Source: Candidatus Marithrix sp. Canyon 246 (GTDB lineage Bacteria > Pseudomonadota > Gammaproteobacteria > Beggiatoales > Beggiatoaceae). Taken from it: 64,000 nt of DNA. The DNA is taken from the NCBI RefSeq assembly GCF_001723685.1, contig NZ_MCBX01000038.1, positions 1 to 64,000 of the forward strand. Direction: 5' to 3'. Shown in pieces: positions 1 to 64,000 of this stretch; position 1 is the stretch's first letter; each line of letters opens with the position of its first letter. Position numbers and translations under genes: made by a program. The notes beneath the pieces were generated by a model. That model was given only the letters and a program-made list of their open reading frames with translations, searched no databases and was not told the origin of the DNA.

Positions 1-19
1 AGATGTGTATAAGAGACAG
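1..19 (+). other. Tn5/Nextera mosaic-end adapter remnant
   Basis: The first 19 bases, AGATGTGTATAAGAGACAG, are exactly the transposase mosaic end used in tagmentation libraries. This is residual library adapter, not genomic DNA. It marks position 1 as a read or contig edge, so nothing can be inferred about real upstream sequence. Confidence 0.97.
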
Positions 20-38
20 CCTGATGATTGTGACTTTC

Positions 39-74
39 TTGGTGGGTTTCGCTATCGCTCTACCCACCCTACAA
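39..74. repeat. Palindromic GGTGGGT...ACCCACC repeat
   Basis: An inverted repeat with arms GGTGGGT and ACCCACC around a GC-richer core (TTCGCTATCGCTCT), ending in CCTACAA. It resembles the GTAGGTTGGG-type palindromes at 12388-12521 and 52767-52843, so it is probably a member of a dispersed hairpin family. It lies just upstream of the first gene. Confidence 0.6.
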
Positions 75-96
75 TATTTTTTAAGTTAAATAAAAT

Positions 97-2190
97 ATGA
101 AAACCAGTAAGATTTTTATCTTTGCTTTAATTTCCATTCTAATAACATTCTTCTTTGTTTTTGATTTACAACAATATTTAAGTCTGGAATATTTTAATCA
201 GCAACGAGCTGCTATTCTGGATTATTATCAAGCCAATCCTTGGCAAACTATATTGATATTTTTTGCGGTTTACGTGCTTGTTACTGGCTTATCTTTACCC
301 GGTGCGGCTTTGATGACGCTGATTGCTGGTGCAATTTTTGGTGTAGTTACAGGCACAATTCTGGTTTCATTTGCTAGCACTATTGGTGCTAGTTTAGCCT
401 TTTTAGTCTCACGTTATTTGTTTAAAGATTTGATACAAAGTCGCTTTACGCAACAATTAGCTTCTATAAATGAAGGTGTTAAAAAAGATGGGGCTTTTTA
501 TTTATTTGCTTTACGTTTAGTGCCAGCCTTTCCATTTTTTATCATTAATTTAGTAATGGGTTTAACTCCAATTAAAACATGGACATTTTATTGGGTAAGT
601 CAAGTTGGTATGTTTGCAGGTACTATTGTTTATGTCAATGCAGGAACTCAAATTGCTCAACTTGATTCATTAGCTGGAATTGTATCCCCTGAAATTATCT
701 TATCTTTTGCCTTATTAGGTGTATTTCCTTTGATTGCTAAAAAGTTTATCGAGTATCTAAAAAAACCTAAACATTTTGATACCAATTTAGTGGTTATTGG
801 CGCAGGTGCGGGTGGTTTAGTCAGTTCCTATATTGCTGCTGCGGTGAAAGCTAAGGTTACTTTAATCGAAAAGCATAAAATGGGTGGTGATTGTTTAAAT
901 ACTGGTTGTGTTCCTAGTAAAGCACTGTTGCGTTCTGCTAAAATGCTATCTTATATGAAACGAGCCTCAGAATATGGTTTTAAAAATGCTAGCGTCGAGT
1001 TTGAATTTGCTGAAGTAATGGAACGAGTTCAGCGCGTTATTAAACAAATTGAACCTCATGATTCTGTTGAACGTTATAGCAAATTAGGAGTTGATTGTAT
1101 TCAAGGCGAAGCAACTATCACTTCACCTTATACAGTAGAAGTCAACGGCAAACAAATCACAACCCGAAATATCATTATTGCCAGCGGCGGCAGACCATTT
1201 GTACCTCCAATTCCCGGTTTAGAAGAAAGTGGTTATTTAACTTCTGATACAATTTGGAACCTCAGAACTTTACCAAAAACCTTGGTTATTTTAGGAGGTG
1301 GACCAATAGGTTGTGAATTAGCTCAAGCTTTTGCACGCTTAGGGTCAAAAGTAATTCAAATTCAACGTGCTAAGCATATTATGGTGCGTGAAGATACCGA
1401 AGTTTCAGAAATAATTGAAGCCAAATTTGCAAAAGAAGGGATTAAAGTATTAACTTCTCACAAAGCTCTACGAGTCGAAGAAAAACAACTAATTTGTGAA
1501 CATGAAGGCAAAGAAGTATCCATAGCCTTTGATGAAATCCTAGTTGCTGTTGGAAGAGCTGCTAATACTATGGGCTTAGAAAAATTAGGAATTAAATTAA
1601 CAGCGCGTGGCACCGTAGCAGTTGATCAATATATGCGAACAAATATCCCTACAATTTATGCTTGTGGAGATGTAGCTGGACCATATCAATTTACCCATAC
1701 TGCTGCTCATCAAGCATGGTATGCCGCTGTAAATGCCCTATTTGGCAAATTCAAGAAATTCAAAGTTGACTACTCCGTAATACCTTGGACAACATTTACT
1801 GATCCTGAAGTAGCACGTGTCGGATTAAATGAACAAGATGCAAAGCGGCAAGGTATCAAATATGAAGTAACAAAATATGGAATTGACGACTTAGATCGCG
1901 CCATAGCCGACGAAGAAGCACATGGATTTGTAAAAGTACTGACTAAACCGGGCAAAGACAAAATCTTAGGAGTAACAATAGTTGGACATCATGCTGGAGA
2001 CTTAATAGCCGAATATATACAAGCTATGAAATGGGGAATTGGATTAAACAAAGTTTTAGGAACAATTCACATATATCCCACCCTGACAGAAGCTAATAAA
2101 TACGCAGCCGGGGAATGGAAACGCGCCCATACACCAGCTAAAGTATTGAAATGGGTTGAAAAATATCATGCTTGGCAACGTAATGCCTAA
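97..2190 (+). CDS. TVP38/TMEM64 membrane domain fused to FAD-dependent disulfide oxidoreductase
   Basis: This 697-residue fusion has two parts. Residues about 10-215 are hydrophobic and carry TVP38/DedA-like features (FxxxRLVPAFPFFIINLVMG type motif). From about residue 230 follows a class I pyridine nucleotide-disulfide oxidoreductase of the mercuric reductase/dihydrolipoamide dehydrogenase type. It has an FAD-binding GAGAGG, the redox-active pair in CLNTGCVPSK (near residue 266), a second Rossmann motif GGGPIGCE (near 398), the FAD motif TIYACGD, and the C-terminal HIYPTLTE that supplies the catalytic His-Glu. A membrane-tethered NAD(P)H-dependent reductase is likely. No mercury-binding HMA domain or paired C-terminal cysteines are visible, so mercury as substrate is not supported. 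The same fusion is known in other bacteria; the substrate is unknown. Confidence 0.9.
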   Translation: MKTSKIFIFALISILITFFFVFDLQQYLSLEYFNQQRAAILDYYQANPWQTILIFFAVYVLVTGLSLPGAALMTLIAGAIFGVVTGTILVSFASTIGASLAFLVSRYLFKDLIQSRFTQQLASINEGVKKDGAFYLFALRLVPAFPFFIINLVMGLTPIKTWTFYWVSQVGMFAGTIVYVNAGTQIAQLDSLAGIVSPEIILSFALLGVFPLIAKKFIEYLKKPKHFDTNLVVIGAGAGGLVSSYIAAAVKAKVTLIEKHKMGGDCLNTGCVPSKALLRSAKMLSYMKRASEYGFKNASVEFEFAEVMERVQRVIKQIEPHDSVERYSKLGVDCIQGEATITSPYTVEVNGKQITTRNIIIASGGRPFVPPIPGLEESGYLTSDTIWNLRTLPKTLVILGGGPIGCELAQAFARLGSKVIQIQRAKHIMVREDTEVSEIIEAKFAKEGIKVLTSHKALRVEEKQLICEHEGKEVSIAFDEILVAVGRAANTMGLEKLGIKLTARGTVAVDQYMRTNIPTIYACGDVAGPYQFTHTAAHQAWYAAVNALFGKFKKFKVDYSVIPWTTFTDPEVARVGLNEQDAKRQGIKYEVTKYGIDDLDRAIADEEAHGFVKVLTKPGKDKILGVTIVGHHAGDLIAEYIQAMKWGIGLNKVLGTIHIYPTLTEANKYAAGEWKRAHTPAKVLKWVEKYHAWQRNA

Positions 2191-2230
2191 CATAGAAATA
2201 TGATGTAACTACAGGGATTTAATATACAGA

Positions 2231-2260
2231 CATCCTTGCTTATATACAATCTCTGTAGTT
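2231..2260. repeat. Dispersed CTTGCTTATATRCAATCT repeat, copy 1
   Basis: Contains CTTGCTTATATACAATCT followed by CTGTAGTT. Three further copies lie at 11302, 12544 and 48596. AACTACAG just upstream (about 2207) is the inverse of the terminal CTGTAGTT, so the unit here can fold as a long hairpin between two converging genes. Confidence 0.6.
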
Positions 2261-2261
2261 A

Positions 2262-2642
2262 TTAATAAATGTGATTTTGCAACCATTTCAAAAAGGATTC
2301 TCTACCCATTTTACTGGCAGCAACTGCTAATATTATGGCTTCTTGTGTATCAACATCAGCTTGTATTTCATAACCATTCATTAGTAATGTGACTTCAATT
2401 GCCGCGTGTCCAATACGTTTATTGCCATCAATAAAAGGATGATTGTTAATTAATGAAAAACCTAATGCAGATACTTTTTCTATCAATGTTGGGTAAAGTT
2501 CTTGTCCGTCATAACTCATATAAGGTTGCGCCAATGCAGATTCTAAAATACCTTTATCGCGAATACCGATAGAACCACCAGATTGTTCGATAACTCGATT
2601 GTGTAATATTAAAATCTGTTCTAGTGTTAATAGTTTCATCAA
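2262..2642 (-). CDS. doc: Doc-type (Fic fold) toxin
   Basis: A 126-residue protein of the death-on-curing family. The central motif HPFIDGNKRIGH matches the Fic/Doc consensus HxFx[D/N][A/G]NKR. Doc enzymes phosphorylate EF-Tu and arrest translation; that comes from the family and is not shown here. N-terminal EQILILHNRVIEQSGG and RDKGILESALAQP are typical Doc features. Length matches phage P1 Doc (126 residues). The start codon overlaps the stop of the preceding small gene by four bases (ATGA), the usual antitoxin-toxin arrangement. Confidence 0.92.
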   Translation of the reverse strand: MMKLLTLEQILILHNRVIEQSGGSIGIRDKGILESALAQPYMSYDGQELYPTLIEKVSALGFSLINNHPFIDGNKRIGHAAIEVTLLMNGYEIQADVDTQEAIILAVAASKMGRESFLKWLQNHIY

Positions 2643-2821
2643 GATAAACGCTTATACAGTTCTTTATTTTTTTTCAGGGTATAGTCCATAGATTCTTCAA
2701 AACTAAAATTACTTGTAGAAGCTATTTCTTGTATTTTAATTTTAGTTTCTGGTAAATTTTTTAATATTTCTAATAGCGCATCATATAGCGAATCTTCTAT
2801 TTGTATGTTTAATGTTTTCAT
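2639..2821 (-). CDS. Putative antitoxin partner of Doc
   Basis: A 60-residue acidic protein beginning MKTLNIQIEDSLYDALLEIL. I chose the internal Met at 2821 because the upstream nine residues look unlike an antitoxin N-terminus. The sequence resembles small RHH-like or DUF2281-type antitoxins: a short beta strand, an amphipathic helix, then a basic/acidic tail. Its stop overlaps the doc start by four bases, so the two are probably co-translated and it most likely neutralises Doc and autoregulates. Family assignment is weak; the role is inferred mainly from context. Confidence 0.7.
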   Translation of the reverse strand: MKTLNIQIEDSLYDALLEILKNLPETKIKIQEIASTSNFSFEESMDYTLKKNKELYKRLS

Positions 2822-2875
2822 TATTCTTGAATTCCAAATCCTCAATTAATATGCTTGGCAACGTAATGCCTAACA

Positions 2876-4522
2876 TCACTTATATATTACACCAAACTCC
2901 TTTGGAATTTTTAAAGTTTTTATTTGTTTTACATAATCAACAAAGGATTCAGCATAATTAAAATAGGTATTTATTCCTTTTACTTGAGCAAAGGTGTTAT
3001 AACCATCTTTGCCATCTATTAAGAATGAATTTGTTACTACTTTGTAGTATTTATCTGCTTTTATTGTTTGCCATATTCCTTGTTTGTTTTTTATTTCAAT
3101 TTGTGTAAATCGTTGGTTAGTTGGTTTATTTTTTTCTATTGTATATCGAATATGTGAACCATAGGGAAAAGCTCCTGTTGAACCTCCATGATCCCAAATA
3201 TGTGATACCGCATCTTCTAATGCTTGTTTAATTTCAGAGCCTTTCATATTTAACAGATATAATGTATTATTAAATGGCAATAAATTATAAGCATTGTCTA
3301 TTGTAATATTACCTTTGAATAAATTTGTACGTACTCCACCTCCATTTTGAATAGCAATATCAGGCTCAAAACCTACCTTGTCTAATTGTTGAAAAAATGC
3401 TTCTGCTACTATTGGGGCAATATAACTACCATATGGTAATTCTACTCCTGTTGGATGTGTTCCCGGTACGCGAATATGCCATAAATTATCTGCCGCTTGC
3501 CCTATAATTTGTTTGCGTAAATTTTCTATTTTGCTGCTATATTCAGCTAATTTAGCGGCAACTATTGGATCTTCTTTTACAGTTTCAATATTGGGATTAT
3601 TGGCAATTATTTTATTTTTAGAACCTACTAATAATATTGGATTACCCTGACATTTATCAACTTGACCTTTTTTATTAAATTTTACTTCTAACTTACCAAC
3701 CACATAAGAATATTGCCAAGCATGTACAATACAGACTGGTTCATTTCGAGGTGATAAAACTATTGTGGGATAATCACCTTCACTTGTTAAACCTAAACTT
3801 TTGACATCACCTAACAAGGTATGAGAATCTCCACCAACAATGATATCAATACCTGCAACCTGTTTTGCCAGATTCATCTCTTGATGATAACCATAATGGC
3901 TTAAAACAATAATTTTATTAATACCTTGCTTTTCCAGCATTTCTACAAAATACTGAGCAGTTTCCACTTCATCCTTAAAAATAACATTCTTATTAGGATT
4001 AGAACTATGAACAGTTTTTAGTGTATTGATACCAAGAATAGCAACTTTTTCACCTTCAATATCTTTAATCAGATAAGGTTTAAATAAACCTGCGATTTCA
4101 TTATTTTGAGAAGCATCAATATTAGCGGCAATTACAGGAAAATTTGCTTGTTTAATAAATTTAGCCAATACGGCTTCACCATCATCAAATTCATGATTAC
4201 CTAATTCAAAAGCGTCAAAACCAATCAAATTCATTAAAGCGACATCAACATCACCTTTATATAAAGTATAAAAAATCGTACCTTGTAAAGCATCACCAGC
4301 ATGTAATACTAGAGGATTTTTTAAAGTATTTCTAAGTTGTTTAATTTTAGTAGCAACTCTGGCTAATCCACCTAATTGAACTTCACCAAAAACTAATTTA
4401 TATGGTTCTGATTCTACATGAGAATGATGATCGTTGATATGAATAATATTAACCGTAGTATTGGCAAATACTGAGGGAGATAAAATGGAAAAAAATAATA
4501 AGCTGGAAATTAAATATTTCAT
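2876..4522 (-). CDS. Periplasmic 5'-nucleotidase / metallophosphatase (UshA family)
   Basis: A 548-residue protein with an N-terminal signal peptide (to about residue 20, ending SVFA). The metallophosphoesterase domain shows NIIHINDHHSH, HAGDALQG, GNHEFDDG, LSHYG and GGDSHT, which supply the two-metal ligands. The C-terminal 5'-nucleotidase domain (from about residue 330) contains IAIQNGGGVRTN and KGSEIKQALEDAV, the substrate-binding half of UshA-like enzymes. It should hydrolyse nucleotides or UDP-sugars in the periplasm to salvage nucleosides and phosphate. Transcribed alone on the minus strand, with the doc operon downstream of it. Confidence 0.9.
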   Translation of the reverse strand: MKYLISSLLFFSILSPSVFANTTVNIIHINDHHSHVESEPYKLVFGEVQLGGLARVATKIKQLRNTLKNPLVLHAGDALQGTIFYTLYKGDVDVALMNLIGFDAFELGNHEFDDGEAVLAKFIKQANFPVIAANIDASQNNEIAGLFKPYLIKDIEGEKVAILGINTLKTVHSSNPNKNVIFKDEVETAQYFVEMLEKQGINKIIVLSHYGYHQEMNLAKQVAGIDIIVGGDSHTLLGDVKSLGLTSEGDYPTIVLSPRNEPVCIVHAWQYSYVVGKLEVKFNKKGQVDKCQGNPILLVGSKNKIIANNPNIETVKEDPIVAAKLAEYSSKIENLRKQIIGQAADNLWHIRVPGTHPTGVELPYGSYIAPIVAEAFFQQLDKVGFEPDIAIQNGGGVRTNLFKGNITIDNAYNLLPFNNTLYLLNMKGSEIKQALEDAVSHIWDHGGSTGAFPYGSHIRYTIEKNKPTNQRFTQIEIKNKQGIWQTIKADKYYKVVTNSFLIDGKDGYNTFAQVKGINTYFNYAESFVDYVKQIKTLKIPKEFGVIYK

Positions 4523-4610
4523 AATATATATCTAACACAAAAAATACACATTTTATCATAATCGCATAGTAGAATAAGCATTTTTTATTAGATAATATAA
4601 TGGATTTACT

Positions 4611-4985
4611 ATGGCAAATAAACGCCCCTTATCACCTCATTTACAAATTTATCAACCTCAATTAACATCTTTGATGTCAATTTTGCATCGTTTAAGCGGT
4701 GTGTTTTTATCATTAGGCACTGTGGTTTTAGCTTATTGGTTAATTGCCGCTGCTTCTGGTGCAGAAGCTTATCAACAGGCACAAGATTTATTAGGTTCTT
4801 TCTTGGGTTTATTGTTTTTATTTGGATGGTCTTTTGCTTTGTTTTATCATTTATGTAATGGTATTCGTCATTTGTTTTGGGATATTGGTTTGGGTATGGA
4901 TATTAAGATGGTTTATCTTAGTGGTAAATTGGTTTTGCTAGCAAGTTTTGTTTTAACCGCTTTAGCATGGTGGTTGGCTTTATGA
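4611..4985 (+). CDS. sdhC: Succinate dehydrogenase cytochrome b556 subunit
   Basis: A 124-residue membrane protein with three predicted transmembrane helices. It contains the SdhC signatures RPLSPHLQIYQPQLTS near the N-terminus, SILHRLSG, and HLCNGIRHLFWDIG, which includes the haem-ligand histidine region. It anchors SdhAB to the membrane and helps form the quinone site and haem b pocket. The stop overlaps the sdhD start by four bases. Unusually, sdhA and sdhB do not follow; decayed genes do. A gutted copy of this 5' end occurs near 7788. Confidence 0.95.
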   Translation: MANKRPLSPHLQIYQPQLTSLMSILHRLSGVFLSLGTVVLAYWLIAAASGAEAYQQAQDLLGSFLGLLFLFGWSFALFYHLCNGIRHLFWDIGLGMDIKMVYLSGKLVLLASFVLTALAWWLAL

Positions 4986-5356
4986 ATAATTTAAGAACTC
5001 CATTATCTCGTGTACGTCTTTTAGGTTCTGCTAAAGATGGAACTGCTAAGTTTATTCTGCAACGTGTTACTGCGCTAGCTTTAATTCCTTTATTAGTTTG
5101 GTTTGTAAGTTCAGTTATATTTTATATTCATAAGGCTGATCATGCCGCTTTAGTTTCTTGGATAACTTCTTCTTGGAATAGCACATTGTTAATTTTGCTA
5201 CTCATTAATTTGTTTTATCATACTGTAATTGGTTTACAGGAAGTGATAGAAGATTATGTGCATAGTCATTATATGAAGCTATTTATGATCATTTTTATTA
5301 AATTTTTCTTTATAACTATCGCGTTTGCTTCAATTTTGGCGGTTTTAAAATTTTAA
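4982..5356 (+). CDS. sdhD: Succinate dehydrogenase membrane anchor subunit
   Basis: A 124-residue protein starting at the ATG that overlaps the sdhC stop (ATGA). It has three transmembrane helices, the SdhD-type start NNLRTPLSRVRLLGSAKDG, and HTVIGLQEVIEDYVHS near the haem/quinone region. With SdhC it anchors complex II. A closely related second copy lacking the first third lies at about 7826-8110. The catalytic subunits are not in the window, so they must be encoded elsewhere or have been separated by insertion of the 5.4-7.8 kb segment. Confidence 0.93.
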   Translation: MNNLRTPLSRVRLLGSAKDGTAKFILQRVTALALIPLLVWFVSSVIFYIHKADHAALVSWITSSWNSTLLILLLINLFYHTVIGLQEVIEDYVHSHYMKLFMIIFIKFFFITIAFASILAVLKF

Positions 5357-5436
5357 GTCGAATAATTTTTTTAGTGGCTCATTCTATAGATTATGTAGTA
5401 AAAATTTTTTAATCTAACTAAAAAGGTAGTACTTTA

Positions 5437-5826
5437 ATGAAAATTAAATTATATTATTTATTAGCTATAATATATATAGCTTTGTCATCTACTGCTCAAG
5501 CAGGTAGCACTCTGAGTGCATTTTGCCCTTATTGGTGATCCAGATGGTAAAGGGAATGATGATAAGGATGGTACCAAATATATATTTTGTGGTTTAAAAC
5601 CAAATCACACAGTGACCTGTTCTTCTCCTAGTGGAAATTTTTTTCATGTTGTTACAGGTGGACATTATAGCGATATAACTCCAAAATTAATGCTGATTTA
5701 TCTCTACATTTTGACAAAGCGAAATATGAAACCTTGACTGGTACTTCATATTTATGGGCTGATTTTAGTTTTGCTGGTAAGAATGAACAAGGAAAAATGA
5801 GTTGGTATTTGGATAATTGCTGTTGA
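5437..5826 (+). pseudogene. Frameshifted small secreted protein remnant
   Basis: Begins with a clear signal peptide (MKIKLYYLLAIIYIALSSTAQA) after an AAGG-like site, then runs into a stop after GSTLSAFCPYW. The coding signal continues in another frame (ALIGDPDGKGNDDKDG, GLKPNHTVTCSS) and, near 5695, switches again to NADLSLHFDKAKYETLTG...YLDNC before stopping at 5826. At least two frameshifts are needed to read one protein. I do not recognise the family. It may be a decayed gene or may reflect sequencing error. Confidence 0.55.
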
Positions 5827-5828
5827 GT

Positions 5829-5865
5829 CTTGTAGAGTCGGTGATAACCGACCCTACAGATACTG
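5829..5865. repeat. GTCGGT...ACCGACCCTACAG palindrome, copy 1
   Basis: A 37-bp unit whose core GTCGGTGATAACCGAC is an inverted repeat and which ends CCCTACAGATACTG. A near-identical unit (two or three differences) lies at 60208-60244. It sits immediately after the stop of a decayed gene and may act as a transcription-ending hairpin. Confidence 0.75.
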
Positions 5866-5885
5866 ATTCCATTCGTGCGTAAGGA

Positions 5886-6549
5886 TCAGGAAAAATAGTG
5901 TAAATGCCATGCTTTGGGCTGATATTTATCAGATATGAATAATAATCTTGATCTGATTTCCGCTGTTCGTTTAAAAATATTATTCCAAGTATCATTGGCT
6001 TGTGCTTGCTGTAAATTCTGCATCCAATACCACGTAAAGACTCCATAATATTTATTTGTTTCCATTGGTAATTCAATTGCAGATTCATATTCTCTAGCAG
6101 CACCAATGCGAATACCCATATGAGTTTGTAATTTTGGATATTGTTTTAAACACAACGTTATTACTACTACGGGCAGCATAAGACACCCAAGTTTGATCTT
6201 TACCACTGAGTTCATCACCATTTAAATCAAGAGTTTGTGAACCATGACCAGAATAATATATATAAACAAAATCATTAGCTTGAACGCGCTGAATTAACTT
6301 TTTAAAGCCATTTTCAATACCAGTATGAGTGGCTTGTTTATTGCTAAGAATGATAAAAATATCATTTATTGGACCTTTTAGCGAATTGAAAGGCGTTTGA
6401 CTATAATCCTCAATAGCAATCAACAAGGCATGTTTATCGGCAGCCATTAGCTTGATTGAGATTATTTGTGATATAATTAATAATATTAATGTATAATGCA
6501 AGATTAAGTAACTGATGTTACATACTAGCATTTTGTCATTATCAAACAC
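5886..6549 (-). pseudogene. Decayed caspase-like protease (peptidase C14)
   Basis: The N-terminal frame (6549 down to about 6150) holds a hydrophobic segment, the p20 start KHALLIAIEDYSQTPFNSLKGPINDI, and the catalytic-histidine motif VYIYYSGHGSQT followed by KDQTWVSYAARS. The reading then shifts frame into KLQTHMGIRIGAAREYESA and a C-terminal tail. The stretch that should carry the catalytic cysteine (DxCHSG type) is missing between the two parts. So this is a metacaspase-like gene with an internal deletion and frameshift, not an active protease. It lies head-to-head with the TPR-CHAT remnant. Confidence 0.7.
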
Positions 6550-6552
6550 CGT

Positions 6553-7761
6553 CTAGGAATAAATTCCAAGGCTCAAAGCTTAAGTGCCTTAGAAATTAGA
6601 ATTAATGTATTAGGTGTCAGACACAAAGACACTTTATTACTTGCTAATGACTTAGGATTGATATATAAAAATTCAAATAAATTTGCTGAAGCTTTAGATT
6701 TATTTGAGTCAATTTATCCTATCTCTACAGCAGAATTTGGAAAAAAAGACTCTGATACAATTATTATAATGAGCCATTTAGCTACTGTTTATCAAGACTT
6801 AGGACAATTAAAAAACAGCTTTAGATTTGCTGGAAAAGGCTGAAATTTTATCTAAGTATTTAGCAAATAAGCATGAACGAAGATTAATGATTACTAATAA
6901 TTTAGCTAGTACTTACAGCGATTTAGGAATGTATAATCAAGCCTTTATTATAAATTAGGGTGATTAAATGAAGCTTTATCTTTATATAAAAATTGTTATC
7001 ACATATGTAAAGCAGTATTAGGCGAAAACCATCCTGATACTCTATCATCTGTTAGCAATTTAGCTTATTTATATAAAGAAAAAGGCAATATCAAAGAAGC
7101 AATTAAACATTTTGAAAAACTAGTTATCCGCATAGAAGATTTGCGAACTAAGAATTTATCTGCTGAAAATAGTCAAGTTATATTTCAAGGATGGATAGAT
7201 GAATATTTTAATCTTTCCCGTTTATACATTAATACTTTGCATTTTAATGGCAAACAAGTAATTGCTAATCATGATGTTAGTTATGTACAATCCTTATCAG
7301 TATTAAAAATGTTGCATCAACGCCAACAACAATATAAAAAGATTAAGAATAGAGGAACATTATTGGCAATGGGTGCCCCGCTTTATGATTCAGTGCGAAT
7401 TTATAAACAAAATGCCGCAACTGAAACCACATTACAAAAGTTAAATAAACAAGGCATCTTAGCCAAATACCGTTATTTAGTTTTGTCATCACATGGTTAT
7501 CTAAACTCCCAAATTCCTGAATTATCAGCAATTGTATTAGGGCAAGTAAATAATCCAGCCGGCAATAAGAATACATTGTTTACACTGTGGTCAATATCTG
7601 ATGAAATAACAGTAGAATTTGTTACCAGCTTTTTTAAAAAATTAAAGGCTGGTATAAAACAAATAAAAGCACTAGCGGCAACTAAACGCGAATTTATTAA
7701 AAAAGGTGGGCGTTATAGTAATCCTAAATATTGGGCGGCGTTTGTGTTGTATGGGAATTAA
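6553..7761 (+). pseudogene. Decayed TPR-CHAT (caspase HetF-associated) protein
   Basis: Tetratricopeptide repeats can be read in pieces across frames: LGVRHKDTLLLANDLG, then KLVIRIEDLRTKN after ENHPDTLSSVSNLAYLY. A frameshift near 6825 and stops near 6955 interrupt them. From 7141 an open 206-residue stretch carries a CHAT protease domain with YLVLSSHGYLN (catalytic His) and a terminal PKYWAAFVLYG. In intact CHAT proteins a segment ending VLSACETG lies between QVNNPAG and GNKNTL; here those two motifs are joined directly, so the catalytic cysteine segment is deleted. CHAT proteases act in bacterial cell-death defence, but this copy is almost certainly inactive. Confidence 0.7.
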
Positions 7762-7787
7762 TAGTAAAATAAACGTATTATCTTATA

Positions 7788-8110
7788 TCTAATAATGGAT
7801 TTACTATGATAAATAAACCCAAATTATGACCGTGCTGAGTATACTTTGGTTTGTAAGTTCAATTATATTTTATATTCATAAAGCTGATCATGCCGCTTTA
7901 GTTTCTTGGATAGCTTCTGCTTGGAATAGCGAATTGTTAATTTTGCTACTAATTAATTTATTTTATCATACTGTAATTGGTTTACAGGAAGTGATAGAAG
8001 ATTATGTGTATCATCATTACATGAAGTTATTTATGATCATTTCTATCAAATTTTTCTTTATAACTATCGCGCTTGCTTCAATTTTGGCGGTTTTAAAAAT
8101 GGCTGTCTAA
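7788..8110 (+). pseudogene. Internally deleted second copy of sdhCD
   Basis: The sequence GGATTTACTATG plus ATAAATAAACCC (about 7795) matches the sdhC start region near 4600, with a stop directly after the ATG. The match to sdhC is lost after about 20 bases, and at about 7845 the sequence becomes a close copy of sdhD from WFVSSxIFYIHKADHAALVSW to the end. The open frame 7826-8110 encodes only 94 residues and lacks the first third of SdhD. This copy and the intact sdhCD bracket the caspase/CHAT remnants. It may make a two-helix fragment but is probably non-functional. Confidence 0.75.
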
Positions 8111-8114
8111 CATT

Positions 8115-9653
8115 ATGTTTTTTAAAAAATCAATACCTATTATCGACACTCCAACTGAAGCTGATTTGAAGTCTTGGGCTTATGGTGAGTGGATTGAGTA
8201 TCAAGCTTGGTTGTTTCATCATGGCTTTTTAACTTTATATGATTGGCAACTGTTGCGTAATCAAGCTCAATGTTGGAAACAACGCCCCTTATTAAGTGTT
8301 ATTACTCCGGTTTTTAATACTGCTCCTGATTATTTGGCTGAGTGTGTTTATTCTGTGCAAACTCAGGCTTATCCAAATTGGGAAATGTGTTTGGTTGATG
8401 ATGGAAGTGATAATCCTGCTACTATTGCATGTTTAGAGCAGCTTGTTAAGGATGATCCGCGTTTGCATTTACATCGTTTTTCTGAAAATCAAGGTATTTG
8501 TCATGCCACTAATCAGGCTTTAGCTATGGCGCATGGTGAATATGTGGTTTTTTTGGATCATGATGATCGTCTTGCGCCTGATGCTTTGTATGAAGTTGTA
8601 AAATTATTACGCAAATATCCAACTACTGATATTGTTTATTCTGATCGTGATATGTTGTCTCCCAATAACAAACGCTTTATGCACTTATTTAAGCCAGATT
8701 GGTCTCCTGAAACTTTATTATCTGGTAATTATTTATTTCATTTATTGGTTTATCGACGCGATTTATTGGAAAAATTGGGAGGTGTGCGCGTTGGTAAAGA
8801 GGGTTCACAAGATTATGATTTGATTTTACGTGCCGCTGAATTACAACCACAAGTACGACATCTTGCCAAAGTATTATATCATTGGCGACAACATGAACAG
8901 TCAGTGGCACTGGAACATAATGCCAAAGATTATGCTTATCAGGCTGGAATTGCAGCCTTAGAAGAGGCTTTAGAACGGCGATCTTTATCCGCTGATGTTA
9001 GTGAAAACAAAGAGTTATGGAGAGGACATTATCGAGTACGTTTGCAGGTATCAGAATCTAAATCTTATCAAATATTACAGTTGAATCAGATTAATCAAGC
9101 TTGTGAAGCTGATTATTTGGTAATTTTAGGGCAACTTGATTATGATCAAGAATCTATAAGAGAATTAATCTCTTGGTTAGAAATTGAAGATGTTGGTATT
9201 GTAACAGGAAAAGTAGTTGATCAACAAGGAAAATTGATACATGCAGGATTAGTACAGCGTCATAATGGAATACCTTTAGCTTTATATGAAGGATTCCCTG
9301 AAAATACTCCGGCTTATATGGCGATTACCGCAATTGTACATAATGTAAGCATTCCACAAGTAAATTGTTGTGTAATCAGACGCTCTTTGTGGCAACAATT
9401 AGGTGGCTTAAATACGGATTATAGTGGTGCTTATGCAATGTTAGATTTTGCTTTACGGGCTTTAACTAGCGGCAAACGTATAGTTTATACACCATTTGCG
9501 CGTTTTGTAGCTACTAGTGAATGGCAACAAATAGAATGGCTGGAACAAGATAGACAAATTTTTGTTGAAAAATGGAATACATGGCTTAGAAAGGGTGATC
9601 CGTATTATAATCCATATTTAAGTTTAGATGTTGTTGATATGGGATTGATGTAA
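8115..9653 (+). CDS. Family 2 glycosyltransferase
   Basis: A 512-residue soluble protein with a GT-A fold. LLSVITPVFNTAPDYL (near residue 60) and LVDDGSDNPAT (near 93) are the nucleotide-sugar binding segments, and FLDHDDRL (near 146) is the DxD-type metal site. SQDYDLILRAAE follows the acceptor region. The second half (from about 320) is a weaker GT2-like domain with DFALRAL, perhaps a degenerate second catalytic unit. The family transfers sugars to polysaccharides such as O-antigen. It directly follows the gutted sdhD copy with a 4-bp gap. Acceptor and donor unknown. Confidence 0.85.
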   Translation: MFFKKSIPIIDTPTEADLKSWAYGEWIEYQAWLFHHGFLTLYDWQLLRNQAQCWKQRPLLSVITPVFNTAPDYLAECVYSVQTQAYPNWEMCLVDDGSDNPATIACLEQLVKDDPRLHLHRFSENQGICHATNQALAMAHGEYVVFLDHDDRLAPDALYEVVKLLRKYPTTDIVYSDRDMLSPNNKRFMHLFKPDWSPETLLSGNYLFHLLVYRRDLLEKLGGVRVGKEGSQDYDLILRAAELQPQVRHLAKVLYHWRQHEQSVALEHNAKDYAYQAGIAALEEALERRSLSADVSENKELWRGHYRVRLQVSESKSYQILQLNQINQACEADYLVILGQLDYDQESIRELISWLEIEDVGIVTGKVVDQQGKLIHAGLVQRHNGIPLALYEGFPENTPAYMAITAIVHNVSIPQVNCCVIRRSLWQQLGGLNTDYSGAYAMLDFALRALTSGKRIVYTPFARFVATSEWQQIEWLEQDRQIFVEKWNTWLRKGDPYYNPYLSLDVVDMGLM

Positions 9654-9674
9654 AATTAAAAATAGGAACTTTGT

Positions 9675-10229
9675 GTGTTAAAAAACCTTTCAATTATTGT
9701 AATTTTAGCCACTATCATTAGTGCTTGTAATGATGATGCTAGTTCGCCGGTTGTTGATTTTCCTCCGCCTGAATTGTCGCATAAGCGCACGGCTTTGGTT
9801 ATTGGTAATTCTCATTATACTAATCATATTTTTCCGGTTTTGGAAAATCCTGTTAATGATGCTAAGGATTTGGCGGTGGTTTTGCGCAAGTTGGGATTTG
9901 AGGTTATTGAGTTGTTTGATGCTATTGGTCAGTTTCGTGATAAGTTACTTATTAATAAGGGGGTTGGTTTGTTTTATTATTCTGGGCATGGTGTTGATTA
10001 TGCGGGTAAGAATCATTTGATTCCTTTGGGTAATAAGATTGAGGTTTCTTATGATGTTGATGAGACTGCTGAGACTATTGCTGTTAGTTATGTGTTGAAT
10101 GAGATGCAGAAGGCTGGTAATCATATGAATTTTTTGGTTTTGGATGCTTGTCGTAAGGCGCGGAAAATTAAGGCAAGTAATAAATCTGATGATAAGGGTA
10201 TGAAGGCTATTCCTGAGTGGTTTGGGTGA
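9675..10229 (+). CDS. Caspase-like domain, N-terminal part of broken caspase-FGE protein
   Basis: Starts at GTG after AGGAA, with a hydrophobic leader ending SAC, so probably a lipoprotein. The peptidase C14 domain is well formed: RTALVIGNSHYTN, ENPVNDAKDLAVVLRKLGFEV, the histidine motif GLFYYSGHGVDY, and the cysteine motif NFLVLDACRKARK. The frame stops at 10229 while homologous sequence (ERNSPYVKHLIRF) continues in the next frame, and the segment usually found between them is missing. Together with the next two entries this was one protein: lipoprotein-caspase-FGE. It could be a frameshifted gene or an assembly error; both catalytic residues remain in this part. Confidence 0.8.
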   Translation: MLKNLSIIVILATIISACNDDASSPVVDFPPPELSHKRTALVIGNSHYTNHIFPVLENPVNDAKDLAVVLRKLGFEVIELFDAIGQFRDKLLINKGVGLFYYSGHGVDYAGKNHLIPLGNKIEVSYDVDETAETIAVSYVLNEMQKAGNHMNFLVLDACRKARKIKASNKSDDKGMKAIPEWFG

Positions 10230-10473
10230 GCGTAATAGTCCTTATGTTAAGCATTTAATAAGGTTTATACAGGAACCTAATTTGTCTGTTGAGGGGATGT
10301 TTAAGAAAGTTGGTGCGGCTGTTGTAAATGAGACTAATCAGCAGCAGGAGCCGGGCTTTTATACTCAGTTGTATGATCCTTTTTCTTTTAATCCTCAAGC
10401 AGTAAAGCCTAAAGTTGTTGATAATTCTTCTGAGCTTTTGAAAAGAATATCTGAATTGGAGTTAAGAAAGTAA
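10222..10473 (+). pseudogene. Middle part of caspase-FGE protein, out of frame
   Basis: An 83-residue stretch in a different frame from its neighbours. NSPYVKHLIRFIQEPNLS and EGMFKKVGAAVVNETNQQQE are the usual C-terminal portion of bacterial caspase-like domains that precede FGE domains, followed by a short linker (ELLKRISELELRK). No ribosome binding site precedes it. It links the caspase part upstream to the FGE part downstream, where KVFQDRLKDGG can be read upstream of the ATG at 10524. Confidence 0.7.
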
Positions 10474-10523
10474 AAAGTAAAGTCTTTCAAGATCGTTTAA
10501 AAGATGGTGGTTTTGCTCCAGAG

Positions 10524-11180
10524 ATGGTTAGAATCCCGGCTGGTTCTTTTAGGATGGGTGGTGAATATTCAGATGAAAAGCAACATGATGTTTCGGTTGA
10601 TAGCTTTGCTATGGGTAAATATGAAGTTACCTTTGCTGAATATGATAAGTTTGCTGATGCTACTGGTAGAGAAAAGCCTAGTGATAGAGGCTGGGGGCGT
10701 GGTAATCGTCCAGTAATTAATGTTTCTTGGAATGATGCAACAGCTTATTCAAAATGGCTTAGTAATCAAACAGGTAAAACTTATCGTCTGCCTACTGAGG
10801 CTGAATGGGAATATGCAGCTAGGGCTGGTACGCAGACTAAGTATTGGTGGGGTAATGAGATTGGTAACAATAAAGCGAACTGTAATTCTGATTGTGGAGA
10901 TAGTTTTGAATATACATCGCCAGTAGGTTCATTTGCTGCTAATAAATTTGGTTTATATGATACTTCAGGAAATGTATGGGAGTGGACTTGCTCAGAATGG
11001 GATAATCCATATAATGGCAATGAAAAACAATGCGTTACAACTGGAAATAGTTTGTCCATTCGCGGCGGCTCGTGGAACTACTTCGCGAGGGTCGTGCGCT
11101 CGGCTTTCCGCGGCAGGTTCAAGCCGTCGTTCCGCAACAACAGCGTGGGCTTCCGGGTCTCCATGCTCGTAACCCTTTAA
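10524..11180 (+). CDS. FGE-sulfatase (C-type lectin fold) domain with DGR variable C-terminus
   Basis: A 218-residue formylglycine-generating-enzyme-like (SUMF1) domain: MVRIPAGSFRMGG, YEVTFAEYDKFADATG, RPVINVSWNDATAYSKWLS, RLPTEAEWEYAARAG, FGLYDTSGNVWEWTCSEW and a final IRGGSWNYF...VGFRVS. The coding signal extends upstream in frame to about 10473 (KVFQDRLKDGG), so the ATG is only the first Met of the open stretch. From about 11058 base composition jumps sharply to GC-rich, and the codons there match a DGR variable region. The domain is presumably used for ligand display rather than catalysis. Parent protein: lipoprotein-caspase-FGE, now broken by two frameshifts. Confidence 0.85.
   Translation: MVRIPAGSFRMGGEYSDEKQHDVSVDSFAMGKYEVTFAEYDKFADATGREKPSDRGWGRGNRPVINVSWNDATAYSKWLSNQTGKTYRLPTEAEWEYAARAGTQTKYWWGNEIGNNKANCNSDCGDSFEYTSPVGSFAANKFGLYDTSGNVWEWTCSEWDNPYNGNEKQCVTTGNSLSIRGGSWNYFARVVRSAFRGRFKPSFRNNSVGFRVSMLVTL
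11058..11166 (+). other. Candidate DGR variable region (VR)
   Basis: The last 40 codons of the FGE domain are about 67% GC (bases 11061-11160), against the mid-30s in surrounding DNA. The segment begins at the RGGSW motif, where FGE-type DGR targets normally begin to vary. Codons TAC, TTC, GTC, TTC, GGC, TTC, TTC, AAC, AAC and AGC occupy the variable surface positions; each can derive from AAC by adenine-specific mutagenesis, while invariant positions (TGG, CGC, TCG, CCG) lack A. No template repeat or reverse transcriptase is visible in this window, so it would have to be acted on in trans. Confidence 0.8.
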
Positions 11181-11233
11181 ACTTTATCACTTTTACCCTT
11201 TTAATTTTTTTAAAATTATAATCTCGTTTCTTT

Positions 11234-11259
11234 TTCTGATTAGTTTTCACTAATCAGAA
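11234..11259. other. Perfect 11-bp hairpin downstream of the VR
   Basis: TTCTGATTAGT, loop TTTC, then ACTAATCAGAA. The four-base loop reads GAAA on the other strand, matching the GRNA-type tetraloop of hairpin/cruciform elements found after DGR variable regions. It is about 65 bp beyond the GC-rich block, farther than in the Bordetella phage element, and could instead be a terminator stem. Confidence 0.55.
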
Positions 11260-11274
11260 TTTATTAGCGTGGAA

Positions 11275-11298
11275 GCCCCCGGCAGGGCGATTTTTTTT
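11275..11298 (+). terminator. Possible rho-independent terminator after the FGE gene
   Basis: A short GC stem GCCC/GGGC with loop CCGGCA is followed closely by eight T residues (11291-11298). The position, about 100 bp after the FGE stop, suits a terminator for the caspase-FGE transcript, but the stem is short. Confidence 0.4.
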
Positions 11299-11301
11299 AG
11301 G

Positions 11302-11339
11302 AATATCCTTGCTTATATGCAATCTATGTAGTTTTTTTG
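11302..11339. repeat. Dispersed CTTGCTTATATRCAATCT repeat, copy 2
   Basis: CTTGCTTATATGCAATCT followed by ATGTAGTTTTTTTGGGG. Almost the same 38 bases recur at 12544-12581; shorter matches lie at 2231 and 48596. Confidence 0.65.
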
Positions 11340-11411
11340 GGGCTATTGGTTGTACTCAAGATTCTATGTTAAGTACAACCAATAGTAATAACAACGAATA
11401 GTTAGTGCTAT

Positions 11412-12329
11412 TCAATCACCAAGCTTAATTTCCACTCGCCGATTTTTAGTATAAGCAGCATCAAATTCACCAACTGCTACTGGGCGAGTGTTTCCATAAC
11501 CAGCAGTTTTCATACGATTAATCTCAACACCGCCTAAAGCTAATGCTTGTTTAATTGACTTAGCGCGATTTACTGATAATTGCCAATTTAAATGTTTACT
11601 TTCTTCTGTGCTTCTACCAGTAAAAAGTTGATTATCTGAATGCCCATAAATTGCAATTTTATTAACATTTTCAATAATTAAAGTGCTAGCAATATAATTC
11701 AATTGTTTACTTGATATTAAACTTAAATCAGACTTACCAGTTTCAAATTGCAGATTTCTAAAAGTTATGACAGTTGTTAAAATAGCTTTGGTTGCGCCTG
11801 ACGTGCTTATTGATTTAAATTTGCTTTCACATTGTTTTGTTAATTTAGCCATTTTTTCTAATCGTTGCTTGTTATAGAGTAAAGCTAAATTTTCTGTAGT
11901 TATAATTTCGCCTTGTTCCACATTACGATAACGATTAGCCTCTAATAATTTAGTTACACGTTTACGAGCATGAAAATATTTGGTACAAACTTGTAAATAT
12001 GCCTCCAAACTAAGAGCATATTGCTTTTGAAGATAAAAAACATCAGCAATACCAACCCAAGCTTCAAATAATTGTGGATTAAATTTTAGAGCTTGACGAT
12101 AATGAGACAAAGCCAAATCATATTGACGCTGATTTTCTAACAAATTAGCAAAATTATTATGAGCAACAGCATGACTAGGGCAAAGATCCAAAGCATATTT
12201 CAATAAAGTTTTCTCTTGCGACGGCTGCAAAAAATAAGAACGCTTAACTAAAGAATTAGCCTGATCACAAAGATTAGCCATTAAAATGTTAGGTGTTATT
12301 AGTATTATGAGTAGGATTATTTTTTTCAT
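11412..12329 (-). CDS. TPR and OmpA-domain envelope protein
   Basis: A 305-residue exported protein with a signal peptide (MKKIILLIILITPNILMA, cleaved before NLCDQ). Residues about 40-130 contain two or three tetratricopeptide repeats (AHNNFANLLENQRQYDLALS, AWVGIADVFYLQKQYALSLE). Residues about 195-305 are an OmpA-like peptidoglycan-binding domain: FETGKSDLS, KIAIYGHSDN, LSVNRAKSIKQAL, TAGYGNTRPVA and NRRVEIKL. It probably sits in the periplasm or outer membrane bound to peptidoglycan, with TPRs as a protein-docking face. Monocistronic on the minus strand. Confidence 0.88.
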   Translation of the reverse strand: MKKIILLIILITPNILMANLCDQANSLVKRSYFLQPSQEKTLLKYALDLCPSHAVAHNNFANLLENQRQYDLALSHYRQALKFNPQLFEAWVGIADVFYLQKQYALSLEAYLQVCTKYFHARKRVTKLLEANRYRNVEQGEIITTENLALLYNKQRLEKMAKLTKQCESKFKSISTSGATKAILTTVITFRNLQFETGKSDLSLISSKQLNYIASTLIIENVNKIAIYGHSDNQLFTGRSTEESKHLNWQLSVNRAKSIKQALALGGVEINRMKTAGYGNTRPVAVGEFDAAYTKNRRVEIKLGD

Positions 12330-12387
12330 GATAATTCTCCTTAATGTTTATTGCTGGAATTTATATAATATCATTATAGAATTCTTT

Positions 12388-12521
12388 TGTAGGTTGGGTT
12401 AGCTTTTTTTACGCAGTAAAAAAACGTAACCCAACAAGAATGTGCCATAAAATAATATATTTTGTAGTAAATGTTGGGTTACGTTTTTTTGCTTTGCAAA
12501 AAAATCTAACCCAACCTACAG
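12388..12521. repeat. Nested GTAGGTTGGGTTA palindromic repeat
   Basis: The 134-bp unit begins TGTAGGTTGGGTTA and ends TAACCCAACCTACAG, so its ends are perfect inverted repeats. It contains two smaller hairpins, GTTGGGTTA...TAACCC near 12394-12435 and 12473-12515, joined by an AT-rich spacer. The structure resembles a small non-coding mobile palindrome (MITE/REP-like). A relative with a continuous 31-bp stem lies at 52767. Confidence 0.75.
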
Positions 12522-12543
12522 AATAAATTTTAGCAGCTATTAC

Positions 12544-12581
12544 ATCCGTGCTTATATGCAATCTATGTAGTTTTTTTTGGG
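12544..12581. repeat. Dispersed CTTATATRCAATCT repeat, copy 3
   Basis: GTGCTTATATGCAATCTATGTAG followed by a T run and GGGG, matching the unit at 11302-11339 at almost every base. It lies between the palindrome and the brnA stop and may also serve as a terminator. Confidence 0.65.
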
Positions 12582-12618
12582 GTAAAAATTCAAAGTTGCG
12601 CTTTGTACTCCTGTATTA

Positions 12619-12885
12619 TTAAAAACTAGAAAGTTCTTTTTCTACACGTTCAGCCAAAAAAAATTTCAACAATTCTTGATAAGATACATCCCATTTATTA
12701 GCCAAGGTTTTCAGCCCATCAAGTATTGATTCGGGTAATTGAATCGAAATCGTTTCAACTGAGGGTTTCAAATTATGCATAGAAACTTGTTCAGCCTTAT
12801 CCCAATCCACATATTCGGTAGAATCATGTGCAGCCCAAAAATCACGTTCTTGTTCTTCAGTTTTAAAACTAGGTAAGGTTTTCAT
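12619..12885 (-). CDS. brnA: BrnA-type antitoxin (CopG/RHH)
   Basis: An 88-residue protein with the BrnA/CopG antitoxin pattern: FKTEEQERDFWAAHDSTEY at the N-terminus, then the ribbon-helix-helix segment ISIQLPESILDGLKTLANKW and a C-terminal VSYQELLKFFLAERVEKEL. BrnA binds the RNase toxin BrnT and represses the shared promoter. Normally brnT precedes brnA; here only the C-terminal part of brnT remains directly upstream, its TGA overlapping this ATG. So this is an orphaned antitoxin next to a dead toxin. Confidence 0.82.
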   Translation of the reverse strand: MKTLPSFKTEEQERDFWAAHDSTEYVDWDKAEQVSMHNLKPSVETISIQLPESILDGLKTLANKWDVSYQELLKFFLAERVEKELSSF

Positions 12886-13030
12886 AACAGACTATATCTC
12901 CTTTTTTCATTTCTAGTCATATCGCGTGCTGAAATGACACGAATTAAATTATTACGAATAGTAAAACAGATAAATAATTTTCGTCTGGTATTAGTTTTAC
13001 CTAACGCAAAATATCTTTGTTTGCTTGGTA
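12882..13030 (-). pseudogene. brnT: Truncated brnT toxin remnant
   Basis: Translating the minus strand upstream of brnA gives QRYFALGKTNTRRKLFICF then TIRNNLIRVISARDMTRNEK and RRYSLL before a TGA that overlaps the brnA ATG. This is the C-terminal half of a BrnT (DUF497) RNase toxin, including the conserved RVISARDMTRxExRRY end. The N-terminal half is absent: upstream sequence becomes non-coding and AT-rich. The toxin is therefore inactive. Confidence 0.8.
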
Positions 13031-13166
13031 ATATATAATTGGATTATATTTATATAATATCAATTTCATCCTACACACACCACGTCAAACTGGTAAAATC
13101 ACCTTAATGTTGCAATTGATAAATGCAACATCAATTATATTAACATAAAAACCAAAGGAAACATAA

Positions 13167-14054
13167 GTGTCATCAAAAACCACATTTCAAGAATTAATTC
13201 TGAGCCTACAAAATTATTGGGCTGAACAAGGTTGTGTTTTACAGCAACCATATGATATGGAAGTAGGGGCTGGAACTTTTCATCCAGCTACATTTTTAAG
13301 GGCTATTGGTCCAGAGCCGTGGAGTGCCGCTTATGTGCAACCTTCACGTCGTCCAACTGATGGACGTTATGGTGAAAATCCTAACCGCTTACAACATTAC
13401 TATCAATTTCAAGTGGTTATAAAACCATCACCGCTGAATATTCAAGAATTATACTTAAATTCATTAAAAAAACTAGGTATTAATCCCTTAGTGCATGACA
13501 TTCGTTTTGTAGAAGATAATTGGGAATCTCCTACTCTTGGAGCATGGGGCTTAGGTTGGGAAGTATGGCTCAATGGCATGGAAGTTACACAATTCACCTA
13601 CTTTCAACAAGTCGGCGGCTTAGAATGTAAACCAGTTACCGGTGAAATTACCTATGGTTTAGAACGTATAGCCATGTACTTACAAGGCGTAGAAAGTGTC
13701 TATGACTTAGTTTGGACTGATGGAGTTAGTTATGGAGATGTATTTCATCAGAATGAAGTCGAAATGTCAACTTATAATTTTGAATATGCCCCAGTCGATG
13801 ACTTATTTCATTTTTTTGATGTTTATGAACGCGAAAGCACTAATTTAATCGAAAAAAATCTACCATTACCAGCTTATGAAATGATGCTTAAAACTTCTCA
13901 TACCTTTAACTTATTAGATGCACGTAATGCTATCTCTGTTACCGAGCGGCAACGTTATATTTTACGAGTACGAACTTTAGCACGCGCAGTAGCAAAAGCT
14001 TATTATGATCGTCGTGAAGCCTTAAATTTCCCAATGACTGCAAAGGATGCTTAA
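13167..14054 (+). CDS. glyQ: Glycine-tRNA ligase alpha subunit
   Basis: A 295-residue class II aminoacyl-tRNA synthetase subunit. [20 protein letters not shown] opens the protein, [19 protein letters not shown] and [19 protein letters not shown] form motif-2-like active-site segments, and [19 protein letters not shown] supplies the conserved glycine-site region. It charges tRNA-Gly as an alpha2-beta2 enzyme with GlyS. The start is GTG, preceded by AAAGGAAA at good spacing. It precedes glyS by one base, as in other gammaproteobacteria. Confidence 0.97.
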
Positions 14055-14055
14055 C

Positions 14056-16086
14056 ATGTCAGATACTCGTGATTTATTAATAGAAATTGGTACCGAAGAA
14101 TTACCTCCTAAAGCTTTACCAAACTTATCTAAAGCTTTTGCAGAAGGCATTGCTAAGGGTTTACAAAAACAAGAAATTGCTTATGAATCCATTAGTGCGT
14201 TTGCAACTCCACGCCGTTTAGCTGTAATAATCAAGGCAGTAGCACGCATACAAGCAAATCGAGAAACAGAAAGACGTGGACCATCTTTAAAAGCTGCTTT
14301 TGATGCCCAAGGAGAAGCCAGTAAAGCCGCTTTAGGATTTGCCCGTTCCTGCGGAGTCAATGTATCTGAATTAGAAAAATTAGAAACCAAAAAAGGCGCG
14401 TGGTTAATATATAAACAGACTCAACACGGACAAGCAACTGCCAGCTTAATACCAACTATAATTGAAAATTCCCTAGCCGCTTTACCAATTCCAAAACGGA
14501 TGCGTTGGGCAGATTTACCTTATGAATTTGTACGCCCAGTACATTGGCTGGTTATTTTATTTGGTGTTGATGTGATTGAAGCCGAAATATTTGGAATTCC
14601 TAGTGGCTGTGAAACACGAGGACATCGCTTTCATCATCCTCAAGATATTGTTTTAAATGATACTAATGATTATGTATCTAGCTTAGAAAACCAAGGTTTT
14701 GTTATACCTTCTTTTACTAAGCGTCGCGACATGATACGTAAATTAGTCACAGAAGCTGCTAATGCACTTGAAGGAAAAGCTGTTATTGATGATGACTTAT
14801 TAAATGAAGTCACTTGCCTAGTAGAATATCCAGTTGTAATTACCGGTTCATTTGATAAACAGTTTTTACAAGTACCAGCCGAAGCCTTGATAGCAGCAAT
14901 GAAGGGTCATCAAAAATATTTCCATATAGTTGACTCAGAAGGAAAATTATTACCCAGTTTTATTACCATAAGCAACATTAAAAGTCAACAACCAGAAGTA
15001 ATTCGCGCTGGAAATGAACGAGTAATTCGCCCACGACTAAGCGATGCCGCATTTTTCTGGCAACAAGATTGCACTAACAGCCTAGACAGTCATATAGAAG
15101 CCCTAAAAACAGTAATTTTCCAAAAACAACTAGGCAGCCTATATGACAAAAGCGAGCGCGTAGCTCAACTAACAGCAACAATTGCCAAACAAATAGGCGC
15201 AGATGAACTACAAGCAGTTCGTGCAGCCATGTTATCTAAATGCGACTTAATGACAGGCATGGTAGCAGAATTTCCAGAATTACAAGGAATTATGGGAGAA
15301 TACTATGCCCGTAACAACCAAGAAACTGAAGCAGTAGCAGCAGCAATAGGTGAACAATACCTGCCCCGCTTTGCCGGAGATGTGCTACCAAAAACTAGCC
15401 TAGGGCAAGCATTATCAATTAGCGACAAATTAGACACATTAGTAGGAATATTTGGAATTGGTAAAGCTCCAACGGGAGACAAAGATCCATTTGGATTACG
15501 CCGTGCAACTATCGGAATATTAAGAATAATAATAGAATGTAAGCTAGAAATAGACTTGCAAGAATTGCTAAAACCAAGTCAAACCAAAGTATTTGACTTC
15601 ATGCTAGAACGCTTACGCGGCTACTACCAAGAACAAGGCTTTGCACTAGAAACCATAGACGCAGTATTAACATGCCGCCCAACATCACCATTAGACATAG
15701 ACAAACGAATTCGAGGAATAGCCGCCTTCCGCAAATTACCAGAAGCAGAAAGCCTAGCCAGTGCCAACAAACGGATTCATAACATCCTCAAAAAAGCCAA
15801 AGAAAAATACCCATCAGAACCAGACCAAACCTACTTCACACATATAGAAGAACGACACCTATATGACAAATTAGAAACAGTAAAACAAAAAATAGCCCCC
15901 CTAATAAAAACCGGAGACTATGAAACTGCCCTAAAACACCTAGCCAGTTTAAGGGAAACAACAGACAAGTTTTTTGACAATGTCATGGTAATGGACAAAG
16001 ATCAAACAGTACGTATAAATCGTCTAGCATTTTTGCAACAAATAAGAAACTTATTTTTGCAAATTGCTGATATTTCAAAGTTGTAA
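14056..16086 (+). CDS. glyS: Glycine-tRNA ligase beta subunit
   Basis: A 676-residue beta subunit. I chose the ATG at 14056 rather than 14047 because AAAGGA at 14042-14047 is correctly spaced for the later one. Conserved segments are DLLIEIGTEELPPKALP, AFATPRRLAV, VECPV-like CLVEYPVVI, QKYFHIVDSEGKLLPSFI, RVIRPRLSDAAFFWQQD and GDKDPFGLRRATIGI. The C-terminal DALR-like domain (RTTDKFFDNVMVM type) binds the anticodon. It is translated together with glyQ. A 33-bp palindrome follows 18 bp after the stop and may terminate the operon. Confidence 0.97.
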   Translation: MSDTRDLLIEIGTEELPPKALPNLSKAFAEGIAKGLQKQEIAYESISAFATPRRLAVIIKAVARIQANRETERRGPSLKAAFDAQGEASKAALGFARSCGVNVSELEKLETKKGAWLIYKQTQHGQATASLIPTIIENSLAALPIPKRMRWADLPYEFVRPVHWLVILFGVDVIEAEIFGIPSGCETRGHRFHHPQDIVLNDTNDYVSSLENQGFVIPSFTKRRDMIRKLVTEAANALEGKAVIDDDLLNEVTCLVEYPVVITGSFDKQFLQVPAEALIAAMKGHQKYFHIVDSEGKLLPSFITISNIKSQQPEVIRAGNERVIRPRLSDAAFFWQQDCTNSLDSHIEALKTVIFQKQLGSLYDKSERVAQLTATIAKQIGADELQAVRAAMLSKCDLMTGMVAEFPELQGIMGEYYARNNQETEAVAAAIGEQYLPRFAGDVLPKTSLGQALSISDKLDTLVGIFGIGKAPTGDKDPFGLRRATIGILRIIIECKLEIDLQELLKPSQTKVFDFMLERLRGYYQEQGFALETIDAVLTCRPTSPLDIDKRIRGIAAFRKLPEAESLASANKRIHNILKKAKEKYPSEPDQTYFTHIEERHLYDKLETVKQKIAPLIKTGDYETALKHLASLRETTDKFFDNVMVMDKDQTVRINRLAFLQQIRNLFLQIADISKL

Positions 16087-16103
16087 GTTTTCATAGAACC
16101 ATC

Positions 16104-16136
16104 AGACCTGACAGGTTTTAAAAACCTGTCAGGTCT
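16104..16136. repeat. CCTGACAGG 33-bp palindrome, copy A
   Basis: AGACCTGACAGGTTTT, one central A, then AAAACCTGTCAGGTCT: a near-perfect 33-bp palindrome directly after glyS. The same element, same length, recurs at 35103, 38502 and 39060, with a variant at 28398 and a half-site at 21308. Its position suits a bidirectional terminator. Confidence 0.9.
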
Positions 16137-16176
16137 AAAATACACAAATTTCATCTCACAGTTCAAATTATTATTC

Positions 16177-17496
16177 GTGAAATCTCAAGAACCAATATTT
16201 TTAGATTGTCCTTTTTCTGAAAAGGATGAAGTTAAACGCTTAGGTGCAAAGTTTGATTGGCAGGAAAAACAATGGTTTGTTCCTGTTGGACTTGATCTTG
16301 ATCCATTTAGTAAATGGTTGTCTAAGCAAGTTGATAATGATCAGCCTTTTAGTCTTTATGATTTAATGTTAAGTGTTCAAAGCACTGTCAATACGCAACT
16401 TAATGATCGTTATTGGGTACGCGCTGAGTTGGTTAGTGTCTCACATCATGTTCATTTATATATGGAATTATCTGATCATGATAATGAAGGGCAAGAACTT
16501 GCCAAAGTGCGTGCTATTTTGTGGAATCATAGAGCTAAGGAACTATTAAAACGTTTTGAAACACAAACTGGTATGCCTTTTAAGGCTGGAATGAAGTTGT
16601 TATTACAAGTTCGTGTTGAATTTCATACTCGTTATGGTTTTTCGCTTGATGTTATAGATATTGATCCTAATTTCACTATCGGTGAAATGGCAGCAAAATT
16701 GAATCGTATTAGAATGCGATTACAAGAAGAGAAGCTTTATGATTGTAATCAAACAATTAAAACTCCAATAGAATTTTGTAAAGTCGCAGTAATTGCGCCA
16801 CCACAAGCAGCAGGTTTAGGAGATTTTAAAAGTCAAGCTAAAGGATTAGCTGATTTGTGTGAATTTCATTATTACAATGCTAGTTTTCAAGGGCAACAAA
16901 TGTTGACTGAAATCACTGCCGCTTTTGAATTAATAAAACAAGATCATAAGGAAAAACAATTTGATGCAGTAGTTATGATACGCGGAGGTGGTGCTAAAGC
17001 TGACTTATTTCAGTTGAATGAATATGAGATTGCTAAGGCAATTTGTACCGCACCATTAGCTGTAATTGTTGGTATAGGGCATGAACGAGACCAAACTTTA
17101 TTAGATGAAGTGGCAAATAAGACTTGTCATACACCTAGCTTAGTGATTACATATATTGCAAGTAGAATTATTCAAAATGCGCAGAATGCCAAACAAGATT
17201 GGCAAATGCTGAATAAATTAGTCAGCGAACAACTATACCGTGCCAAAACCGAAAATGAACGCCTAATAACCAAGATTCATCACAACAGCCAAATTCAATT
17301 AAATAAAGCTCGCCATAATATACAATCTTTTATGCAACAGATACTACAAAGCGATCCTAAAAAGGTTTTAAAGCGTGGCTATGCTATTGTCAAAAATACT
17401 AATAATAAAATTATTAGCTCCAAACTTGCCGCTGAACAAGAACCACAACTTATTATTGAATTTCAAGATGGTCAAATAAATCTTGAAAATCTTTAG
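16177..17496 (+). CDS. xseA: Exonuclease VII large-subunit-like protein with DUF5710 N-terminus
   Basis: A 439-residue protein starting at GTG. Residues about 5-50 form a DUF5710-like module (FLDCPFSEKDEVKRLGAKFDW, QWFVPVGLD) often attached to DNA-processing enzymes. Residues about 60-165 are an OB-fold DNA-binding domain (RYWVRAELVSVSHH, LLLQVRVEFH). The rest is the Exonuc_VII_L catalytic region with KVAVIAPPQAAGLGDFKSQ, DAVVMIRGGGAKADLFQLN, VGIGHERDQTLLDEVANK and HTPSL. Family members degrade single-stranded DNA with XseB. The DUF5710 head makes it differ from housekeeping XseA. Its 3' end overlaps the convergent DUF4435 gene by 44 bp. Confidence 0.85.
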   Translation: MKSQEPIFLDCPFSEKDEVKRLGAKFDWQEKQWFVPVGLDLDPFSKWLSKQVDNDQPFSLYDLMLSVQSTVNTQLNDRYWVRAELVSVSHHVHLYMELSDHDNEGQELAKVRAILWNHRAKELLKRFETQTGMPFKAGMKLLLQVRVEFHTRYGFSLDVIDIDPNFTIGEMAAKLNRIRMRLQEEKLYDCNQTIKTPIEFCKVAVIAPPQAAGLGDFKSQAKGLADLCEFHYYNASFQGQQMLTEITAAFELIKQDHKEKQFDAVVMIRGGGAKADLFQLNEYEIAKAICTAPLAVIVGIGHERDQTLLDEVANKTCHTPSLVITYIASRIIQNAQNAKQDWQMLNKLVSEQLYRAKTENERLITKIHHNSQIQLNKARHNIQSFMQQILQSDPKKVLKRGYAIVKNTNNKIISSKLAAEQEPQLIIEFQDGQINLENL

Positions 17497-18364
17497 GAAG
17501 TTGCTTTTCTTTCAAAATACGAGCTAATTCAGATTTGTGGTTATTTAGTTGAATATTAACCTGAGTCTGTTTTTTTAATTTCCGGTTAAATTGGCTGGCA
17601 AAATATAGTTTGGCACTGGCAAATTTTAGAGCTTCATTATTTTCAATTAATTCTTTTTTAAATTCTAAGAACTTGGATAAGATTTGATCTTTCTGAAATT
17701 GATTTAATTTCTGAAGTATTCTATTTTTAATGTTCTCTTCTTCGCAAGAAATAGTTTCTTCTAAAAAGCTTTTAGAAGGGTCAAAATAACGGATGGTTAA
17801 ATTAGCAGCCGCTATATATGTTAAACAGCTTAAAATTGCCTGAATAATTTGTTGCTCTAAGTTTTCTTTTCCATTTTTTATCAGAGGTATAAGTTTTTTG
17901 TGGCTTATCGATTGCCCTACTAAAAACTCATATAAAATATCTGAATCTATAAAATAATTTTCTAAAGTGTAAGCCTCAAAAAAAATAAACAATCTACCAT
18001 CATAACAAACTTGTTGTTTTTCCTCTTTTACTTCTTGATCGGTTTTTAAATCTCTATCAATAATGCCATAAAAACGTTTTTCTTTGGGTAAATGTTTAAC
18101 AAAATCTTTTAAATGTTGTTTAACTTTTTCACAACCACCAGTGCCTTTAAGATCCGCTGTTGTAAAACTTGTATCTATAAAATATAGTTTGTCCAAATTA
18201 TCTTCATATAGAATGCTATAAATCACTTCATCGTCATAACCTTCTACAAAAATAATCTTTTTTCTACCAGCTTTTTCAACCGCTGTTTTAAAAACTTGCC
18301 GTAAACTTTGATCAATAAAGTTGTATTTATTATCACTAATAGTGTTATTAAATTGTAAACTCAT
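17453..18364 (-). CDS. DUF4435 TOPRIM-like protein (AriB-like)
   Basis: A 303-residue protein with DUF4435 features: IIFVEGYDDEVIYSILYED near residue 38, GCEKVKQHLKDF, FYGIIDRDLKTDQE (acidic metal site) and FEAYTLENYFID. DUF4435 is a TOPRIM-type nuclease-like fold found in AriB, the effector of PARIS anti-phage systems, and in other ATPase-linked defence pairs. It starts one base after the stop of the ATPase gene, so the two are co-translated. Its end overlaps the xseA end by 44 bp. A PARIS identity is inferred from domain pairing and order; a related OLD-like pair is the alternative. Confidence 0.75.
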   Translation of the reverse strand: MSLQFNNTISDNKYNFIDQSLRQVFKTAVEKAGRKKIIFVEGYDDEVIYSILYEDNLDKLYFIDTSFTTADLKGTGGCEKVKQHLKDFVKHLPKEKRFYGIIDRDLKTDQEVKEEKQQVCYDGRLFIFFEAYTLENYFIDSDILYEFLVGQSISHKKLIPLIKNGKENLEQQIIQAILSCLTYIAAANLTIRYFDPSKSFLEETISCEEENIKNRILQKLNQFQKDQILSKFLEFKKELIENNEALKFASAKLYFASQFNRKLKKQTQVNIQLNNHKSELARILKEKQLPKDFQDLFDHLEIQ

Positions 18365-18365
18365 C

Positions 18366-19448
18366 TTATATCACCAATTCTGTTAAGCTGATAAAACCTT
18401 TATCTTTAAACTGATCCCAAATTATTTCAGAATGAGATGAAATAATAATTTGACAATCTGTATCTTTTTGTAGTTGTTTCAGAAGTCTCATTACTTGTTC
18501 TTGAAATTCAGGATGAAGACTTTGATCAACTTCATCTATCAAAAAAATTGCATTTTGCGAAGCTCTTAAATAAAGTTGAGTTGCTATAATCAATAGACTT
18601 TCTTCACCAGAACTTAATAGTTCAAGTCCATGTTTTTCGCCATCTTTGGTTTCAATAACTACTTGAAAGTTAATTCTATCTATTTCTTTAATAGTTTTGC
18701 CAACTAGAACATGCTTATTAATCCAAGCTTTTAACTCGTTAAATTTTTTTGAAAGGGCATAGTCATAAAAAACTAGTGTTCTGGTAAGATCATCTTTATT
18801 AGGATTATATCTATGAGCTATTTCATATTTCAGTTTTTGTTGAGGAATTGAACTATAGTGAATATCTTGTATTTCTCTATCATGCGAATTAAAAAAATAA
18901 ATAAAGGGTATATTTTGTTGTATGTCATTAGTTATTTTCCCCTCTTTATAATCAATTTTTCTTTCAGAAAACGATTTTACTAATTGTAAACCAATTGTTT
19001 CTTGATAAATATTTAGACCTTGAATCTGTGAATGATCATAATCTTCCGGAATTTTAACAAAATTATCCTCAAAGTCTTTTATCATAGTCTTTATTTCATT
19101 TTCTATGATAAAGCCTTGTTTTCCAATATATTCACTATGGATTTGAATATTGTTTAAGTCTCCTAAAACTAATGATAAAACTTTATCTTTTATTAAAATA
19201 TCCAATTGGGCAAATTCTGTCCAAGTTAAAACGTTCGCTCGTAATCTATCGAAAGATATGTTTTGTAGAGATAAATCAGGATTTATGAAATTGATTAGAT
19301 TGAAAATTAATTCCATCACAGTAGTTTTACCGGAACCATTAACACCAGCTAGACAAATTAAATTTTGAGGTTCACCATTATGAGTAAAATCTATTAAGGT
19401 ATTTTTGAATACCCCACTATTATGAATATATAACCTTAAAAGTCTCAT
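18366..19448 (-). CDS. AAA/ABC-type ATPase (AriA-like)
   Basis: The likely start is the internal ATG at 19448 (MRLLRLYIHNSGVFKNTLID), preceded by AGGACAT; this gives 360 residues. Features are a Walker A NGSGKTTVME within LICLAGVNGSGKTT, an ABC-type signature region (ELLSSGEESLLIIATQLYL), Walker B AIFLIDEVDQSLHPEFQEQ and a switch histidine IIISSHSEIIWDQF. This is the AAA_21/AAA_15 type used as sensor ATPase in PARIS, OLD and related defence systems. It is directly followed by the DUF4435 gene. It is probably a phage-defence sensor, but the trigger is unknown. Confidence 0.82.
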   Translation of the reverse strand: MRLLRLYIHNSGVFKNTLIDFTHNGEPQNLICLAGVNGSGKTTVMELIFNLINFINPDLSLQNISFDRLRANVLTWTEFAQLDILIKDKVLSLVLGDLNNIQIHSEYIGKQGFIIENEIKTMIKDFEDNFVKIPEDYDHSQIQGLNIYQETIGLQLVKSFSERKIDYKEGKITNDIQQNIPFIYFFNSHDREIQDIHYSSIPQQKLKYEIAHRYNPNKDDLTRTLVFYDYALSKKFNELKAWINKHVLVGKTIKEIDRINFQVVIETKDGEKHGLELLSSGEESLLIIATQLYLRASQNAIFLIDEVDQSLHPEFQEQVMRLLKQLQKDTDCQIIISSHSEIIWDQFKDKGFISLTELVI

Positions 19449-19572
19449 GATATGTCCTATATTTATATTTTTTTTGTTATATTGATTAACAATCAAAATC
19501 ATATCATAGTTCAAATACTCTTAGGAGTAAATATTGCATAAATTACCTTTTATTTACTAAGGAATATGTAAT

Positions 19573-20694
19573 ATGAATTATCTAAGTAAGTATTTATTTT
19601 GGTTAGCATTATTATTGACTTCTCAATTAAGTTTTGCTGCCAATCCAATTAAGGTTGGTGAATTAGAACAAATTAATACTCAAATTAATTATTTGCAAGA
19701 GTCTAATTTGACTAAAACTATTAGTTATCCCGGTGCCAGTTATATTAAGCTTCATGTATCTAAGGCAACATTAGCTGCCGGTGATTCTGTTACTATATCA
19801 AGTCCAGATAATAAACAAGTATATACTTATCCCGGTGCTGGTTTTACTACTGATAGTTTTGGTGGTTTTTGGGCTTTGTCTATTATCGGCGATACTGCGA
19901 TTATTGAATTACATCGTACTCCTCAACAATTAAATAATATCGCCAATCTTGGTATTGTAATAGATAAAGTTGCACGCGGTTTGCCAAAGCATGAAGTTGA
20001 AGCTCTGATTACGGAATCAACTTGTGGCACTAATGAACGTACTGATGTAGCTTGTTATCAAACTTCACATCCAACAGAATTTAATAAGTCTAATGCTGTA
20101 GCGCGATTATTAATCAATAACACTACTTTATGTACAGCTTGGCGAGTTAGCCCTAATAATTACATATTTACCAATGAACACTGCATTACTAGTCAAGCTG
20201 ATGTTAATGCCACTGAAGTTTGGTTTAATTATCAACGAGCTGCTTGTGGCAGCGGCAATGCTAATACTCCTACTATTGTAACTGGTGAACAGTTATTTGT
20301 TGATGATACTACACTTGATTTTGCCTTATTTTCAGTGAAAAATTTCGCCTCCATTCAATCTTTTGGTTTTTTAGAATTAGATGCACGAACTCCAATTTTA
20401 AATGAAGAAATATATATTCCTCAACATGGAGCTGGTAATCCGAAAGAATTTGGCATTGAAAGCGATCAAAATACTGCTAATGTTTGTAGAATTGATATAG
20501 CCACTATAAATAATGATACTGGATATAAATGTGATACCACAGGTGGTAGTTCAGGTTCGCCGATATTAGCGCGTTCTTCAAATAAAGTCATTGCTTTGCA
20601 TCACCTTGGAGGTTGTAATAATCAAGGAGTGTTGATTGAAAAAATTCAACCATTAGTGCAAACTTATCTTGGTGAGAATAATGAGGATAAATAG
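19573..20694 (+). CDS. Secreted trypsin-like serine protease
   Basis: A 373-residue exported protein with signal peptide MNYLSKYLFWLALLLTSQ...FAA. After a beta-rich N-terminal domain, the chymotrypsin-like triad can be assigned: His203 in FTNEHCITS, Asp249 in DTTLDFALFSVK and Ser327 in TTGGSSGSPILA, with ALHHLGGCNNQGVLI following. The cysteines near the His and Ser loops suggest disulfides. It resembles lysyl-endopeptidase-like bacterial proteases. AAGGAATATGTA precedes the ATG. The following open frame overlaps its stop. Confidence 0.88.
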   Translation: MNYLSKYLFWLALLLTSQLSFAANPIKVGELEQINTQINYLQESNLTKTISYPGASYIKLHVSKATLAAGDSVTISSPDNKQVYTYPGAGFTTDSFGGFWALSIIGDTAIIELHRTPQQLNNIANLGIVIDKVARGLPKHEVEALITESTCGTNERTDVACYQTSHPTEFNKSNAVARLLINNTTLCTAWRVSPNNYIFTNEHCITSQADVNATEVWFNYQRAACGSGNANTPTIVTGEQLFVDDTTLDFALFSVKNFASIQSFGFLELDARTPILNEEIYIPQHGAGNPKEFGIESDQNTANVCRIDIATINNDTGYKCDTTGGSSGSPILARSSNKVIALHHLGGCNNQGVLIEKIQPLVQTYLGENNEDK

Positions 20695-21169
20695 TACAGG
20701 TATTCAATGTATGATGATAAGTAGCCAAGATTACCATTGGGCAAAAAAGCAGACGCAATTTATGGAAGATTATCTTGGAGTCAATTCAATTGTTGATGAT
20801 GTATCACAAACTACGGTGACAGGCAGTGGCTCAATATTTAATGGAATTGCTAGTTTAACACTAAACCCACCCTTTGCAAATTATACTGATACAATTTCAG
20901 CTAAAGCTAATGCAGAAGTTGCATTTGTAGGCAATATAGGAGATGCTGCTGTTAATAAAAACAATAGCAGTTATTTAACAACATTTTTAGGATTTCCATT
21001 AGAAGCATTATCAAACAATGATCGTAAAACTATAATGCAAAAATTCCTTGACAAATGTCAACAAACAACTACACCTTCACCCGGTGGTATCATCAACAAT
21101 AACTATAAAAGACAACGATCCTGCGACACTAACAACCAAAATAACACCAATTGGTGGAGGCACAATTAG
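20681..21169 (+). pseudogene. Fragment of a large extracellular protein
   Basis: A fragment of roughly 160 residues starting just before the protease stop. ISSQDYHWAKKQTQFMEDYL is followed by a beta-rich part with GSIFNGIASLTLNPP and then AFVGNIGDAAVNK and FLGFPLEALSNNDRKTIMQK. The last block resembles the end of GATase-like (DUF4350-type) modules seen in secreted peptidases and lyases. After SPGGI the reading is lost, and sequence with a different domain continues in another frame. No signal peptide is present, so the 5' part is missing. Confidence 0.5.
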
Positions 21170-21302
21170 CTTAACAGCCAATCCAAAACCGGGGTTTGTG
21201 TTTAAACAATGGAGCGGAGATTGTAGCGGTACCAATTCACAAATTACCATACCTATGAATACAAATATGAATTGTATTGCAAATTTTGAAGTTTCTCCGT
21301 GA
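21048..21302 (+). pseudogene. Divergent InlB B-repeat fragment
   Basis: From about 21094 this frame reads SSTITIKDNDPATLTTKITP, which looks like the last strand of a Calx-beta module, then a bacterial repeat domain with GGGTISLTANPKPGFVFKQW, GDCSGTNSQITIPMN and NCIANFEVSP. Such modules occur near the C-terminus of large surface proteins. It overlaps the preceding fragment in another frame, so two parts of one surface protein appear to have been joined by a deletion that changed frame. Confidence 0.6.
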
Positions 21303-21307
21303 ACAAC

Positions 21308-21322
21308 AAACCTGACAGGTTT
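21308..21322. repeat. Half-site of the CCTGACAGG palindrome
   Basis: AAACCTGACAGGTTT equals one arm of the 33-bp palindromes at 35103, 38502 and 39060; the second arm is absent. It follows the InlB-type fragment by a few bases. Confidence 0.6.
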
Positions 21323-21333
21323 AATTTAGCAAA

Positions 21334-23241
21334 TTATTCACATAAAATATCTTTACGCTCACCTTTGCGATTATCCAATGAAAATAACCGCTGCCAAGCA
21401 CCACAAAAGAAATCTCTTAGTGATTGTTCTTCCAATCTAACTGGGTTTGTATTCCAAGTATCTCCCATAAATCTGCTAGTTATGATATAACCATTTAAAT
21501 TTTTAAATGGCATATTGATCTTTTTACCTTCGCAAATCACTTGACTATCATTGAATATACAAGTTTTTCCACATAGAGAACTATCAGATTGACTACCATC
21601 ACATAGAAAGTTTAGTTGTTCAGGAATCCACGGATTGTTGCGGTTTTGAAAAGTTTCTACTTGACGTAGTTTCTGAGGAACATCTATATCAATCTCAGTC
21701 AAACCATCCAATTCTGGTACTGACTTGGCTGTGTAAATATAATCATATTGCTGATCTGATAACTTAATTGAAATCGGTTCGTTTAAGTAATAGATTGAAA
21801 GTGCTTGCTTTGGAGGCATCAGTGTTAAAGTACGATCTTTTGGTAATTCTAACTCACGAGCATTGATTAAGATGTTTTCCATACCTAGTTTCAAAAACAA
21901 TTCTTGGTTTTGAGCGTTTAACTGTATTTCACCATTCTTAAACTCTGGTACAATCAAGCTTTTGGCTAAACGAGGACATTGTAATCTCACCTTGTCTGCC
22001 TTAAACCACTCTGGGATGGTTTTGCTAACCTTGCTACATTGGTGTTTATAGCCTTCCAAATTTGTGAACTCTGCATCAATTTTATTGTTTACATAATAAC
22101 TAAAATTTATAGAACTACCTGAGATTTTATCGTTCAGCAAAGCAAAGATGCCTGATAATTTCACTGTAGAAATATTCAAATGAGTACCCAAAGTGTAACG
22201 ACCGGGCAAGCTTAAGCTTTTAGAAACAGTATCAATATTATCACTTGAACCTAGTTCAATCGTTCTATTACCTATTTTATAATACAAAGTAATTGTGTGA
22301 TTCGGCTTTTTCAACCAATTATTGATAGATTCATTGCTTATATCTGTTGGCCAATTTACAGTGATAGTGGATGAAGATTCTTTGCTAATTAGTTTATCTG
22401 CATCATAAGCTGCTAATACTTTATTATCATTAGCATTTATTAACCATAAACCTGTAGGATATTTATTAGCTAGATGGTCTAATACTGGTTTGGCTATTTT
22501 TGTTGGTAATTCCGAAATTTGCTTGTCATCTGCATAAAAATCAACTGATGAAACTGATTCATTCAGTATTGAAAAATCAAATAAAAGAACTGTTTGTTCC
22601 TTATTATAGCGAGCATCTTTCTTAAATAATTTCAATAATTTTTTAGAGCCAAAGCCTTCTAAATCAGATAATGCTGAAAGATCTTTGATATTTTGCTCAA
22701 AGTCAGAATGGAGTATTGGTGGTTTAATCTTATCAATATTATAGGATAAACATATTTTGTCTGCTTCAGATTTTGTTGCCATCATTAAACAACGATCTTG
22801 ATTATCAAGCAGATATTGGACAGGAATTTTTAAACATACCCTATTTTTGTGGCGGAATTTGCAAGAATTAAAACTTGTTTCATGGTTATCTTCAGTTTTA
22901 CTAAAAACATTCCATTTTCTGCTGTCAGCCTCCAAAACCATGATATAAACATAATCATTGACTGTAAGTTCTGACATCTTAACATTCAGATCAACTTTCT
23001 CAGATTTACCTGCTAATTGTTGAGACTTACAATCATTAGGAAGACACATATATGTGTTTTGAATTGGATTATATCCATAAAAAAGATACTCAGACTTCCA
23101 TGATTCTAGCCACTCTACTTCTTCTACAACAAACTCTGTGAATGTAATATCATATTTGCTTTGCTCATTAGCATTACTAGCGATACTCGCCAGCATTATA
23201 GTCATTGCTAATGTAATACTAAAAAAGTGTTTTATTTTCAT
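21334..23241 (-). CDS. Unknown exported protein
   Basis: A 635-residue protein with a clear signal peptide (MKIKHFFSITLAMTIMLAS...NANE). I do not recognise a family. The mature part is beta-rich with scattered cysteines, concentrated in a small cluster near the C-terminus (LNFLCDGSQSDSSLCGKTCI, VICEGKK) that could be disulfide-bonded. Central phrases such as LFDFSILNESVSSVDFYADD suggest a vWA-like or sandwich fold, but this is weak. It is transcribed towards the protease fragments, downstream of pelF, in the position pelG would occupy in a standard pel operon, but it is not PelG (no multiple transmembrane helices). Confidence 0.75.
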   Translation of the reverse strand: MKIKHFFSITLAMTIMLASIASNANEQSKYDITFTEFVVEEVEWLESWKSEYLFYGYNPIQNTYMCLPNDCKSQQLAGKSEKVDLNVKMSELTVNDYVYIMVLEADSRKWNVFSKTEDNHETSFNSCKFRHKNRVCLKIPVQYLLDNQDRCLMMATKSEADKICLSYNIDKIKPPILHSDFEQNIKDLSALSDLEGFGSKKLLKLFKKDARYNKEQTVLLFDFSILNESVSSVDFYADDKQISELPTKIAKPVLDHLANKYPTGLWLINANDNKVLAAYDADKLISKESSSTITVNWPTDISNESINNWLKKPNHTITLYYKIGNRTIELGSSDNIDTVSKSLSLPGRYTLGTHLNISTVKLSGIFALLNDKISGSSINFSYYVNNKIDAEFTNLEGYKHQCSKVSKTIPEWFKADKVRLQCPRLAKSLIVPEFKNGEIQLNAQNQELFLKLGMENILINARELELPKDRTLTLMPPKQALSIYYLNEPISIKLSDQQYDYIYTAKSVPELDGLTEIDIDVPQKLRQVETFQNRNNPWIPEQLNFLCDGSQSDSSLCGKTCIFNDSQVICEGKKINMPFKNLNGYIITSRFMGDTWNTNPVRLEEQSLRDFFCGAWQRLFSLDNRKGERKDILCE

Positions 23242-23330
23242 TTAAACTTATTTTCCTATCTAATAAACTTTATTTCAAAATGGTCAAAATAAACAAATTA
23301 CGCTTAATGCTCATGGTTGAGTTGTAAAAA

Positions 23331-23360
23331 CATGCAAAACATATTCCTAGTTTTTGCATG
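23331..23360. terminator. Hairpin after pelF
   Basis: CATGCAAAA and TTTTGCATG form a 9-bp inverted repeat with a 12-base loop, eight bases beyond the pelF stop. No long T run follows on the minus strand, so termination is only suggested. Confidence 0.35.
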
Positions 23361-23368
23361 GTTATAAA

Positions 23369-24835
23369 TTACATCAAACTCTTATAAACTTCACGATAAG
23401 CATCTTCCAGCATGGTTTCTAAATAATAAGTTTCAATCCGTTTAATACCAGTTTGTGCCATTTGGTTTGCTAGTTCTGGATTATTTAATATTTCTAAGGT
23501 TTTCATCGCAATATCTTGGCTATCCATAATTGTTGCTACATAACCAGCAACTCCCAATTTATCATCACCAGAGCCATTTAATAATTCATCACATGCTCCA
23601 ACTCTGGTTGCTACTACTGGTAAACCTGATGCCATCGCTTCCATAACTGTTAGTGGCATTGCTTCTTTCACTGAAGTTAGTAATAATATATCAAATATTT
23701 TATAATATTCAACCACATCTGCTGGTCCAGTAAATGTTACATAGTCTTCTGCTTTTAGTAATTCACGTAGAGCTAAGCATTCTTTATAATATGATTCAAC
23801 TTCTTCAGTTGGTCCAACTACATATGATTGTATATTAGGGATTGCATTTTTAATAATCGCTGATACATTTAGATAGGTTTTCATATCTTTCACTGAATCA
23901 ACACGCCCTACTATCCCAATTACTGGATCTTCTCCTTCTCTTAAACGAGTACGTCTAGCTTTTTGGAAGCGTTCTATCTGAATACCATTTGGTATTACTT
24001 CTACCTTTTCTGGATCAGCACCATATTCAGCCGCTAATTCTCGATTACCATTATAAAGAGTGATCAAGCGCGTTACTGTTTCATATTGAAACTTGGTCAA
24101 ACCTTTAAAAAAGTCGCGCCACATATCACGCATATACTCTTCATCTAACCATTCAGCAACACTTAAATCCATATCTCGCTCTTGTATATAAATACCATGT
24201 TCAGTAATAACTGATGGCTTATCATACAATTCAGTCATCATGCAAGCAAGAAAACCAGAAAAACCTGTCGCTGGAGCATGATAAAGTTTCGCCTCTGGGA
24301 GAATATTAGTAAGCATAAAGACGCGCCAAATAGCTAAATGAATATTACGCCAATTATAATAATACTTAATAAATCCCTCTTTGCTACGCTTTTTATCATA
24401 AATTTCAGTCAATAACTCTAAGCCGCTTTCTTTAGCAAGGAAATGTTTAAAAAAGCCTTCTTTATGCTTCTGCAAAATATCCCTAAATAAACAACGCTGC
24501 TCCTCAGTTAATTTACCCTTAGCAAAATTAATATGAGCCAATTGACCAATTTGCTCATAAACTTCCTTTTGCTCAGCGCGACTAAATTTGGTCGGTTCAG
24601 CATCCCTTATCTCTGAATAATCAAATAAATCAACCCCTTTCATGAAGGTTACATTATCTGGTAATGGATAACGAAGATCCTTTTCAGTTTTTTTGCCAGC
24701 CGCCAAAGCTACTACTGCAAAAGTAAACTCATTTTCATAAGACTTAATAAGACGCTGCATCCAAGAAGCAACACCTCCAGTCACAAAAGGGTAACTACCC
24801 TCAATAATAAGGCAAATATCTGCTACTTCACTCAT
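23369..24835 (-). CDS. pelF: Pel polysaccharide glycosyltransferase
   Basis: A 488-residue GT4-family glycosyltransferase. ADICLIIEGSYPFVTGGVAS and WMQRLI at the N-terminus and VITEHGIYIQERDMDL are characteristic of PelF; the C-terminal GT-B half has IGIVGRVDSVKDMKTYL and TSVKEAMPLTVMEAMASGLP with the acidic EAM region. PelF is the cytosolic enzyme that polymerises the N-acetylgalactosamine-rich Pel exopolysaccharide from UDP-sugars. It overlaps the pelE end by four bases (ATGA) and is the last pel gene here; pelG, which should follow, is absent. Confidence 0.93.
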   Translation of the reverse strand: MSEVADICLIIEGSYPFVTGGVASWMQRLIKSYENEFTFAVVALAAGKKTEKDLRYPLPDNVTFMKGVDLFDYSEIRDAEPTKFSRAEQKEVYEQIGQLAHINFAKGKLTEEQRCLFRDILQKHKEGFFKHFLAKESGLELLTEIYDKKRSKEGFIKYYYNWRNIHLAIWRVFMLTNILPEAKLYHAPATGFSGFLACMMTELYDKPSVITEHGIYIQERDMDLSVAEWLDEEYMRDMWRDFFKGLTKFQYETVTRLITLYNGNRELAAEYGADPEKVEVIPNGIQIERFQKARRTRLREGEDPVIGIVGRVDSVKDMKTYLNVSAIIKNAIPNIQSYVVGPTEEVESYYKECLALRELLKAEDYVTFTGPADVVEYYKIFDILLLTSVKEAMPLTVMEAMASGLPVVATRVGACDELLNGSGDDKLGVAGYVATIMDSQDIAMKTLEILNNPELANQMAQTGIKRIETYYLETMLEDAYREVYKSLM

Positions 24836-25767
24836 AATTGTTCTAAATAATTCCCTAAAGGTGTTTGGAATTTTTGTATTTCTTTTTGATATTCAGCAAA
24901 TGTAGGTGGATGTTCTTCTTTCTTAAAAATCCCCATTGCCTGATTTAATAAATCTTCTGCCTTCTCAATATGTTGATTATCCAAATAATATCGAATACCT
25001 CGATTATAAGCTGAAAAATCATAAGCATCTACTTCTAAAGCTTTATCAATACGTTCACATGCCCCCTTTAGATAGAAAACACCCACTTGAGCATCAACTA
25101 AACCTAAATCATATATGTCATAATATAAACTAGCTAGTCGAACATACGGCACTTCTGATAATTTTTCCAATTCATCTATTTGATTGAAAATTTTGTTTTT
25201 CTTTTCATTTAGAATACGTGCAGCACCAATACCCGCAAGTGGGTGTTTATTGTATTCTAATATCATTTGCAATAGGCGGGTTTTATGTGCTGTCCAGCCT
25301 AATTTGTCCAATAAGCTTAAAGTTTTCATGGTATCTTCAAACGGCATACGTCCATAAATTAAAGCAATAATTTCAGAAGTTGGTAAATTATAATACATTT
25401 CTTGAATAGCATAAGCTTCTTTTTCTAAAGCGGCTCTATCAACTATATCATAGTCTTCGCGTGCTATAGGATTGGTTGGTGCATATTTAAAACTGAAACC
25501 AAAGATTAAAATTGCCGCCTGACCAATTAATGGAATACAAGCAATAATTAATAAACCCATCATTAAATATTTACCAATAACCTCATCAATTTCCTTAGAA
25601 CTTTCTTTAAGCTTTAATAGAAACCACCAAGTCAGTAATATACCGATACTATGTGCAATGATAAATTCAAATAAGTTATTATCTAATAAAAAGATAATGA
25701 CAAAAGTTTCATTAATTGCCCAAAGACAGAAAATCGTCGCTAGAATTAAGTTGTTTAACGTTAACAT
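24832..25767 (-). CDS. pelE: PelE-like membrane TPR protein
   Basis: A 311-residue protein with two N-terminal transmembrane segments (LILATIFCLWAINETFVIIF, then LLIIACIPLIGQAAILIFGF near residue 72) and a cytosolic helical C-terminus of TPR/HEAT type (KTLSLLDKLGWTAHKTRLLQ, HPLAGIGAARILNE, YNRGIRYYLDNQHIEKAEDL). PelE joins PelD, PelF and PelG in the inner-membrane synthase complex. Its 5' end overlaps pelD by 56 bp and its 3' end overlaps pelF by 4 bp. Sequence similarity to known PelE is by architecture and position. Confidence 0.8.
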   Translation of the reverse strand: MLTLNNLILATIFCLWAINETFVIIFLLDNNLFEFIIAHSIGILLTWWFLLKLKESSKEIDEVIGKYLMMGLLIIACIPLIGQAAILIFGFSFKYAPTNPIAREDYDIVDRAALEKEAYAIQEMYYNLPTSEIIALIYGRMPFEDTMKTLSLLDKLGWTAHKTRLLQMILEYNKHPLAGIGAARILNEKKNKIFNQIDELEKLSEVPYVRLASLYYDIYDLGLVDAQVGVFYLKGACERIDKALEVDAYDFSAYNRGIRYYLDNQHIEKAEDLLNQAMGIFKKEEHPPTFAEYQKEIQKFQTPLGNYLEQL

Positions 25768-26974
25768 TTGTAACTTCTTTTAGTTCTATAGTTGGATAAT
25801 ATCTTTTAAATCGAGTTTTAATCGGAGTAAATACTTCTGAAAAAGCAAATAATATAAATAGCTTGTCACCAATGACGAATTGTTCATCAAATTGACGCGA
25901 GGCTGCATGGATTTTATTAGCAACTTTTTCCAAATCTTCTGGTAATTCATCCAGCTTCCAATAAGTTAATTTATATGGTAACTCAGCATTCGTAAATAAT
26001 TCCAAGCGTTCTTTAAGAATTCTTTCAGCAACACCCGGGCGAAATACCATTACATGTTTAAATAAACTATAATCAGGGCGATTTGCCAAATACACTTGTT
26101 CTTCTAAAATAAATTTAATAATAATTGCTGTAATCTTCAAACTATGAGTAGTCTCAGAAGTAATCATAGTTTGTCGAATACGTTCTATCACAATTACATA
26201 TTGCATCTTATCTGATGGTTTTAGAATAATTGGAATCGAAATAATAAATTTCTTATCAATCACTTTTGGTGAAATGATTTCTTTTTCTGCTTGTAATAAT
26301 TTAAACCATTGTGGAGAATCCTTTAATTCAATAGTATCAGGAAACAAAGACAAGCCATAACGAAACATAGCTACATAATTAGTATCATATTCTAAATCCT
26401 GATATTCATGTAATTTATAAACAACTCCACCTTCAACAAATTGATGTCGATACAGCAAAGAAAACAATTTCGCAAATAATTGCATTTCATCATTAAAATG
26501 TTGACCAAGCTTACCTAATTCATGATAAAGATAAGATGGGCGATCAACACGAAAGTACAATTCACCTAAAAACTTTTTATGTGAAGTATCAATAGATACT
26601 AATTGTGAAAATAATTCTTGAATCCGTGTTTGTGCCATTTTATTGGCATCAAGTTGTATTTCTAAATCTCTACGAATTGAACTTGTTTGATTACCTACTA
26701 TAAAAAACAATAACATACCAATAACTGCAATTAACCAGTCTTCTACAGTAATAGGATTTAAAATAAAATCGTGCATTTTCCCCAAAGCGAATAAAAATCC
26801 AGCAACAGCTATGATCATACCTTGAACGCCGTAAAACAGGGCAAAAATAATCCCTACAAATATAAATAAATACGGTGTAATATTAAGAGGCAAAAAATCC
26901 AAGACATAAAAAAACAACAAGCCATAAACAATAGCCGCCTCAATATAAGGCAAAAAGGCTCTAAATTTTTTCAT
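25712..26974 (-). CDS. pelD: PelD-like c-di-GMP receptor
   Basis: A 420-residue protein with four N-terminal transmembrane helices (to about residue 95), a short coiled linker, a GAF domain (about 130-290) and a degenerate GGDEF-like C-terminal domain. RQFD at residues 360-363 fits the RxxD inhibitory-site motif through which PelD binds c-di-GMP and switches on Pel synthesis. GGDEF catalytic residues are absent, as expected. It starts one base before the pelB-like stop and overlaps pelE. Pel production is therefore probably c-di-GMP controlled. Confidence 0.88.
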   Translation of the reverse strand: MKKFRAFLPYIEAAIVYGLLFFYVLDFLPLNITPYLFIFVGIIFALFYGVQGMIIAVAGFLFALGKMHDFILNPITVEDWLIAVIGMLLFFIVGNQTSSIRRDLEIQLDANKMAQTRIQELFSQLVSIDTSHKKFLGELYFRVDRPSYLYHELGKLGQHFNDEMQLFAKLFSLLYRHQFVEGGVVYKLHEYQDLEYDTNYVAMFRYGLSLFPDTIELKDSPQWFKLLQAEKEIISPKVIDKKFIISIPIILKPSDKMQYVIVIERIRQTMITSETTHSLKITAIIIKFILEEQVYLANRPDYSLFKHVMVFRPGVAERILKERLELFTNAELPYKLTYWKLDELPEDLEKVANKIHAASRQFDEQFVIGDKLFILFAFSEVFTPIKTRFKRYYPTIELKEVTNVNVKQLNSSDDFLSLGN

Positions 26975-28339
26975 CTAAAATCTCCATTCAAGATCAAGAT
27001 TTGCTCTAGTTTCCGCGTCACCTGTTAAATTATCTTTACGATATTCAACACCACCAAGTAAATCAGCATCTCTAGCAAGGCTATAACGCATTTTTAGACT
27101 TGGTGTTATGGCAAAGCCGCTGAAATTCTCACCTTGCATATAACCAAATGATAAACCATAATTAATCATACTTTTATTCAATCCGAAATAATGTAAACCC
27201 GAAATAGCATAATAAAACATATCAAACTTATGAGGAATATAAGTCGTATCACCTTTCCCAGTAATGTTTAACCATCCTACTCCATGTTGCAAAGTTGGAC
27301 TTTTATCTTTAGCAATATATACCAAATAAGGGTGTATAGTGTTGATCTCGCCAATATAATCGCCGTTTGGTAAATTATAACGGGTGTAATTATAACTACC
27401 ACCTAAAATAAGTTTGTTTCTAGGCTTATAATAAGCTTTTATTTCCAAGCCATCTTTTAAAGCAAAATCTTTCATTAACACTGTTACTTCAGTTTCGATA
27501 TCACGATAAAACGCATTCGCACTGATTTGATAATTACCGCGACGCTTTTTCCAACCAGCTTTAAAACCTAATTGATTTTCACTATACAACAAAGCCAATT
27601 GATATTTATCTTTAAAACCGATTACGCGATCAAGATTTAAATTTAAATGATATTTACTATCTAAACTATAATAATCTAAACCAACACGCCCCCAATTATT
27701 TTTGATTGGAGATTTAAACTTAGCTTGTATAGGTGTTAATTGACCATATGCTGGATTATCAATAATTCTCATACCAGCACTGACACGTCGATGCCAAAAA
27801 CGATCTTTTTCCATGCGCAACCAATTAGCTTTTTTCTGTTCATGCGGTGTATATTGTATATTATCTTTTAGATGATCTAATAAGCGATTAGTTTCATCTA
27901 ACTCACCAGCCATCATATAAAAATAAGCTGAATAAACGCGATTACCTTTAAACTCTTTATATGGTTCAATCCAATTAACAGCCTTTTGATATTTGCCAGC
28001 GGCTACCAGAAGTTCAGCTTGCTTAAAAGCATAACGATTATTTAATTGAATATCATTACTAGGTGGGCGCATAGGGCGATACCTAAAAAATTGAGCAGCT
28101 TCTCGATAGCGTAATTGCCCTACTAATAAATCCATATAATCTAAAGAAATATCCAATGGTAAATCAGGATCTTCTAACAATGTTAAATAAATATCCTCAG
28201 CTTGGTGATTTTTATCTAAATTTTTTAAAGCCCATGCTTGTTCAGCCAATTGACGAATTTTAGCCTCATTGATAATTCCTTCCTCGGCTACCACGAAGTT
28301 GGTAAATAGCAATAAGCTAAATATATATAATAGCCTCAT
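26975..28339 (-). CDS. PelB-like TPR and outer-membrane beta-barrel protein (short form)
   Basis: A 454-residue exported protein: signal peptide MRLLYIFSLLLFTNFVVA, about four TPR-like helical repeats (residues 25-185), then an alternating aromatic/polar beta-barrel to the end, finishing in LDLEWRF with a C-terminal Phe typical of outer-membrane proteins. It has the arrangement of PelB (periplasmic TPR scaffold plus 16-strand porin), but P. aeruginosa PelB is about 1190 residues, so the TPR part is much shorter. First gene of the pelB-D-E-F run, one base before pelD. No pelA or pelC is visible. Confidence 0.75.
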   Translation of the reverse strand: MRLLYIFSLLLFTNFVVAEEGIINEAKIRQLAEQAWALKNLDKNHQAEDIYLTLLEDPDLPLDISLDYMDLLVGQLRYREAAQFFRYRPMRPPSNDIQLNNRYAFKQAELLVAAGKYQKAVNWIEPYKEFKGNRVYSAYFYMMAGELDETNRLLDHLKDNIQYTPHEQKKANWLRMEKDRFWHRRVSAGMRIIDNPAYGQLTPIQAKFKSPIKNNWGRVGLDYYSLDSKYHLNLNLDRVIGFKDKYQLALLYSENQLGFKAGWKKRRGNYQISANAFYRDIETEVTVLMKDFALKDGLEIKAYYKPRNKLILGGSYNYTRYNLPNGDYIGEINTIHPYLVYIAKDKSPTLQHGVGWLNITGKGDTTYIPHKFDMFYYAISGLHYFGLNKSMINYGLSFGYMQGENFSGFAITPSLKMRYSLARDADLLGGVEYRKDNLTGDAETRANLDLEWRF

Positions 28340-28397
28340 ATATTATCCTTATGGATGGTTAGTAAATATTAGTATAATTTTTACTTTGTTAAAAATC

Positions 28398-28430
28398 ATA
28401 CCAATCAGGTTTTCAAAACCTGACTGGTAT
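28398..28430. repeat. Variant CCTGA palindrome, copy B
   Basis: ATACCAATCAGGTTTT, central C, AAAACCTGACTGGTAT: 33 bp like the other copies, with the same AGGTTTT core but different outer arms. It lies between the pel operon start and the end of the ParM partner gene. Confidence 0.75.
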
Positions 28431-28442
28431 GAGAAGATTAAT

Positions 28443-28778
28443 CTAAATTAATCCACCCATTAAAGCATCTTCATCTAAAATATCTTCATCTTCGTATTCA
28501 TCTGCTTTAGTAATTTTTAGTTCAGTTATAGGTAAATCAAAATCATCATTAACCGGTTCAGGAATTTTTATTTGATTCGGATTATGACCCTGAGTTAATC
28601 CCAAATACGCTAACCATAACAACTTATTAGCTCTGGTCATCTTGGGTCCAAGTCCATATTGCTTTAAAAATTGAGGATCATCAGACAATAAGGCATCTAA
28701 TACCACTAAACCAGTAGGTGTGGTTTCACTGATAGTTACCTTCAATTGTAGATATGAACGTTTCTTTGTACTAGGCAT
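28443..28778 (-). CDS. Small acidic partner of ParM-like actin
   Basis: A 111-residue protein starting two bases after the actin gene. The N-terminal half has a beta strand (SYLQLKVTISETTPTGLVV) and helices with TRANKLLWLAYLGLTQG; the C-terminal 25 residues are highly acidic (KADEYEDEDILDEDALMGG). The order actin then small protein is that of parMR-type cassettes, where ParR binds centromere DNA and nucleates filaments. No direct ParR similarity is recognised, so 'adaptor' is inferred from position. Confidence 0.6.
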   Translation of the reverse strand: MPSTKKRSYLQLKVTISETTPTGLVVLDALLSDDPQFLKQYGLGPKMTRANKLLWLAYLGLTQGHNPNQIKIPEPVNDDFDLPITELKITKADEYEDEDILDEDALMGGLI

Positions 28779-28780
28779 TG

Positions 28781-30061
28781 TTACTTATTATCCTGCAAAG
28801 CACGATACAAATCAATCAAAGTAAGTGAAGGCAAATTAAGATATTTTCGTGCAATACTTAATACTCTAAAAGCAGAATGTTTCCAACAACCTACAGCTGT
28901 AGAAACTTCTGGTTTATCTAAAATTTCAATGCTACTAAACCAAGCAGGTGTAACATGAGGATATTTGCCTTCAATATAATCCTTTAACGCCAAACTGCCA
29001 CCACCAGCACATAATACTCCACCAACAGAATTTGGACATTTTGTATTTACAAAAGTATAAATTTCTCGCGCTGTTAGATCATAAGCTCGTTTAATGAACT
29101 TGGCGCAATCAATCTTGTAACCTTGAATTACTATAAAGCCATTTTCAAGAACAAATTCAACTTGAGAATCAGATATTTGAATGTTTTTAAGTTGTTCATT
29201 TTCACTGCAAGCTGCTGATATCATAACCTGCAAATGTTTCCTTACCAAAAACAATCCATGCTTATCTTCCGCATCAGTATGATCTAAATCATATTGAATA
29301 TCACCTTTAGAAAGTCTGAAAACACTGTAATCAGTAGTATTGCCACCAATATCTAAAACCAAATAATCAGTTTTAGGCATTAAAACTCCTTTTACAATAG
29401 CATTACCATCAAATCCAGAACTCCACAAAATGCGATTCCAAACATGAGCTGTTGCTTCGGAGATAGTGACCATGCCAAAGATTTTAGTTTTGCCGTCATT
29501 AGCTCCAAAGCCGGTACTATGCTTTATTTTAGCAGGCATTATTTTCTCATCTGCAACCATAATCTCTGTTGGTGCTATAATGGCATCTTGAGCTGCATTG
29601 ATTAATGAAACATTCCGACGTTTTGACCCATCCTTGACATTGCGTTGATAATACAAGTTAGTTGGCATACTTTGGGTAACGAAAAGCTCTTGCTTGCTAA
29701 AAGGAGCTAAATGAGCCGCAAAATGTTGGAACATAGCAGGTCTAATACGTGCTATACGTTCACTACCAATGGTATTCTCACTTGCGAAGGATTCACGACC
29801 CACCGTAAAAGTACTTTCTCGTTCATCATTAGGGAAAACAGTTACTTCAGAATCTCCAGAATCTTCTTCACCCAAAAGCATTTCAACTGGACTAACACCA
29901 TAAGCAATATGAGAAGGTTTATTAATAACCTTTATATTTAATACATCTTTATCATCTAATTCTGCATATGCTAAAGCAGTAAAAGATGAGCCTTGATCAA
30001 AACCAACCGGAATACCAACATATTGTTTTAGATGTTGTATCTGCTTGGGTAATAATTTCAT
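28781..30061 (-). CDS. ParM/StbA-like actin homologue
   Basis: A 426-residue actin-fold ATPase. VGIPVGFDQGSSFTALAY is the phosphate-1 loop, YLVLDIGGNTTDYSVFRL the phosphate-2 loop, and GGVLCAGGGSLALKDYI the adenosine-binding segment. It is closest in pattern to plasmid-segregation ParM/StbA proteins rather than MreB or FtsA. Family members polymerise to push DNA apart. Here it is chromosomal or on an integrated element, beside the Pel genes, with a small acidic downstream gene and no ParA or replication gene nearby. Its role (DNA or cargo segregation) is inference. Confidence 0.85.
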   Translation of the reverse strand: MKLLPKQIQHLKQYVGIPVGFDQGSSFTALAYAELDDKDVLNIKVINKPSHIAYGVSPVEMLLGEEDSGDSEVTVFPNDERESTFTVGRESFASENTIGSERIARIRPAMFQHFAAHLAPFSKQELFVTQSMPTNLYYQRNVKDGSKRRNVSLINAAQDAIIAPTEIMVADEKIMPAKIKHSTGFGANDGKTKIFGMVTISEATAHVWNRILWSSGFDGNAIVKGVLMPKTDYLVLDIGGNTTDYSVFRLSKGDIQYDLDHTDAEDKHGLFLVRKHLQVMISAACSENEQLKNIQISDSQVEFVLENGFIVIQGYKIDCAKFIKRAYDLTAREIYTFVNTKCPNSVGGVLCAGGGSLALKDYIEGKYPHVTPAWFSSIEILDKPEVSTAVGCWKHSAFRVLSIARKYLNLPSLTLIDLYRALQDNK

Positions 30062-30110
30062 TATTCAAATTCCTATTTGCCAAAGATAAATCTTTTATTT
30101 TATCATAATT

Positions 30111-30980
30111 CTAGCTTTTAAGTAAAGCATCTCTAAGATAACGTTCTTGCATTAAGGCATCAATACGAGCTTCTAGTGGCGGATGACTCAGAAATAATCC
30201 CATAACTTTATTACTATTAATACCAAAGGCTGTTAATTGTGCGGGTAATGCACCGCTATGTGCCATTTGCAATCGTTCTAAAGCCGCAATCATTTTATGT
30301 TTACCTACTAATTTTGCTGCACCAGCATCTGCATAAAATTCACGTTTTCGTGAAAACCACATGACAATGATGTTAGCCAACACACCTAACACAACTTCTG
30401 CAATCATAATACTGAGGTAATAACCAATACCAACACCACGTTCATTTTTAAACACGACACGATCAATTATTTGACCAATAATTCGCGCAAATACCATCAC
30501 AAAAGTATTTAAAACACCTTGTATTAAGCTTAATCTAATCATATCACCATTGGCTACATGGCTTATTTCATGTGCTAATACAGCTTCAACTTCTTCTTCA
30601 GTCATATTATCAAGTAAGCCACTACTAACTGCGACTAAAGCGTCATTACGATTGATACCAGTTGCAAAAGCATTAATATCAGGTGAATCATAAATTGCAA
30701 TTTCAGGTTTAGCAATTCCCGCGCCTATAGCAATAGATTCTATAATCTCAACTAAGCGTCGTTCAGAATTATTACTAGGATAGTCAATTACTTGCGCTCC
30801 AGTACTTCTTTTAGCCATTGATTTAGACATAGCTAAAGAAATAAACGAGCCGCCCATACCAATAACTAATGCTAAAATAAGAAAAAAGCCCATATTAGCT
30901 ACATTAAAAATTTGTAAACTAAAACTGAGTACCAATAAAACTGCAAAATTTGTTATTAAAAATAAACTAATGGTTTTGAT
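30111..30980 (-). CDS. htpX: Zinc metalloprotease HtpX
   Basis: Taking the internal ATG at 30980 (MIKTISLFLITNFAVLLVLS) gives 289 residues, close to E. coli HtpX (293). The first 55 residues form two membrane helices; the M48 zinc motif is HEISHVANGD, with the third ligand in KREFYADAGAA. A second hydrophobic hairpin lies between them. HtpX degrades damaged inner-membrane proteins with FtsH under stress. The longer frame to 31034 adds a second hydrophobic stretch unlike the family. Single gene. Confidence 0.93.
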   Translation of the reverse strand: MKTISLFLITNFAVLLVLSFSLQIFNVANMGFFLILALVIGMGGSFISLAMSKSMAKRSTGAQVIDYPSNNSERRLVEIIESIAIGAGIAKPEIAIYDSPDINAFATGINRNDALVAVSSGLLDNMTEEEVEAVLAHEISHVANGDMIRLSLIQGVLNTFVMVFARIIGQIIDRVVFKNERGVGIGYYLSIMIAEVVLGVLANIIVMWFSRKREFYADAGAAKLVGKHKMIAALERLQMAHSGALPAQLTAFGINSNKVMGLFLSHPPLEARIDALMQERYLRDALLKS

Positions 30981-31068
30981 CATGAAAAGTATATAATATT
31001 TAAATATGGATGGTAAAAAAATACATACTAACATACAAATCTTATTTCAATTGAAGGCTGTCGATCAT

Positions 31069-32427
31069 CTATATAACACCATATGCCAACATAGCATCAG
31101 CCACTTTAATAAAACCACCGATATTAGCCCCTTTTAGATAATTTACCGTTCCATCTTCTTGTTTTCCATATTCAACACATTTATCATGTATATCTTGCAT
31201 AATCTTACGTAGCCGCTGATCTAGTTCTTCTCTTGACCATGATAAGCGCATACTATTTTGGGTCATTTCTAATCCAGATACTGCTACACCACCTGCATTT
31301 GCCGCTTTGCTAGGAATATATAAAATCTTCGATTGTTGGAAAAGATTAATGCCAGCTTGTTCAGTTGGCATATTGGCTCCTTCTGAGACTGCTAAGCAAC
31401 CATTTTTTACTAAAGTTGCTGCATCTTCAGCATTAATTTCATTTTGAGTGGCACATGGAAACGCAAGATCGCAAGCTATTGACCAAGGTTTTTGTTTTTC
31501 ATAGAATTTTACTTTAAATTCGCTTGCATATTCAGAAATACGTCCACGTCTTACTTGTTTTAATTGCTTAATAAAATCTAGTTTCTGTTGATCAATTCCG
31601 TCAGGATCATAAATAAATCCGCTAGAATCAGACATTGTAACTACTTTACCACCTAGTTCTATGGCTTTTTCGACTGTATATTGTGCAACATTACCAGAGC
31701 CTGAAACCACAATAGTTTTGCCTTCTATAGTTTGTTGATGGTATTTCAGCATATCTTGCATAATATAGACTGCACCATAACCAGTGGCTTCACTACGAAT
31801 TAAGCTACCACCAAAAGCTAAGCCTTTACCTGTAAGTACACCAGTAAATTCATTCGCAAGCCGTTTATATTGTCCAAATAAATAACTAATTTCTCTAGCA
31901 CCAACTCCAATATCACCGGCTGGAACATCAGTAAATGGACCAATATGACGATATAATTCAGTCATAAATGCTTGACAAAAGCGCATCACTTCGCGATCAG
32001 ATTTACCTTTGGGATTAAAATCAGCCCCACCTTTTGCGCCTCCCATTGGTAATCCGGTAAGACTATTTTTAAAAGTTTGTTCAAAGGCAAGGAATTTTAA
32101 GATACTACGACTGACATCATAATGGAAACGAATACCACCTTTATATGGTCCAATTGCATTACAATGTTGAACCCGATAGCCACGATTAACTCTGATATTA
32201 CCCTCATCATCTTCCCAACAAACACGAAAAGTAATGATTCTATCTGGTTCAGTTAAGCGTTCTAAAATATTCGCTTGTTGATAAACTGATTTATGAAAAA
32301 TAAATGGAATAATACTTGCCGCAACCTCATAAACCGCTTGATGAAATTCATGCTCATGTGGGTTGCGACGTTTTAAACCATCCATAAAATTATCAAGCTG
32401 TTCTTGAACTGTATTACCTATCATCAT
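31069..32427 (-). CDS. gdhA: NADP-type glutamate dehydrogenase
   Basis: A 452-residue hexameric-type glutamate dehydrogenase. RVCWEDDEGNIRVNRGYRVQ, GPYKGGIRFHYDVS, the catalytic-lysine motif LPMGGAKGGADFNPKGKS and DVPAGDIGVGAREISYLFGQ are standard; a Rossmann GSGNVAQYT follows. It interconverts 2-oxoglutarate plus ammonium and glutamate. Length matches E. coli GdhA (447). It diverges from the amine oxidase gene, with a 184-bp intergenic region holding a clear promoter for the latter. Confidence 0.96.
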   Translation of the reverse strand: MMIGNTVQEQLDNFMDGLKRRNPHEHEFHQAVYEVAASIIPFIFHKSVYQQANILERLTEPDRIITFRVCWEDDEGNIRVNRGYRVQHCNAIGPYKGGIRFHYDVSRSILKFLAFEQTFKNSLTGLPMGGAKGGADFNPKGKSDREVMRFCQAFMTELYRHIGPFTDVPAGDIGVGAREISYLFGQYKRLANEFTGVLTGKGLAFGGSLIRSEATGYGAVYIMQDMLKYHQQTIEGKTIVVSGSGNVAQYTVEKAIELGGKVVTMSDSSGFIYDPDGIDQQKLDFIKQLKQVRRGRISEYASEFKVKFYEKQKPWSIACDLAFPCATQNEINAEDAATLVKNGCLAVSEGANMPTEQAGINLFQQSKILYIPSKAANAGGVAVSGLEMTQNSMRLSWSREELDQRLRKIMQDIHDKCVEYGKQEDGTVNYLKGANIGGFIKVADAMLAYGVI

Positions 32428-32527
32428 AGTTAAAGTATTTTGAATTAAAAGGATATACAGTATATATGTAGAATATCAATAGTACAAGGATTATAAATAC
32501 AAACTGTTTTGGAATTTATATTTAACA

Positions 32528-32557
32528 TTGGTTTTTTAAACTAAAATAGTTTATAAT
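32528..32557 (+). promoter_or_regulatory. Sigma70-type promoter for the amine oxidase gene
   Basis: TTGGTT, 18 bases, then TATAAT, about 55 bp upstream of the start codon. The -10 region (TAAAATAGTTTATAATTA) is identical to that upstream of rplU at 35556-35573. Confidence 0.5.
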
Positions 32558-32611
32558 TAAAAATTTTACGCTAAAAGTTTAAAATGCTCACCAACTGAAG
32601 GAGAAAAGCAA

Positions 32612-34165
32612 ATGGCCCACACGCTAATATTCCAGAAATTTGTCCGCTTGTTACGCGCTACGCAAGTGGCGAATCAGCAACAAGGGAGGAGTGTACGCAG
32701 CAAGCAAACTATAAGCCGTCGTCAATTGCTGAAGATGTCTGCTGTAGTTGGAGCAGGTACCTTACTTCCCGCTTGCCGTCCATTTGATTCAACAGATGAT
32801 CAACCAAAAATAGTGATTGTTGGAGCTGGTTTGGCTGGATTGAATGCCGCCTACCAACTGAAAAAAGCTGGGTATCAAGCCACACTCTATGAAGCCTCGA
32901 ACCGAGTCGGCGGACGTATGTTTACCATGACGGATGAATTCGCGCCTGATACGTGGGTTGACTTAGGGGGAGAATTTGTCAACAGTTCTCATAAGGATAT
33001 GCTTTCGCTAATTAAGGAATTCAATCTGACTTTGGATGACAGACATGCTCTTGGTGATGCCAGACCTAAAGATTATTTTTTCTTTGATGGTCAGCTTCTC
33101 TCAGAGGATACTCTCATTAAAGAATTGTCACCAATCGTGGAACGCTTGACTGTTGATGCAAAGCGGCTAGACGAAGATTGGGAAAATGCCAGTGTGGAGT
33201 TGGACCAACTTTCTATGGCTACTTACTTGGATGGTTTAGGCGTTGATGGTTGGCCGCGCAAGTTGATTGATCAAGTTATGATTACAGAGATGGGTCTCGA
33301 AATGGGAGAAATGTCAAGCTTGAGTTTGCTTTGGCAAATTCCAATAGTTGGAAAAGATGGAGTAAAAATACTTGGCGATTCAGATGAACGCTTCAAAATA
33401 AGAGGTGGAACTCAACAACTGATAAATGCGCTTGCCAAGGAAGTAGAAACTCAAATCCAAACTGGCAAACCTTTGCAAGCCATTCACAGTCGTGGCGATG
33501 GCTTTAATTTGACATTCCAAGGTTTGGATGTAGAGGCTGACTTTGTGATCTTGGCTCTACCGTTCACGATTCTCCGTCAGTTGGAAGTTGGTGTAGAGCT
33601 GCCCGAAGGCTTGCGCCGTTTTATTAAGGAAGTGGGTTATGGACACAACGCAAAAGTGATGGCAGGGTTTAAGCACCGCGTTTGGCAACAGCAAGGTGTG
33701 AGTTGTAAGGGGTACACTGAAGACACTTTCCAAACGTCATGGGAAGGGACAGAGTTACAGTCGAGTGAGGTGGGGGTTATTACCTATTTCCTTGGTGGAG
33801 ATGTTGGATTACATTCCATAAATGGTACACCCAAGGAACAAGCAGAAAAATTTATCCAAGAAACAGAGAAGTTCATCCCCGGTATATCAGCTCAGTCGAA
33901 TGGTCAAGCCAAGCGAATGCACTGGCCTACTAAGGAGTTTGTAAAGGGAAGTTATGCCTGCTTTAAGCCCGGCCAATATACCAATTTTATCCAAGATTAT
34001 GTTTATATAGAGGATGAAAAAGAGGGGCAAGATGTCGCAGCAGGCAACTTGATTTTCGCTGGTGAGCATCTGAGCGATGAGCACCAAGGATTTATGAATG
34101 GAGCAGCGCAAACTGGGCGTTTGGCCGCAGAACACCTGCTTAGAAAAATCAAAAATATATCATGA
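32612..34165 (+). CDS. Tat-exported flavin monoamine oxidase family protein
   Basis: A 517-residue FAD-dependent amine oxidase. The N-terminus carries a twin-arginine signal ([20 protein letters not shown]) followed by Cys, so it may be a Tat-exported lipoprotein. [20 protein letters not shown] binds FAD, with [13 protein letters not shown] next; the C-terminal FAD motif is [20 protein letters not shown]. It oxidises primary or aromatic amines, substrate unknown. AAGGAGAAA gives a strong ribosome site. Base composition is visibly less AT-rich than its neighbours, suggesting recent acquisition. Its stop overlaps the mdh start by four bases, an odd coupling. Confidence 0.88.
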
Positions 34166-35121
34166 AACCACCAGTACGTATTGTAGTAACAGGCGGCGCG
34201 GGGCAAATTGCTTATTCATTAGTATTTCGCATAGCTTCCGGCGAATTATTTGGATCTGATCAACCTATTATTTTACATCTATTAGAACTTCCTTCTATAA
34301 TTAAGCACTTAAATGGTGTAGGCATGGAGCTTAATGATTGTGCTTATCCATTATTATATGACATCATAATAACAGATGATGTAAAAACGGCTTTTACTGA
34401 TGTCGAATATGCTTTTCTAGTTGGTGCAGCACCACGTACTAAGGATATGCAAAGAGCAGATTTGATCAAAGCCAATGCAGAAATCTTTAAGGTACAAGGT
34501 AAAGCGTTAAATAATTATGCCAATTCTAAGGTAAAAGTAGTGGTAGTTGGTAATCCAGCCAATACTAATGCTTATATTGCAATGCGTTGCGCCCCTGATT
34601 TAGCACCTGAACAATTTACGGCAATGACACGCCTTGATCATAACCGTTTATTACATCAATTAGCAAACAAATTACAAGTGAATGTGGCTGAGATTAACAA
34701 TGTTATTATTTGGGGTAATCATTCAGCTTCCCAATATACGGATATTCGTTATGCGACAACCAATGTAGATCAAAATTGGTTTATTAATGATTTAATGCCG
34801 TGCGTACAACAACGCGGAACTAGTATAATTGAAATACGAGGCAAATCAAGTGCAGCTTCTGCCGCATATGCAGCTATATCACATATGCGTGATTGGGTAA
34901 AAGGCACAGACCAATGGGTCAGTATGGCAATACCAAGTGATGGCAGCTATGGTATTAAAGAAGGATTAATATACTCATATCCTGTAACAATAGACAATGG
35001 AATAATTTCGATTGTTCAAGGATTAGAAATTGATGAATTTAGTAGAAAACAATTAGACAAAAATCAACAAGAATTAGAACTAGAACGTGAAGCTGTGTTG
35101 ACAAACCTGACAGGTTTTTAA
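34162..35121 (+). CDS. mdh: Malate dehydrogenase, cytosolic type
   Basis: A 319-residue NAD-dependent malate dehydrogenase. [20 protein letters not shown] binds [19 protein letters not shown] is the mobile loop with substrate arginine, [12 protein letters not shown] and TRLDHNR follow, and [13 protein letters not shown] has the catalytic His. It catalyses malate/oxaloacetate interconversion in the TCA cycle. The final residues (TNLTGF) are encoded by the left arm of a 33-bp palindrome, whose centre provides the stop; about 327 residues is usual for the family, so the natural C-terminus may have been replaced. Confidence 0.95.
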
Positions 35122-35135
35122 AACCTGTCAGGTTT
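35103..35135. repeat. CCTGACAGG 33-bp palindrome, copy C, forming two gene ends
   Basis: AAACCTGACAGGTTTT, central T, AAAACCTGTCAGGTTT. The left arm encodes the last residues of mdh on the plus strand and the right arm encodes the last residues of the DUF423 gene on the minus strand; the two TAA stops overlap in the centre. It may also end transcription from both sides. Confidence 0.93.
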
Positions 35136-35504
35136 AGTTCCAACAATAGCCAATAGAATCCAAGCTCCAATAAATGCAATTCCGCCAATTGGCGTAATTG
35201 CTCCTAACCATTTTATACCTGTTATACTTAATATATACAAACTGCCAGAAAATAGTATAATTCCAGCAAACATCAAAAAACCAGACCATTTGACCAATTT
35301 AGAATTAGTCTGTGATCCAATAAATGCAACTGCAAATAATCCTAAAGCATGGAAAAAATGATATTGATTTCCAGTTTGAAATATAGCCATCAAATTTTCG
35401 CTCAGTTGGTTTTTAAGCAAATGTGCGCCAAATGCTCCCAGCATAACTGCTAATGCTGCATTTAGACTTCCTAAAATTATAAATAATCTTGTTACGTTTT
35501 TCAT
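35118..35504 (-). CDS. DUF423 (YgdD-like) inner-membrane protein
   Basis: A 128-residue protein with four transmembrane helices. [20 protein letters not shown] and AHLLKNQLS near the start, [27 protein letters not shown] and [12 protein letters not shown] are conserved DUF423 segments. Function unknown. Convergent with mdh; the last six residues (TKPDRF) come from the shared palindrome at 35103-35135. Confidence 0.88.
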
Positions 35505-35543
35505 GAAATTATTTTATCACAGTTTGTGGTGATGAATATTTAT

Positions 35544-35572
35544 TTGTTTTAAAAATTAAAATAGTTTATAAT
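35544..35572 (+). promoter_or_regulatory. Sigma70-type promoter of rplU-rpmA
   Basis: TTGTTT, a 17-base spacer and TATAAT, about 40 bases upstream of the rplU start. The -10 context is shared with the promoter at 32528. AAGAGAATATCAAAT then precedes the ATG. Confidence 0.6.
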
Positions 35573-35611
35573 TAGAAACTTTTGACATTAAAATAAGAGA
35601 ATATCAAATAT

Positions 35612-35926
35612 ATGTACGCTGTTATTCAAACAGGCGGCAAGCAATATAAAGTCGCTCAGGGTTCAACTATCAGAATAGAAAAACTTCCAGCAGAAGTCGG
35701 TAGCAATGTCGATTTTGACCAAGTGCTGATGGTAGCTGAAGGAGAAAATATTAAAATCGGTTCACCTATAGTAGCTGGTGGTAAAGTTACTGGAACCGTC
35801 GAAGCACAAGGGCGTGGAAAGAAAATAACTATTATTAAATTTAAACGTCGTAAGCATCACCGTAAACAAATGGGACATCGTCAATCTTATACCGATGTTA
35901 AAATAACTGATATTACTGCTAATTAA
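35612..35926 (+). CDS. rplU: 50S ribosomal protein L21
   Basis: A 104-residue protein matching bacterial L21: [20 protein letters not shown], the [13 protein letters not shown] segment, and the C-terminal [20 protein letters not shown] rRNA-binding tail. L21 binds 23S rRNA near L20. First gene of the usual rplU-rpmA-obgE set, 14 bp ahead of rpmA, with its own promoter. Confidence 0.98.
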
Positions 35927-35940
35927 TCTAGGAAAATAAA

Positions 35941-36210
35941 ATGGCACATAAAAAAGCTGGCGGTAGTACCCGCAATGGACGCGATTCAGAATCAAAACGA
36001 TTAGGTGTAAAACGTTTTGGTGGTGAAAAAGTTTTAGCTGGTAATATTTTAATACGTCAACGTGGCACTAAAGTTCATCCGGGCTTGAATGTTGGTAAAG
36101 GTAAAGATGATACTCTCTATGCTAAAGCTCATGGCGAAGTAAAGTTTGAAATTAAAGGGCCTAAAAACCGTAAATTTGTTAGTGTTATTCCAGTAGCAGC
36201 TACAGTATAA
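35941..36210 (+). CDS. rpmA: 50S ribosomal protein L27
   Basis: An 89-residue protein: [52 protein letters not shown]27's N-terminus reaches the peptidyl-transferase centre. Followed by a short CCCCC-ATTAAA-GGGGG hairpin (36221-36236) before obgE, which may attenuate read-through. Confidence 0.98.
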
Positions 36211-36240
36211 TTATTTCTCACCCCCATTAAAGGGGGATAG

Positions 36241-37781
<1,541 letters not shown>

Positions 37782-37887
37782 TAATATAACCCCTAATTAA
37801 AAAACTATAGTTTAAATTATTAGCCATTACTTGTCTTATTATAATTAATGCCAATATAGTAATTTTTAAATTTAATAGGATTTTAAT

Positions 37888-38493
37888 ATGGGCGTTTTAG
37901 TAGGGCGTGCAGCACCTGATTTTACAGCTCCAGCCGTTTTAGGTTCTGGTGAAATTGTTGATACTTTCAATTTTTCTGAAACTGTTAAAGGTAAATATGC
38001 AGTTATATTTTTCTATCCTTTAGATTTTACTTTTGTATGCCCAACTGAATTAATTGCTTTTGATAAGCGTCTTGAAGCTTTCCAAGAACGTAATGTTGAA
38101 GTAATAGGTATATCTGTAGATTCACATTTTACTCATAATGCTTGGCGTAATACTCCAGTTGATCAAGGTGGTATTGGACCAGTACGTTATAGCTTAGTTG
38201 CTGATTTAACACATAATATAGCAAAAAGTTATGATGTAGAAACACCTGATGGTGCAGTTGCATATCGTGGTTCATTTTTAATTGATAAAGAAGGTGTTGT
38301 TCGTCATCAAGTAGTAAATGATTTACCATTAGGGCGCAACATTGATGAAATGTTACGTTTAATTGATGCCTTACAATTTACTGAAGAACATGGCGAAGTT
38401 TGCCCTGCTGGCTGGAATAAAGGTGAAGCTGGTATGAGTGATACACCAGACGGTGTGGCTAATTATTTATCAGAACATTCTGGTGATTTATAA
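37888..38493 (+). CDS. 2-Cys peroxiredoxin (AhpC/TSA family)
   Basis: A 201-residue typical 2-Cys peroxiredoxin. Peroxidatic Cys lies in YPLDFTFVCPTELIAF; resolving Cys in HGEVCPAGWNKG; the GGIGP motif of peroxide-sensitive eukaryotic-type forms is present (DQGGIGPVRY). It reduces hydrogen peroxide and organic peroxides with thioredoxin. AATAGGATTTTAAT precedes the ATG. The stop is followed by a 33-bp palindrome. Confidence 0.95.
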   Translation: MGVLVGRAAPDFTAPAVLGSGEIVDTFNFSETVKGKYAVIFFYPLDFTFVCPTELIAFDKRLEAFQERNVEVIGISVDSHFTHNAWRNTPVDQGGIGPVRYSLVADLTHNIAKSYDVETPDGAVAYRGSFLIDKEGVVRHQVVNDLPLGRNIDEMLRLIDALQFTEEHGEVCPAGWNKGEAGMSDTPDGVANYLSEHSGDL

Positions 38494-38501
38494 GAATTTA
38501 T

Positions 38502-38534
38502 AAACCTGACAGGTTTTTAAAACCTGTCAGGTTT
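38502..38534. repeat. CCTGACAGG 33-bp palindrome, copy D
   Basis: Identical to copy C at 35103-35135: AAACCTGACAGGTTTT, T, AAAACCTGTCAGGTTT. It lies between the stops of two converging genes, with nine bases on either side, as expected of a bidirectional terminator. Confidence 0.93.
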
Positions 38535-38542
38535 GCCGATTT

Positions 38543-38779
38543 TTAATGAACTTTAAATAACCAACGACGATAAGTTTTGACCTTGCATTCAGTAGGGTCT
38601 GACATGGTTTTTCTCTCGCATTTGCGGGCAAATTCTTGTGCTTCTTGTTTGGCTTTTTCTGCTGCAATGCGAGTTTGTTTATTTGTTGGTGTTTCTGGCT
38701 TAGCACCAATTGTAATGCGTTTTGCGCCACAATTAGTAATAAATATCAAGCTCAAAATCAGTAGTAAGTATTTTTTCAT
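38543..38779 (-). CDS. Small lipoprotein
   Basis: A 78-residue protein with a lipoprotein signal MKKYLLLILSLIFITNCGAK; the lipobox is ITNC. The mature part is basic and helical with a possible disulfide (CERKTMSDPTECK). I do not recognise the family. Its 5' end overlaps the end of the pseudopilin gene by 47 bp, so it is the last member of the minus-strand run. A role near the pseudopilin is only positional. Confidence 0.65.
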   Translation of the reverse strand: MKKYLLLILSLIFITNCGAKRITIGAKPETPTNKQTRIAAEKAKQEAQEFARKCERKTMSDPTECKVKTYRRWLFKVH

Positions 38780-39545
38780 CTAGGTGTTTTGCTTCCAAAT
38801 AATTGAAGAGTTGGTTATTTTGTTCTTTGGTTGTAATTAATACTATTATTGGAAGATTTATAACTGTTGTTGAAGTTGTTAGAATTTTATTAGTTTTAAC
38901 AAATACTTTTTGTTTCCATATTTTCCACCATTTCCATTGCCCATCATTCAAACATTTTTTACCTTTCTGTTTGAAACACTGTAAAACTTTCTCTCCTACC
39001 CAGTCATTCATTCCTTGATATATTGGTTCAAAGTCTTTAGGTGTAATAATTGCCGAGACAAACCTGACAGGTTTTAAAAACCTGTCAGGTTTAATTTCGA
39101 GTTTTATTGAATGATCATTTTTTAGCGTATTGGAAACAATAGTGGCAATTATTTTAGTGTCAGTATTATTTAATATCTGTTTAGGATTATCTTTATATTT
39201 GCCAGAAACTGTATAGTCTAAATCTAGCGGTGGCAAAGCTAAAGTTCGCCACGGCAATTGCCCACTTACATTTTCACCTTTTTTTGAACAAGGTGGATTT
39301 GCACTACCATTACCAGTTTTATCAGGGCAAGGTAAATAACCGGGCATTTGCCCTTGTTTGACATCACCATAAGTTAGCGCGAATCCTAATAATGCTCGTT
39401 TAGCCTGTGCTAATGCCCTAATAGTCTGTTTTTGCTTTTTCAGCTTAAATTGAAAAGGATCAATGTTGACTACCAAAAAACTTGTTGTTGATATAACGAT
39501 TAATGTTAATAGCAACATAAGGGCAAAACCAGATTGTTTAGGCAC
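38733..39545 (-). CDS. Type IV pilin-like/pseudopilin-like protein with in-frame palindrome insert
   Basis: A 270-residue protein with a prepilin-like N-terminus (MPKQSGFALMLLLTLIVIST), where the GFALxxLL pattern resembles PilX-type minor pilins. A globular part follows with YLPCPDKTGNGSANPPC and GQLPWRTLALPPLDLDY, typical of a recurrent family of pilin-like proteins of unknown function. Near the middle, 11 residues ([11 protein letters not shown]) are encoded exactly by a 33-bp palindrome that also occurs outside genes. The insert keeps the frame. Its start overlaps the rsfS stop by eight bases. Confidence 0.75.
   Translation of the reverse strand: MPKQSGFALMLLLTLIVISTTSFLVVNIDPFQFKLKKQKQTIRALAQAKRALLGFALTYGDVKQGQMPGYLPCPDKTGNGSANPPCSKKGENVSGQLPWRTLALPPLDLDYTVSGKYKDNPKQILNNTDTKIIATIVSNTLKNDHSIKLEIKPDRFLKPVRFVSAIITPKDFEPIYQGMNDWVGEKVLQCFKQKGKKCLNDGQWKWWKIWKQKVFVKTNKILTTSTTVINLPIIVLITTKEQNNQLFNYLEAKHLDEKILTTDFELDIYY
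39060..39092. repeat. CCTGACAGG 33-bp palindrome, copy E, in frame inside a gene
   Basis: AAACCTGACAGGTTTT, A, AAAACCTGTCAGGTTT. Unlike the other copies it lies inside an open reading frame, adding exactly eleven codons on the minus strand. This parallels Rickettsia palindromic elements. Confidence 0.93.
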
Positions 39546-39867
39546 TCATATCAGCCCATAATTTTTCCAATTGATAAAAATCACGAGTCTCAGGCTGCAT
39601 TAAATGAACGATAATATCGCCTAAATCAACCAATATCCATTCACTAGTATTATCACCTTCTTCACCTAAAGGGCGATATTTATTGGCTTTTGCTTCGGCG
39701 ATGACGTTTTGAGCCAATGCTTTAACATGTCTAGCAGTATTGCCAGTTGCAACTATCATAAAATCAGTAAAGCTACTGATTTTACGTACATCTAAGATTT
39801 TAATATCTTTAGCTTTTTTATCTTCTAAAGCGGTTTGTGTTAATCTTAATAATTGTTCAGTCTTCAT
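39538..39867 (-). CDS. rsfS: Ribosomal silencing factor RsfS
   Basis: A 109-residue protein: KAKDIKILDVRKISSFTDFM, IVATGNTARHVKALAQNV, YRPLGEEGDNTSEWILVDLG and DIIVHLMQPETRDFYQLEKL are the RsfS/YbeB core. It binds L14 and blocks 30S-50S joining in starvation. Located 22 bp after nadD, the conserved nadD-rsfS pairing of gammaproteobacteria. Confidence 0.96.
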   Translation of the reverse strand: MKTEQLLRLTQTALEDKKAKDIKILDVRKISSFTDFMIVATGNTARHVKALAQNVIAEAKANKYRPLGEEGDNTSEWILVDLGDIIVHLMQPETRDFYQLEKLWADMSA

Positions 39868-39889
39868 ATTGAATGATATATAATCTATA

Positions 39890-40519
39890 TTAACGATATA
39901 TCCTATTATGGTTAATAATGTCTAAAACTGCAAGTGGTAACAAGTAATTTGGATTGTTACCAGCGGCAATTAAGTCGCGAATTTGCGTAGCTGAAATAGC
40001 CATATCTGGCAATTCTTCTACCCAAATTTTTCCTGCTTTGCTAGTATATAATTGATTTAATTGATTAGTTTGATTGATATTTTGTATAGTTAATACAGTA
40101 TTTGGGCGACGCACAACTATGATATGAGCTAAATTTATTATTTGTGTCGATTGATACCATGAATTTAAATTCATAAAGGCATCAGAGCCTAAGATTAAAC
40201 ACAAAGGATTATCAGGATATTCTGCACGTAAGCTAAATAATGTATCAACCATATAAGATGGACCATCGCGTTGCAACTCACGATCATCAGCAATTAATCC
40301 ATTTACACCTGCTATTGCTGCTTGCACCATCTCTAAACGCAGCTTACTACTAACACTAGGAATGGCTCGATGAGGTGGTTGCGCAGAAGGAATTAAACGC
40401 ACTTCTGCTAATGAAAGTCTTTCATATATTTCTAAAGCTAGTCGTAAATGACCATTATGAATCGGGTTAAAAGTACCGCCTAATAAGCCAATTGCTGGTT
40501 TTGTTTGGTTTATTTTCAT
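39890..40519 (-). CDS. nadD: Nicotinate-nucleotide adenylyltransferase
   Basis: A 209-residue NMN/NaMN adenylyltransferase: IGLLGGTFNPIHNGHLRLAL holds the HxGH nucleotidyl-transfer motif, PSAQPPHR follows, and ISATQIRDLI is the ISSTxIR-like motif. It makes deamido-NAD from nicotinate mononucleotide and ATP, essential for NAD synthesis. Unusually its ATG overlaps the stop of the SecB-like chaperone gene by four bases, placing it in the same transcript as the toxin-antitoxin-chaperone genes. Downstream rsfS is the usual partner. Confidence 0.96.
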   Translation of the reverse strand: MKINQTKPAIGLLGGTFNPIHNGHLRLALEIYERLSLAEVRLIPSAQPPHRAIPSVSSKLRLEMVQAAIAGVNGLIADDRELQRDGPSYMVDTLFSLRAEYPDNPLCLILGSDAFMNLNSWYQSTQIINLAHIIVVRRPNTVLTIQNINQTNQLNQLYTSKAGKIWVEELPDMAISATQIRDLIAAGNNPNYLLPLAVLDIINHNRIYR

Positions 40520-40947
40520 TTAAAAAAAGTAGGTACTTGAAATAAAGGTAAAAGTGTACCATCAAATCCAGCGCGAGAACTAAGGCTAAATACATGTTCT
40601 CGCAAATAAGGGTAGAGAATCAATGGAGCATTATTTTCTGCCCATTTTTCAAGAAAATTTAAGGGAAATTTATTCTCATCTACTTTAAAAACTCCCAAAA
40701 TTTCTACTCTAAGTTTAAAAGGAACTTCTTTTAGCTCTTCGCCTATTTCTACCCCAATTCTAACTCCAATTGTATTATCTTCATGATTATATTCGCTACA
40801 TCCATGAAAAAGTGAAAATTGTTCTACAATTGGTTGTTCAAATTGAATAGATTCAGGAATCACTTTTATAGAAAGTTCCAGAACTTTTAAGGTTATTAAT
40901 TGAATAGGATGATTTTCATATCCCTGTTTGTTTTCTTTATTAATCAT
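40516..40947 (-). CDS. SecB-like chaperone of a toxin-antitoxin-chaperone operon
   Basis: A 143-residue SecB-fold protein: beta-rich N-terminus (ITLKVLELSIKVIPESIQFE), FKLRVEILGVFKVDE and the C-terminal SecB signature AENNAPLILYPYLREHVFSL followed by FDGTLLPLFQVPTF. It lacks the N-terminal form of housekeeping SecB. SecB-like proteins in TAC operons (for example CmdC or the M. tuberculosis Rv1957 product) stabilise the antitoxin. It shares one base with the antitoxin gene and overlaps nadD by four bases. Confidence 0.82.
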   Translation of the reverse strand: MINKENKQGYENHPIQLITLKVLELSIKVIPESIQFEQPIVEQFSLFHGCSEYNHEDNTIGVRIGVEIGEELKEVPFKLRVEILGVFKVDENKFPLNFLEKWAENNAPLILYPYLREHVFSLSSRAGFDGTLLPLFQVPTFFK

Positions 40948-41234
40948 TACACTGCTAGCATATATACATTATCATTAGTTACTGGAAATATTTTCCACTT
41001 ACCAATTGATTTAGTATTAGTTTTAATTGGTTGATTAAGATCAAAATAAATAGATAAGTCATTAACCTGCGCGATATGTTCCTCAACACTTTGATTCATA
41101 AAAAAGGGTAAAAATTCTTTAGCTTCAATAAATACTCTTCCAACTGATCCATGTTTATGACTTTCATATTTTGCTTGTAATTCTTCATCAGACATTGAAT
41201 CTATAGATTCTAAAATAATCTTACTGTTCATCAT
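40947..41234 (-). CDS. Putative antitoxin of a CmdTAC-like operon
   Basis: A 95-residue acidic protein between toxin and chaperone genes, overlapping the toxin end by 14 bp and touching the chaperone start. DSMSDEELQAKYESHKHGSV is helical; the C-terminal part (KWKIFPVTNDNVYMLAV) is short, hydrophobic and aromatic, as expected for a chaperone-addiction tail. It has no recognised DNA-binding domain. Role inferred from gene order (toxin, antitoxin, SecB-like), which matches CmdT-CmdA-CmdC. Confidence 0.65.
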   Translation of the reverse strand: MMNSKIILESIDSMSDEELQAKYESHKHGSVGRVFIEAKEFLPFFMNQSVEEHIAQVNDLSIYFDLNQPIKTNTKSIGKWKIFPVTNDNVYMLAV

Positions 41235-41793
41235 AGAACTCCTCGAATCTCGTTATTTCAATACAATCTAAATTTTTTACCACATAACACGACGGTTGAC
41301 CAGTTAAGTCCATTGGTAATACTTTCTTATAAGTTTTGGGGGCTTGAACTTTTACGTGAATTATTTTAAATGTTTTTCCCATAGATTTTTCTACATCACT
41401 TATAAACATATCATATATTGTTGAGATTGTTTCATCTGGATTTATTACTTTAATTCTCTGGTAAACCTTTTGTGAATACACGATAAATTGTTCTTTTATT
41501 TGCTGATCTTCAAAATCTAAAATATCCTGATTATCAACCTTAAAATCAGCAAAAATAACCGAACAACTGGACGAAACTGCGTTAGCATAATCACCTTTTT
41601 TCTTTGCAAATCGCCACCAAGCTATAGCTAGAGTCTTTGCGTAAACTTCAAGATCATCTAAAATATAACCCCAAAAGTATATACCTCCACCTCTCAAACC
41701 AATATTAGAATATTTAAAGCCATTAGTAATAATTGACTTAGCATTGGAAGAACAGGTGCCATGTGTTCCTTTAAAAAATTTATTTTCTCTCAT
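41221..41793 (-). CDS. ADP-ribosyltransferase-like toxin (CmdT-like)
   Basis: A 190-residue protein. KGTHGTCSSNAKSIITNGFK and GLRGGGIYFWGYI match the first strands of H-Y-E type ADP-ribosyltransferases (HGT for nicotinamide/ribose binding, then the YF aromatic); the catalytic Glu is probably in the C-terminal ITRFEEFYDE. Together with the next two genes the order is ART toxin, antitoxin, SecB-like chaperone, as in CmdTAC, whose toxin ADP-ribosylates mRNA during phage infection. Similarity is by motif and operon, not alignment. It starts six bases after the asparagine-synthetase-family gene. Confidence 0.7.
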   Translation of the reverse strand: MRENKFFKGTHGTCSSNAKSIITNGFKYSNIGLRGGGIYFWGYILDDLEVYAKTLAIAWWRFAKKKGDYANAVSSSCSVIFADFKVDNQDILDFEDQQIKEQFIVYSQKVYQRIKVINPDETISTIYDMFISDVEKSMGKTFKIIHVKVQAPKTYKKVLPMDLTGQPSCYVVKNLDCIEITRFEEFYDEQ

Positions 41794-41799
41794 TAATCC

Positions 41800-43548
41800 T
41801 TACAATATATGTTCCTGTAACCACATTTCCAATAACGCCAAGTGCCATAATTTACTCCCTTGCAAGGGAGTCATATATGATTCTGGTGCCGCTAGTAATT
41901 TATTTATATAATCAGTTTGAAATAGTTGCCGCTGTTGACATGCTTGTGATGTCAAAACTTCGCGCATTGTTTCTAAAAATTCTCCTTGTACATATTTTAA
42001 TGCTGGCACTGGGAAGTAGCCTTTGGGGCGATCTATTATTGCCGCTGGTAGTAATTTACGTGCGATAGCTTTTAGTGGGTATTTGCCATTTTCCTTTAAT
42101 TTTAATTCTGCTGGCATGGTTGCCGCTAGTTCTACTAGATGATGATCTAAAAATGGTACTCGCGCTTCTAAACCCCATGCCATCGTCATATTATCTACTC
42201 TTTTTACAGGGTCATCTACTATTAAGGTGGTTACATCCATTCGCAGCACTTTGTCTAGGAATGTTTCTGAGCCTTTTAATAAGTCAGTTACTAGTTGCGA
42301 AGTATGATCTGCTCCATGATAATCTGGATTAACTGTTTGTAAAAATTCTTCATGAGTTCGATCAAAGTAAAAGCCTTTAAATCTTTCTAAATCAGAACCT
42401 TGTGCTGCTTGCATTAGTGGATACCAGAAATAACCTGCAAATACTTCATCTGCTCCTTGCCCACTTTGTACTACTTTTACTGTTTTTGATACTTGTTCGG
42501 CTAGTAAGTAAAATGCTACAGCGTCTTGTGCCACCATCGGTTCAGACATTGCTGCTATGGCTTCTGGTAAGCGCGTTAAAACTTGATTATTAGGAATTGT
42601 GTAGCGATGATGATTGGTATTATAACGTGCAACTACTTGATCTGAAAATTCAAATTCACTACCACGCTCTTTTGGAGCATCTTCAAAACCAATTGAAAAT
42701 GTATTAACATTTTGATCCAATAAAGCAACTAATAAGCTGGAATCCAAACCACCAGATAATAATACTCCAACTGGCACATCAGCAGCAAGGCGATGACTAT
42801 CAACTGCTGCTTTAAGCGCGGCATGTGTAGCTTCAATCCATTGTGATTCGCTTAAAGCAATTTCTGGGCGATTGGCGGATAATGACCAATATCTTTTTAC
42901 AGTTTTACCCTTAGAATTAACAATTAAAATTGTACCCGGGGCTAATTTGCGAACACCTTGTAAAATAGTTCGCGGTGCTGGAACTACTGCATGAAGGCTT
43001 AAATGATGATGTAAAGCTATGGGATCAATACTGGTATCTACATCTCCAGCGGCTAATAAGGCTGGTAATGTTGATGCAAAGCGTAAACTATTTGCATTTT
43101 CAGTAAAATATAAAGGCTTAATTCCTAAACGATCACGGGCTAATAATAATTGTTGCTTATGACTATCCCATAAACCAAAGGCAAACATTCCATCAAAATG
43201 ACTAACACAATCTTCACCCCATTGTGCATAAGATTTCAGTATAACTTCAGTATCACTTTCAGAAACAAATTGATGACCATACTGAATTAATTCACGCCGC
43301 AATTGCCGATAATTATAAATAGTACCATTAAATACTAAGGATAAGCCTAAATCCTGATCAGACATAGGCTGATGGGCACGACTTGATAAATCAATAATCG
43401 ACAAACGCCGATGCCCTAAACCAATAGCCCCATCAAAAAAAGACCCATGATCATCAGGGCCTCTAGCAGCTAAACGATCCATCATTTTAGATAGAGTTTG
43501 AAGATCAGACTTATTAGCGTCAAAGCGAAACTCGCCACATATTCCACA
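41800..43548 (-). CDS. Asparagine synthetase family amidotransferase
   Basis: From the ATG at 43548 it is 582 residues: MCGICGEFRFDANKSDLQTL has the nucleophile Cys2 of the class II glutaminase, HRRLSIIDLSSRAHQPMSD and VFNGTIYNYRQLRREL follow, and the synthetase half has GVLLSGGLDSSLLVALL and a later GQGADEVFAGY. The pattern resembles N-acetylglutaminylglutamine amidotransferases (SIDPIALHHHLSLHAVVPAP), which make the osmolyte NAGGN; the usual partner synthase gene is not adjacent. Plain AsnB is the alternative. Located between YoeB and the TAC toxin with short gaps. Confidence 0.85.
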   Translation of the reverse strand, partial: CGICGEFRFDANKSDLQTLSKMMDRLAARGPDDHGSFFDGAIGLGHRRLSIIDLSSRAHQPMSDQDLGLSLVFNGTIYNYRQLRRELIQYGHQFVSESDTEVILKSYAQWGEDCVSHFDGMFAFGLWDSHKQQLLLARDRLGIKPLYFTENANSLRFASTLPALLAAGDVDTSIDPIALHHHLSLHAVVPAPRTILQGVRKLAPGTILIVNSKGKTVKRYWSLSANRPEIALSESQWIEATHAALKAAVDSHRLAADVPVGVLLSGGLDSSLLVALLDQNVNTFSIGFEDAPKERGSEFEFSDQVVARYNTNHHRYTIPNNQVLTRLPEAIAAMSEPMVAQDAVAFYLLAEQVSKTVKVVQSGQGADEVFAGYFWYPLMQAAQGSDLERFKGFYFDRTHEEFLQTVNPDYHGADHTSQLVTDLLKGSETFLDKVLRMDVTTLIVDDPVKRVDNMTMAWGLEARVPFLDHHLVELAATMPAELKLKENGKYPLKAIARKLLPAAIIDRPKGYFPVPALKYVQGEFLETMREVLTSQACQQRQLFQTDYINKLLAAPESYMTPLQGSKLWHLALLEMWLQEHIL

Positions 43549-43559
43549 CATATTATATG

Positions 43560-43823
43560 TTACCCATAATGTGACCACATTCGTATAATTTTAACTGTTT
43601 TTTCTTTGATCAATACTTGATATACTAAGCGATGCTGTATATTAATTCTTCTTGAATAAGCTCCTTTCAAATCACCTACTAATTTTTCATAAGGCGGTGG
43701 ATTTTGAAATGGATTTTTAGCTAAAATATCCAATAAAGTAGTTACAGTTTTACGTAAATGCGGATTAGTTAATTTTTTAGCATCTTTTTGAGCTTGTTTA
43801 GTAAAAACTATTTGCCAACTCAC
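43560..43823 (-). CDS. yoeB: YoeB-type mRNA interferase toxin
   Basis: An 87-residue Txe/YoeB toxin: WQIVFTKQAQKDAKKLTNPH, NPFQNPPPYEKLVGDLKGAY, SRRINIQHRLVYQV and a C-terminal VKIIRMWSHYG, which includes the catalytic His and terminal Tyr. YoeB cleaves mRNA at the ribosomal A site. Its start overlaps the antitoxin stop by four bases. Confidence 0.95.
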   Translation of the reverse strand: MSWQIVFTKQAQKDAKKLTNPHLRKTVTTLLDILAKNPFQNPPPYEKLVGDLKGAYSRRINIQHRLVYQVLIKEKTVKIIRMWSHYG

Positions 43824-44062
43824 CAGTTTAATTCCTTAGAACATTCCTCAATTGGAGTTTCTAATCCTTCTTTAATGGATTCTGGCATCCCCGGAATAGA
43901 TAATAAATACAATGTTTCTTGAATCGCAGACCAATCTTCTTCAGAAATTAATACAGCATTTGCTGTTTGGCTGGTAATTAATAGTGGTATATGGTAATTG
44001 GCAACTTCATTAATTAACTCTGGTAGTTTGGTGCTAGCTTGACTGCTGGTTACTGTTGTCAT
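43820..44062 (-). CDS. yefM: YefM/Phd-type antitoxin
   Basis: An 80-residue Phd/YefM antitoxin: TTVTSSQASTKLPELINEVA, YHIPLLITSQTANAVLISEE, DWSAIQETLYLLSIPGMPES, then the YoeB-binding tail. It neutralises YoeB and represses the operon. Its first base coincides with the last base of the preceding membrane protein gene. Confidence 0.94.
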   Translation of the reverse strand: MTTVTSSQASTKLPELINEVANYHIPLLITSQTANAVLISEEDWSAIQETLYLLSIPGMPESIKEGLETPIEECSKELNW

Positions 44063-44781
44063 TAAATTTTCCCTCTTCGTTGCTGCGGATACCTGATATA
44101 ATCAGGATCTAAAAAGTCTATTAAATCTATTAAGGCGTGTTGAAGTTCTATTAATCTGGTATTATGTTTATCTAGTTCTTTTGCAAGTAATTCAATATCT
44201 TCTCTTAAAGGTTCAAACCAATATTGAAAATCAGGATCTTGGTTCTGCACAAATTTAGCATAGCCTAAACATTGACTATTTGACTCCATAATTTCACCAA
44301 TAGCTCTTTGATTACCTCTAAAAATTCTTAGCACTGTTCCGAGTCTGGTATCTAAAAATAATTCACAGATATGATTTTCCAGATTAGAGAGTTTTTTAGT
44401 AGTTTCTAGTTCACCTAAATCTAAAAATTGAATTTCTCGTCTAATAATTTCTATCCATCCCAAATATTGGGCAATGACATAAATAGTATTTTCTACTGCA
44501 TATTGTTTTTCTCGTTCATTTCCTCTTAGATAAAACTTATCTAAAAATTTTAAACGCAAGATATTAAAAATCCTAGATTGTAATTCATAAGCTGAATTAA
44601 TCAATGGTTCACGATATTTAGATAAAATTAATTTGGCTTGTTGTTTATGTAAGTTTTCATCACGTTTTTCAGCGATAGTAGCATTCATTTTTGCGACTTT
44701 ATTTTGCCCTATTAGGGCTAAACTAGAAGCGACAATAGCAGCAAAAGCGGATGCAATTGCAATTAATATTTCAAAACTCAT
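44062..44781 (-). CDS. Unknown membrane-anchored helical protein
   Basis: A 239-residue protein with one N-terminal transmembrane helix (FEILIAIASAFAAIVASSLA) and a long helical cytosolic part rich in charged residues. I do not recognise a family. It is first in a closely packed minus-strand run with YefM-YoeB, sharing one base with yefM, so it is co-transcribed with the toxin-antitoxin pair. The topology (short anchor, helical sensor-like body) recalls accessory membrane proteins next to defence genes, but nothing shows function. Confidence 0.7.
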   Translation of the reverse strand: MSFEILIAIASAFAAIVASSLALIGQNKVAKMNATIAEKRDENLHKQQAKLILSKYREPLINSAYELQSRIFNILRLKFLDKFYLRGNEREKQYAVENTIYVIAQYLGWIEIIRREIQFLDLGELETTKKLSNLENHICELFLDTRLGTVLRIFRGNQRAIGEIMESNSQCLGYAKFVQNQDPDFQYWFEPLREDIELLAKELDKHNTRLIELQHALIDLIDFLDPDYIRYPQQRRGKI

Positions 44782-44870
44782 TTTTTATTTTCCATTTTAG
44801 TTTGTTTGAACTCATAGTTATTATAATCAATTTGCTATTATCTCGCTGAAAATTATTAAAACTAACTATA

Positions 44871-45126
44871 ATGAAAAACACCACCATAGAAGCCAGCGCC
44901 GGCACTGGCAAAACCTATACAATTACAACTCTAGTCTTACGCCTAATTCTGGAAAAGCGTTTGACTATTAATAAAATTCTAGTTGTGACTTTTACCAAAG
45001 CCGCTACTGAAGAATTACATAATCGTATTCGTAGTAGTTTGCGTGAGGCTTTTCAAAAAGCTTTAATCTATCAGATACTTTTATTCGATTTACTCGTAGT
45101 GAAATTGCAATCCAGCCTAATACATA
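44871..45126 (+). pseudogene. Deleted copy of the 5' part of recB
   Basis: Starts with the same bases as recB at 49325 (ATGAAAAACACCACCATAGAA) and keeps the Walker A region ([11 protein letters not shown]), but has lost a 48-bp piece between two ATAGAA direct repeats. After the segment ending EAFQK it jumps to recB sequence from about 50165, then loses 22 bp between two AAATTGC repeats, then jumps to about 50466 (CCTAATACATAA). Many substitutions separate it from intact recB. It encodes only an 88-residue fragment and is surely inactive. Confidence 0.85.
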
Positions 45127-45133
45127 ATATGTA

Positions 45134-45250
45134 TTAGAGCCGCTAAATGGTTATTTAATATTAGCAGAAAAATTATGGGGCAATGGTGCCGCTTATGCGG
45201 AAGCTTGGAATTTTGGTCCTAATGAAGAAGATGCAAAACCAGTAAGTTAG
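45134..45250 (+). pseudogene. C-terminal fragment of CDP-glucose 4,6-dehydratase
   Basis: The frame reads [20 protein letters not shown] then YAEAWNFGPNEEDAKPVS and stops. This is the conserved LxPLxGYLxLAExL...AWNFGP segment of CDP-glucose 4,6-dehydratase (RfbG). The rest of the gene is missing and the fragment is fused directly to the recB remnant. Confidence 0.7.
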
Positions 45251-45259
45251 AATTTTTGC

Positions 45260-45288
45260 TTGACATAAAAGTTAAATAGGATTAGTAT
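45260..45288 (+). promoter_or_regulatory. Possible promoter upstream of the SnoaL-like gene
   Basis: TTGACA, 17 bases, TAGTAT. The -35 is perfect, the -10 weak. It lies about 250 bp before the SnoaL-like start; the sequence between (45290-45538) holds no gene I can support. Confidence 0.35.
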
Positions 45289-45538
45289 ATTGCTTTAAGG
45301 CTGTATTAAATGAATCGTCGGTTAATATCTAGGCAAATATACCTTATAATAAGTAGTTAGCTGTCAAAATAATCATCATCTTCTTATTCTCTAAATCAAG
45401 AATCTGCCGAGAAAATGGCTAGTAACAACTCCTTTATCACTTAATACTGAAACTTTCAAAAACACCAAAAATTAATGGACAGCATCATACTTGTGGTAGA
45501 GAATGCAAACTCTGTCTAATAAACTGTATCGAGTATCA

Positions 45539-46306
45539 ATGACCTTAAATAACAAAGAAAAAATATGCAAATTATTGAAAGGCATCGAGACTGGTGATCC
45601 TTCATCCGTGTCTGTTGTCAACGAAGAAAAGTACATCCAGCATAACCCTCAAACTCATGAAGGAAGTGAAGGTCTAGCTGAACTATTTAAGCGTCTTTCT
45701 AAAACATCGCCACGAGTCAATATTGTCAGAGTATTTGAAGATGGTGATTTTGTTTTCGCCCATACTGAGTATGACTTTGCCACACGTAATATAGGTTTTG
45801 AAATTTTTCGCTTTGAAAGCGGATATGCAGTTGAGCATTGGGATAATATTCAGAAAAGAAAAGAGCTTAATAGCTCTGGTCACTCAATGGTTGATGGTAA
45901 AACTGAAGTGACAGATCATGAAATGACAGAAAGTAATCGTAGCTTTATCAAATCGTTCGTTGAAGAGATATTAATTCAAGGTAATTTTGATAAATTAAAT
46001 GGTTACATAAATCAAGAAAACTATACGGAACATAGTCCAAATTTGGGGGATAATTTAGTTGAATTAAAACGCATTCTATCCCGTTCTAGTAATGATACTT
46101 CTGCTTTTATTGAATATAAGAAATGCCATCGTATTTTAGCAGAAGGTAGCTTTGTTTTATCTGTTTGCGAAGGTTATGTTAATCAAACTCATTCCTCCTT
46201 CTTTGATCTTTTTCATTTGAAAGGCGGAAAAATTATTGAGCACTGGGATACGACAGAAGCTATTCCACCCTGTAGTGAGTGGAAAAACAGTAATGGAAAA
46301 TTCTAA
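45539..46306 (+). CDS. Tandem SnoaL-like (NTF2 fold) protein
   Basis: I prefer the ATG at 45539 (MTLNNKEKICKLLKGIETGD), giving 255 residues. Two repeated SnoaL-like units are visible: the first with KYIQHNPQTHEGSEGLAELF and AVEHWDNIQ, the second with NYTEHSPNLGDNLVELKRIL and KIIEHWDTTE. In each, HNP/HSP and EHWD are the usual pocket residues. Members of this fold isomerise, cyclise or dehydrate small molecules; the reaction here is unknown. Next to an EthD gene in the middle of the decayed recB copy, so this pair appears to be a recent insertion. Confidence 0.82.
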   Translation: MTLNNKEKICKLLKGIETGDPSSVSVVNEEKYIQHNPQTHEGSEGLAELFKRLSKTSPRVNIVRVFEDGDFVFAHTEYDFATRNIGFEIFRFESGYAVEHWDNIQKRKELNSSGHSMVDGKTEVTDHEMTESNRSFIKSFVEEILIQGNFDKLNGYINQENYTEHSPNLGDNLVELKRILSRSSNDTSAFIEYKKCHRILAEGSFVLSVCEGYVNQTHSSFFDLFHLKGGKIIEHWDTTEAIPPCSEWKNSNGKF

Positions 46307-46349
46307 ATAAATTGATAAAAATTCAAGTAAACAACAATAGGAGTAATAA

Positions 46350-46712
46350 ATGATCAAATTTGTCATGTGCCTAACTCGACATCCAGATATATCCCGAGAA
46401 GAATTCAAAGACTATTGGATGAATAAGCATGGTCCTTTCTTTATGAAAAATGCTGATGCAATGGGGGCAAAAAAATATGTTCAATCCCACACATTAGATA
46501 CGCCGCTGAATGAAGGTTTAAGAGCTTCTAGAGGAATGCTGCCTGAATATGATGGTGTTGCTGAAGTCTGGTTTGAGTCAGAACAAGTACTTATAGAAGG
46601 TATGAGTTCTCCTGAAGGTCAGAAGTTGGGTGCTGCGTTGCTTGAAGATGAAAGTAATTTTATTGATCACTCAAAGTCTTCAGCTTTCATAGTTGAAGAG
46701 CACGAGTTTTAA
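46350..46712 (+). CDS. EthD-domain protein
   Basis: A 120-residue ferredoxin-like (dimeric alpha/beta barrel) protein. IKFVMCLTRHPDISREEFKD, YWMNKHGPFFMKNADAMGAK and EYDGVAEVWFESEQVL are EthD features. EthD proteins assist oxidative degradation or polyketide-like chemistry; substrate unknown. TAGGAGTAATAA is a good ribosome site. It follows the SnoaL-like gene by 43 bp and probably forms a two-gene unit with it. Confidence 0.85.
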   Translation: MIKFVMCLTRHPDISREEFKDYWMNKHGPFFMKNADAMGAKKYVQSHTLDTPLNEGLRASRGMLPEYDGVAEVWFESEQVLIEGMSSPEGQKLGAALLEDESNFIDHSKSSAFIVEEHEF

Positions 46713-46810
46713 ATGACTAATTGGAAGAGTATTTCTACTTGCTGGAAATACTACAGCTAACAAGTAATTTATCGCCGTTTTTATACACAATGATTCAAAC
46801 AAGAGGTTTT

Positions 46811-47216
46811 TATCATTACAACTAATGGTCAATATATTGATCAACCATTTTTAAAAATCAAAATCACAAAAAGCCGCTTTTTATAAAGCCTTCAATAAAT
46901 ATTCACTGAAATATATACCACTTTGGTGCTAAAATTATTTGCAGCGGCTGAAACAGCTTTAGGGGTGCTGATATTTTTACTTACATGACAGCTAGTTATG
47001 ATGTAACACGCCGCTATACTTTAGTTGAAAATTGGCGTTCTCAAGCAGGTTGTGTGACGCAGTAAATCAACTATCAACCCGCCTACCAAACTACAACTAT
47101 GAACAACACTTTGGAGGGGGTTTATTATTTATTTTTAAGAGCAATGACACCAGATACGGGGGCATATTTTGGGGTGTATCGAGATATGCCGGATTTGGAA
47201 GTTGGTGGGAATTAAA
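46811..47216 (+). pseudogene. Deleted copy of central and 3' recB
   Basis: Pieces of recB in the original order but with internal losses: GGTCAATATATTGA (as 49912), a piece ending TATACCACTTTGG (as 50110), TTGCAG...GAAACAGCTTTAG (as 50345), then GGGGTGCTGATATTTTTAC (as 50619), CGTTCTCAAGCAG (as 50692) and finally the 3' end from about 52590 to the stop. The 253-bp loss at 46955-46962 lies exactly between two AGCTTTAG repeats of intact recB. It carries the 3' half of the same decayed copy whose 5' half is at 44871, now separated by inserted genes. Confidence 0.85.
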
Positions 47217-47305
47217 ACTAATAAGTTGTACTATTGATCTGATATAATAAATACAACGAATTTTCAATTTCTTAAACATTAAATTAATTTAAATGTATAA
47301 AAAAA

Positions 47306-47539
47306 ATGGAACAATTAATCAAGCTTCACATAGAAAAATTACCAGAAGGTGTATATTTAGCCACTTCAGATGACATACAAGGTTTAGTTGCTCAAGGAGA
47401 CACTATTGCGGAAACATTGGAAATTGCAACAGATGTCGCTAACCAGTTAATTGAAGCGCGTACAGAAAGAGAAAATATGATGTCATTAATTAGTGGTGAA
47501 TCATTAAACAATGGGAAGATTAGCCGGTTTTCGTTATAA
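47306..47539 (+). CDS. HicB-like/DUF1902 antitoxin
   Basis: A 77-residue protein: MEQLIKLHIEKLPEGVYLAT, SDDIQGLVAQGDTIAETLEI and ATDVANQLIEAR are the partial RNase-H-like fold of HicB/DUF1902 antitoxins. It would neutralise a HicA RNase. The hicA start overlaps its end, but that toxin gene is truncated after 21 codons, so this is an orphan antitoxin. Confidence 0.82.
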   Translation: MEQLIKLHIEKLPEGVYLATSDDIQGLVAQGDTIAETLEIATDVANQLIEARTERENMMSLISGESLNNGKISRFSL

Positions 47540-47576
47540 AGAAAGTATCAGTCTAAATGATTTTTTAAATGCTTAA
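47511..47576 (+). pseudogene. Truncated hicA toxin start
   Basis: ATG at 47511 inside the antitoxin gene begins MGRLAGFRYKE, the usual HicA N-terminus in DUF1902-linked pairs, then SISLNDFLNA and a stop. The double-stranded RNA-binding fold and catalytic His (GSHxxW type) are missing. Too short to be active. Confidence 0.65.
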
Positions 47577-47708
47577 AAATAATAGTCACTGTAGTGTGTA
47601 GTGAGGAGTGCATTATGACAATGAAATGCCTTGTCAAAAAAATAGAATGATTGAATTTGATAAACTCAATATCAATAATGTAATTAAGTATTAAAATAGG
47701 AGTAATAG

Positions 47709-48137
47709 ATGGAATTAGCTAATAGTATTAATCCAAAAACTATCACTATTAATTTGCCAGCTACTATTTATAGTCATGTAGAGCGGCAGTCGCAATTAAT
47801 GCGACGTTCAATCGCGGAAGAATTAGTTGCTGTTGTTACTGAATATTGGCAAAAAGAAGCATTAGCAAATGATATTGAGCAGGAATTAACTCAACTGGAT
47901 TTATTTTGTGATAGTGAATTATGGCAAGCTGCTCAAATAAATGTTTCATCAGAAAAGACGGATCATATGCAAGAACTAGTTGAAAAACAACAAAGTGTTG
48001 GTTTAACTGATTCTGAAAATCAACAAGCACAATTATTATCAGATTTATTCAATCGTATGATGTTAGTGCGTGCTAAAGCAGCGGCGTTATTAAAAAAACG
48101 CGGTTATGATGTATCTCCTTTAATACAAAAAACATGA
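47709..48137 (+). CDS. Hypothetical protein with RHH-like N-terminus, paired with HNH nuclease
   Basis: A 142-residue protein. KTITINLPATIYSHVERQSQ and LMRRSIAEELVAVVTEYWQK look like an RHH/CopG-type DNA-binding start; the rest is helical, with LLSDLFNRMMLVRAKAAALL near the end. TAGGAGTAATAG precedes the ATG. The stop overlaps the HNH gene start by four bases, so the two are translated together. Possibly a regulator or antitoxin-like partner; not established. Confidence 0.7.
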   Translation: MELANSINPKTITINLPATIYSHVERQSQLMRRSIAEELVAVVTEYWQKEALANDIEQELTQLDLFCDSELWQAAQINVSSEKTDHMQELVEKQQSVGLTDSENQQAQLLSDLFNRMMLVRAKAAALLKKRGYDVSPLIQKT

Positions 48138-48562
48138 GTAAGAGTCATATTTCTGCGAAATTACGTCAACAGGTTGCAGAACAGTCGCATGATATGTGTT
48201 GTTATTGTAAAAGTCAGCAACGTCTGATTGGTATTAGTTTAACTGTTGAACATATTATTCCTGAATCATTGGGTGGAACTACCACACTAGATAATTTATG
48301 TCTAGCTTGTTGGGATTGTAATCTGATAAAAGGCAGTCGTATAGCTGCTATAGATCCTACAACTGGTACAAATGTTCGTTTTTTCAACCCTAATAAGCAA
48401 AACTGGAATGAGCATTTTCGTTGGCATAGTAATGGAATACATATTATTGGAGTAACACCAATAGGGCGAGTGACAGTGGTTGCTTTAAAACTTAATCGCC
48501 CTGTTTTATTGCATTCTCGCAGTTTCTGGATTGAAGCTGGTTGGCATCCGCCGCTGGAATGA
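48134..48562 (+). CDS. HNH endonuclease
   Basis: A 142-residue protein with a standard HNH fold: MCCYCKSQQRLIGISLTVEH has the first Cys pair and the HNH His, IIPESLGGTTTLDNLCLACW and DCNLIKGSRI supply the Asn/His region and second Cys pair. Such small nucleases are common in these genomes with an upstream RHH-like gene. The C-terminal part (RWHSNGIHIIGVTPIGRVTV) is a conserved extension. Role (mobile, defence or repair) unknown. Confidence 0.9.
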   Translation: MSKSHISAKLRQQVAEQSHDMCCYCKSQQRLIGISLTVEHIIPESLGGTTTLDNLCLACWDCNLIKGSRIAAIDPTTGTNVRFFNPNKQNWNEHFRWHSNGIHIIGVTPIGRVTVVALKLNRPVLLHSRSFWIEAGWHPPLE

Positions 48563-48595
48563 GTATAAGTAAGGATATTATTGTAAAGTAAGAAT

Positions 48596-48626
48596 TTTTA
48601 TCCCTGCTTATATACAATCTCTGTAG
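48596..48626. repeat. Dispersed CTTATATRCAATCT repeat, copy 4
   Basis: ATCCCTGCTTATATACAATCT then CTGTAGTT, matching the copies at 2231, 11302 and 12544. It follows the HNH gene stop by about 35 bp. Shortly after, at 48635-48654, the 20 bases AACCAGCATAAAAATTCAG recur at 49276. Confidence 0.6.
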
Positions 48627-48661
48627 TTGTTACTAAACCAGCATAAAAATTCAGAAACAAT

Positions 48662-48844
48662 TCATTCATCAAAATCACAACAAACCACTTTGGTGCTAAA
48701 ATTATTTGCAGCGGCTGAAACTTCAAATTCATACTGTTGAATGTATGGAATCAGTCTTTGTTGTCGTTTCTTATCTGCTAATTCAAGAATCTGTTGTTCT
48801 AATTCTTCTGCACTTCTGATAGAACGACGCTTGAAACCATACAA
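48662..48844 (-). pseudogene. Remnant of a DUF4276-type protein fused to a recB fragment
   Basis: The frame reads YGFKRRSIRSAEELEQQILE then DKKRQQRLIPYIQQYEFE, the DUF4276 signature (IPYIQxxEFE). After that the coding sequence derives from a 38-bp stretch (48684-48721) identical to part of the decayed recB copy at 46917-46954, giving the out-of-place tail SAAANNFSTKVVCCDFDE. So a DUF4276 gene has been truncated at both ends and joined to a recB scrap. Confidence 0.65.
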
Positions 48845-48890
48845 ATCATAAAATGTTGTAACATAAACGAAAGTTCATTGCGAATAGGAT

Positions 48891-49318
48891 CTAAACTTGT
48901 TGTTGTTCTACAATTATTAAATCTTGCCATTCAAATTGATTAGCAAATGTCACACTTTGACTACAAGTGATAATCTGAGTTTTATCTGCGACGCTACGCA
49001 TCATACCTGCCAATAATTGCATTGCATATAGATGTAAACCCAGTTCAGGTTCATCCAATAAAATCATGAAAGAAAGGGGCAACGCGCTGAATGTATCACT
49101 AGTATCATGAAAATGATAAACTTGCCAGTCAGATAAATAAGCGGCAACATTGCTAGCTATGGTTATCAAGTTCAACGAAGGCAATTATGAATGACACAAC
49201 TAAAGTAGATTACCAAAACTTTGAACAGCTTTTGTTCGCAGATGATACAATTTACCCACTACTGAAGCAGCGGCTAAACCAGCATAAAAATTCAGACAAA
49301 AGTATAATGTTTTAATTT
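48891..49318 (-). pseudogene. Decayed RecF-like AAA ATPase
   Basis: Minus-strand coding pieces: LNFYAGLAAASVVGKLYHLR near 49220-49300, then after a break DWQVYHFHDTSDTFS, followed by FMILLDEPELGLHLYAMQLL (Walker B and D-loop), AGMMRSVADKTQIITCSQSV and EWQDLIIVEQQQ. The Walker A end and the middle are missing. Intact members pair with DUF4276 proteins in defence-like operons; here both are broken. Confidence 0.7.
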
Positions 49319-49324
49319 GAGCCA

Positions 49325-52300
49325 ATGAAAAACACCACCATAGAAAAACTAGAACCCCTAACAATTCCCTTACAAGATATAAACCTAATAGAAGCCAGCG
49401 CAGGCACTGGCAAGACTCATACAATTACGACTCTAGTCTTACGCCTAATTTTGGAAAAGCGTTTGACTATTGATAAAATTTTAGTGGTGACTTTTACTGA
49501 AACCGCTACTGAAGAATTACGTAATCGTATTCGTAAGCGTTTGCATGAGGCTCGTGAGGCTTTTAAAACAGGTGAGATTGATGATGATGATGAGGATTTA
49601 GCTGAATTAATTCATAAGTTTTCTGATTATAAAGATGAAGCTATTTCTCGTCTAGATAATGCTTTACGTGGTTTTGATGAAGCCGCTATTTTTACTATTC
49701 ATAGTTTTTGTCGGCAAATGTTACAAGATTATGCTCTTGAAAGTGGTGTCTTATTTGAAACTGAACTTATTGGTGATCAATCTCCATTATTACGTGAAAT
49801 TGTAGAAGATTTTTGGCGACAAAACTTTTATGCTGCTTCAGGTTTATTTATTACTTATCTACAACAAAATAAATATAAAAACCCTAACAGTCTATTAAAA
49901 ATCATTAATTATGGTCAATATATTGACCAACCATTTTTAAAAAAGATTCCAAAGTCAGAAACAATTGATTCACCAAAATCACCAGAAGCCGCTTTTTATA
50001 AATCCTTTAACAAGGTAAAACAACTATGGCTAGCTTCTGCTAAACAAGAAGTTGAACAACTATTAATCAATAGTAAAGATTTAAAGCGCAACAAATATTC
50101 ACTGAAATATATACCACTTTGGTGTCAAAAATTAAATGAATATCTAACAGCGCGATCAATTTCTATCAATTTACCAGATCCTTTTATTCGATTTACTTGT
50201 AGTGAAATTGCTCAAGCTGTCAAAAAAAATTGCAATCCACCTCAGCATCAATTCTTTGATTTATGTCAACAATTATATGATAGCCACCAAATATTAGCTT
50301 CTCATTTTGAACAGCGTCTGGTTGCTTTAAAACTAAAATTATTTGCAGAAGCTGAAACAGCTTTAGCGCAGAAAAAATATCAATTTCATCTCCAATCTTT
50401 TGATGATTTATTAACAAATCTCCATAAAGCATTAAAAGAACCTAATGGGCATGGGCATCATTTAACCCGCCTAATACATAACAAGTTTAACGCCGCTTTA
50501 ATTGATGAATTTCAAGACACTGATCGTGTGCAATATGAAATATTTAACACAGTCTTTGGTAGCGATAATAGTATTTTATTTTTAATTGGTGATCCAAAAC
50601 AGGCTATATATAGCTTTAGGGGTGCTGATATTTTTACTTACATAGAAGCCAAGGATGATGCAACACGCCGTTATACTTTAGTTGAAAATTGGCGTTCTCA
50701 AGCAGATTTAATTGACGCAGTAAATCAAATATTCAAACAAAATAAGCAAGCATTTATATTTAAAGACATACCCTTTCAACCAGTGGAAGCATCTAAACGT
50801 GTAGCTTATCTAAAAATAGAAAATCAAACTTTACCACCATTACAATTATGGTTTGTTTCCAGAAACGAGATAGATTGTCAGCCAAATAAATTAATAAACA
50901 AAGCTTGGGGTAATACACAAATTCCAAATTCTGTTGCCAATGAAATAGCTAGGTTACTAATGTTAGCAAAACAAGAACAAGCTATGATAGGAACAGAACC
51001 ATTACGTGCTAGAGATATTGCGATCTTAGTTCGCACCAATAAACAAGCGCGATACATGCAACAAGTATTAACCAAGTTACAAATACCAAGTGTCTTATAT
51101 AGTCGCGATAATTTATTTACTTCTGATGAGGTGGTTGAAATAGAATTGGTATTACAAGCTATTGCTGATCCGAGTAATGAAAATTTAATTAAAGCCGCTT
51201 TGACTACAGATATGTTAGGAGTTTCTGGCAATGAATTGTATCAATTGATGAATGATGATAGAGCATGGCAACAATATCTAAGTCGATTTCAAGAGTATAA
51301 TTATCAGTGGCAAAATGTTGGATTTATTCAAATGTACCATAGTTTCTTATTAAAGGAACAAGTGCAAACACGCTTATTAAATTATCCAGATGGAGAAAGA
51401 CGCTTAACTAACATATTACATCTGGCTGAAATTTTACAAGAATTAACTATGAAGCAACAACTGAGTATGGGTGGTGTTTGTCAATGGTTATCACAACAGC
51501 GTCAACAACCAGACACTAATAATGAAGAACAACAATTACGTTTAGAAAGTGATGAAAAACGAGTTAAAATTGTAACCATTCACAAAAGCAAAGGCTTAGA
51601 ATATCCGATAGTATTTTGTCCATTTATTTGGGATGGCTATTTACATCATAGCAAAGATGAACAATTTGTTTTTCATGATGAAAATAATGAATTAACCTTA
51701 GATTTAGGTTCTAAAAATCAACAGCGGCACCGTGAACAAGCCTTAGAAGAAGAAAGAGCAGAAAATTTACGCCTATTTTATGTAGCAGTAACTCGCGCCA
51801 AACATCGCTGTTATTTAGTATGGGGAGCATTTAAAGATGCAGGCAAATCAGCACTTGCGCATTTATTACATCCAGATATTGATGTAGAAAAAGTAGAAGA
51901 CAATATTCTATGGCAACAACTAAAAAGCAATGATAAATTAGAAATCTCACACTTACCATTAGATGTTCCACCAAAACTAGACTCTCCACAAAAAGATAAT
52001 AAATTAAAAAATCGTAAGTTTTCAGGCGAAATAAATAAAGAATGGAAAATTTCTAGTTTTAGCTCATTATCAAATAAGCCTAATTATACCCAACCACAAA
52101 ATTATGACATAATTGCTGATAAAACACATATTTACAACTTTCCACGTGGAGCAAAAGCAGGGCAATTTATGCACAGTCTGTTTGAAAATATAGACTTTCA
52201 AGCACCTAGCGAAACCGTCATTACTACCCAATTAAGCAATTTTGGTTATGAAGTAGAACAATGGCAAGACACAATAATAAAGCTAATAAACAATGTAACA

Positions 52301-52717
52301 AACACGCCGCTAATACCAGATAATGATTTAACATTATCAAAAATCAGCCGCGACAAACGACTAAACGAACTAGAATTTTTCTATCCAACATTACCAGAAC
52401 GTGGATTTATGAAAGGCTATATAGACATGGTATTTGAATACCAAGGGCGATACTATTTAATAGACTACAAATCGCACATGCTAGGCAACTACCACCACAG
52501 CGCATTAAATAAAATAATAGCCAGAGAAAACTACATCCTACAATACCGCATATACACAACAGCCTTACACCGCTACTTATCAAGCCGCTTACCAAACTAT
52601 AATTATGAACAACACTTTGGAGGGGTTTATTATTTATTTTTAAGAGGAATGACACCAGAGACGGGGGCAGATTTTGGGGTGTATCGAGATATGCCTGATT
52701 TGGAAGTTGTTGATTAA
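49325..52717 (+). CDS. recB: Exodeoxyribonuclease V subunit beta (helicase-nuclease)
   Basis: An 1130-residue RecB (E. coli 1180). UvrD-type helicase motifs are [20 protein letters not shown] (I, near residue 23), FTIHSFCRQML (Ia region), ALIDEFQDTDRVQYEIF (II), IGDPKQAIYSFRGADIF (III), VKIVTIHKSKGLEYPIVFCP (V) and LRLFYVAVTRAKHR (VI). The C-terminal nuclease has MKGYIDMVFEYQGRYYLIDY then KSHML (near 1030), with the D-x-K active site. With RecC and RecD it resects double-strand breaks and destroys phage DNA. Deleted copies lie at 44.9 and 46.8 kb. recC lies 2.4 kb downstream; recD is not in the window. Confidence 0.96.
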   Translation: MKNTTIEKLEPLTIPLQDINLIEASAGTGKTHTITTLVLRLILEKRLTIDKILVVTFTETATEELRNRIRKRLHEAREAFKTGEIDDDDEDLAELIHKFSDYKDEAISRLDNALRGFDEAAIFTIHSFCRQMLQDYALESGVLFETELIGDQSPLLREIVEDFWRQNFYAASGLFITYLQQNKYKNPNSLLKIINYGQYIDQPFLKKIPKSETIDSPKSPEAAFYKSFNKVKQLWLASAKQEVEQLLINSKDLKRNKYSLKYIPLWCQKLNEYLTARSISINLPDPFIRFTCSEIAQAVKKNCNPPQHQFFDLCQQLYDSHQILASHFEQRLVALKLKLFAEAETALAQKKYQFHLQSFDDLLTNLHKALKEPNGHGHHLTRLIHNKFNAALIDEFQDTDRVQYEIFNTVFGSDNSILFLIGDPKQAIYSFRGADIFTYIEAKDDATRRYTLVENWRSQADLIDAVNQIFKQNKQAFIFKDIPFQPVEASKRVAYLKIENQTLPPLQLWFVSRNEIDCQPNKLINKAWGNTQIPNSVANEIARLLMLAKQEQAMIGTEPLRARDIAILVRTNKQARYMQQVLTKLQIPSVLYSRDNLFTSDEVVEIELVLQAIADPSNENLIKAALTTDMLGVSGNELYQLMNDDRAWQQYLSRFQEYNYQWQNVGFIQMYHSFLLKEQVQTRLLNYPDGERRLTNILHLAEILQELTMKQQLSMGGVCQWLSQQRQQPDTNNEEQQLRLESDEKRVKIVTIHKSKGLEYPIVFCPFIWDGYLHHSKDEQFVFHDENNELTLDLGSKNQQRHREQALEEERAENLRLFYVAVTRAKHRCYLVWGAFKDAGKSALAHLLHPDIDVEKVEDNILWQQLKSNDKLEISHLPLDVPPKLDSPQKDNKLKNRKFSGEINKEWKISSFSSLSNKPNYTQPQNYDIIADKTHIYNFPRGAKAGQFMHSLFENIDFQAPSETVITTQLSNFGYEVEQWQDTIIKLINNVTNTPLIPDNDLTLSKISRDKRLNELEFFYPTLPERGFMKGYIDMVFEYQGRYYLIDYKSHMLGNYHHSALNKIIARENYILQYRIYTTALHRYLSSRLPNYNYEQHFGGVYYLFLRGMTPETGADFGVYRDMPDLEVVD

Positions 52718-52766
52718 TTATCGGTTTATCTTGGTGGGGATTAACAGTTCTTCTATTGATATACCC

Positions 52767-52843
52767 TGTAGGTTGGGCTGACGAAAGGAAGCCCAACAAT
52801 TCCAGCACACCCGTTGGGCTTCCTTTCGTCAGCCCAACCTACA
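52767..52843. repeat. 31-bp perfect inverted repeat, GTAGGTTGGG family
   Basis: Arms TGTAGGTTGGGCTGACGAAA... and its exact complement (31 bp each) flank a 15-base loop. Arm ends match the palindrome at 12388-12521. It separates converging recB and EamA genes by a strong hairpin and may terminate both transcripts. Confidence 0.92.
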
Positions 52844-52865
52844 AAGCGTAACATGAGTTATTTAT

Positions 52866-53759
52866 TTACTTCTTACCCAACAAACTAACCCCAAAAATCA
52901 CCAACAATACACCAGCCAAATGAATCCAACCAAACGGCTCACCAAGTAAAAATACCGCCAAAACCACAGTAAATATAGGACCTACGGTTCCAACAATAGT
53001 GGTTTTAGCCGCCCCAATTCTAGCAATTGCCTCACTAACCATAAAACTAGGTAGCACAGTGCTGAAAATTGCTAGCATAAATACATATACCCAAGCACTA
53101 TTATTGATTAATAAATTTTCAATTTCATTTGTTAGCAAAAAATGAATCAATACAAAAACCGTCGATGATAGCATAGCAATACTGGTAAACAACCTACTAC
53201 CGAATTTAGTAATTATTTTTTTACTTAAAACAAGGTAAAAAGACATACTCAAAGCAGCGGCTGCTACCAATAGCACACCTATACTAGCATTAATTCCTGT
53301 TAGCATAGACTCATGAAAATACAGTAGTAAAACACCAGTATAAGTTAATACTAAAGCAAACATTAGACGTTTAGTAATGACTTCACGTAAAAATAACCAA
53401 CTCAGCAAAGCCGTCATTATAGGATAAGTATAAAGCGTTAAACGTTCCAATTGCGCGGAAATATAATTCAAACCTGCCAAATCTAAATAAGAAGAAAGAT
53501 AATAACCAATAAAACCTAAGCCAAAAATAGCTAAAAACTCTTTAGGTAACGGTTTTTTAGTCTCTGGTTTTCTCAGCAACCAAATAAGTATTAACAAATA
53601 AAATGGCAAGGCAATTAGCATACGTAAGCTAAGCAAGGTAGTTGTATCCACACCTTCTTGGTATGCTAGTTTTATAAAAATTGATTTAATAGAAAACAGG
53701 GCAGTGCCTATAATTGCCAACAATAAGCCTGACTGAAAATTACCTTGTTTATTATCCAT
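52866..53759 (-). CDS. EamA/DMT-family transporter
   Basis: A 297-residue protein with ten predicted transmembrane helices in two EamA repeats. GLLLAIIGTALFSIKSIFIK and LYTYPIMTALLSWLFLREVI belong to the first, EAIARIGAAKTTIVGTVGPI and FLLGEPFGWIHLAGVLLVIF to the second. Family members export metabolites or amino acids; the substrate cannot be told. Convergent with recB across the long inverted repeat, divergent from ppiB. Confidence 0.92.
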   Translation of the reverse strand: MDNKQGNFQSGLLLAIIGTALFSIKSIFIKLAYQEGVDTTTLLSLRMLIALPFYLLILIWLLRKPETKKPLPKEFLAIFGLGFIGYYLSSYLDLAGLNYISAQLERLTLYTYPIMTALLSWLFLREVITKRLMFALVLTYTGVLLLYFHESMLTGINASIGVLLVAAAALSMSFYLVLSKKIITKFGSRLFTSIAMLSSTVFVLIHFLLTNEIENLLINNSAWVYVFMLAIFSTVLPSFMVSEAIARIGAAKTTIVGTVGPIFTVVLAVFLLGEPFGWIHLAGVLLVIFGVSLLGKK

Positions 53760-53842
53760 GAATTAGTAAAAAAATTATAATATATTTTATATATTTCGTT
53801 ATACTATATATTTTCAAGTTGATAATAGGTAAATTGAATTCT

Positions 53843-54340
53843 ATGCAAGTCAAAATGCAAACTACTTTAGGCGATATCATTATTGAACTTAATTCTGACA
53901 AGGCACCTAAAACCGTCGAGAACTTCGTAAATTACGTCAAAGATGGATTTTATGATAACACTATATTTCATCGTGTTATTAACGGTTTTATGATTCAAGG
54001 TGGTGGTATGGAATCAGGAATGAAAGAAAAAGCCACTAAACCACCAATTGAAAATGAAGCTGATAATGGCTTAAGTAATAAAATTGGTACTCTTGCTATG
54101 GCTAGAACATCTGATCCACATTCAGCCACTGCCCAATTTTTCATTAATGTTTCTGATAATACTTTTCTCAATTTTAGCGGCAAAAATCCTCAAGGTTGGG
54201 GTTATTGTGTATTTGGAGAAGTTGTTGAAGGTATCGATATTGTTAATAAAATCAAAGAAGTCCAAACTACAACTTGTAGCCCACATTCAGATGTACCTTG
54301 TGATGAGATCAAAATTGAAAAAGCAGAACTAATTAGCTAA
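53843..54340 (+). CDS. ppiB: Peptidyl-prolyl cis-trans isomerase (cyclophilin B type)
   Basis: From the ATG at 53843 ([20 protein letters not shown]) the protein is 165 residues, like E. coli PpiB (164). [20 protein letters not shown] holds the catalytic Arg and Gln; [20 protein letters not shown] and [18 protein letters not shown] complete the cyclophilin pocket. No signal peptide, so cytosolic. A GCAA-loop hairpin separates it from lpxH. Confidence 0.95.
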
Positions 54341-54347
54341 AAATTAC

Positions 54348-54369
54348 TTTCAACGCGCAAGCGTTGAAA
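54348..54369. other. Intergenic hairpin between ppiB and lpxH
   Basis: TTTCAACGC, loop GCAA, GCGTTGAAA: a perfect 9-bp stem with a stable GNRA tetraloop. It ends nine bases before the lpxH ATG, so it could mask the ribosome site or act as a weak terminator. Confidence 0.6.
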
Positions 54370-54378
54370 TCATATATC

Positions 54379-55098
54379 ATGTCAGAAACATTCTTTATTT
54401 CAGATTTACATCTGAATCCAAAACATCCAATTCCATTTAATCAATTATTAAAATTTTTACAAACTCGTGCCTTACAAGCTGATGCTTTATATATATTAGG
54501 TGATTTATTTGAAGTTTGCTTAGGTGATGATGAAGATCAAGAAACCCTAAAAGCTTTAAATGACTTAACTGATAATGGTGTTCCAGTTTTTATAATGCAC
54601 GGCAATAGAGATTTTTTACTAAGCCAAGCCGCTATTAAAAATTGTAAATTACTAGATGATGATGCTTGTGTAATTGACTTATATGGCGTTCCAACTTTGA
54701 TTATGCACGGTGATACTTTATGTACATTAGATGTAAAATATCAAGCATTTCGTAAACAAGTGCGCAATCCTCAATGGCAAGCACAATTTTTAGCACAACC
54801 ATTAGCTCAACGACGACTAATAGCTCAACAAGCGCGTAGTGAAAGTCAAGCGACAACCAAAACCACGGCTGAAGTTATAATGGATGTGACTCCAGAAGCA
54901 GTAATATCAACCCTAGAAAAATACAATGTTTATCAACTAATTCATGGACATACCCATCGCCCAGCAATACATAATATTACTGTAAATGGGCATGATGCGA
55001 CTCGTTATGTGCTAGGGGATTGGCGTGATGATAGTGCAATGATTCTTCATTGTACAGCTAAAACTAATAATTTAATTAATTTATATATTCATCAATAA
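54379..55098 (+). CDS. lpxH: UDP-2,3-diacylglucosamine diphosphatase
   Basis: A 239-residue calcineurin-like phosphoesterase (E. coli LpxH 240). FFISDLHLNPKHP, YILGDLFEVCLGDDED, FIMHGNRDFLLS, TLIMHGDTLCT and YQLIHGHTHRPAIH supply metal ligands, with QARSESQATTKTTAEVIMDV typical of LpxH. It forms lipid X in lipid A synthesis at the inner membrane. The last base of its stop is the first base of the recC start codon, and the ppiB-lpxH order is the common gammaproteobacterial one. Confidence 0.95.
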   Translation: MSETFFISDLHLNPKHPIPFNQLLKFLQTRALQADALYILGDLFEVCLGDDEDQETLKALNDLTDNGVPVFIMHGNRDFLLSQAAIKNCKLLDDDACVIDLYGVPTLIMHGDTLCTLDVKYQAFRKQVRNPQWQAQFLAQPLAQRRLIAQQARSESQATTKTTAEVIMDVTPEAVISTLEKYNVYQLIHGHTHRPAIHNITVNGHDATRYVLGDWRDDSAMILHCTAKTNNLINLYIHQ

Positions 55099-58000
55099 TG
55101 CTACACATTCACACCAGTAATCGCTTAGAACACTTATCTTTAGCACTGGCTGAAGTTATTAAGGATCCTCTCTCAAACCCCTTTGCGCAAGAAACCGTGG
55201 TTGTGCAAAGTCAAGGCATGGAAAGATGGATTTCTATGGAGTTAGCTAGACATTTAGGTGTTTGGGCTAATGGTTCATTTCCTTTCCCTAATCTGATGTT
55301 GTGGCGTTTGTTTACGCGCTTTTCTGAAACTTCTAAATTTGAACCAGAGGTTATGTTGTGGAGTTTAATGGAAATTTTACCTAAATATTTGTCTCAGCCT
55401 GAATTTGCTGAAGTCAAATCTTATTTAGATGCTGATACACATAATATTAAACAATTTCAATTAGCTTGGCGTATTGCTGATATTTTTGATCAATATTTAA
55501 TTTATCGCCCACGATGGATTGCCGATTGGGAAGATTGTGCTCAGCCTGTAAAGTTACGAAAAAATCCGCAGGCTGTTTGGCAAGCTATTTTATGGCGCGA
55601 ATTAGTGGCGCGTCATGGTAATAAGCATCGCGCTAATTTAAAGGGGCATTTTTTTGAGAGTTTAAAGCATTCTGAGAATGTTTATAGATTACCACAAAGG
55701 TTCTCAGTTTTCGGCATTCCTGCATTACCGCCTTTTCACTTAGAAGTTTTTGAAAAAGTTGCACACCTTATTGATGTCCATATATTTTTACTAAATCCTT
55801 GTCAAGAATATTGGGGCGATATTGTCTCTGATAGAGATATTGCTCATAAATCAATAGAAGAACAAGAACATTTGCAAAAAGGGCAAACTTTATTAGCTTC
55901 TATGGGTAAAATGGGGCGTGATTTTATTGAGATGTTAATTGATTATCCGCACGAATTACATGAAAATTTTGAGGAGCCTAGTAACAAGACTTTATTACGT
56001 TGTATTCAATCTGATATTTTACATTTGCGTGAAAATACAAAATATCCTATTGATAATTCAATTCAAATTCATGTTTGTCATAGCCCAATGCGGCAAGTGG
56101 AAGTTTTGCATGATCAATTACTTGCGCTATTTGAAGAAGATAGATCTTTATTGCCTAAAGATGTTGTGGTAATGATGCCTGATATTGAAACTTATGCTCC
56201 TTTTATTGAAGCAGTATTCAATACAATTCCAGATCAAGCTCAAAAAATCCCTTTTAGTATTGCAGATCGTAGTTTACGCGCTGAATCTAGCTTAGTTGAT
56301 GCCTTTTTTGCGATTTTAGAATTAGGGCAAAGTCGTTTTTCAGTAACTCAAGTTTTAACCGTGTTGGAAACTGAGACGGTACAACAAAGATTTGATTTTG
56401 TAGCTTTAGATTTAGAACTGATTAGGCATTGGATTAAGCAAACAGAAATACGTTGGGGCATAGATAAACAGCATAAAACTAATATGCAGTTACCAGCTTT
56501 TGATGAAAATACATGGCGAGCTGGTTTAAAAAGATTGTTGTTAGGTTATGCTTTACCAAGTGATTCGATGTTTGAAGGTATTTTACCATTTAATGATATT
56601 GAAGGCGATGATGCCCTTATTTTAGGTAAACTAGTTGCAGTAATTGATCAATTATTTGAATTAGTGCAAACTTTAAAGCAAGAGCGTAGCATTGATGAAT
56701 GGGTAAAATTTCTAATGCAAATGTTAGAACAATTTCTTCATATTACAGGGGATAATGAGGATCAAGCACAATATATACGCAATATATTCAGTAAATTACT
56801 GGCAAATTCCAAGCTGGCACAATTTGAACAAGCAATCAATTTTGATGTAATACAATCTTATTTACAATACTATTTAACCAATGAAGCTCAACCAATATAT
56901 TTTATGACGGGAGGGGTGTCGTTTTGTACTTTATCACATAATCAACGCATACCATTTAAAGTTGTTTGTTTATTAGGAATGGATGATCAAGCTTATCCAC
57001 GCCCGAATTCGCGTTTAGGTTTTGATTTAATAGCAAAATATCCGAGTAAAGGAGATCGTTCACGCCGTCAAAATGATCGTTATTTATTTTTAGAAGCATT
57101 ATTATCAGCCCGTGATTATTTTTATATTAGCTATATTGGTAAAAGCATTCATGATGATGCGATGATGCCGCCATCAGTATTAGTAAGTGAATTATTAGAA
57201 AGTATCGAAAATGGGGAAAAATTAGTAACAGAACATCCATTACAAGCTTTTAGCCCGCGTTATTTCAATAAAAGCGACAGCAAATTATTTAGTTTTTCCA
57301 CATCATATTGCGACGCTAGTAAAGCATTAATGCAACAAGCTCAAAGCTATGAAAAATTCATAACCCACGATTTACCAGAACCTGAAACAGCGGCATGTAA
57401 AAGCATTACTTTAGAACGCTTTACCCGTTTCTTCAGACATCCAACTGAATTTTTATTAAAACAACGCTTAGGAATTAGCTTAAAAAACCACAAAAATATC
57501 CTAAACGAAACTGAACCATTTGAAATGCAAGGTTTAGATCATTACCAGCTCAGTAATATATTGGTAGAAAAAAGTTTAGCGGGAATAGATTTAGAAGAAT
57601 ATAAAATAATAGCCAAAGCTAGTGGGCAATTACCACATGGAAAAATTGGAGAACATGTTTATAATCAAGTAACAGAACAAATAAAACCCTTTGTGAAATC
57701 TGTACAAGATGCATTAAATCAAGACAAAATAGAGGCTGTAAAACTAAATTTAAAACTAAGCCATTTAGAATTGACAGGATATTTAGGCAAACTTTGGCGT
57801 TATAATTTAATACATTATCGTTATGGAGAACTAAAAGCAAAAGACCATATTCAAATATGGATACATCATTTAATATTAAACGCGATCAACCATAAGAATT
57901 TACCGCGTAATAGTATATTAATAGGCAAAAATGGAAGATGGGATTATGAAAAAATACATACAAAAACCGCTCTAAAAATTTTAAATGAATTAAGTCAAAG

Positions 58001-58280
58001 CTATTGGCAAGGTTTAAGCGAAGTTTTACATTTTTTCCCAGAAAGCTCCTTTAAATATGCTTATTATATAAAGAAAGAAGAAAAAAATGCAGAAAAAGCC
58101 CTTGAAGAAGCCAAAAAGCAATGGTTAGGCAGCGACTTCAAACGAGGCGAAGCCAAAGATGAATACCATAATCTATGCTTTGGCAAAGGCGAGATGCCAC
58201 TAGATAACAAGGAATTTGAAAACTTTGCTATGCAATTTTTTCAACCTTTGTTGGAACATGCTACTTTTCAACAGAATTAA
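55098..58280 (+). CDS. recC: Exodeoxyribonuclease V subunit gamma
   Basis: A 1060-residue RecC (E. coli 1122). VVVQSQGMERWISMELARHL, ANGSFPFPNLMLWRLF, FRVFGIP-like RFSVFGIPALPPFHLEVFEK, VHVCHSPMRQVEVLHDQLLA and FCTLSHNQRIPFKVVCLLGM are RecC signatures; RFFRHPTEFLLKQRLGI opens the inactive nuclease-like C-terminus. RecC recognises Chi and splits the duplex for RecB and RecD. Translationally coupled to lpxH. A recD gene would normally follow the recBC set but is not here. Confidence 0.95.
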   Translation: MLHIHTSNRLEHLSLALAEVIKDPLSNPFAQETVVVQSQGMERWISMELARHLGVWANGSFPFPNLMLWRLFTRFSETSKFEPEVMLWSLMEILPKYLSQPEFAEVKSYLDADTHNIKQFQLAWRIADIFDQYLIYRPRWIADWEDCAQPVKLRKNPQAVWQAILWRELVARHGNKHRANLKGHFFESLKHSENVYRLPQRFSVFGIPALPPFHLEVFEKVAHLIDVHIFLLNPCQEYWGDIVSDRDIAHKSIEEQEHLQKGQTLLASMGKMGRDFIEMLIDYPHELHENFEEPSNKTLLRCIQSDILHLRENTKYPIDNSIQIHVCHSPMRQVEVLHDQLLALFEEDRSLLPKDVVVMMPDIETYAPFIEAVFNTIPDQAQKIPFSIADRSLRAESSLVDAFFAILELGQSRFSVTQVLTVLETETVQQRFDFVALDLELIRHWIKQTEIRWGIDKQHKTNMQLPAFDENTWRAGLKRLLLGYALPSDSMFEGILPFNDIEGDDALILGKLVAVIDQLFELVQTLKQERSIDEWVKFLMQMLEQFLHITGDNEDQAQYIRNIFSKLLANSKLAQFEQAINFDVIQSYLQYYLTNEAQPIYFMTGGVSFCTLSHNQRIPFKVVCLLGMDDQAYPRPNSRLGFDLIAKYPSKGDRSRRQNDRYLFLEALLSARDYFYISYIGKSIHDDAMMPPSVLVSELLESIENGEKLVTEHPLQAFSPRYFNKSDSKLFSFSTSYCDASKALMQQAQSYEKFITHDLPEPETAACKSITLERFTRFFRHPTEFLLKQRLGISLKNHKNILNETEPFEMQGLDHYQLSNILVEKSLAGIDLEEYKIIAKASGQLPHGKIGEHVYNQVTEQIKPFVKSVQDALNQDKIEAVKLNLKLSHLELTGYLGKLWRYNLIHYRYGELKAKDHIQIWIHHLILNAINHKNLPRNSILIGKNGRWDYEKIHTKTALKILNELSQSYWQGLSEVLHFFPESSFKYAYYIKKEEKNAEKALEEAKKQWLGSDFKRGEAKDEYHNLCFGKGEMPLDNKEFENFAMQFFQPLLEHATFQQN

Positions 58281-58325
58281 TGTATAATAGAGTTTTAATT
58301 TTATCAATTATGGAAAAACAGTATA

Positions 58326-60197
58326 ATGAGTAAAATATTAATATTACTTTTACTAGTATTTAACCCACTAGTTCTACAAGCTAATTGGCAACTGGATATT
58401 GGCATTTCGGGAGATTCCCCAAAAAAGCTCAATGAAGATTTAAATTTGCAATTAAACATTCAGGTAACAAATAGCCAAAATGCAGATATTTATTTAGCAT
58501 TACAGTTACCTGATACAAAATTATTGTTTTTACAAACACAGAATAATTTAACCACCAAAGTTGCCGCTTATGCTAGCAAGCAAGCACCAAACAACACTGC
58601 TTTTAATATCACTACGCAATTGCCGCAAGATTCACAAGCGGGTAAATATAATATCTATGCTGTGGCAACTAAAATTGGGGTAGATGTATTTGATCAAAGC
58701 CAATGGCTTAGCCCCTTAGCACACAAGGGTTTCTTTTTCATCAATAATAGTTTCCCTATTCCACCACTGTTGACAGGCAGCCTTAATGATAAAGGACAAA
58801 AAGTTTTTAATTTAAACTTACAACAAGCTGAGAAAAGCTTTTTACCGGGTACTAAGACTGCTACTTTAGGTATTAACGGCGATTATTTAGGACCTACTAT
58901 TCGAGTTTCCAATGGAGATAATGTATTATTTAACATACATAATACGATAGGCGAAACAACCACAATTCACTGGCATGGCGCACATGTTCCCCCCAAGATG
59001 GATGGTGGTCCCCATCAGAAGATCAAAAATAATGCGACTTGGCGGCCTTTTTTTGAAATAAAACAATTGGCTGCAACAATATGGTATCACTCGCATTTAA
59101 AAGGCAAGACGGCAGAACATGTTTATAAAGGATTGGCTGGAATGTTCATTATAGATGATGCTGTTAGCGATAAACTAGCTTTGCCTCGCAACTATGGTGT
59201 GGATGATATTCCTGTGGTGGTGCAGGATCGTCGTATTGCTGCAAACGGTGAGATGACTAGCCAAATCAGAAATGAGATTGATATGATGGGTTTGCGTGGA
59301 GAATACATTTTGGTCAATGGTGCCATTACTCCCACGCTGAATACTCGCGCTCAGGTGATCCGTCTGCGCTTGCTTAACGGTTCTAATGCGCGGATTTATA
59401 ACTTTGGCTTTGCAGATAATCGTGAATTTTATCAAATTGCCAGCGGTGGTGGTCTATTGGAAGCCCCTGTGACTATGCAACGCTTACGTCTTTCATCGGG
59501 TGAACGTGCTGAAATTTTATTGGATTTACGTGCTGATAGCGGTAAATCTCTGTTATTAAAAAGTTATTCAGCAGAAATTACTCCCATGACGATCACAAAC
59601 AGTATGATGCGTGATACATTGGATATGCAAACTTTTGATGTAATGAGTATTCGTGTAGGTGAAACAGGTGATAATGGCTTATCTATTCCGACCAAATTGA
59701 CCACAATTGAACGTTTGCGTCCAGAAGATGCTGTAGTCACCCGCTCCTTCATGCTCAAAGTAAGAGGCATGATGGGTGGAGGCGGAGGAGGTATGGGCAT
59801 GAACGGTTTAATAGCTGCTAATAATGCGGAAACCTTTGAGAACTTAAGCAATCGCAAAATGTTTACCATTAATGACAAAGTGATGGACATGAATAGGATT
59901 GATGAAACTGTGCGTTTAGGCGATACTGAAATTTGGACGATCAGGAATAATAATGTGATGGCGCATCCTTTCCATATTCATGACATTCAATTCCAGATTC
60001 TGGATCGAGATGGGCAAGCACCTAGTGCCGGAGAAGCAGGCTGGAAAGATACGGTGTTAGTATTACCCCATGAGACAGTGCGGGTTATAAGCCGCTTTGA
60101 GGATTTCGCAGATCCAGATATACCTTATATGTACCATTGTCATATTTTAGAGCATGAAGATGCGGGTATGATGGGACAGTTTCTGGTTATTAAATGA
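58326..60197 (+). CDS. Exported multicopper oxidase
   Basis: A 623-residue protein with signal peptide MSKILILLLLVFNPLVLQA. An extra N-terminal beta domain (residues 20-140) precedes three cupredoxin domains. Copper motifs are THWHGAHVPPKMDGG-like HWHGAHVPPKM, WYHSHLKGKTAEHVYKGLAG, HPFHIHDIQFQIL and YHCHILEHEDAGMMGQF, with the type-1 Cys in HCHILEHE and axial Met. A Met/Gly-rich loop (RGMMGGGGGGMGMNGL) resembles CueO's copper-binding insert. It may oxidise Cu(I) or metals in the periplasm. From about 58970 the base composition is less AT-rich than the 5' part. Confidence 0.93.
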   Translation: MSKILILLLLVFNPLVLQANWQLDIGISGDSPKKLNEDLNLQLNIQVTNSQNADIYLALQLPDTKLLFLQTQNNLTTKVAAYASKQAPNNTAFNITTQLPQDSQAGKYNIYAVATKIGVDVFDQSQWLSPLAHKGFFFINNSFPIPPLLTGSLNDKGQKVFNLNLQQAEKSFLPGTKTATLGINGDYLGPTIRVSNGDNVLFNIHNTIGETTTIHWHGAHVPPKMDGGPHQKIKNNATWRPFFEIKQLAATIWYHSHLKGKTAEHVYKGLAGMFIIDDAVSDKLALPRNYGVDDIPVVVQDRRIAANGEMTSQIRNEIDMMGLRGEYILVNGAITPTLNTRAQVIRLRLLNGSNARIYNFGFADNREFYQIASGGGLLEAPVTMQRLRLSSGERAEILLDLRADSGKSLLLKSYSAEITPMTITNSMMRDTLDMQTFDVMSIRVGETGDNGLSIPTKLTTIERLRPEDAVVTRSFMLKVRGMMGGGGGGMGMNGLIAANNAETFENLSNRKMFTINDKVMDMNRIDETVRLGDTEIWTIRNNNVMAHPFHIHDIQFQILDRDGQAPSAGEAGWKDTVLVLPHETVRVISRFEDFADPDIPYMYHCHILEHEDAGMMGQFLVIK

Positions 60198-60207
60198 TTA
60201 ATTAAGC

Positions 60208-60244
60208 CTTGTAAGGTCGGTTATCACCGACCCTACAGATACTG
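60208..60244. repeat. GTCGGT...ACCGACCCTACAG palindrome, copy 2
   Basis: CTTGTAAGGTCGGTTATCAC then CGACCCTACAGATACTG, matching the unit at 5829-5865. It lies between the converging ends of the multicopper oxidase gene and the following decayed gene. Confidence 0.78.
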
Positions 60245-60246
60245 GA

Positions 60247-60676
60247 TTAGTATGTTTGTATTCCATATTTTAGTAATAACCTTGGTAGAATATCGTCAAG
60301 GTTTTGTACATCTTTATCTTCTAATTCTATGAGCTTAAGATTGTATTTTTTATAAATATTTTGCTTTATTTGCTTTCTTTCTAGGTACTTTGAATCATTT
60401 TCATATCCCCAATACTCAATATAGACTTTACCTGTTGGAAGATAGAAATCAGAATAAACATCTTCTTCAATAGGGAGTTTTCTTTCATAAGCGTGAACCA
60501 CTTCAAACATATATAGCCAGTTATCAATAAGCATTTCTGCCTTAGATCGTGTGAAGTGTCCATGTATCATCCTTTCTTTCTACCCAACCAAGATTTAGAA
60601 ATTTTGCAAATAGTTCTTTAGGTGTTATTCCTAGCTTTTTTGATAAGGCAGTTGTTGATATATGTTTTATCTTCAT
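60247..60676 (-). pseudogene. Broken PD-(D/E)XK-like nuclease gene
   Basis: The frame from the ATG at 60676 reads [20 protein letters not shown] then LFAKFLNLGWVERKDDTW, a helix-turn-helix head, and stops just after entering the downstream reading frame. The 107-residue frame 60247-60570 carries RSKAEMLIDNWLYMFEVVHA and DFYLPTGKVYIEYWGYEN followed by KYLERKQIKQNIYKKYNLKL, which has the D...E-x-W and K pattern of a PD-(D/E)XK nuclease-like fold. In intact relatives a linker lies between the two parts; here it is deleted with a frame change. ATG overlaps the ubiB stop (ATGA). Confidence 0.65.
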
Positions 60677-62235
60677 AAAAATACAATCCCAAAACCCGCA
60701 GCAATAACACTAGTAACCAATATCAATATTAAACGTTGATGAAATTGTTGCATGTCCTTACGCATTTGAATTAATTCATTATTTAGGTGTTTTAGTTGCT
60801 GTGATTTAATTTGATCTTGGCTTAGGGATTCGTGAATTAGTAGTGGCATTTCTGGCATTTTTTCTATCCATAGGGGTAGGTTGTTACGTATGCCTTTTAT
60901 AAATGCTCGCATTCCTACTCGTTCATCCATCCAACGTTCTAAAAAGGGTTTGGCTGTTTGCCATAAGTCTAAATCTGGATAGAGTTGTCTGCCTAATCCT
61001 TCTATGTTTAGTAGGGTTTTTTGTAGCAGTACTAGTTGTGGTTGTACTTCCATGTTGAAGCGTCGCGCTGTTTGAAATAGTCTTAACAGTACTAGTCCAA
61101 AGGATATATCTTTTAATGGTTTGTCAAATATCGGTTCGCAGACGCTGCGAATTGCTCCTTCAAATTCTTCGATTTTGGTTCCTTCCGGTACCCATTCTGA
61201 ATGTACATGTAATTCGGCAACGCGGTGGTAGTCACGGCGGAAAAATGCTAGAAAGTTGGCGGCTAAGTAGTGTTGATCTTCTGTACTTAGGGTGCCCATG
61301 ATACCAAAGTCAACTGCAATGTAGGAGGGGCTATTAGGTTTGCTTGGATCAACAAAAATGTTACCGGGGTGCATGTCGGCATGAAAGAAGTTATCTCTGA
61401 ATACTTGGGTGAAAAATATTTCTACTCCTGCTTCTGCTAGATGCTTTAAGTTCATGCCTTGCTGTTTTAAGGTTTCAATGTTGCTAACTGGAATACCTTT
61501 TATGCGTTCTATTACCATTACATTTTGCAATGTGTAATCCCATTCTACTTCTGGTATATATATTAAGTCTGAGTCTTTAAAGTTACGTCTTAGTAAGGTT
61601 GCATTAGCGGCTTCTTTGACTAAGTCTAGTTCGTCTTGCAGGTTTTTTTCAAATTCAGCTACTACTTCCATGGGGCGTAATCTGCGCCCATCAGCCCAAT
61701 AGCGATTGGCTATATTGGCTAAAAAGTAAAGTAGTTCTATATCTTTATGAATATTTGCTTCAATTCCGGGGCGTAATATTTTAACTACTACTTCACGCCC
61801 ATTGTGAAGACGCGCTACATGTACTTGTGCAATCGAAGCTGCTGCTAGTGGTGTGCTATCAAAGTGAGCAAATACTTCTTCTACAGGGCGTTCATAAGCT
61901 TGTTCAATTATTTTACGTGCTTGTTCGCCATGAAAGGGCGGTACATTATCTTGTAATTTAGCTAATTCCAGAGCAATATCATCAGGTAATAAGTCACGCC
62001 GTGTGGATAGAATTTGACCAAATTTAATAAAAATTGGTCCCAATTCTTCTAGGGCTAGACGTATTCGCATTGCCCGTGTAAGTTTTTTTGGACGTAACCA
62101 GTAATCCAGAGTCAAGTAGGATAAAAGGCGTAATGGGCGAAATATTTTAGTTGATAGTAATAATTCATCTAAGCCATAACGCACAATTATGCGATAAATA
62201 CTCACTAAACGTATAAGCTGACGAATAAGTCTCAT
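60673..62235 (-). CDS. ubiB: Ubiquinone biosynthesis kinase-like protein UbiB
   Basis: A 520-residue ABC1/ADCK atypical kinase-like protein. The KxGQ motif is in [18 protein letters not shown], the Ala-rich loop in [15 protein letters not shown], then [11 protein letters not shown], the catalytic-type [18 protein letters not shown] and [11 protein letters not shown]. The C-terminus has a hydrophobic anchor ([20 protein letters not shown]). It supports ubiquinone synthesis at the membrane. Its start overlaps the ubiJ stop by four bases. Confidence 0.96.
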
Positions 62236-62702
62236 GTTAATTTTTGTACTCGTTGTTCTAAACGTTCAAAATCATCGCGTAGGGTATCTACTTGATTGAG
62301 AAAGTTTTCCATTTCTGCGCGTTTAACAATTGCTGTTGGTAATAATTGCAGTTTGAGCTTTTGTTTCCATTGCCAATCAAGATTTTTTATGATATAAAAC
62401 ATATCTTGAGCAATACTAATATCACCTGTTATTTTCATATCAGGATCATTTGCAGAAGTTTCGGTTTCTAATAATAGACGTAATAAAGTAAATGGAGTTG
62501 TAGAAATGTAAACATCTGCTTCTCCTTCATATTGATTCAATAGCATAACATTTTGATTATCAATAAATATATATTTATTGATATTAATACTATTTAATTC
62601 AAAGCGAATAATTTTACCTGATAATTTTTTGAGGGCTTCTAAACTATCTTTATCTAATAAAGGTATTGCTTGATTTATTAAGGTTTCTATTGCTAAGTTC
62701 AA
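62232..62702 (-). CDS. ubiJ: Ubiquinone biosynthesis accessory factor UbiJ (SCP2 domain)
   Basis: A 156-residue SCP2-type protein: [40 protein letters not shown] and [20 protein letters not shown] follow the UbiJ pattern, with a coiled coil C-terminus ([18 protein letters not shown]). UbiJ binds ubiquinone intermediates and organises the Ubi complex with UbiK. It is shorter than E. coli UbiJ (201). Overlaps both neighbours by four bases. Confidence 0.9.
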
Positions 62703-63196
62703 TGGTAATATCTCTTCAATTGTTCTAAAGGAATAGTGGCTTCGTCATGTATAATCACTACGGTGCCTGCAATTTTGTCATGCCAACCTTGTTTGCGTTT
62801 ATCCCATAGAATCCATAAAAATCCTAAGCCTAATGGAATTAGGGAGATGATATAGGCTATAGAACGTAGCATTGCTTGTTGTAAATCTATAGGTTTGCCT
62901 GTATCTGCATCAACTATTTCACTATCAACTATTAATTTTCCCGGTGTGGCGGCGTATTTTACCCATAATCCTAGTATTAAAAATATTGGTAACATACCTT
63001 GAACTAAAAACTTTTGCCATGGAAAGTTTTCTAGCATCGGTAATGTAGCTAACACCTGATCTGGTAATACTAAATAATCAGTATTGTCAACATAAGTTGA
63101 TAGGTATGTTATTAATCCTACTATCCATAAAATATCAATACAAGCGGCAAACAAGCGTCGCCAAAATCCTGCATATTCTGTTAATGAGGTGATCAT
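62699..63196 (-). CDS. RDD-family membrane protein
   Basis: A 165-residue protein with three or four transmembrane helices. [20 protein letters not shown] has the RDD Arg/Asp signature, [20 protein letters not shown] is the conserved GKLI segment, and [18 protein letters not shown] is the typical end. RDD proteins have varied or unknown roles (ion antiport in some). Sandwiched between ubiE and ubiJ with four-base overlaps both sides, where E. coli has ubiJ directly after ubiE. Confidence 0.92.
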
Positions 63197-63936
63197 AATT
63201 TATATCCTCTATGCACAGCGGCAATACCACCGCTTAAATTGTGATAATCACAACGTTCAAAACCAGCGTCTTCCATCATTTCTAATAAATTATCTTGATT
63301 GGGGTGCATACGAATTGATTCGGCAAGATATTTATAACTTTCTGAATCATTAGCAATTATTTTGCCTATAAATGGTAAAATTTTAAAAGAATAGGTATCA
63401 TAAATAGGTTTTAAGGGGCTTATTTTTAGTTCGGAAAATTCTAATATCAATAATTTGCCACCGGGTTTTAATACTCGTAACATGGATTCAAGTGCAGCGT
63501 CTTTATTGGTGACATTACGTAAACCAAAGGCGATAGTTATAAGATCAAAACTATTATCGGCAAACGGTAAAAATTCTGCGTTGACTTGAGCATAGTCAAC
63601 TAATATGCCTTTATTTAATAAACGTTCACGCCCTACTTCTAACATTTTATCATTAATATCAGCTAGTACAACTTGCCCTTGTGAGCCTACAATTGTTGCA
63701 AATTTAGCGGCTAAATCGCCAGTACCCCCAGCTAAATCAAGGATTTTTTGCCCACGTTTTACACCTGCTAATTCTATAGTAAAGCGTTTCCAGATACGAT
63801 GTATGCCACCAGACATTAAGTCATTCATGAGATCATATTTTGATGCAACCGAATCAAAAACATCAGTAACGTGTTGAACTTTTTCTTCAAGCGGCACTTG
63901 GGTAAAGCCAAAATGGGTGAGTTTTTCAGATGTCAT
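63193..63936 (-). CDS. ubiE: Demethylmenaquinone/ubiquinone methyltransferase UbiE
   Basis: A 247-residue class I SAM methyltransferase: [53 protein letters not shown] (SAM site), [37 protein letters not shown] and [15 protein letters not shown]. It methylates the C2 position in ubiquinone (and menaquinone) synthesis. First gene of the ubiE-RDD-ubiJ-ubiB operon, all four-base overlapping. Confidence 0.97.
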
Positions 63937-64000
63937 GATATGTTTATATATTTATATTTAAGAATGCAGTTAAGTATAGCGGATTTTTAAAAAAAATACA

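Follow-up and report, generated by a model that had tools for sequence, protein, structure and literature searches.

A probable remote DGR variable region at the end of a broken caspase–FGE gene in Candidatus Marithrix sp. Canyon 246

Described systems

Remote DGR targets, orthocaspase–CLec targets and remnant variable regions (VRs) have all been published from cyanobacteria, as set out in the relevant parts of Vallota-Eastman et al. (2020, PMC7517822). In the purple sulfur bacterium Thiohalocapsa PB-PSB1, DGR-diversified sensors have been described, some of them in trans (Dore et al. 2024, PMC10907252, in the passages cited here), and the same passages describe both TvpA of Treponema denticola and a Legionella target as outer membrane lipoproteins. 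FGE-type domains are mentioned together with DGRs in conflict systems in part of a further paper (PMC7159879), and Roux et al. state, in the corresponding section of theirs, that their own survey would miss remote targets (PMC8144416). A cell of Ca. Thiomargarita nelsonii is reported, in the section concerned, to contain 59 metacaspases and 62 reverse transcriptases (RTs) (PMC4853749). The term DGR is absent from the matches listed by a literature search on DGRs in Beggiatoa-type bacteria. Caspase–lectin and remote DGR targets are, in other words, already published, and the interest of the present case to specialists lies in an inverted template repeat (TR), in caspase targets that look exported and in the signs of decay.

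The locus lies in the genome of Candidatus Marithrix sp. Canyon 246 (3.24 Mb in 44 contigs, completeness 98.06, contamination 3.8%; here G000), within a stretch of 64 kb on contig C11, the whole of which is called the window below. Like the cyanobacterial DGRs, the system has remote targets, C-terminal CLec VRs, caspase-like N-terminal domains and remnant VRs without a nearby RT. It differs from them in that the cyanobacterial targets are mostly predicted to be cytosolic whereas the eight examined here look exported, and in that the TR is here inverted relative to an RT which looks truncated (the comparison being with the parts of PMC7517822 cited above). The DGR of Thiomargarita sp. isolate SulCav (DYNP01, locus L104) belongs to the same family as the window genome (NCBI: Thiotrichaceae); its RT is 64% identical and its VR likewise lies in an exported-looking caspase–FGE protein, of 533 aa, but the RT N-terminal stretch is present there and the TR is found 3′ of the RT on the same strand. 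Loci of a family genome (G011) match this metagenome-assembled record at 100% identity over up to 3.4 kb, which places the two genomes in one family. With Thiohalocapsa PB-PSB1 the present genome shares multiple targets, some of which are best explained by action in trans; the sensors of that bacterium carry effector domains, one target having a caspase-like CHAT domain, and belong with NACHT and ternary conflict systems in the passages cited (PMC10907252), whereas the targets here showed no such domain. The lectin-fold variable protein TvpA (2y3c) is a further likeness, although some targets here bear a caspase domain, unlike TvpA and the Legionella lipoprotein target.

The variable region and its template

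The VR occupies positions 11059 to 11162 of the window on the forward strand, in the last part of an FGE domain, and its similarity to the TR described below spans a little more (11050–11163). It stands out by composition, with 66.3% GC over 11059–11162 as against 37.7% over 9675–11058; across the 64 kb, only seven of 63,896 segments of 104 bp reach 66% GC or more, and these form a single run with starts at 11054–11063, which is the VR alone. The sequence-only reading had claimed such a jump in GC together with a DGR-type VR, and both are borne out. All 15 of the positions at which the VR differs from the TR (15 of 104) fall among the 27 template adenines (hypergeometric p = 3.6e-11). It had also proposed variable codons derived from AAC. 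The TR indeed holds 11 AAC codons, together with AGG, AGG, AAG and ACG, such that 27 of 27 template adenines lie at codon positions 1 or 2, and every change in the VR is on one of them. In none of the seven full-length VRs of the genome has the second adenine of the lone AAG codon changed. As in other DGRs, the VR sits 3′ in a lectin-fold target gene, as judged by PF03781 and by a fold model.

This model, built from 75 related sequences (pLDDT 93.3, pTM 0.92), replaced a poor earlier prediction from nine sequences (pLDDT 51.9). Among PDB structures PvdO matches it best and formylglycine-generating enzymes come next; TvpA (PDB 2y3c), the variable protein of a DGR, stands at rank 33, with a TM score of 0.78 by query length, and is also matched in sequence (E 1.2e-15).

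The window itself contains no RT gene, as had been said of it, with none of the nine RVT_1 matches of the genome on C11. A search of the genome with the VR gives 17 further places at E ≤ 10, the strongest being copies on C34, C3, C17, C30, C20 and C43, along with another stretch of C20. This other stretch (C20:9447–9550) is non-coding and is the TR; a DGR-type RT lies on the same contig. The earlier suggestion of a remote target with template and RT elsewhere has therefore survived the search of the whole genome for both. What began as a guess from raw sequence is now a checked case in which a single template is matched by seven full-length targets, one in cis and six in trans, and in which a second genome of the genus (G001) allows comparison.

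Taken together, the seven full-length VRs, on seven contigs (C11, C34, C3, C17, C30, C20 and C43), have 92 of their 96 differences from the TR at adenines, which have changed to G (50), T (36) or C (6), and four of the seven are free of any non-adenine change. Mean identity among them is 98.6% at non-adenine positions and 66.7% for the 60 bp upstream. This count leaves aside C6, which aligns in its 3′ part only, and two copies that follow the adenine rule poorly, namely C22, which is divergent and out of frame in its VR, and C25, with nine differences at adenines and 17 elsewhere. A pattern of this kind is produced by recent copying from a single template and not by common ancestry of the genes. 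The RNA of the TR would have been copied into cDNA, errors arising at adenines, and this cDNA would then have replaced a VR, erasing older changes; replacement by cDNA is suggested because the non-adenine positions are nearly identical although the flanks differ by a third.

Some 70 bp past the VR, a 10-bp stem with a 6-base loop can be read from the sequence after the gene (11234–11259, forward strand), and is probably a terminator. The same stem-loop occurs 3′ of the C3 and C30 VRs, and so at three of the seven VR loci including the window, as well as 3′ of the G001 ortholog; it was not seen in the 110 bases 3′ of the C34, C17, C20 and C43 VRs. A DGR cruciform was considered for this element, but some 70 bp part it from the VR and it is not seen after four of the seven. 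An inverted repeat (cruciform) after the VR is described as dispensable in the BPP-1 system, in the passage concerned (PMC12875486). Beyond the stem-loop, a stretch of about 35–40 bases (11302–11341) has many scattered matches in the same-genus genome and is a dispersed short repeat.

The broken target gene

The gene that ends in the VR had been taken to encode a single caspase–FGE protein, and this does not hold for the window, where the domains lie in separate frames (+1, +2, +1) with stops between them. On the forward strand, a 184-aa open reading frame at 9675–10229 encodes a p20-type caspase (Peptidase_C14; PF00656, 61.9 bits, E 9.4e-17) with a lipoprotein-type N-terminus (lipobox-like ISAC, by pattern and hydropathy). 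A C-terminal caspase remnant follows in another frame at 10204–10473 (PF00656, 22 bits on 10222–10473; frame +2 relative to the ortholog), and the FGE-sulfatase frame that carries the VR, at 10455–11180 (PF03781, 189.1 bits, E 1.5e-55), has its first ATG at 10524 and is separated from the caspase by stops. The stop-to-stop frames accordingly end at 10229, 10473 and 11180.

In G001, the ortholog at the same place is one frame of 594 aa, containing both caspase and FGE domains and a different VR-like end; two extra genes separate it from the neighbouring glycosyltransferase. Residues 13–203 of this protein match the window in frame +1, residues 227–309 in frame +2 and residues 322–588 again in frame +1, such that the window pieces are parted by deletions relative to the ortholog, with stops between. 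A programmed frameshift was judged unlikely, the ortholog revealing deletions at both places. As assembled, the gene in the window is broken in its reading frames, and its last part bears a fresh-looking VR; the protein would have decayed through deletions that shift the frame in mid-caspase and through stops that part protease from lectin. Homing acts on DNA and so should need no intact target.

Several other features of the window may be recorded here. On the reverse strand, 3 kb before the target gene, three overlapping open reading frames at 5765–6549 with a caspase-like match (C11:6172–6435) look like another decayed caspase gene. On the forward strand, the C-terminal part of an sdhD-like membrane protein (4967–5356) is repeated nearly verbatim 2.5 kb downstream (7826–8110), a partial duplication. 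Further on, an adjacent gene pair on the reverse strand (17453–19514) resembles PARIS-type defence, with an AriB-like match of 45.5 bits and an AAA ATPase that is AriA-like at 77.7 bits and PtuA-like at a slightly better 81.6 bits.

The C20 cassette

On one strand of C20 lie a cis target, that is an FGE gene with its VR, together with Avd and the RT, and on the opposite strand a gene resembling MutS domain I followed by the TR. DGR-type RTs are marked by the motifs I/L/V-GxxxSQ and YxDD, and group II intron type RTs by QGG(I/V)ISP. The C20 RT (RVT_1, 74.8 bits) has IGNLTSQ and YVDD; the other eight RVT_1 matches of the genome comprise five full-length ones with QGG(I/V)ISP and three fragments, two of them at one place on C44, so that no second DGR-type RT is found among the nine. 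The best 80 named relatives of the C20 RT, among at least 561 confirmed ones, reach up to 65% identity. Avd scores 44.7 bits against bAvd (cut-off 40) and 77.6 against the NCBIfam model DivGenRetAVD, whose curated cut-off is 80, a sub-cut-off score such as a truncated Avd might give.

TR and RT are thus on opposite strands in this genome. A scan of 31 of 80 named loci found a TR/VR pair in 24 and none in seven, and 22 of those 24 have their top-ranked TR on the same strand as the RT, with L125 ambiguous and L127 doubtful. The sequence 3′ of the own TR has blocks in common with the post-TR sequence of four family genomes, from which it would seem that TR and spacer have moved as a unit. The Rfam model RT-14 gives 28 bits on the post-TR spacer, below its gathering score of 48.1, and none was listed in those four relatives at E ≤ 0.1, in a less sensitive search of 12 times more sequence.

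The stand-alone MutS domain I gene (112 aa, 49.2 bits; L028:9058–9396 on C20) lies directly 5′ of the TR on the same strand. A homologue occurs in one of the 80 named loci (L137), and nine of 42 genomes of the family, the own genome counted, have a match at E ≤ 1e-6, five of which, with frames of 857–902 codons, are probably ordinary MutS. The best foreign match adjoins a DGR on contig C112 of another family genome (G017), in which TR and RT share a strand, a stop interrupts the RT, and the DGR neighbour is an exported-looking caspase with a partial FGE domain, itself broken. A MutS-like accessory protein exists for DGRs. Among the matches listed by a literature search, no DGR paper names it, and MutS appears as a host repair gene in the relevant part of PMC12875486. 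The C20 protein might conceivably protect intermediates of retrohoming against mismatch repair.

Target architecture and export

The sequence-only reading had linked a lectin to a protease. This link is not supported for the window copy, with its deletions and stops as against the single frame of its ortholog, but other places of the genome hold intact caspase–FGE targets: stop-to-stop frames of 554 codons on C34 and 603 codons on C30, both with a VR, combine the two domains, as does a 589-codon frame on C25 with an old VR. The genus is very rich in caspase homologs, Peptidase_C14 matches at E ≤ 0.001 (fragments counted) numbering 36 in G000 and 21 in G001.

All eight targets examined, C6 and C22 being outside this assessment, have export-type N-termini by pattern and hydropathy. 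A loose lipobox follows the hydrophobic stretch in four of them (window ISAC, C34 LSGC, C30 LVSC, C43 TTSC); the C25 N-terminus has a lipobox-like LNSC that the pattern does not match, and C3, C17 and C20 look Sec-type, C20 from an internal start only. The ortholog in G001 has a hydrophobic anchor. The N-termini suggest that an envelope function is likelier for these targets than that of a cytosolic death protease, and the earlier epithet ‘death-type’ is doubtful, as the targets examined look exported. Such proteins, often of lipoprotein type, would carry a lectin-fold site of hypervariable sequence and display it at the cell envelope, and in some of them this site would be joined to a caspase-like protease regulated by ligand binding.

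Caspase–FGE proteins are also encoded near other DGR RTs. Nine named caspase–FGE open reading frames were scanned singly and all nine contain both domains; of these, five appear to be exported (Thiomargarita L104, Hahella L121, Kuenenia L130 and two in Blastocatellia L147) and four begin directly in the caspase domain (L111, L159, L169 and L170). A VR lies within the gene for L104, L121, L130, L111 and L159, the loci among these that were covered by the VR scan (L147, L169 and L170 lay outside it).

Signs of decay

Alignment with six relatives shows that the C20 RT is without some 33 N-terminal residues, which are present in five of the six and absent in L052; in the own genome stops occupy the position of this stretch. 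At least 30 codons are open there in 60 of the 61 named loci examined (of 80), L118, which is partly masked, being counted as having the stretch and L127 being the exception. Avd has lost, at the same junction near 8.64–8.66 kb of C20, the conserved GGW(L/I) end carried by all four of the relatives aligned. Truncation of both RT and Avd at their junction argues that the system has probably been inactivated, and the four VRs without non-adenine change argue that this was recent. The RT and Avd truncation and the frame breaks in the window are known from one assembly, of 44 contigs and 3.8% contamination.

The two RVT_1 matches in G001 are each of group II type; a search with the own RT gives nothing there at E 1e-40, and no DGR-type RT match is present. 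The genome has six TR-like matches, four of which are FGE gene ends, one of these with an upstream stop; the match at L092 overlaps an FGE match and that at L098 has upstream stops. The DGR machine looks damaged in the species of the window and absent from the other assembly of the genus, to judge from the genes present.

Alternative explanations

Paralogs are plentiful, with 24 FGE-sulfatase matches in the genome, and likeness of FGE gene ends could in principle be ordinary paralogy or gene conversion without any DGR. This explanation has next to no probability and was rejected, given that 92 of 96 differences are on adenines of one non-coding template beside an RT and Avd, that the pattern is significant for the window VR alone (p = 3.6e-11), and that the flanks are much less alike than the VRs. 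A second possibility, a DGR that is still active, in which the short RT and Avd reflect misassembly or a shortened form that works and rewriting of the window VR continues, would account for the four VRs free of non-adenine change, for the retention of the TR and of a spacer-like stretch after it, for the intact catalytic motifs of the RT and for the similarly short frame of L052. It is nevertheless unlikely: 60 of 61 named loci are open for at least 30 codons where the own RT has stops, the Avd end is lost at the same junction, and the same-genus genome is without any DGR-type RT match.

As regards the target itself, the window pieces might be functional, either as separate caspase and FGE proteins or as a full-length product via frameshifting; no stop interrupts the FGE frame before its end, an ATG is available in it at 10524, and caspase and FGE share a frame number while the middle piece differs. 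Such function appears distinctly improbable, however, in that the frame changes coincide with deletions relative to the ortholog, the FGE piece alone is without a signal sequence, and no slippery site expected to work in both directions was seen by eye. The intact paralogs, in turn, might act in the cytosol as death proteases, within abortive infection or a conflict system like the NACHT and ternary systems of the literature. Of 71 FGE open reading frames near named DGR RTs, 11 have a caspase, eight a TIR and 12 a NACHT domain, all three being common on DGR targets, and antigen sensors are proposed in the passages of PMC10907252 cited; against this, Pfam finds only FGE and caspase, and no NACHT, TIR or ternary conflict domains, on the pieces in the window and on seven further targets of the genome, and eight of the eight targets examined look exported, which makes a death protease a rather improbable role.

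The reading that we hold with high confidence is that the window VR is a remote VR of the C20 DGR, that its relatives would serve exported lectin display, that the window gene has decayed, and that the DGR was probably inactivated in recent times.

Significance

A wider picture can be put forward tentatively, as a possibility somewhat short of an even chance. Exported DGR-diversified caspase–lectins may be recurring sensor-proteases of the envelope, here and in those records of Thiomargarita, Hahella and Kuenenia where the gene contains a VR; one inverted TR behind a MutS-domain-I-like gene may have supplied seven or more scattered targets before a deletion between Avd and RT froze the repertoire; and the same-genus genome keeps VR-bearing genes without a DGR-type RT. 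The decay would suggest that targets, even broken ones, retain fresh-looking VRs after damage to the machinery, and the exported caspase–lectin architecture raises the question of whether bacterial caspases can be wired to an extracytoplasmic hypervariable sensor.
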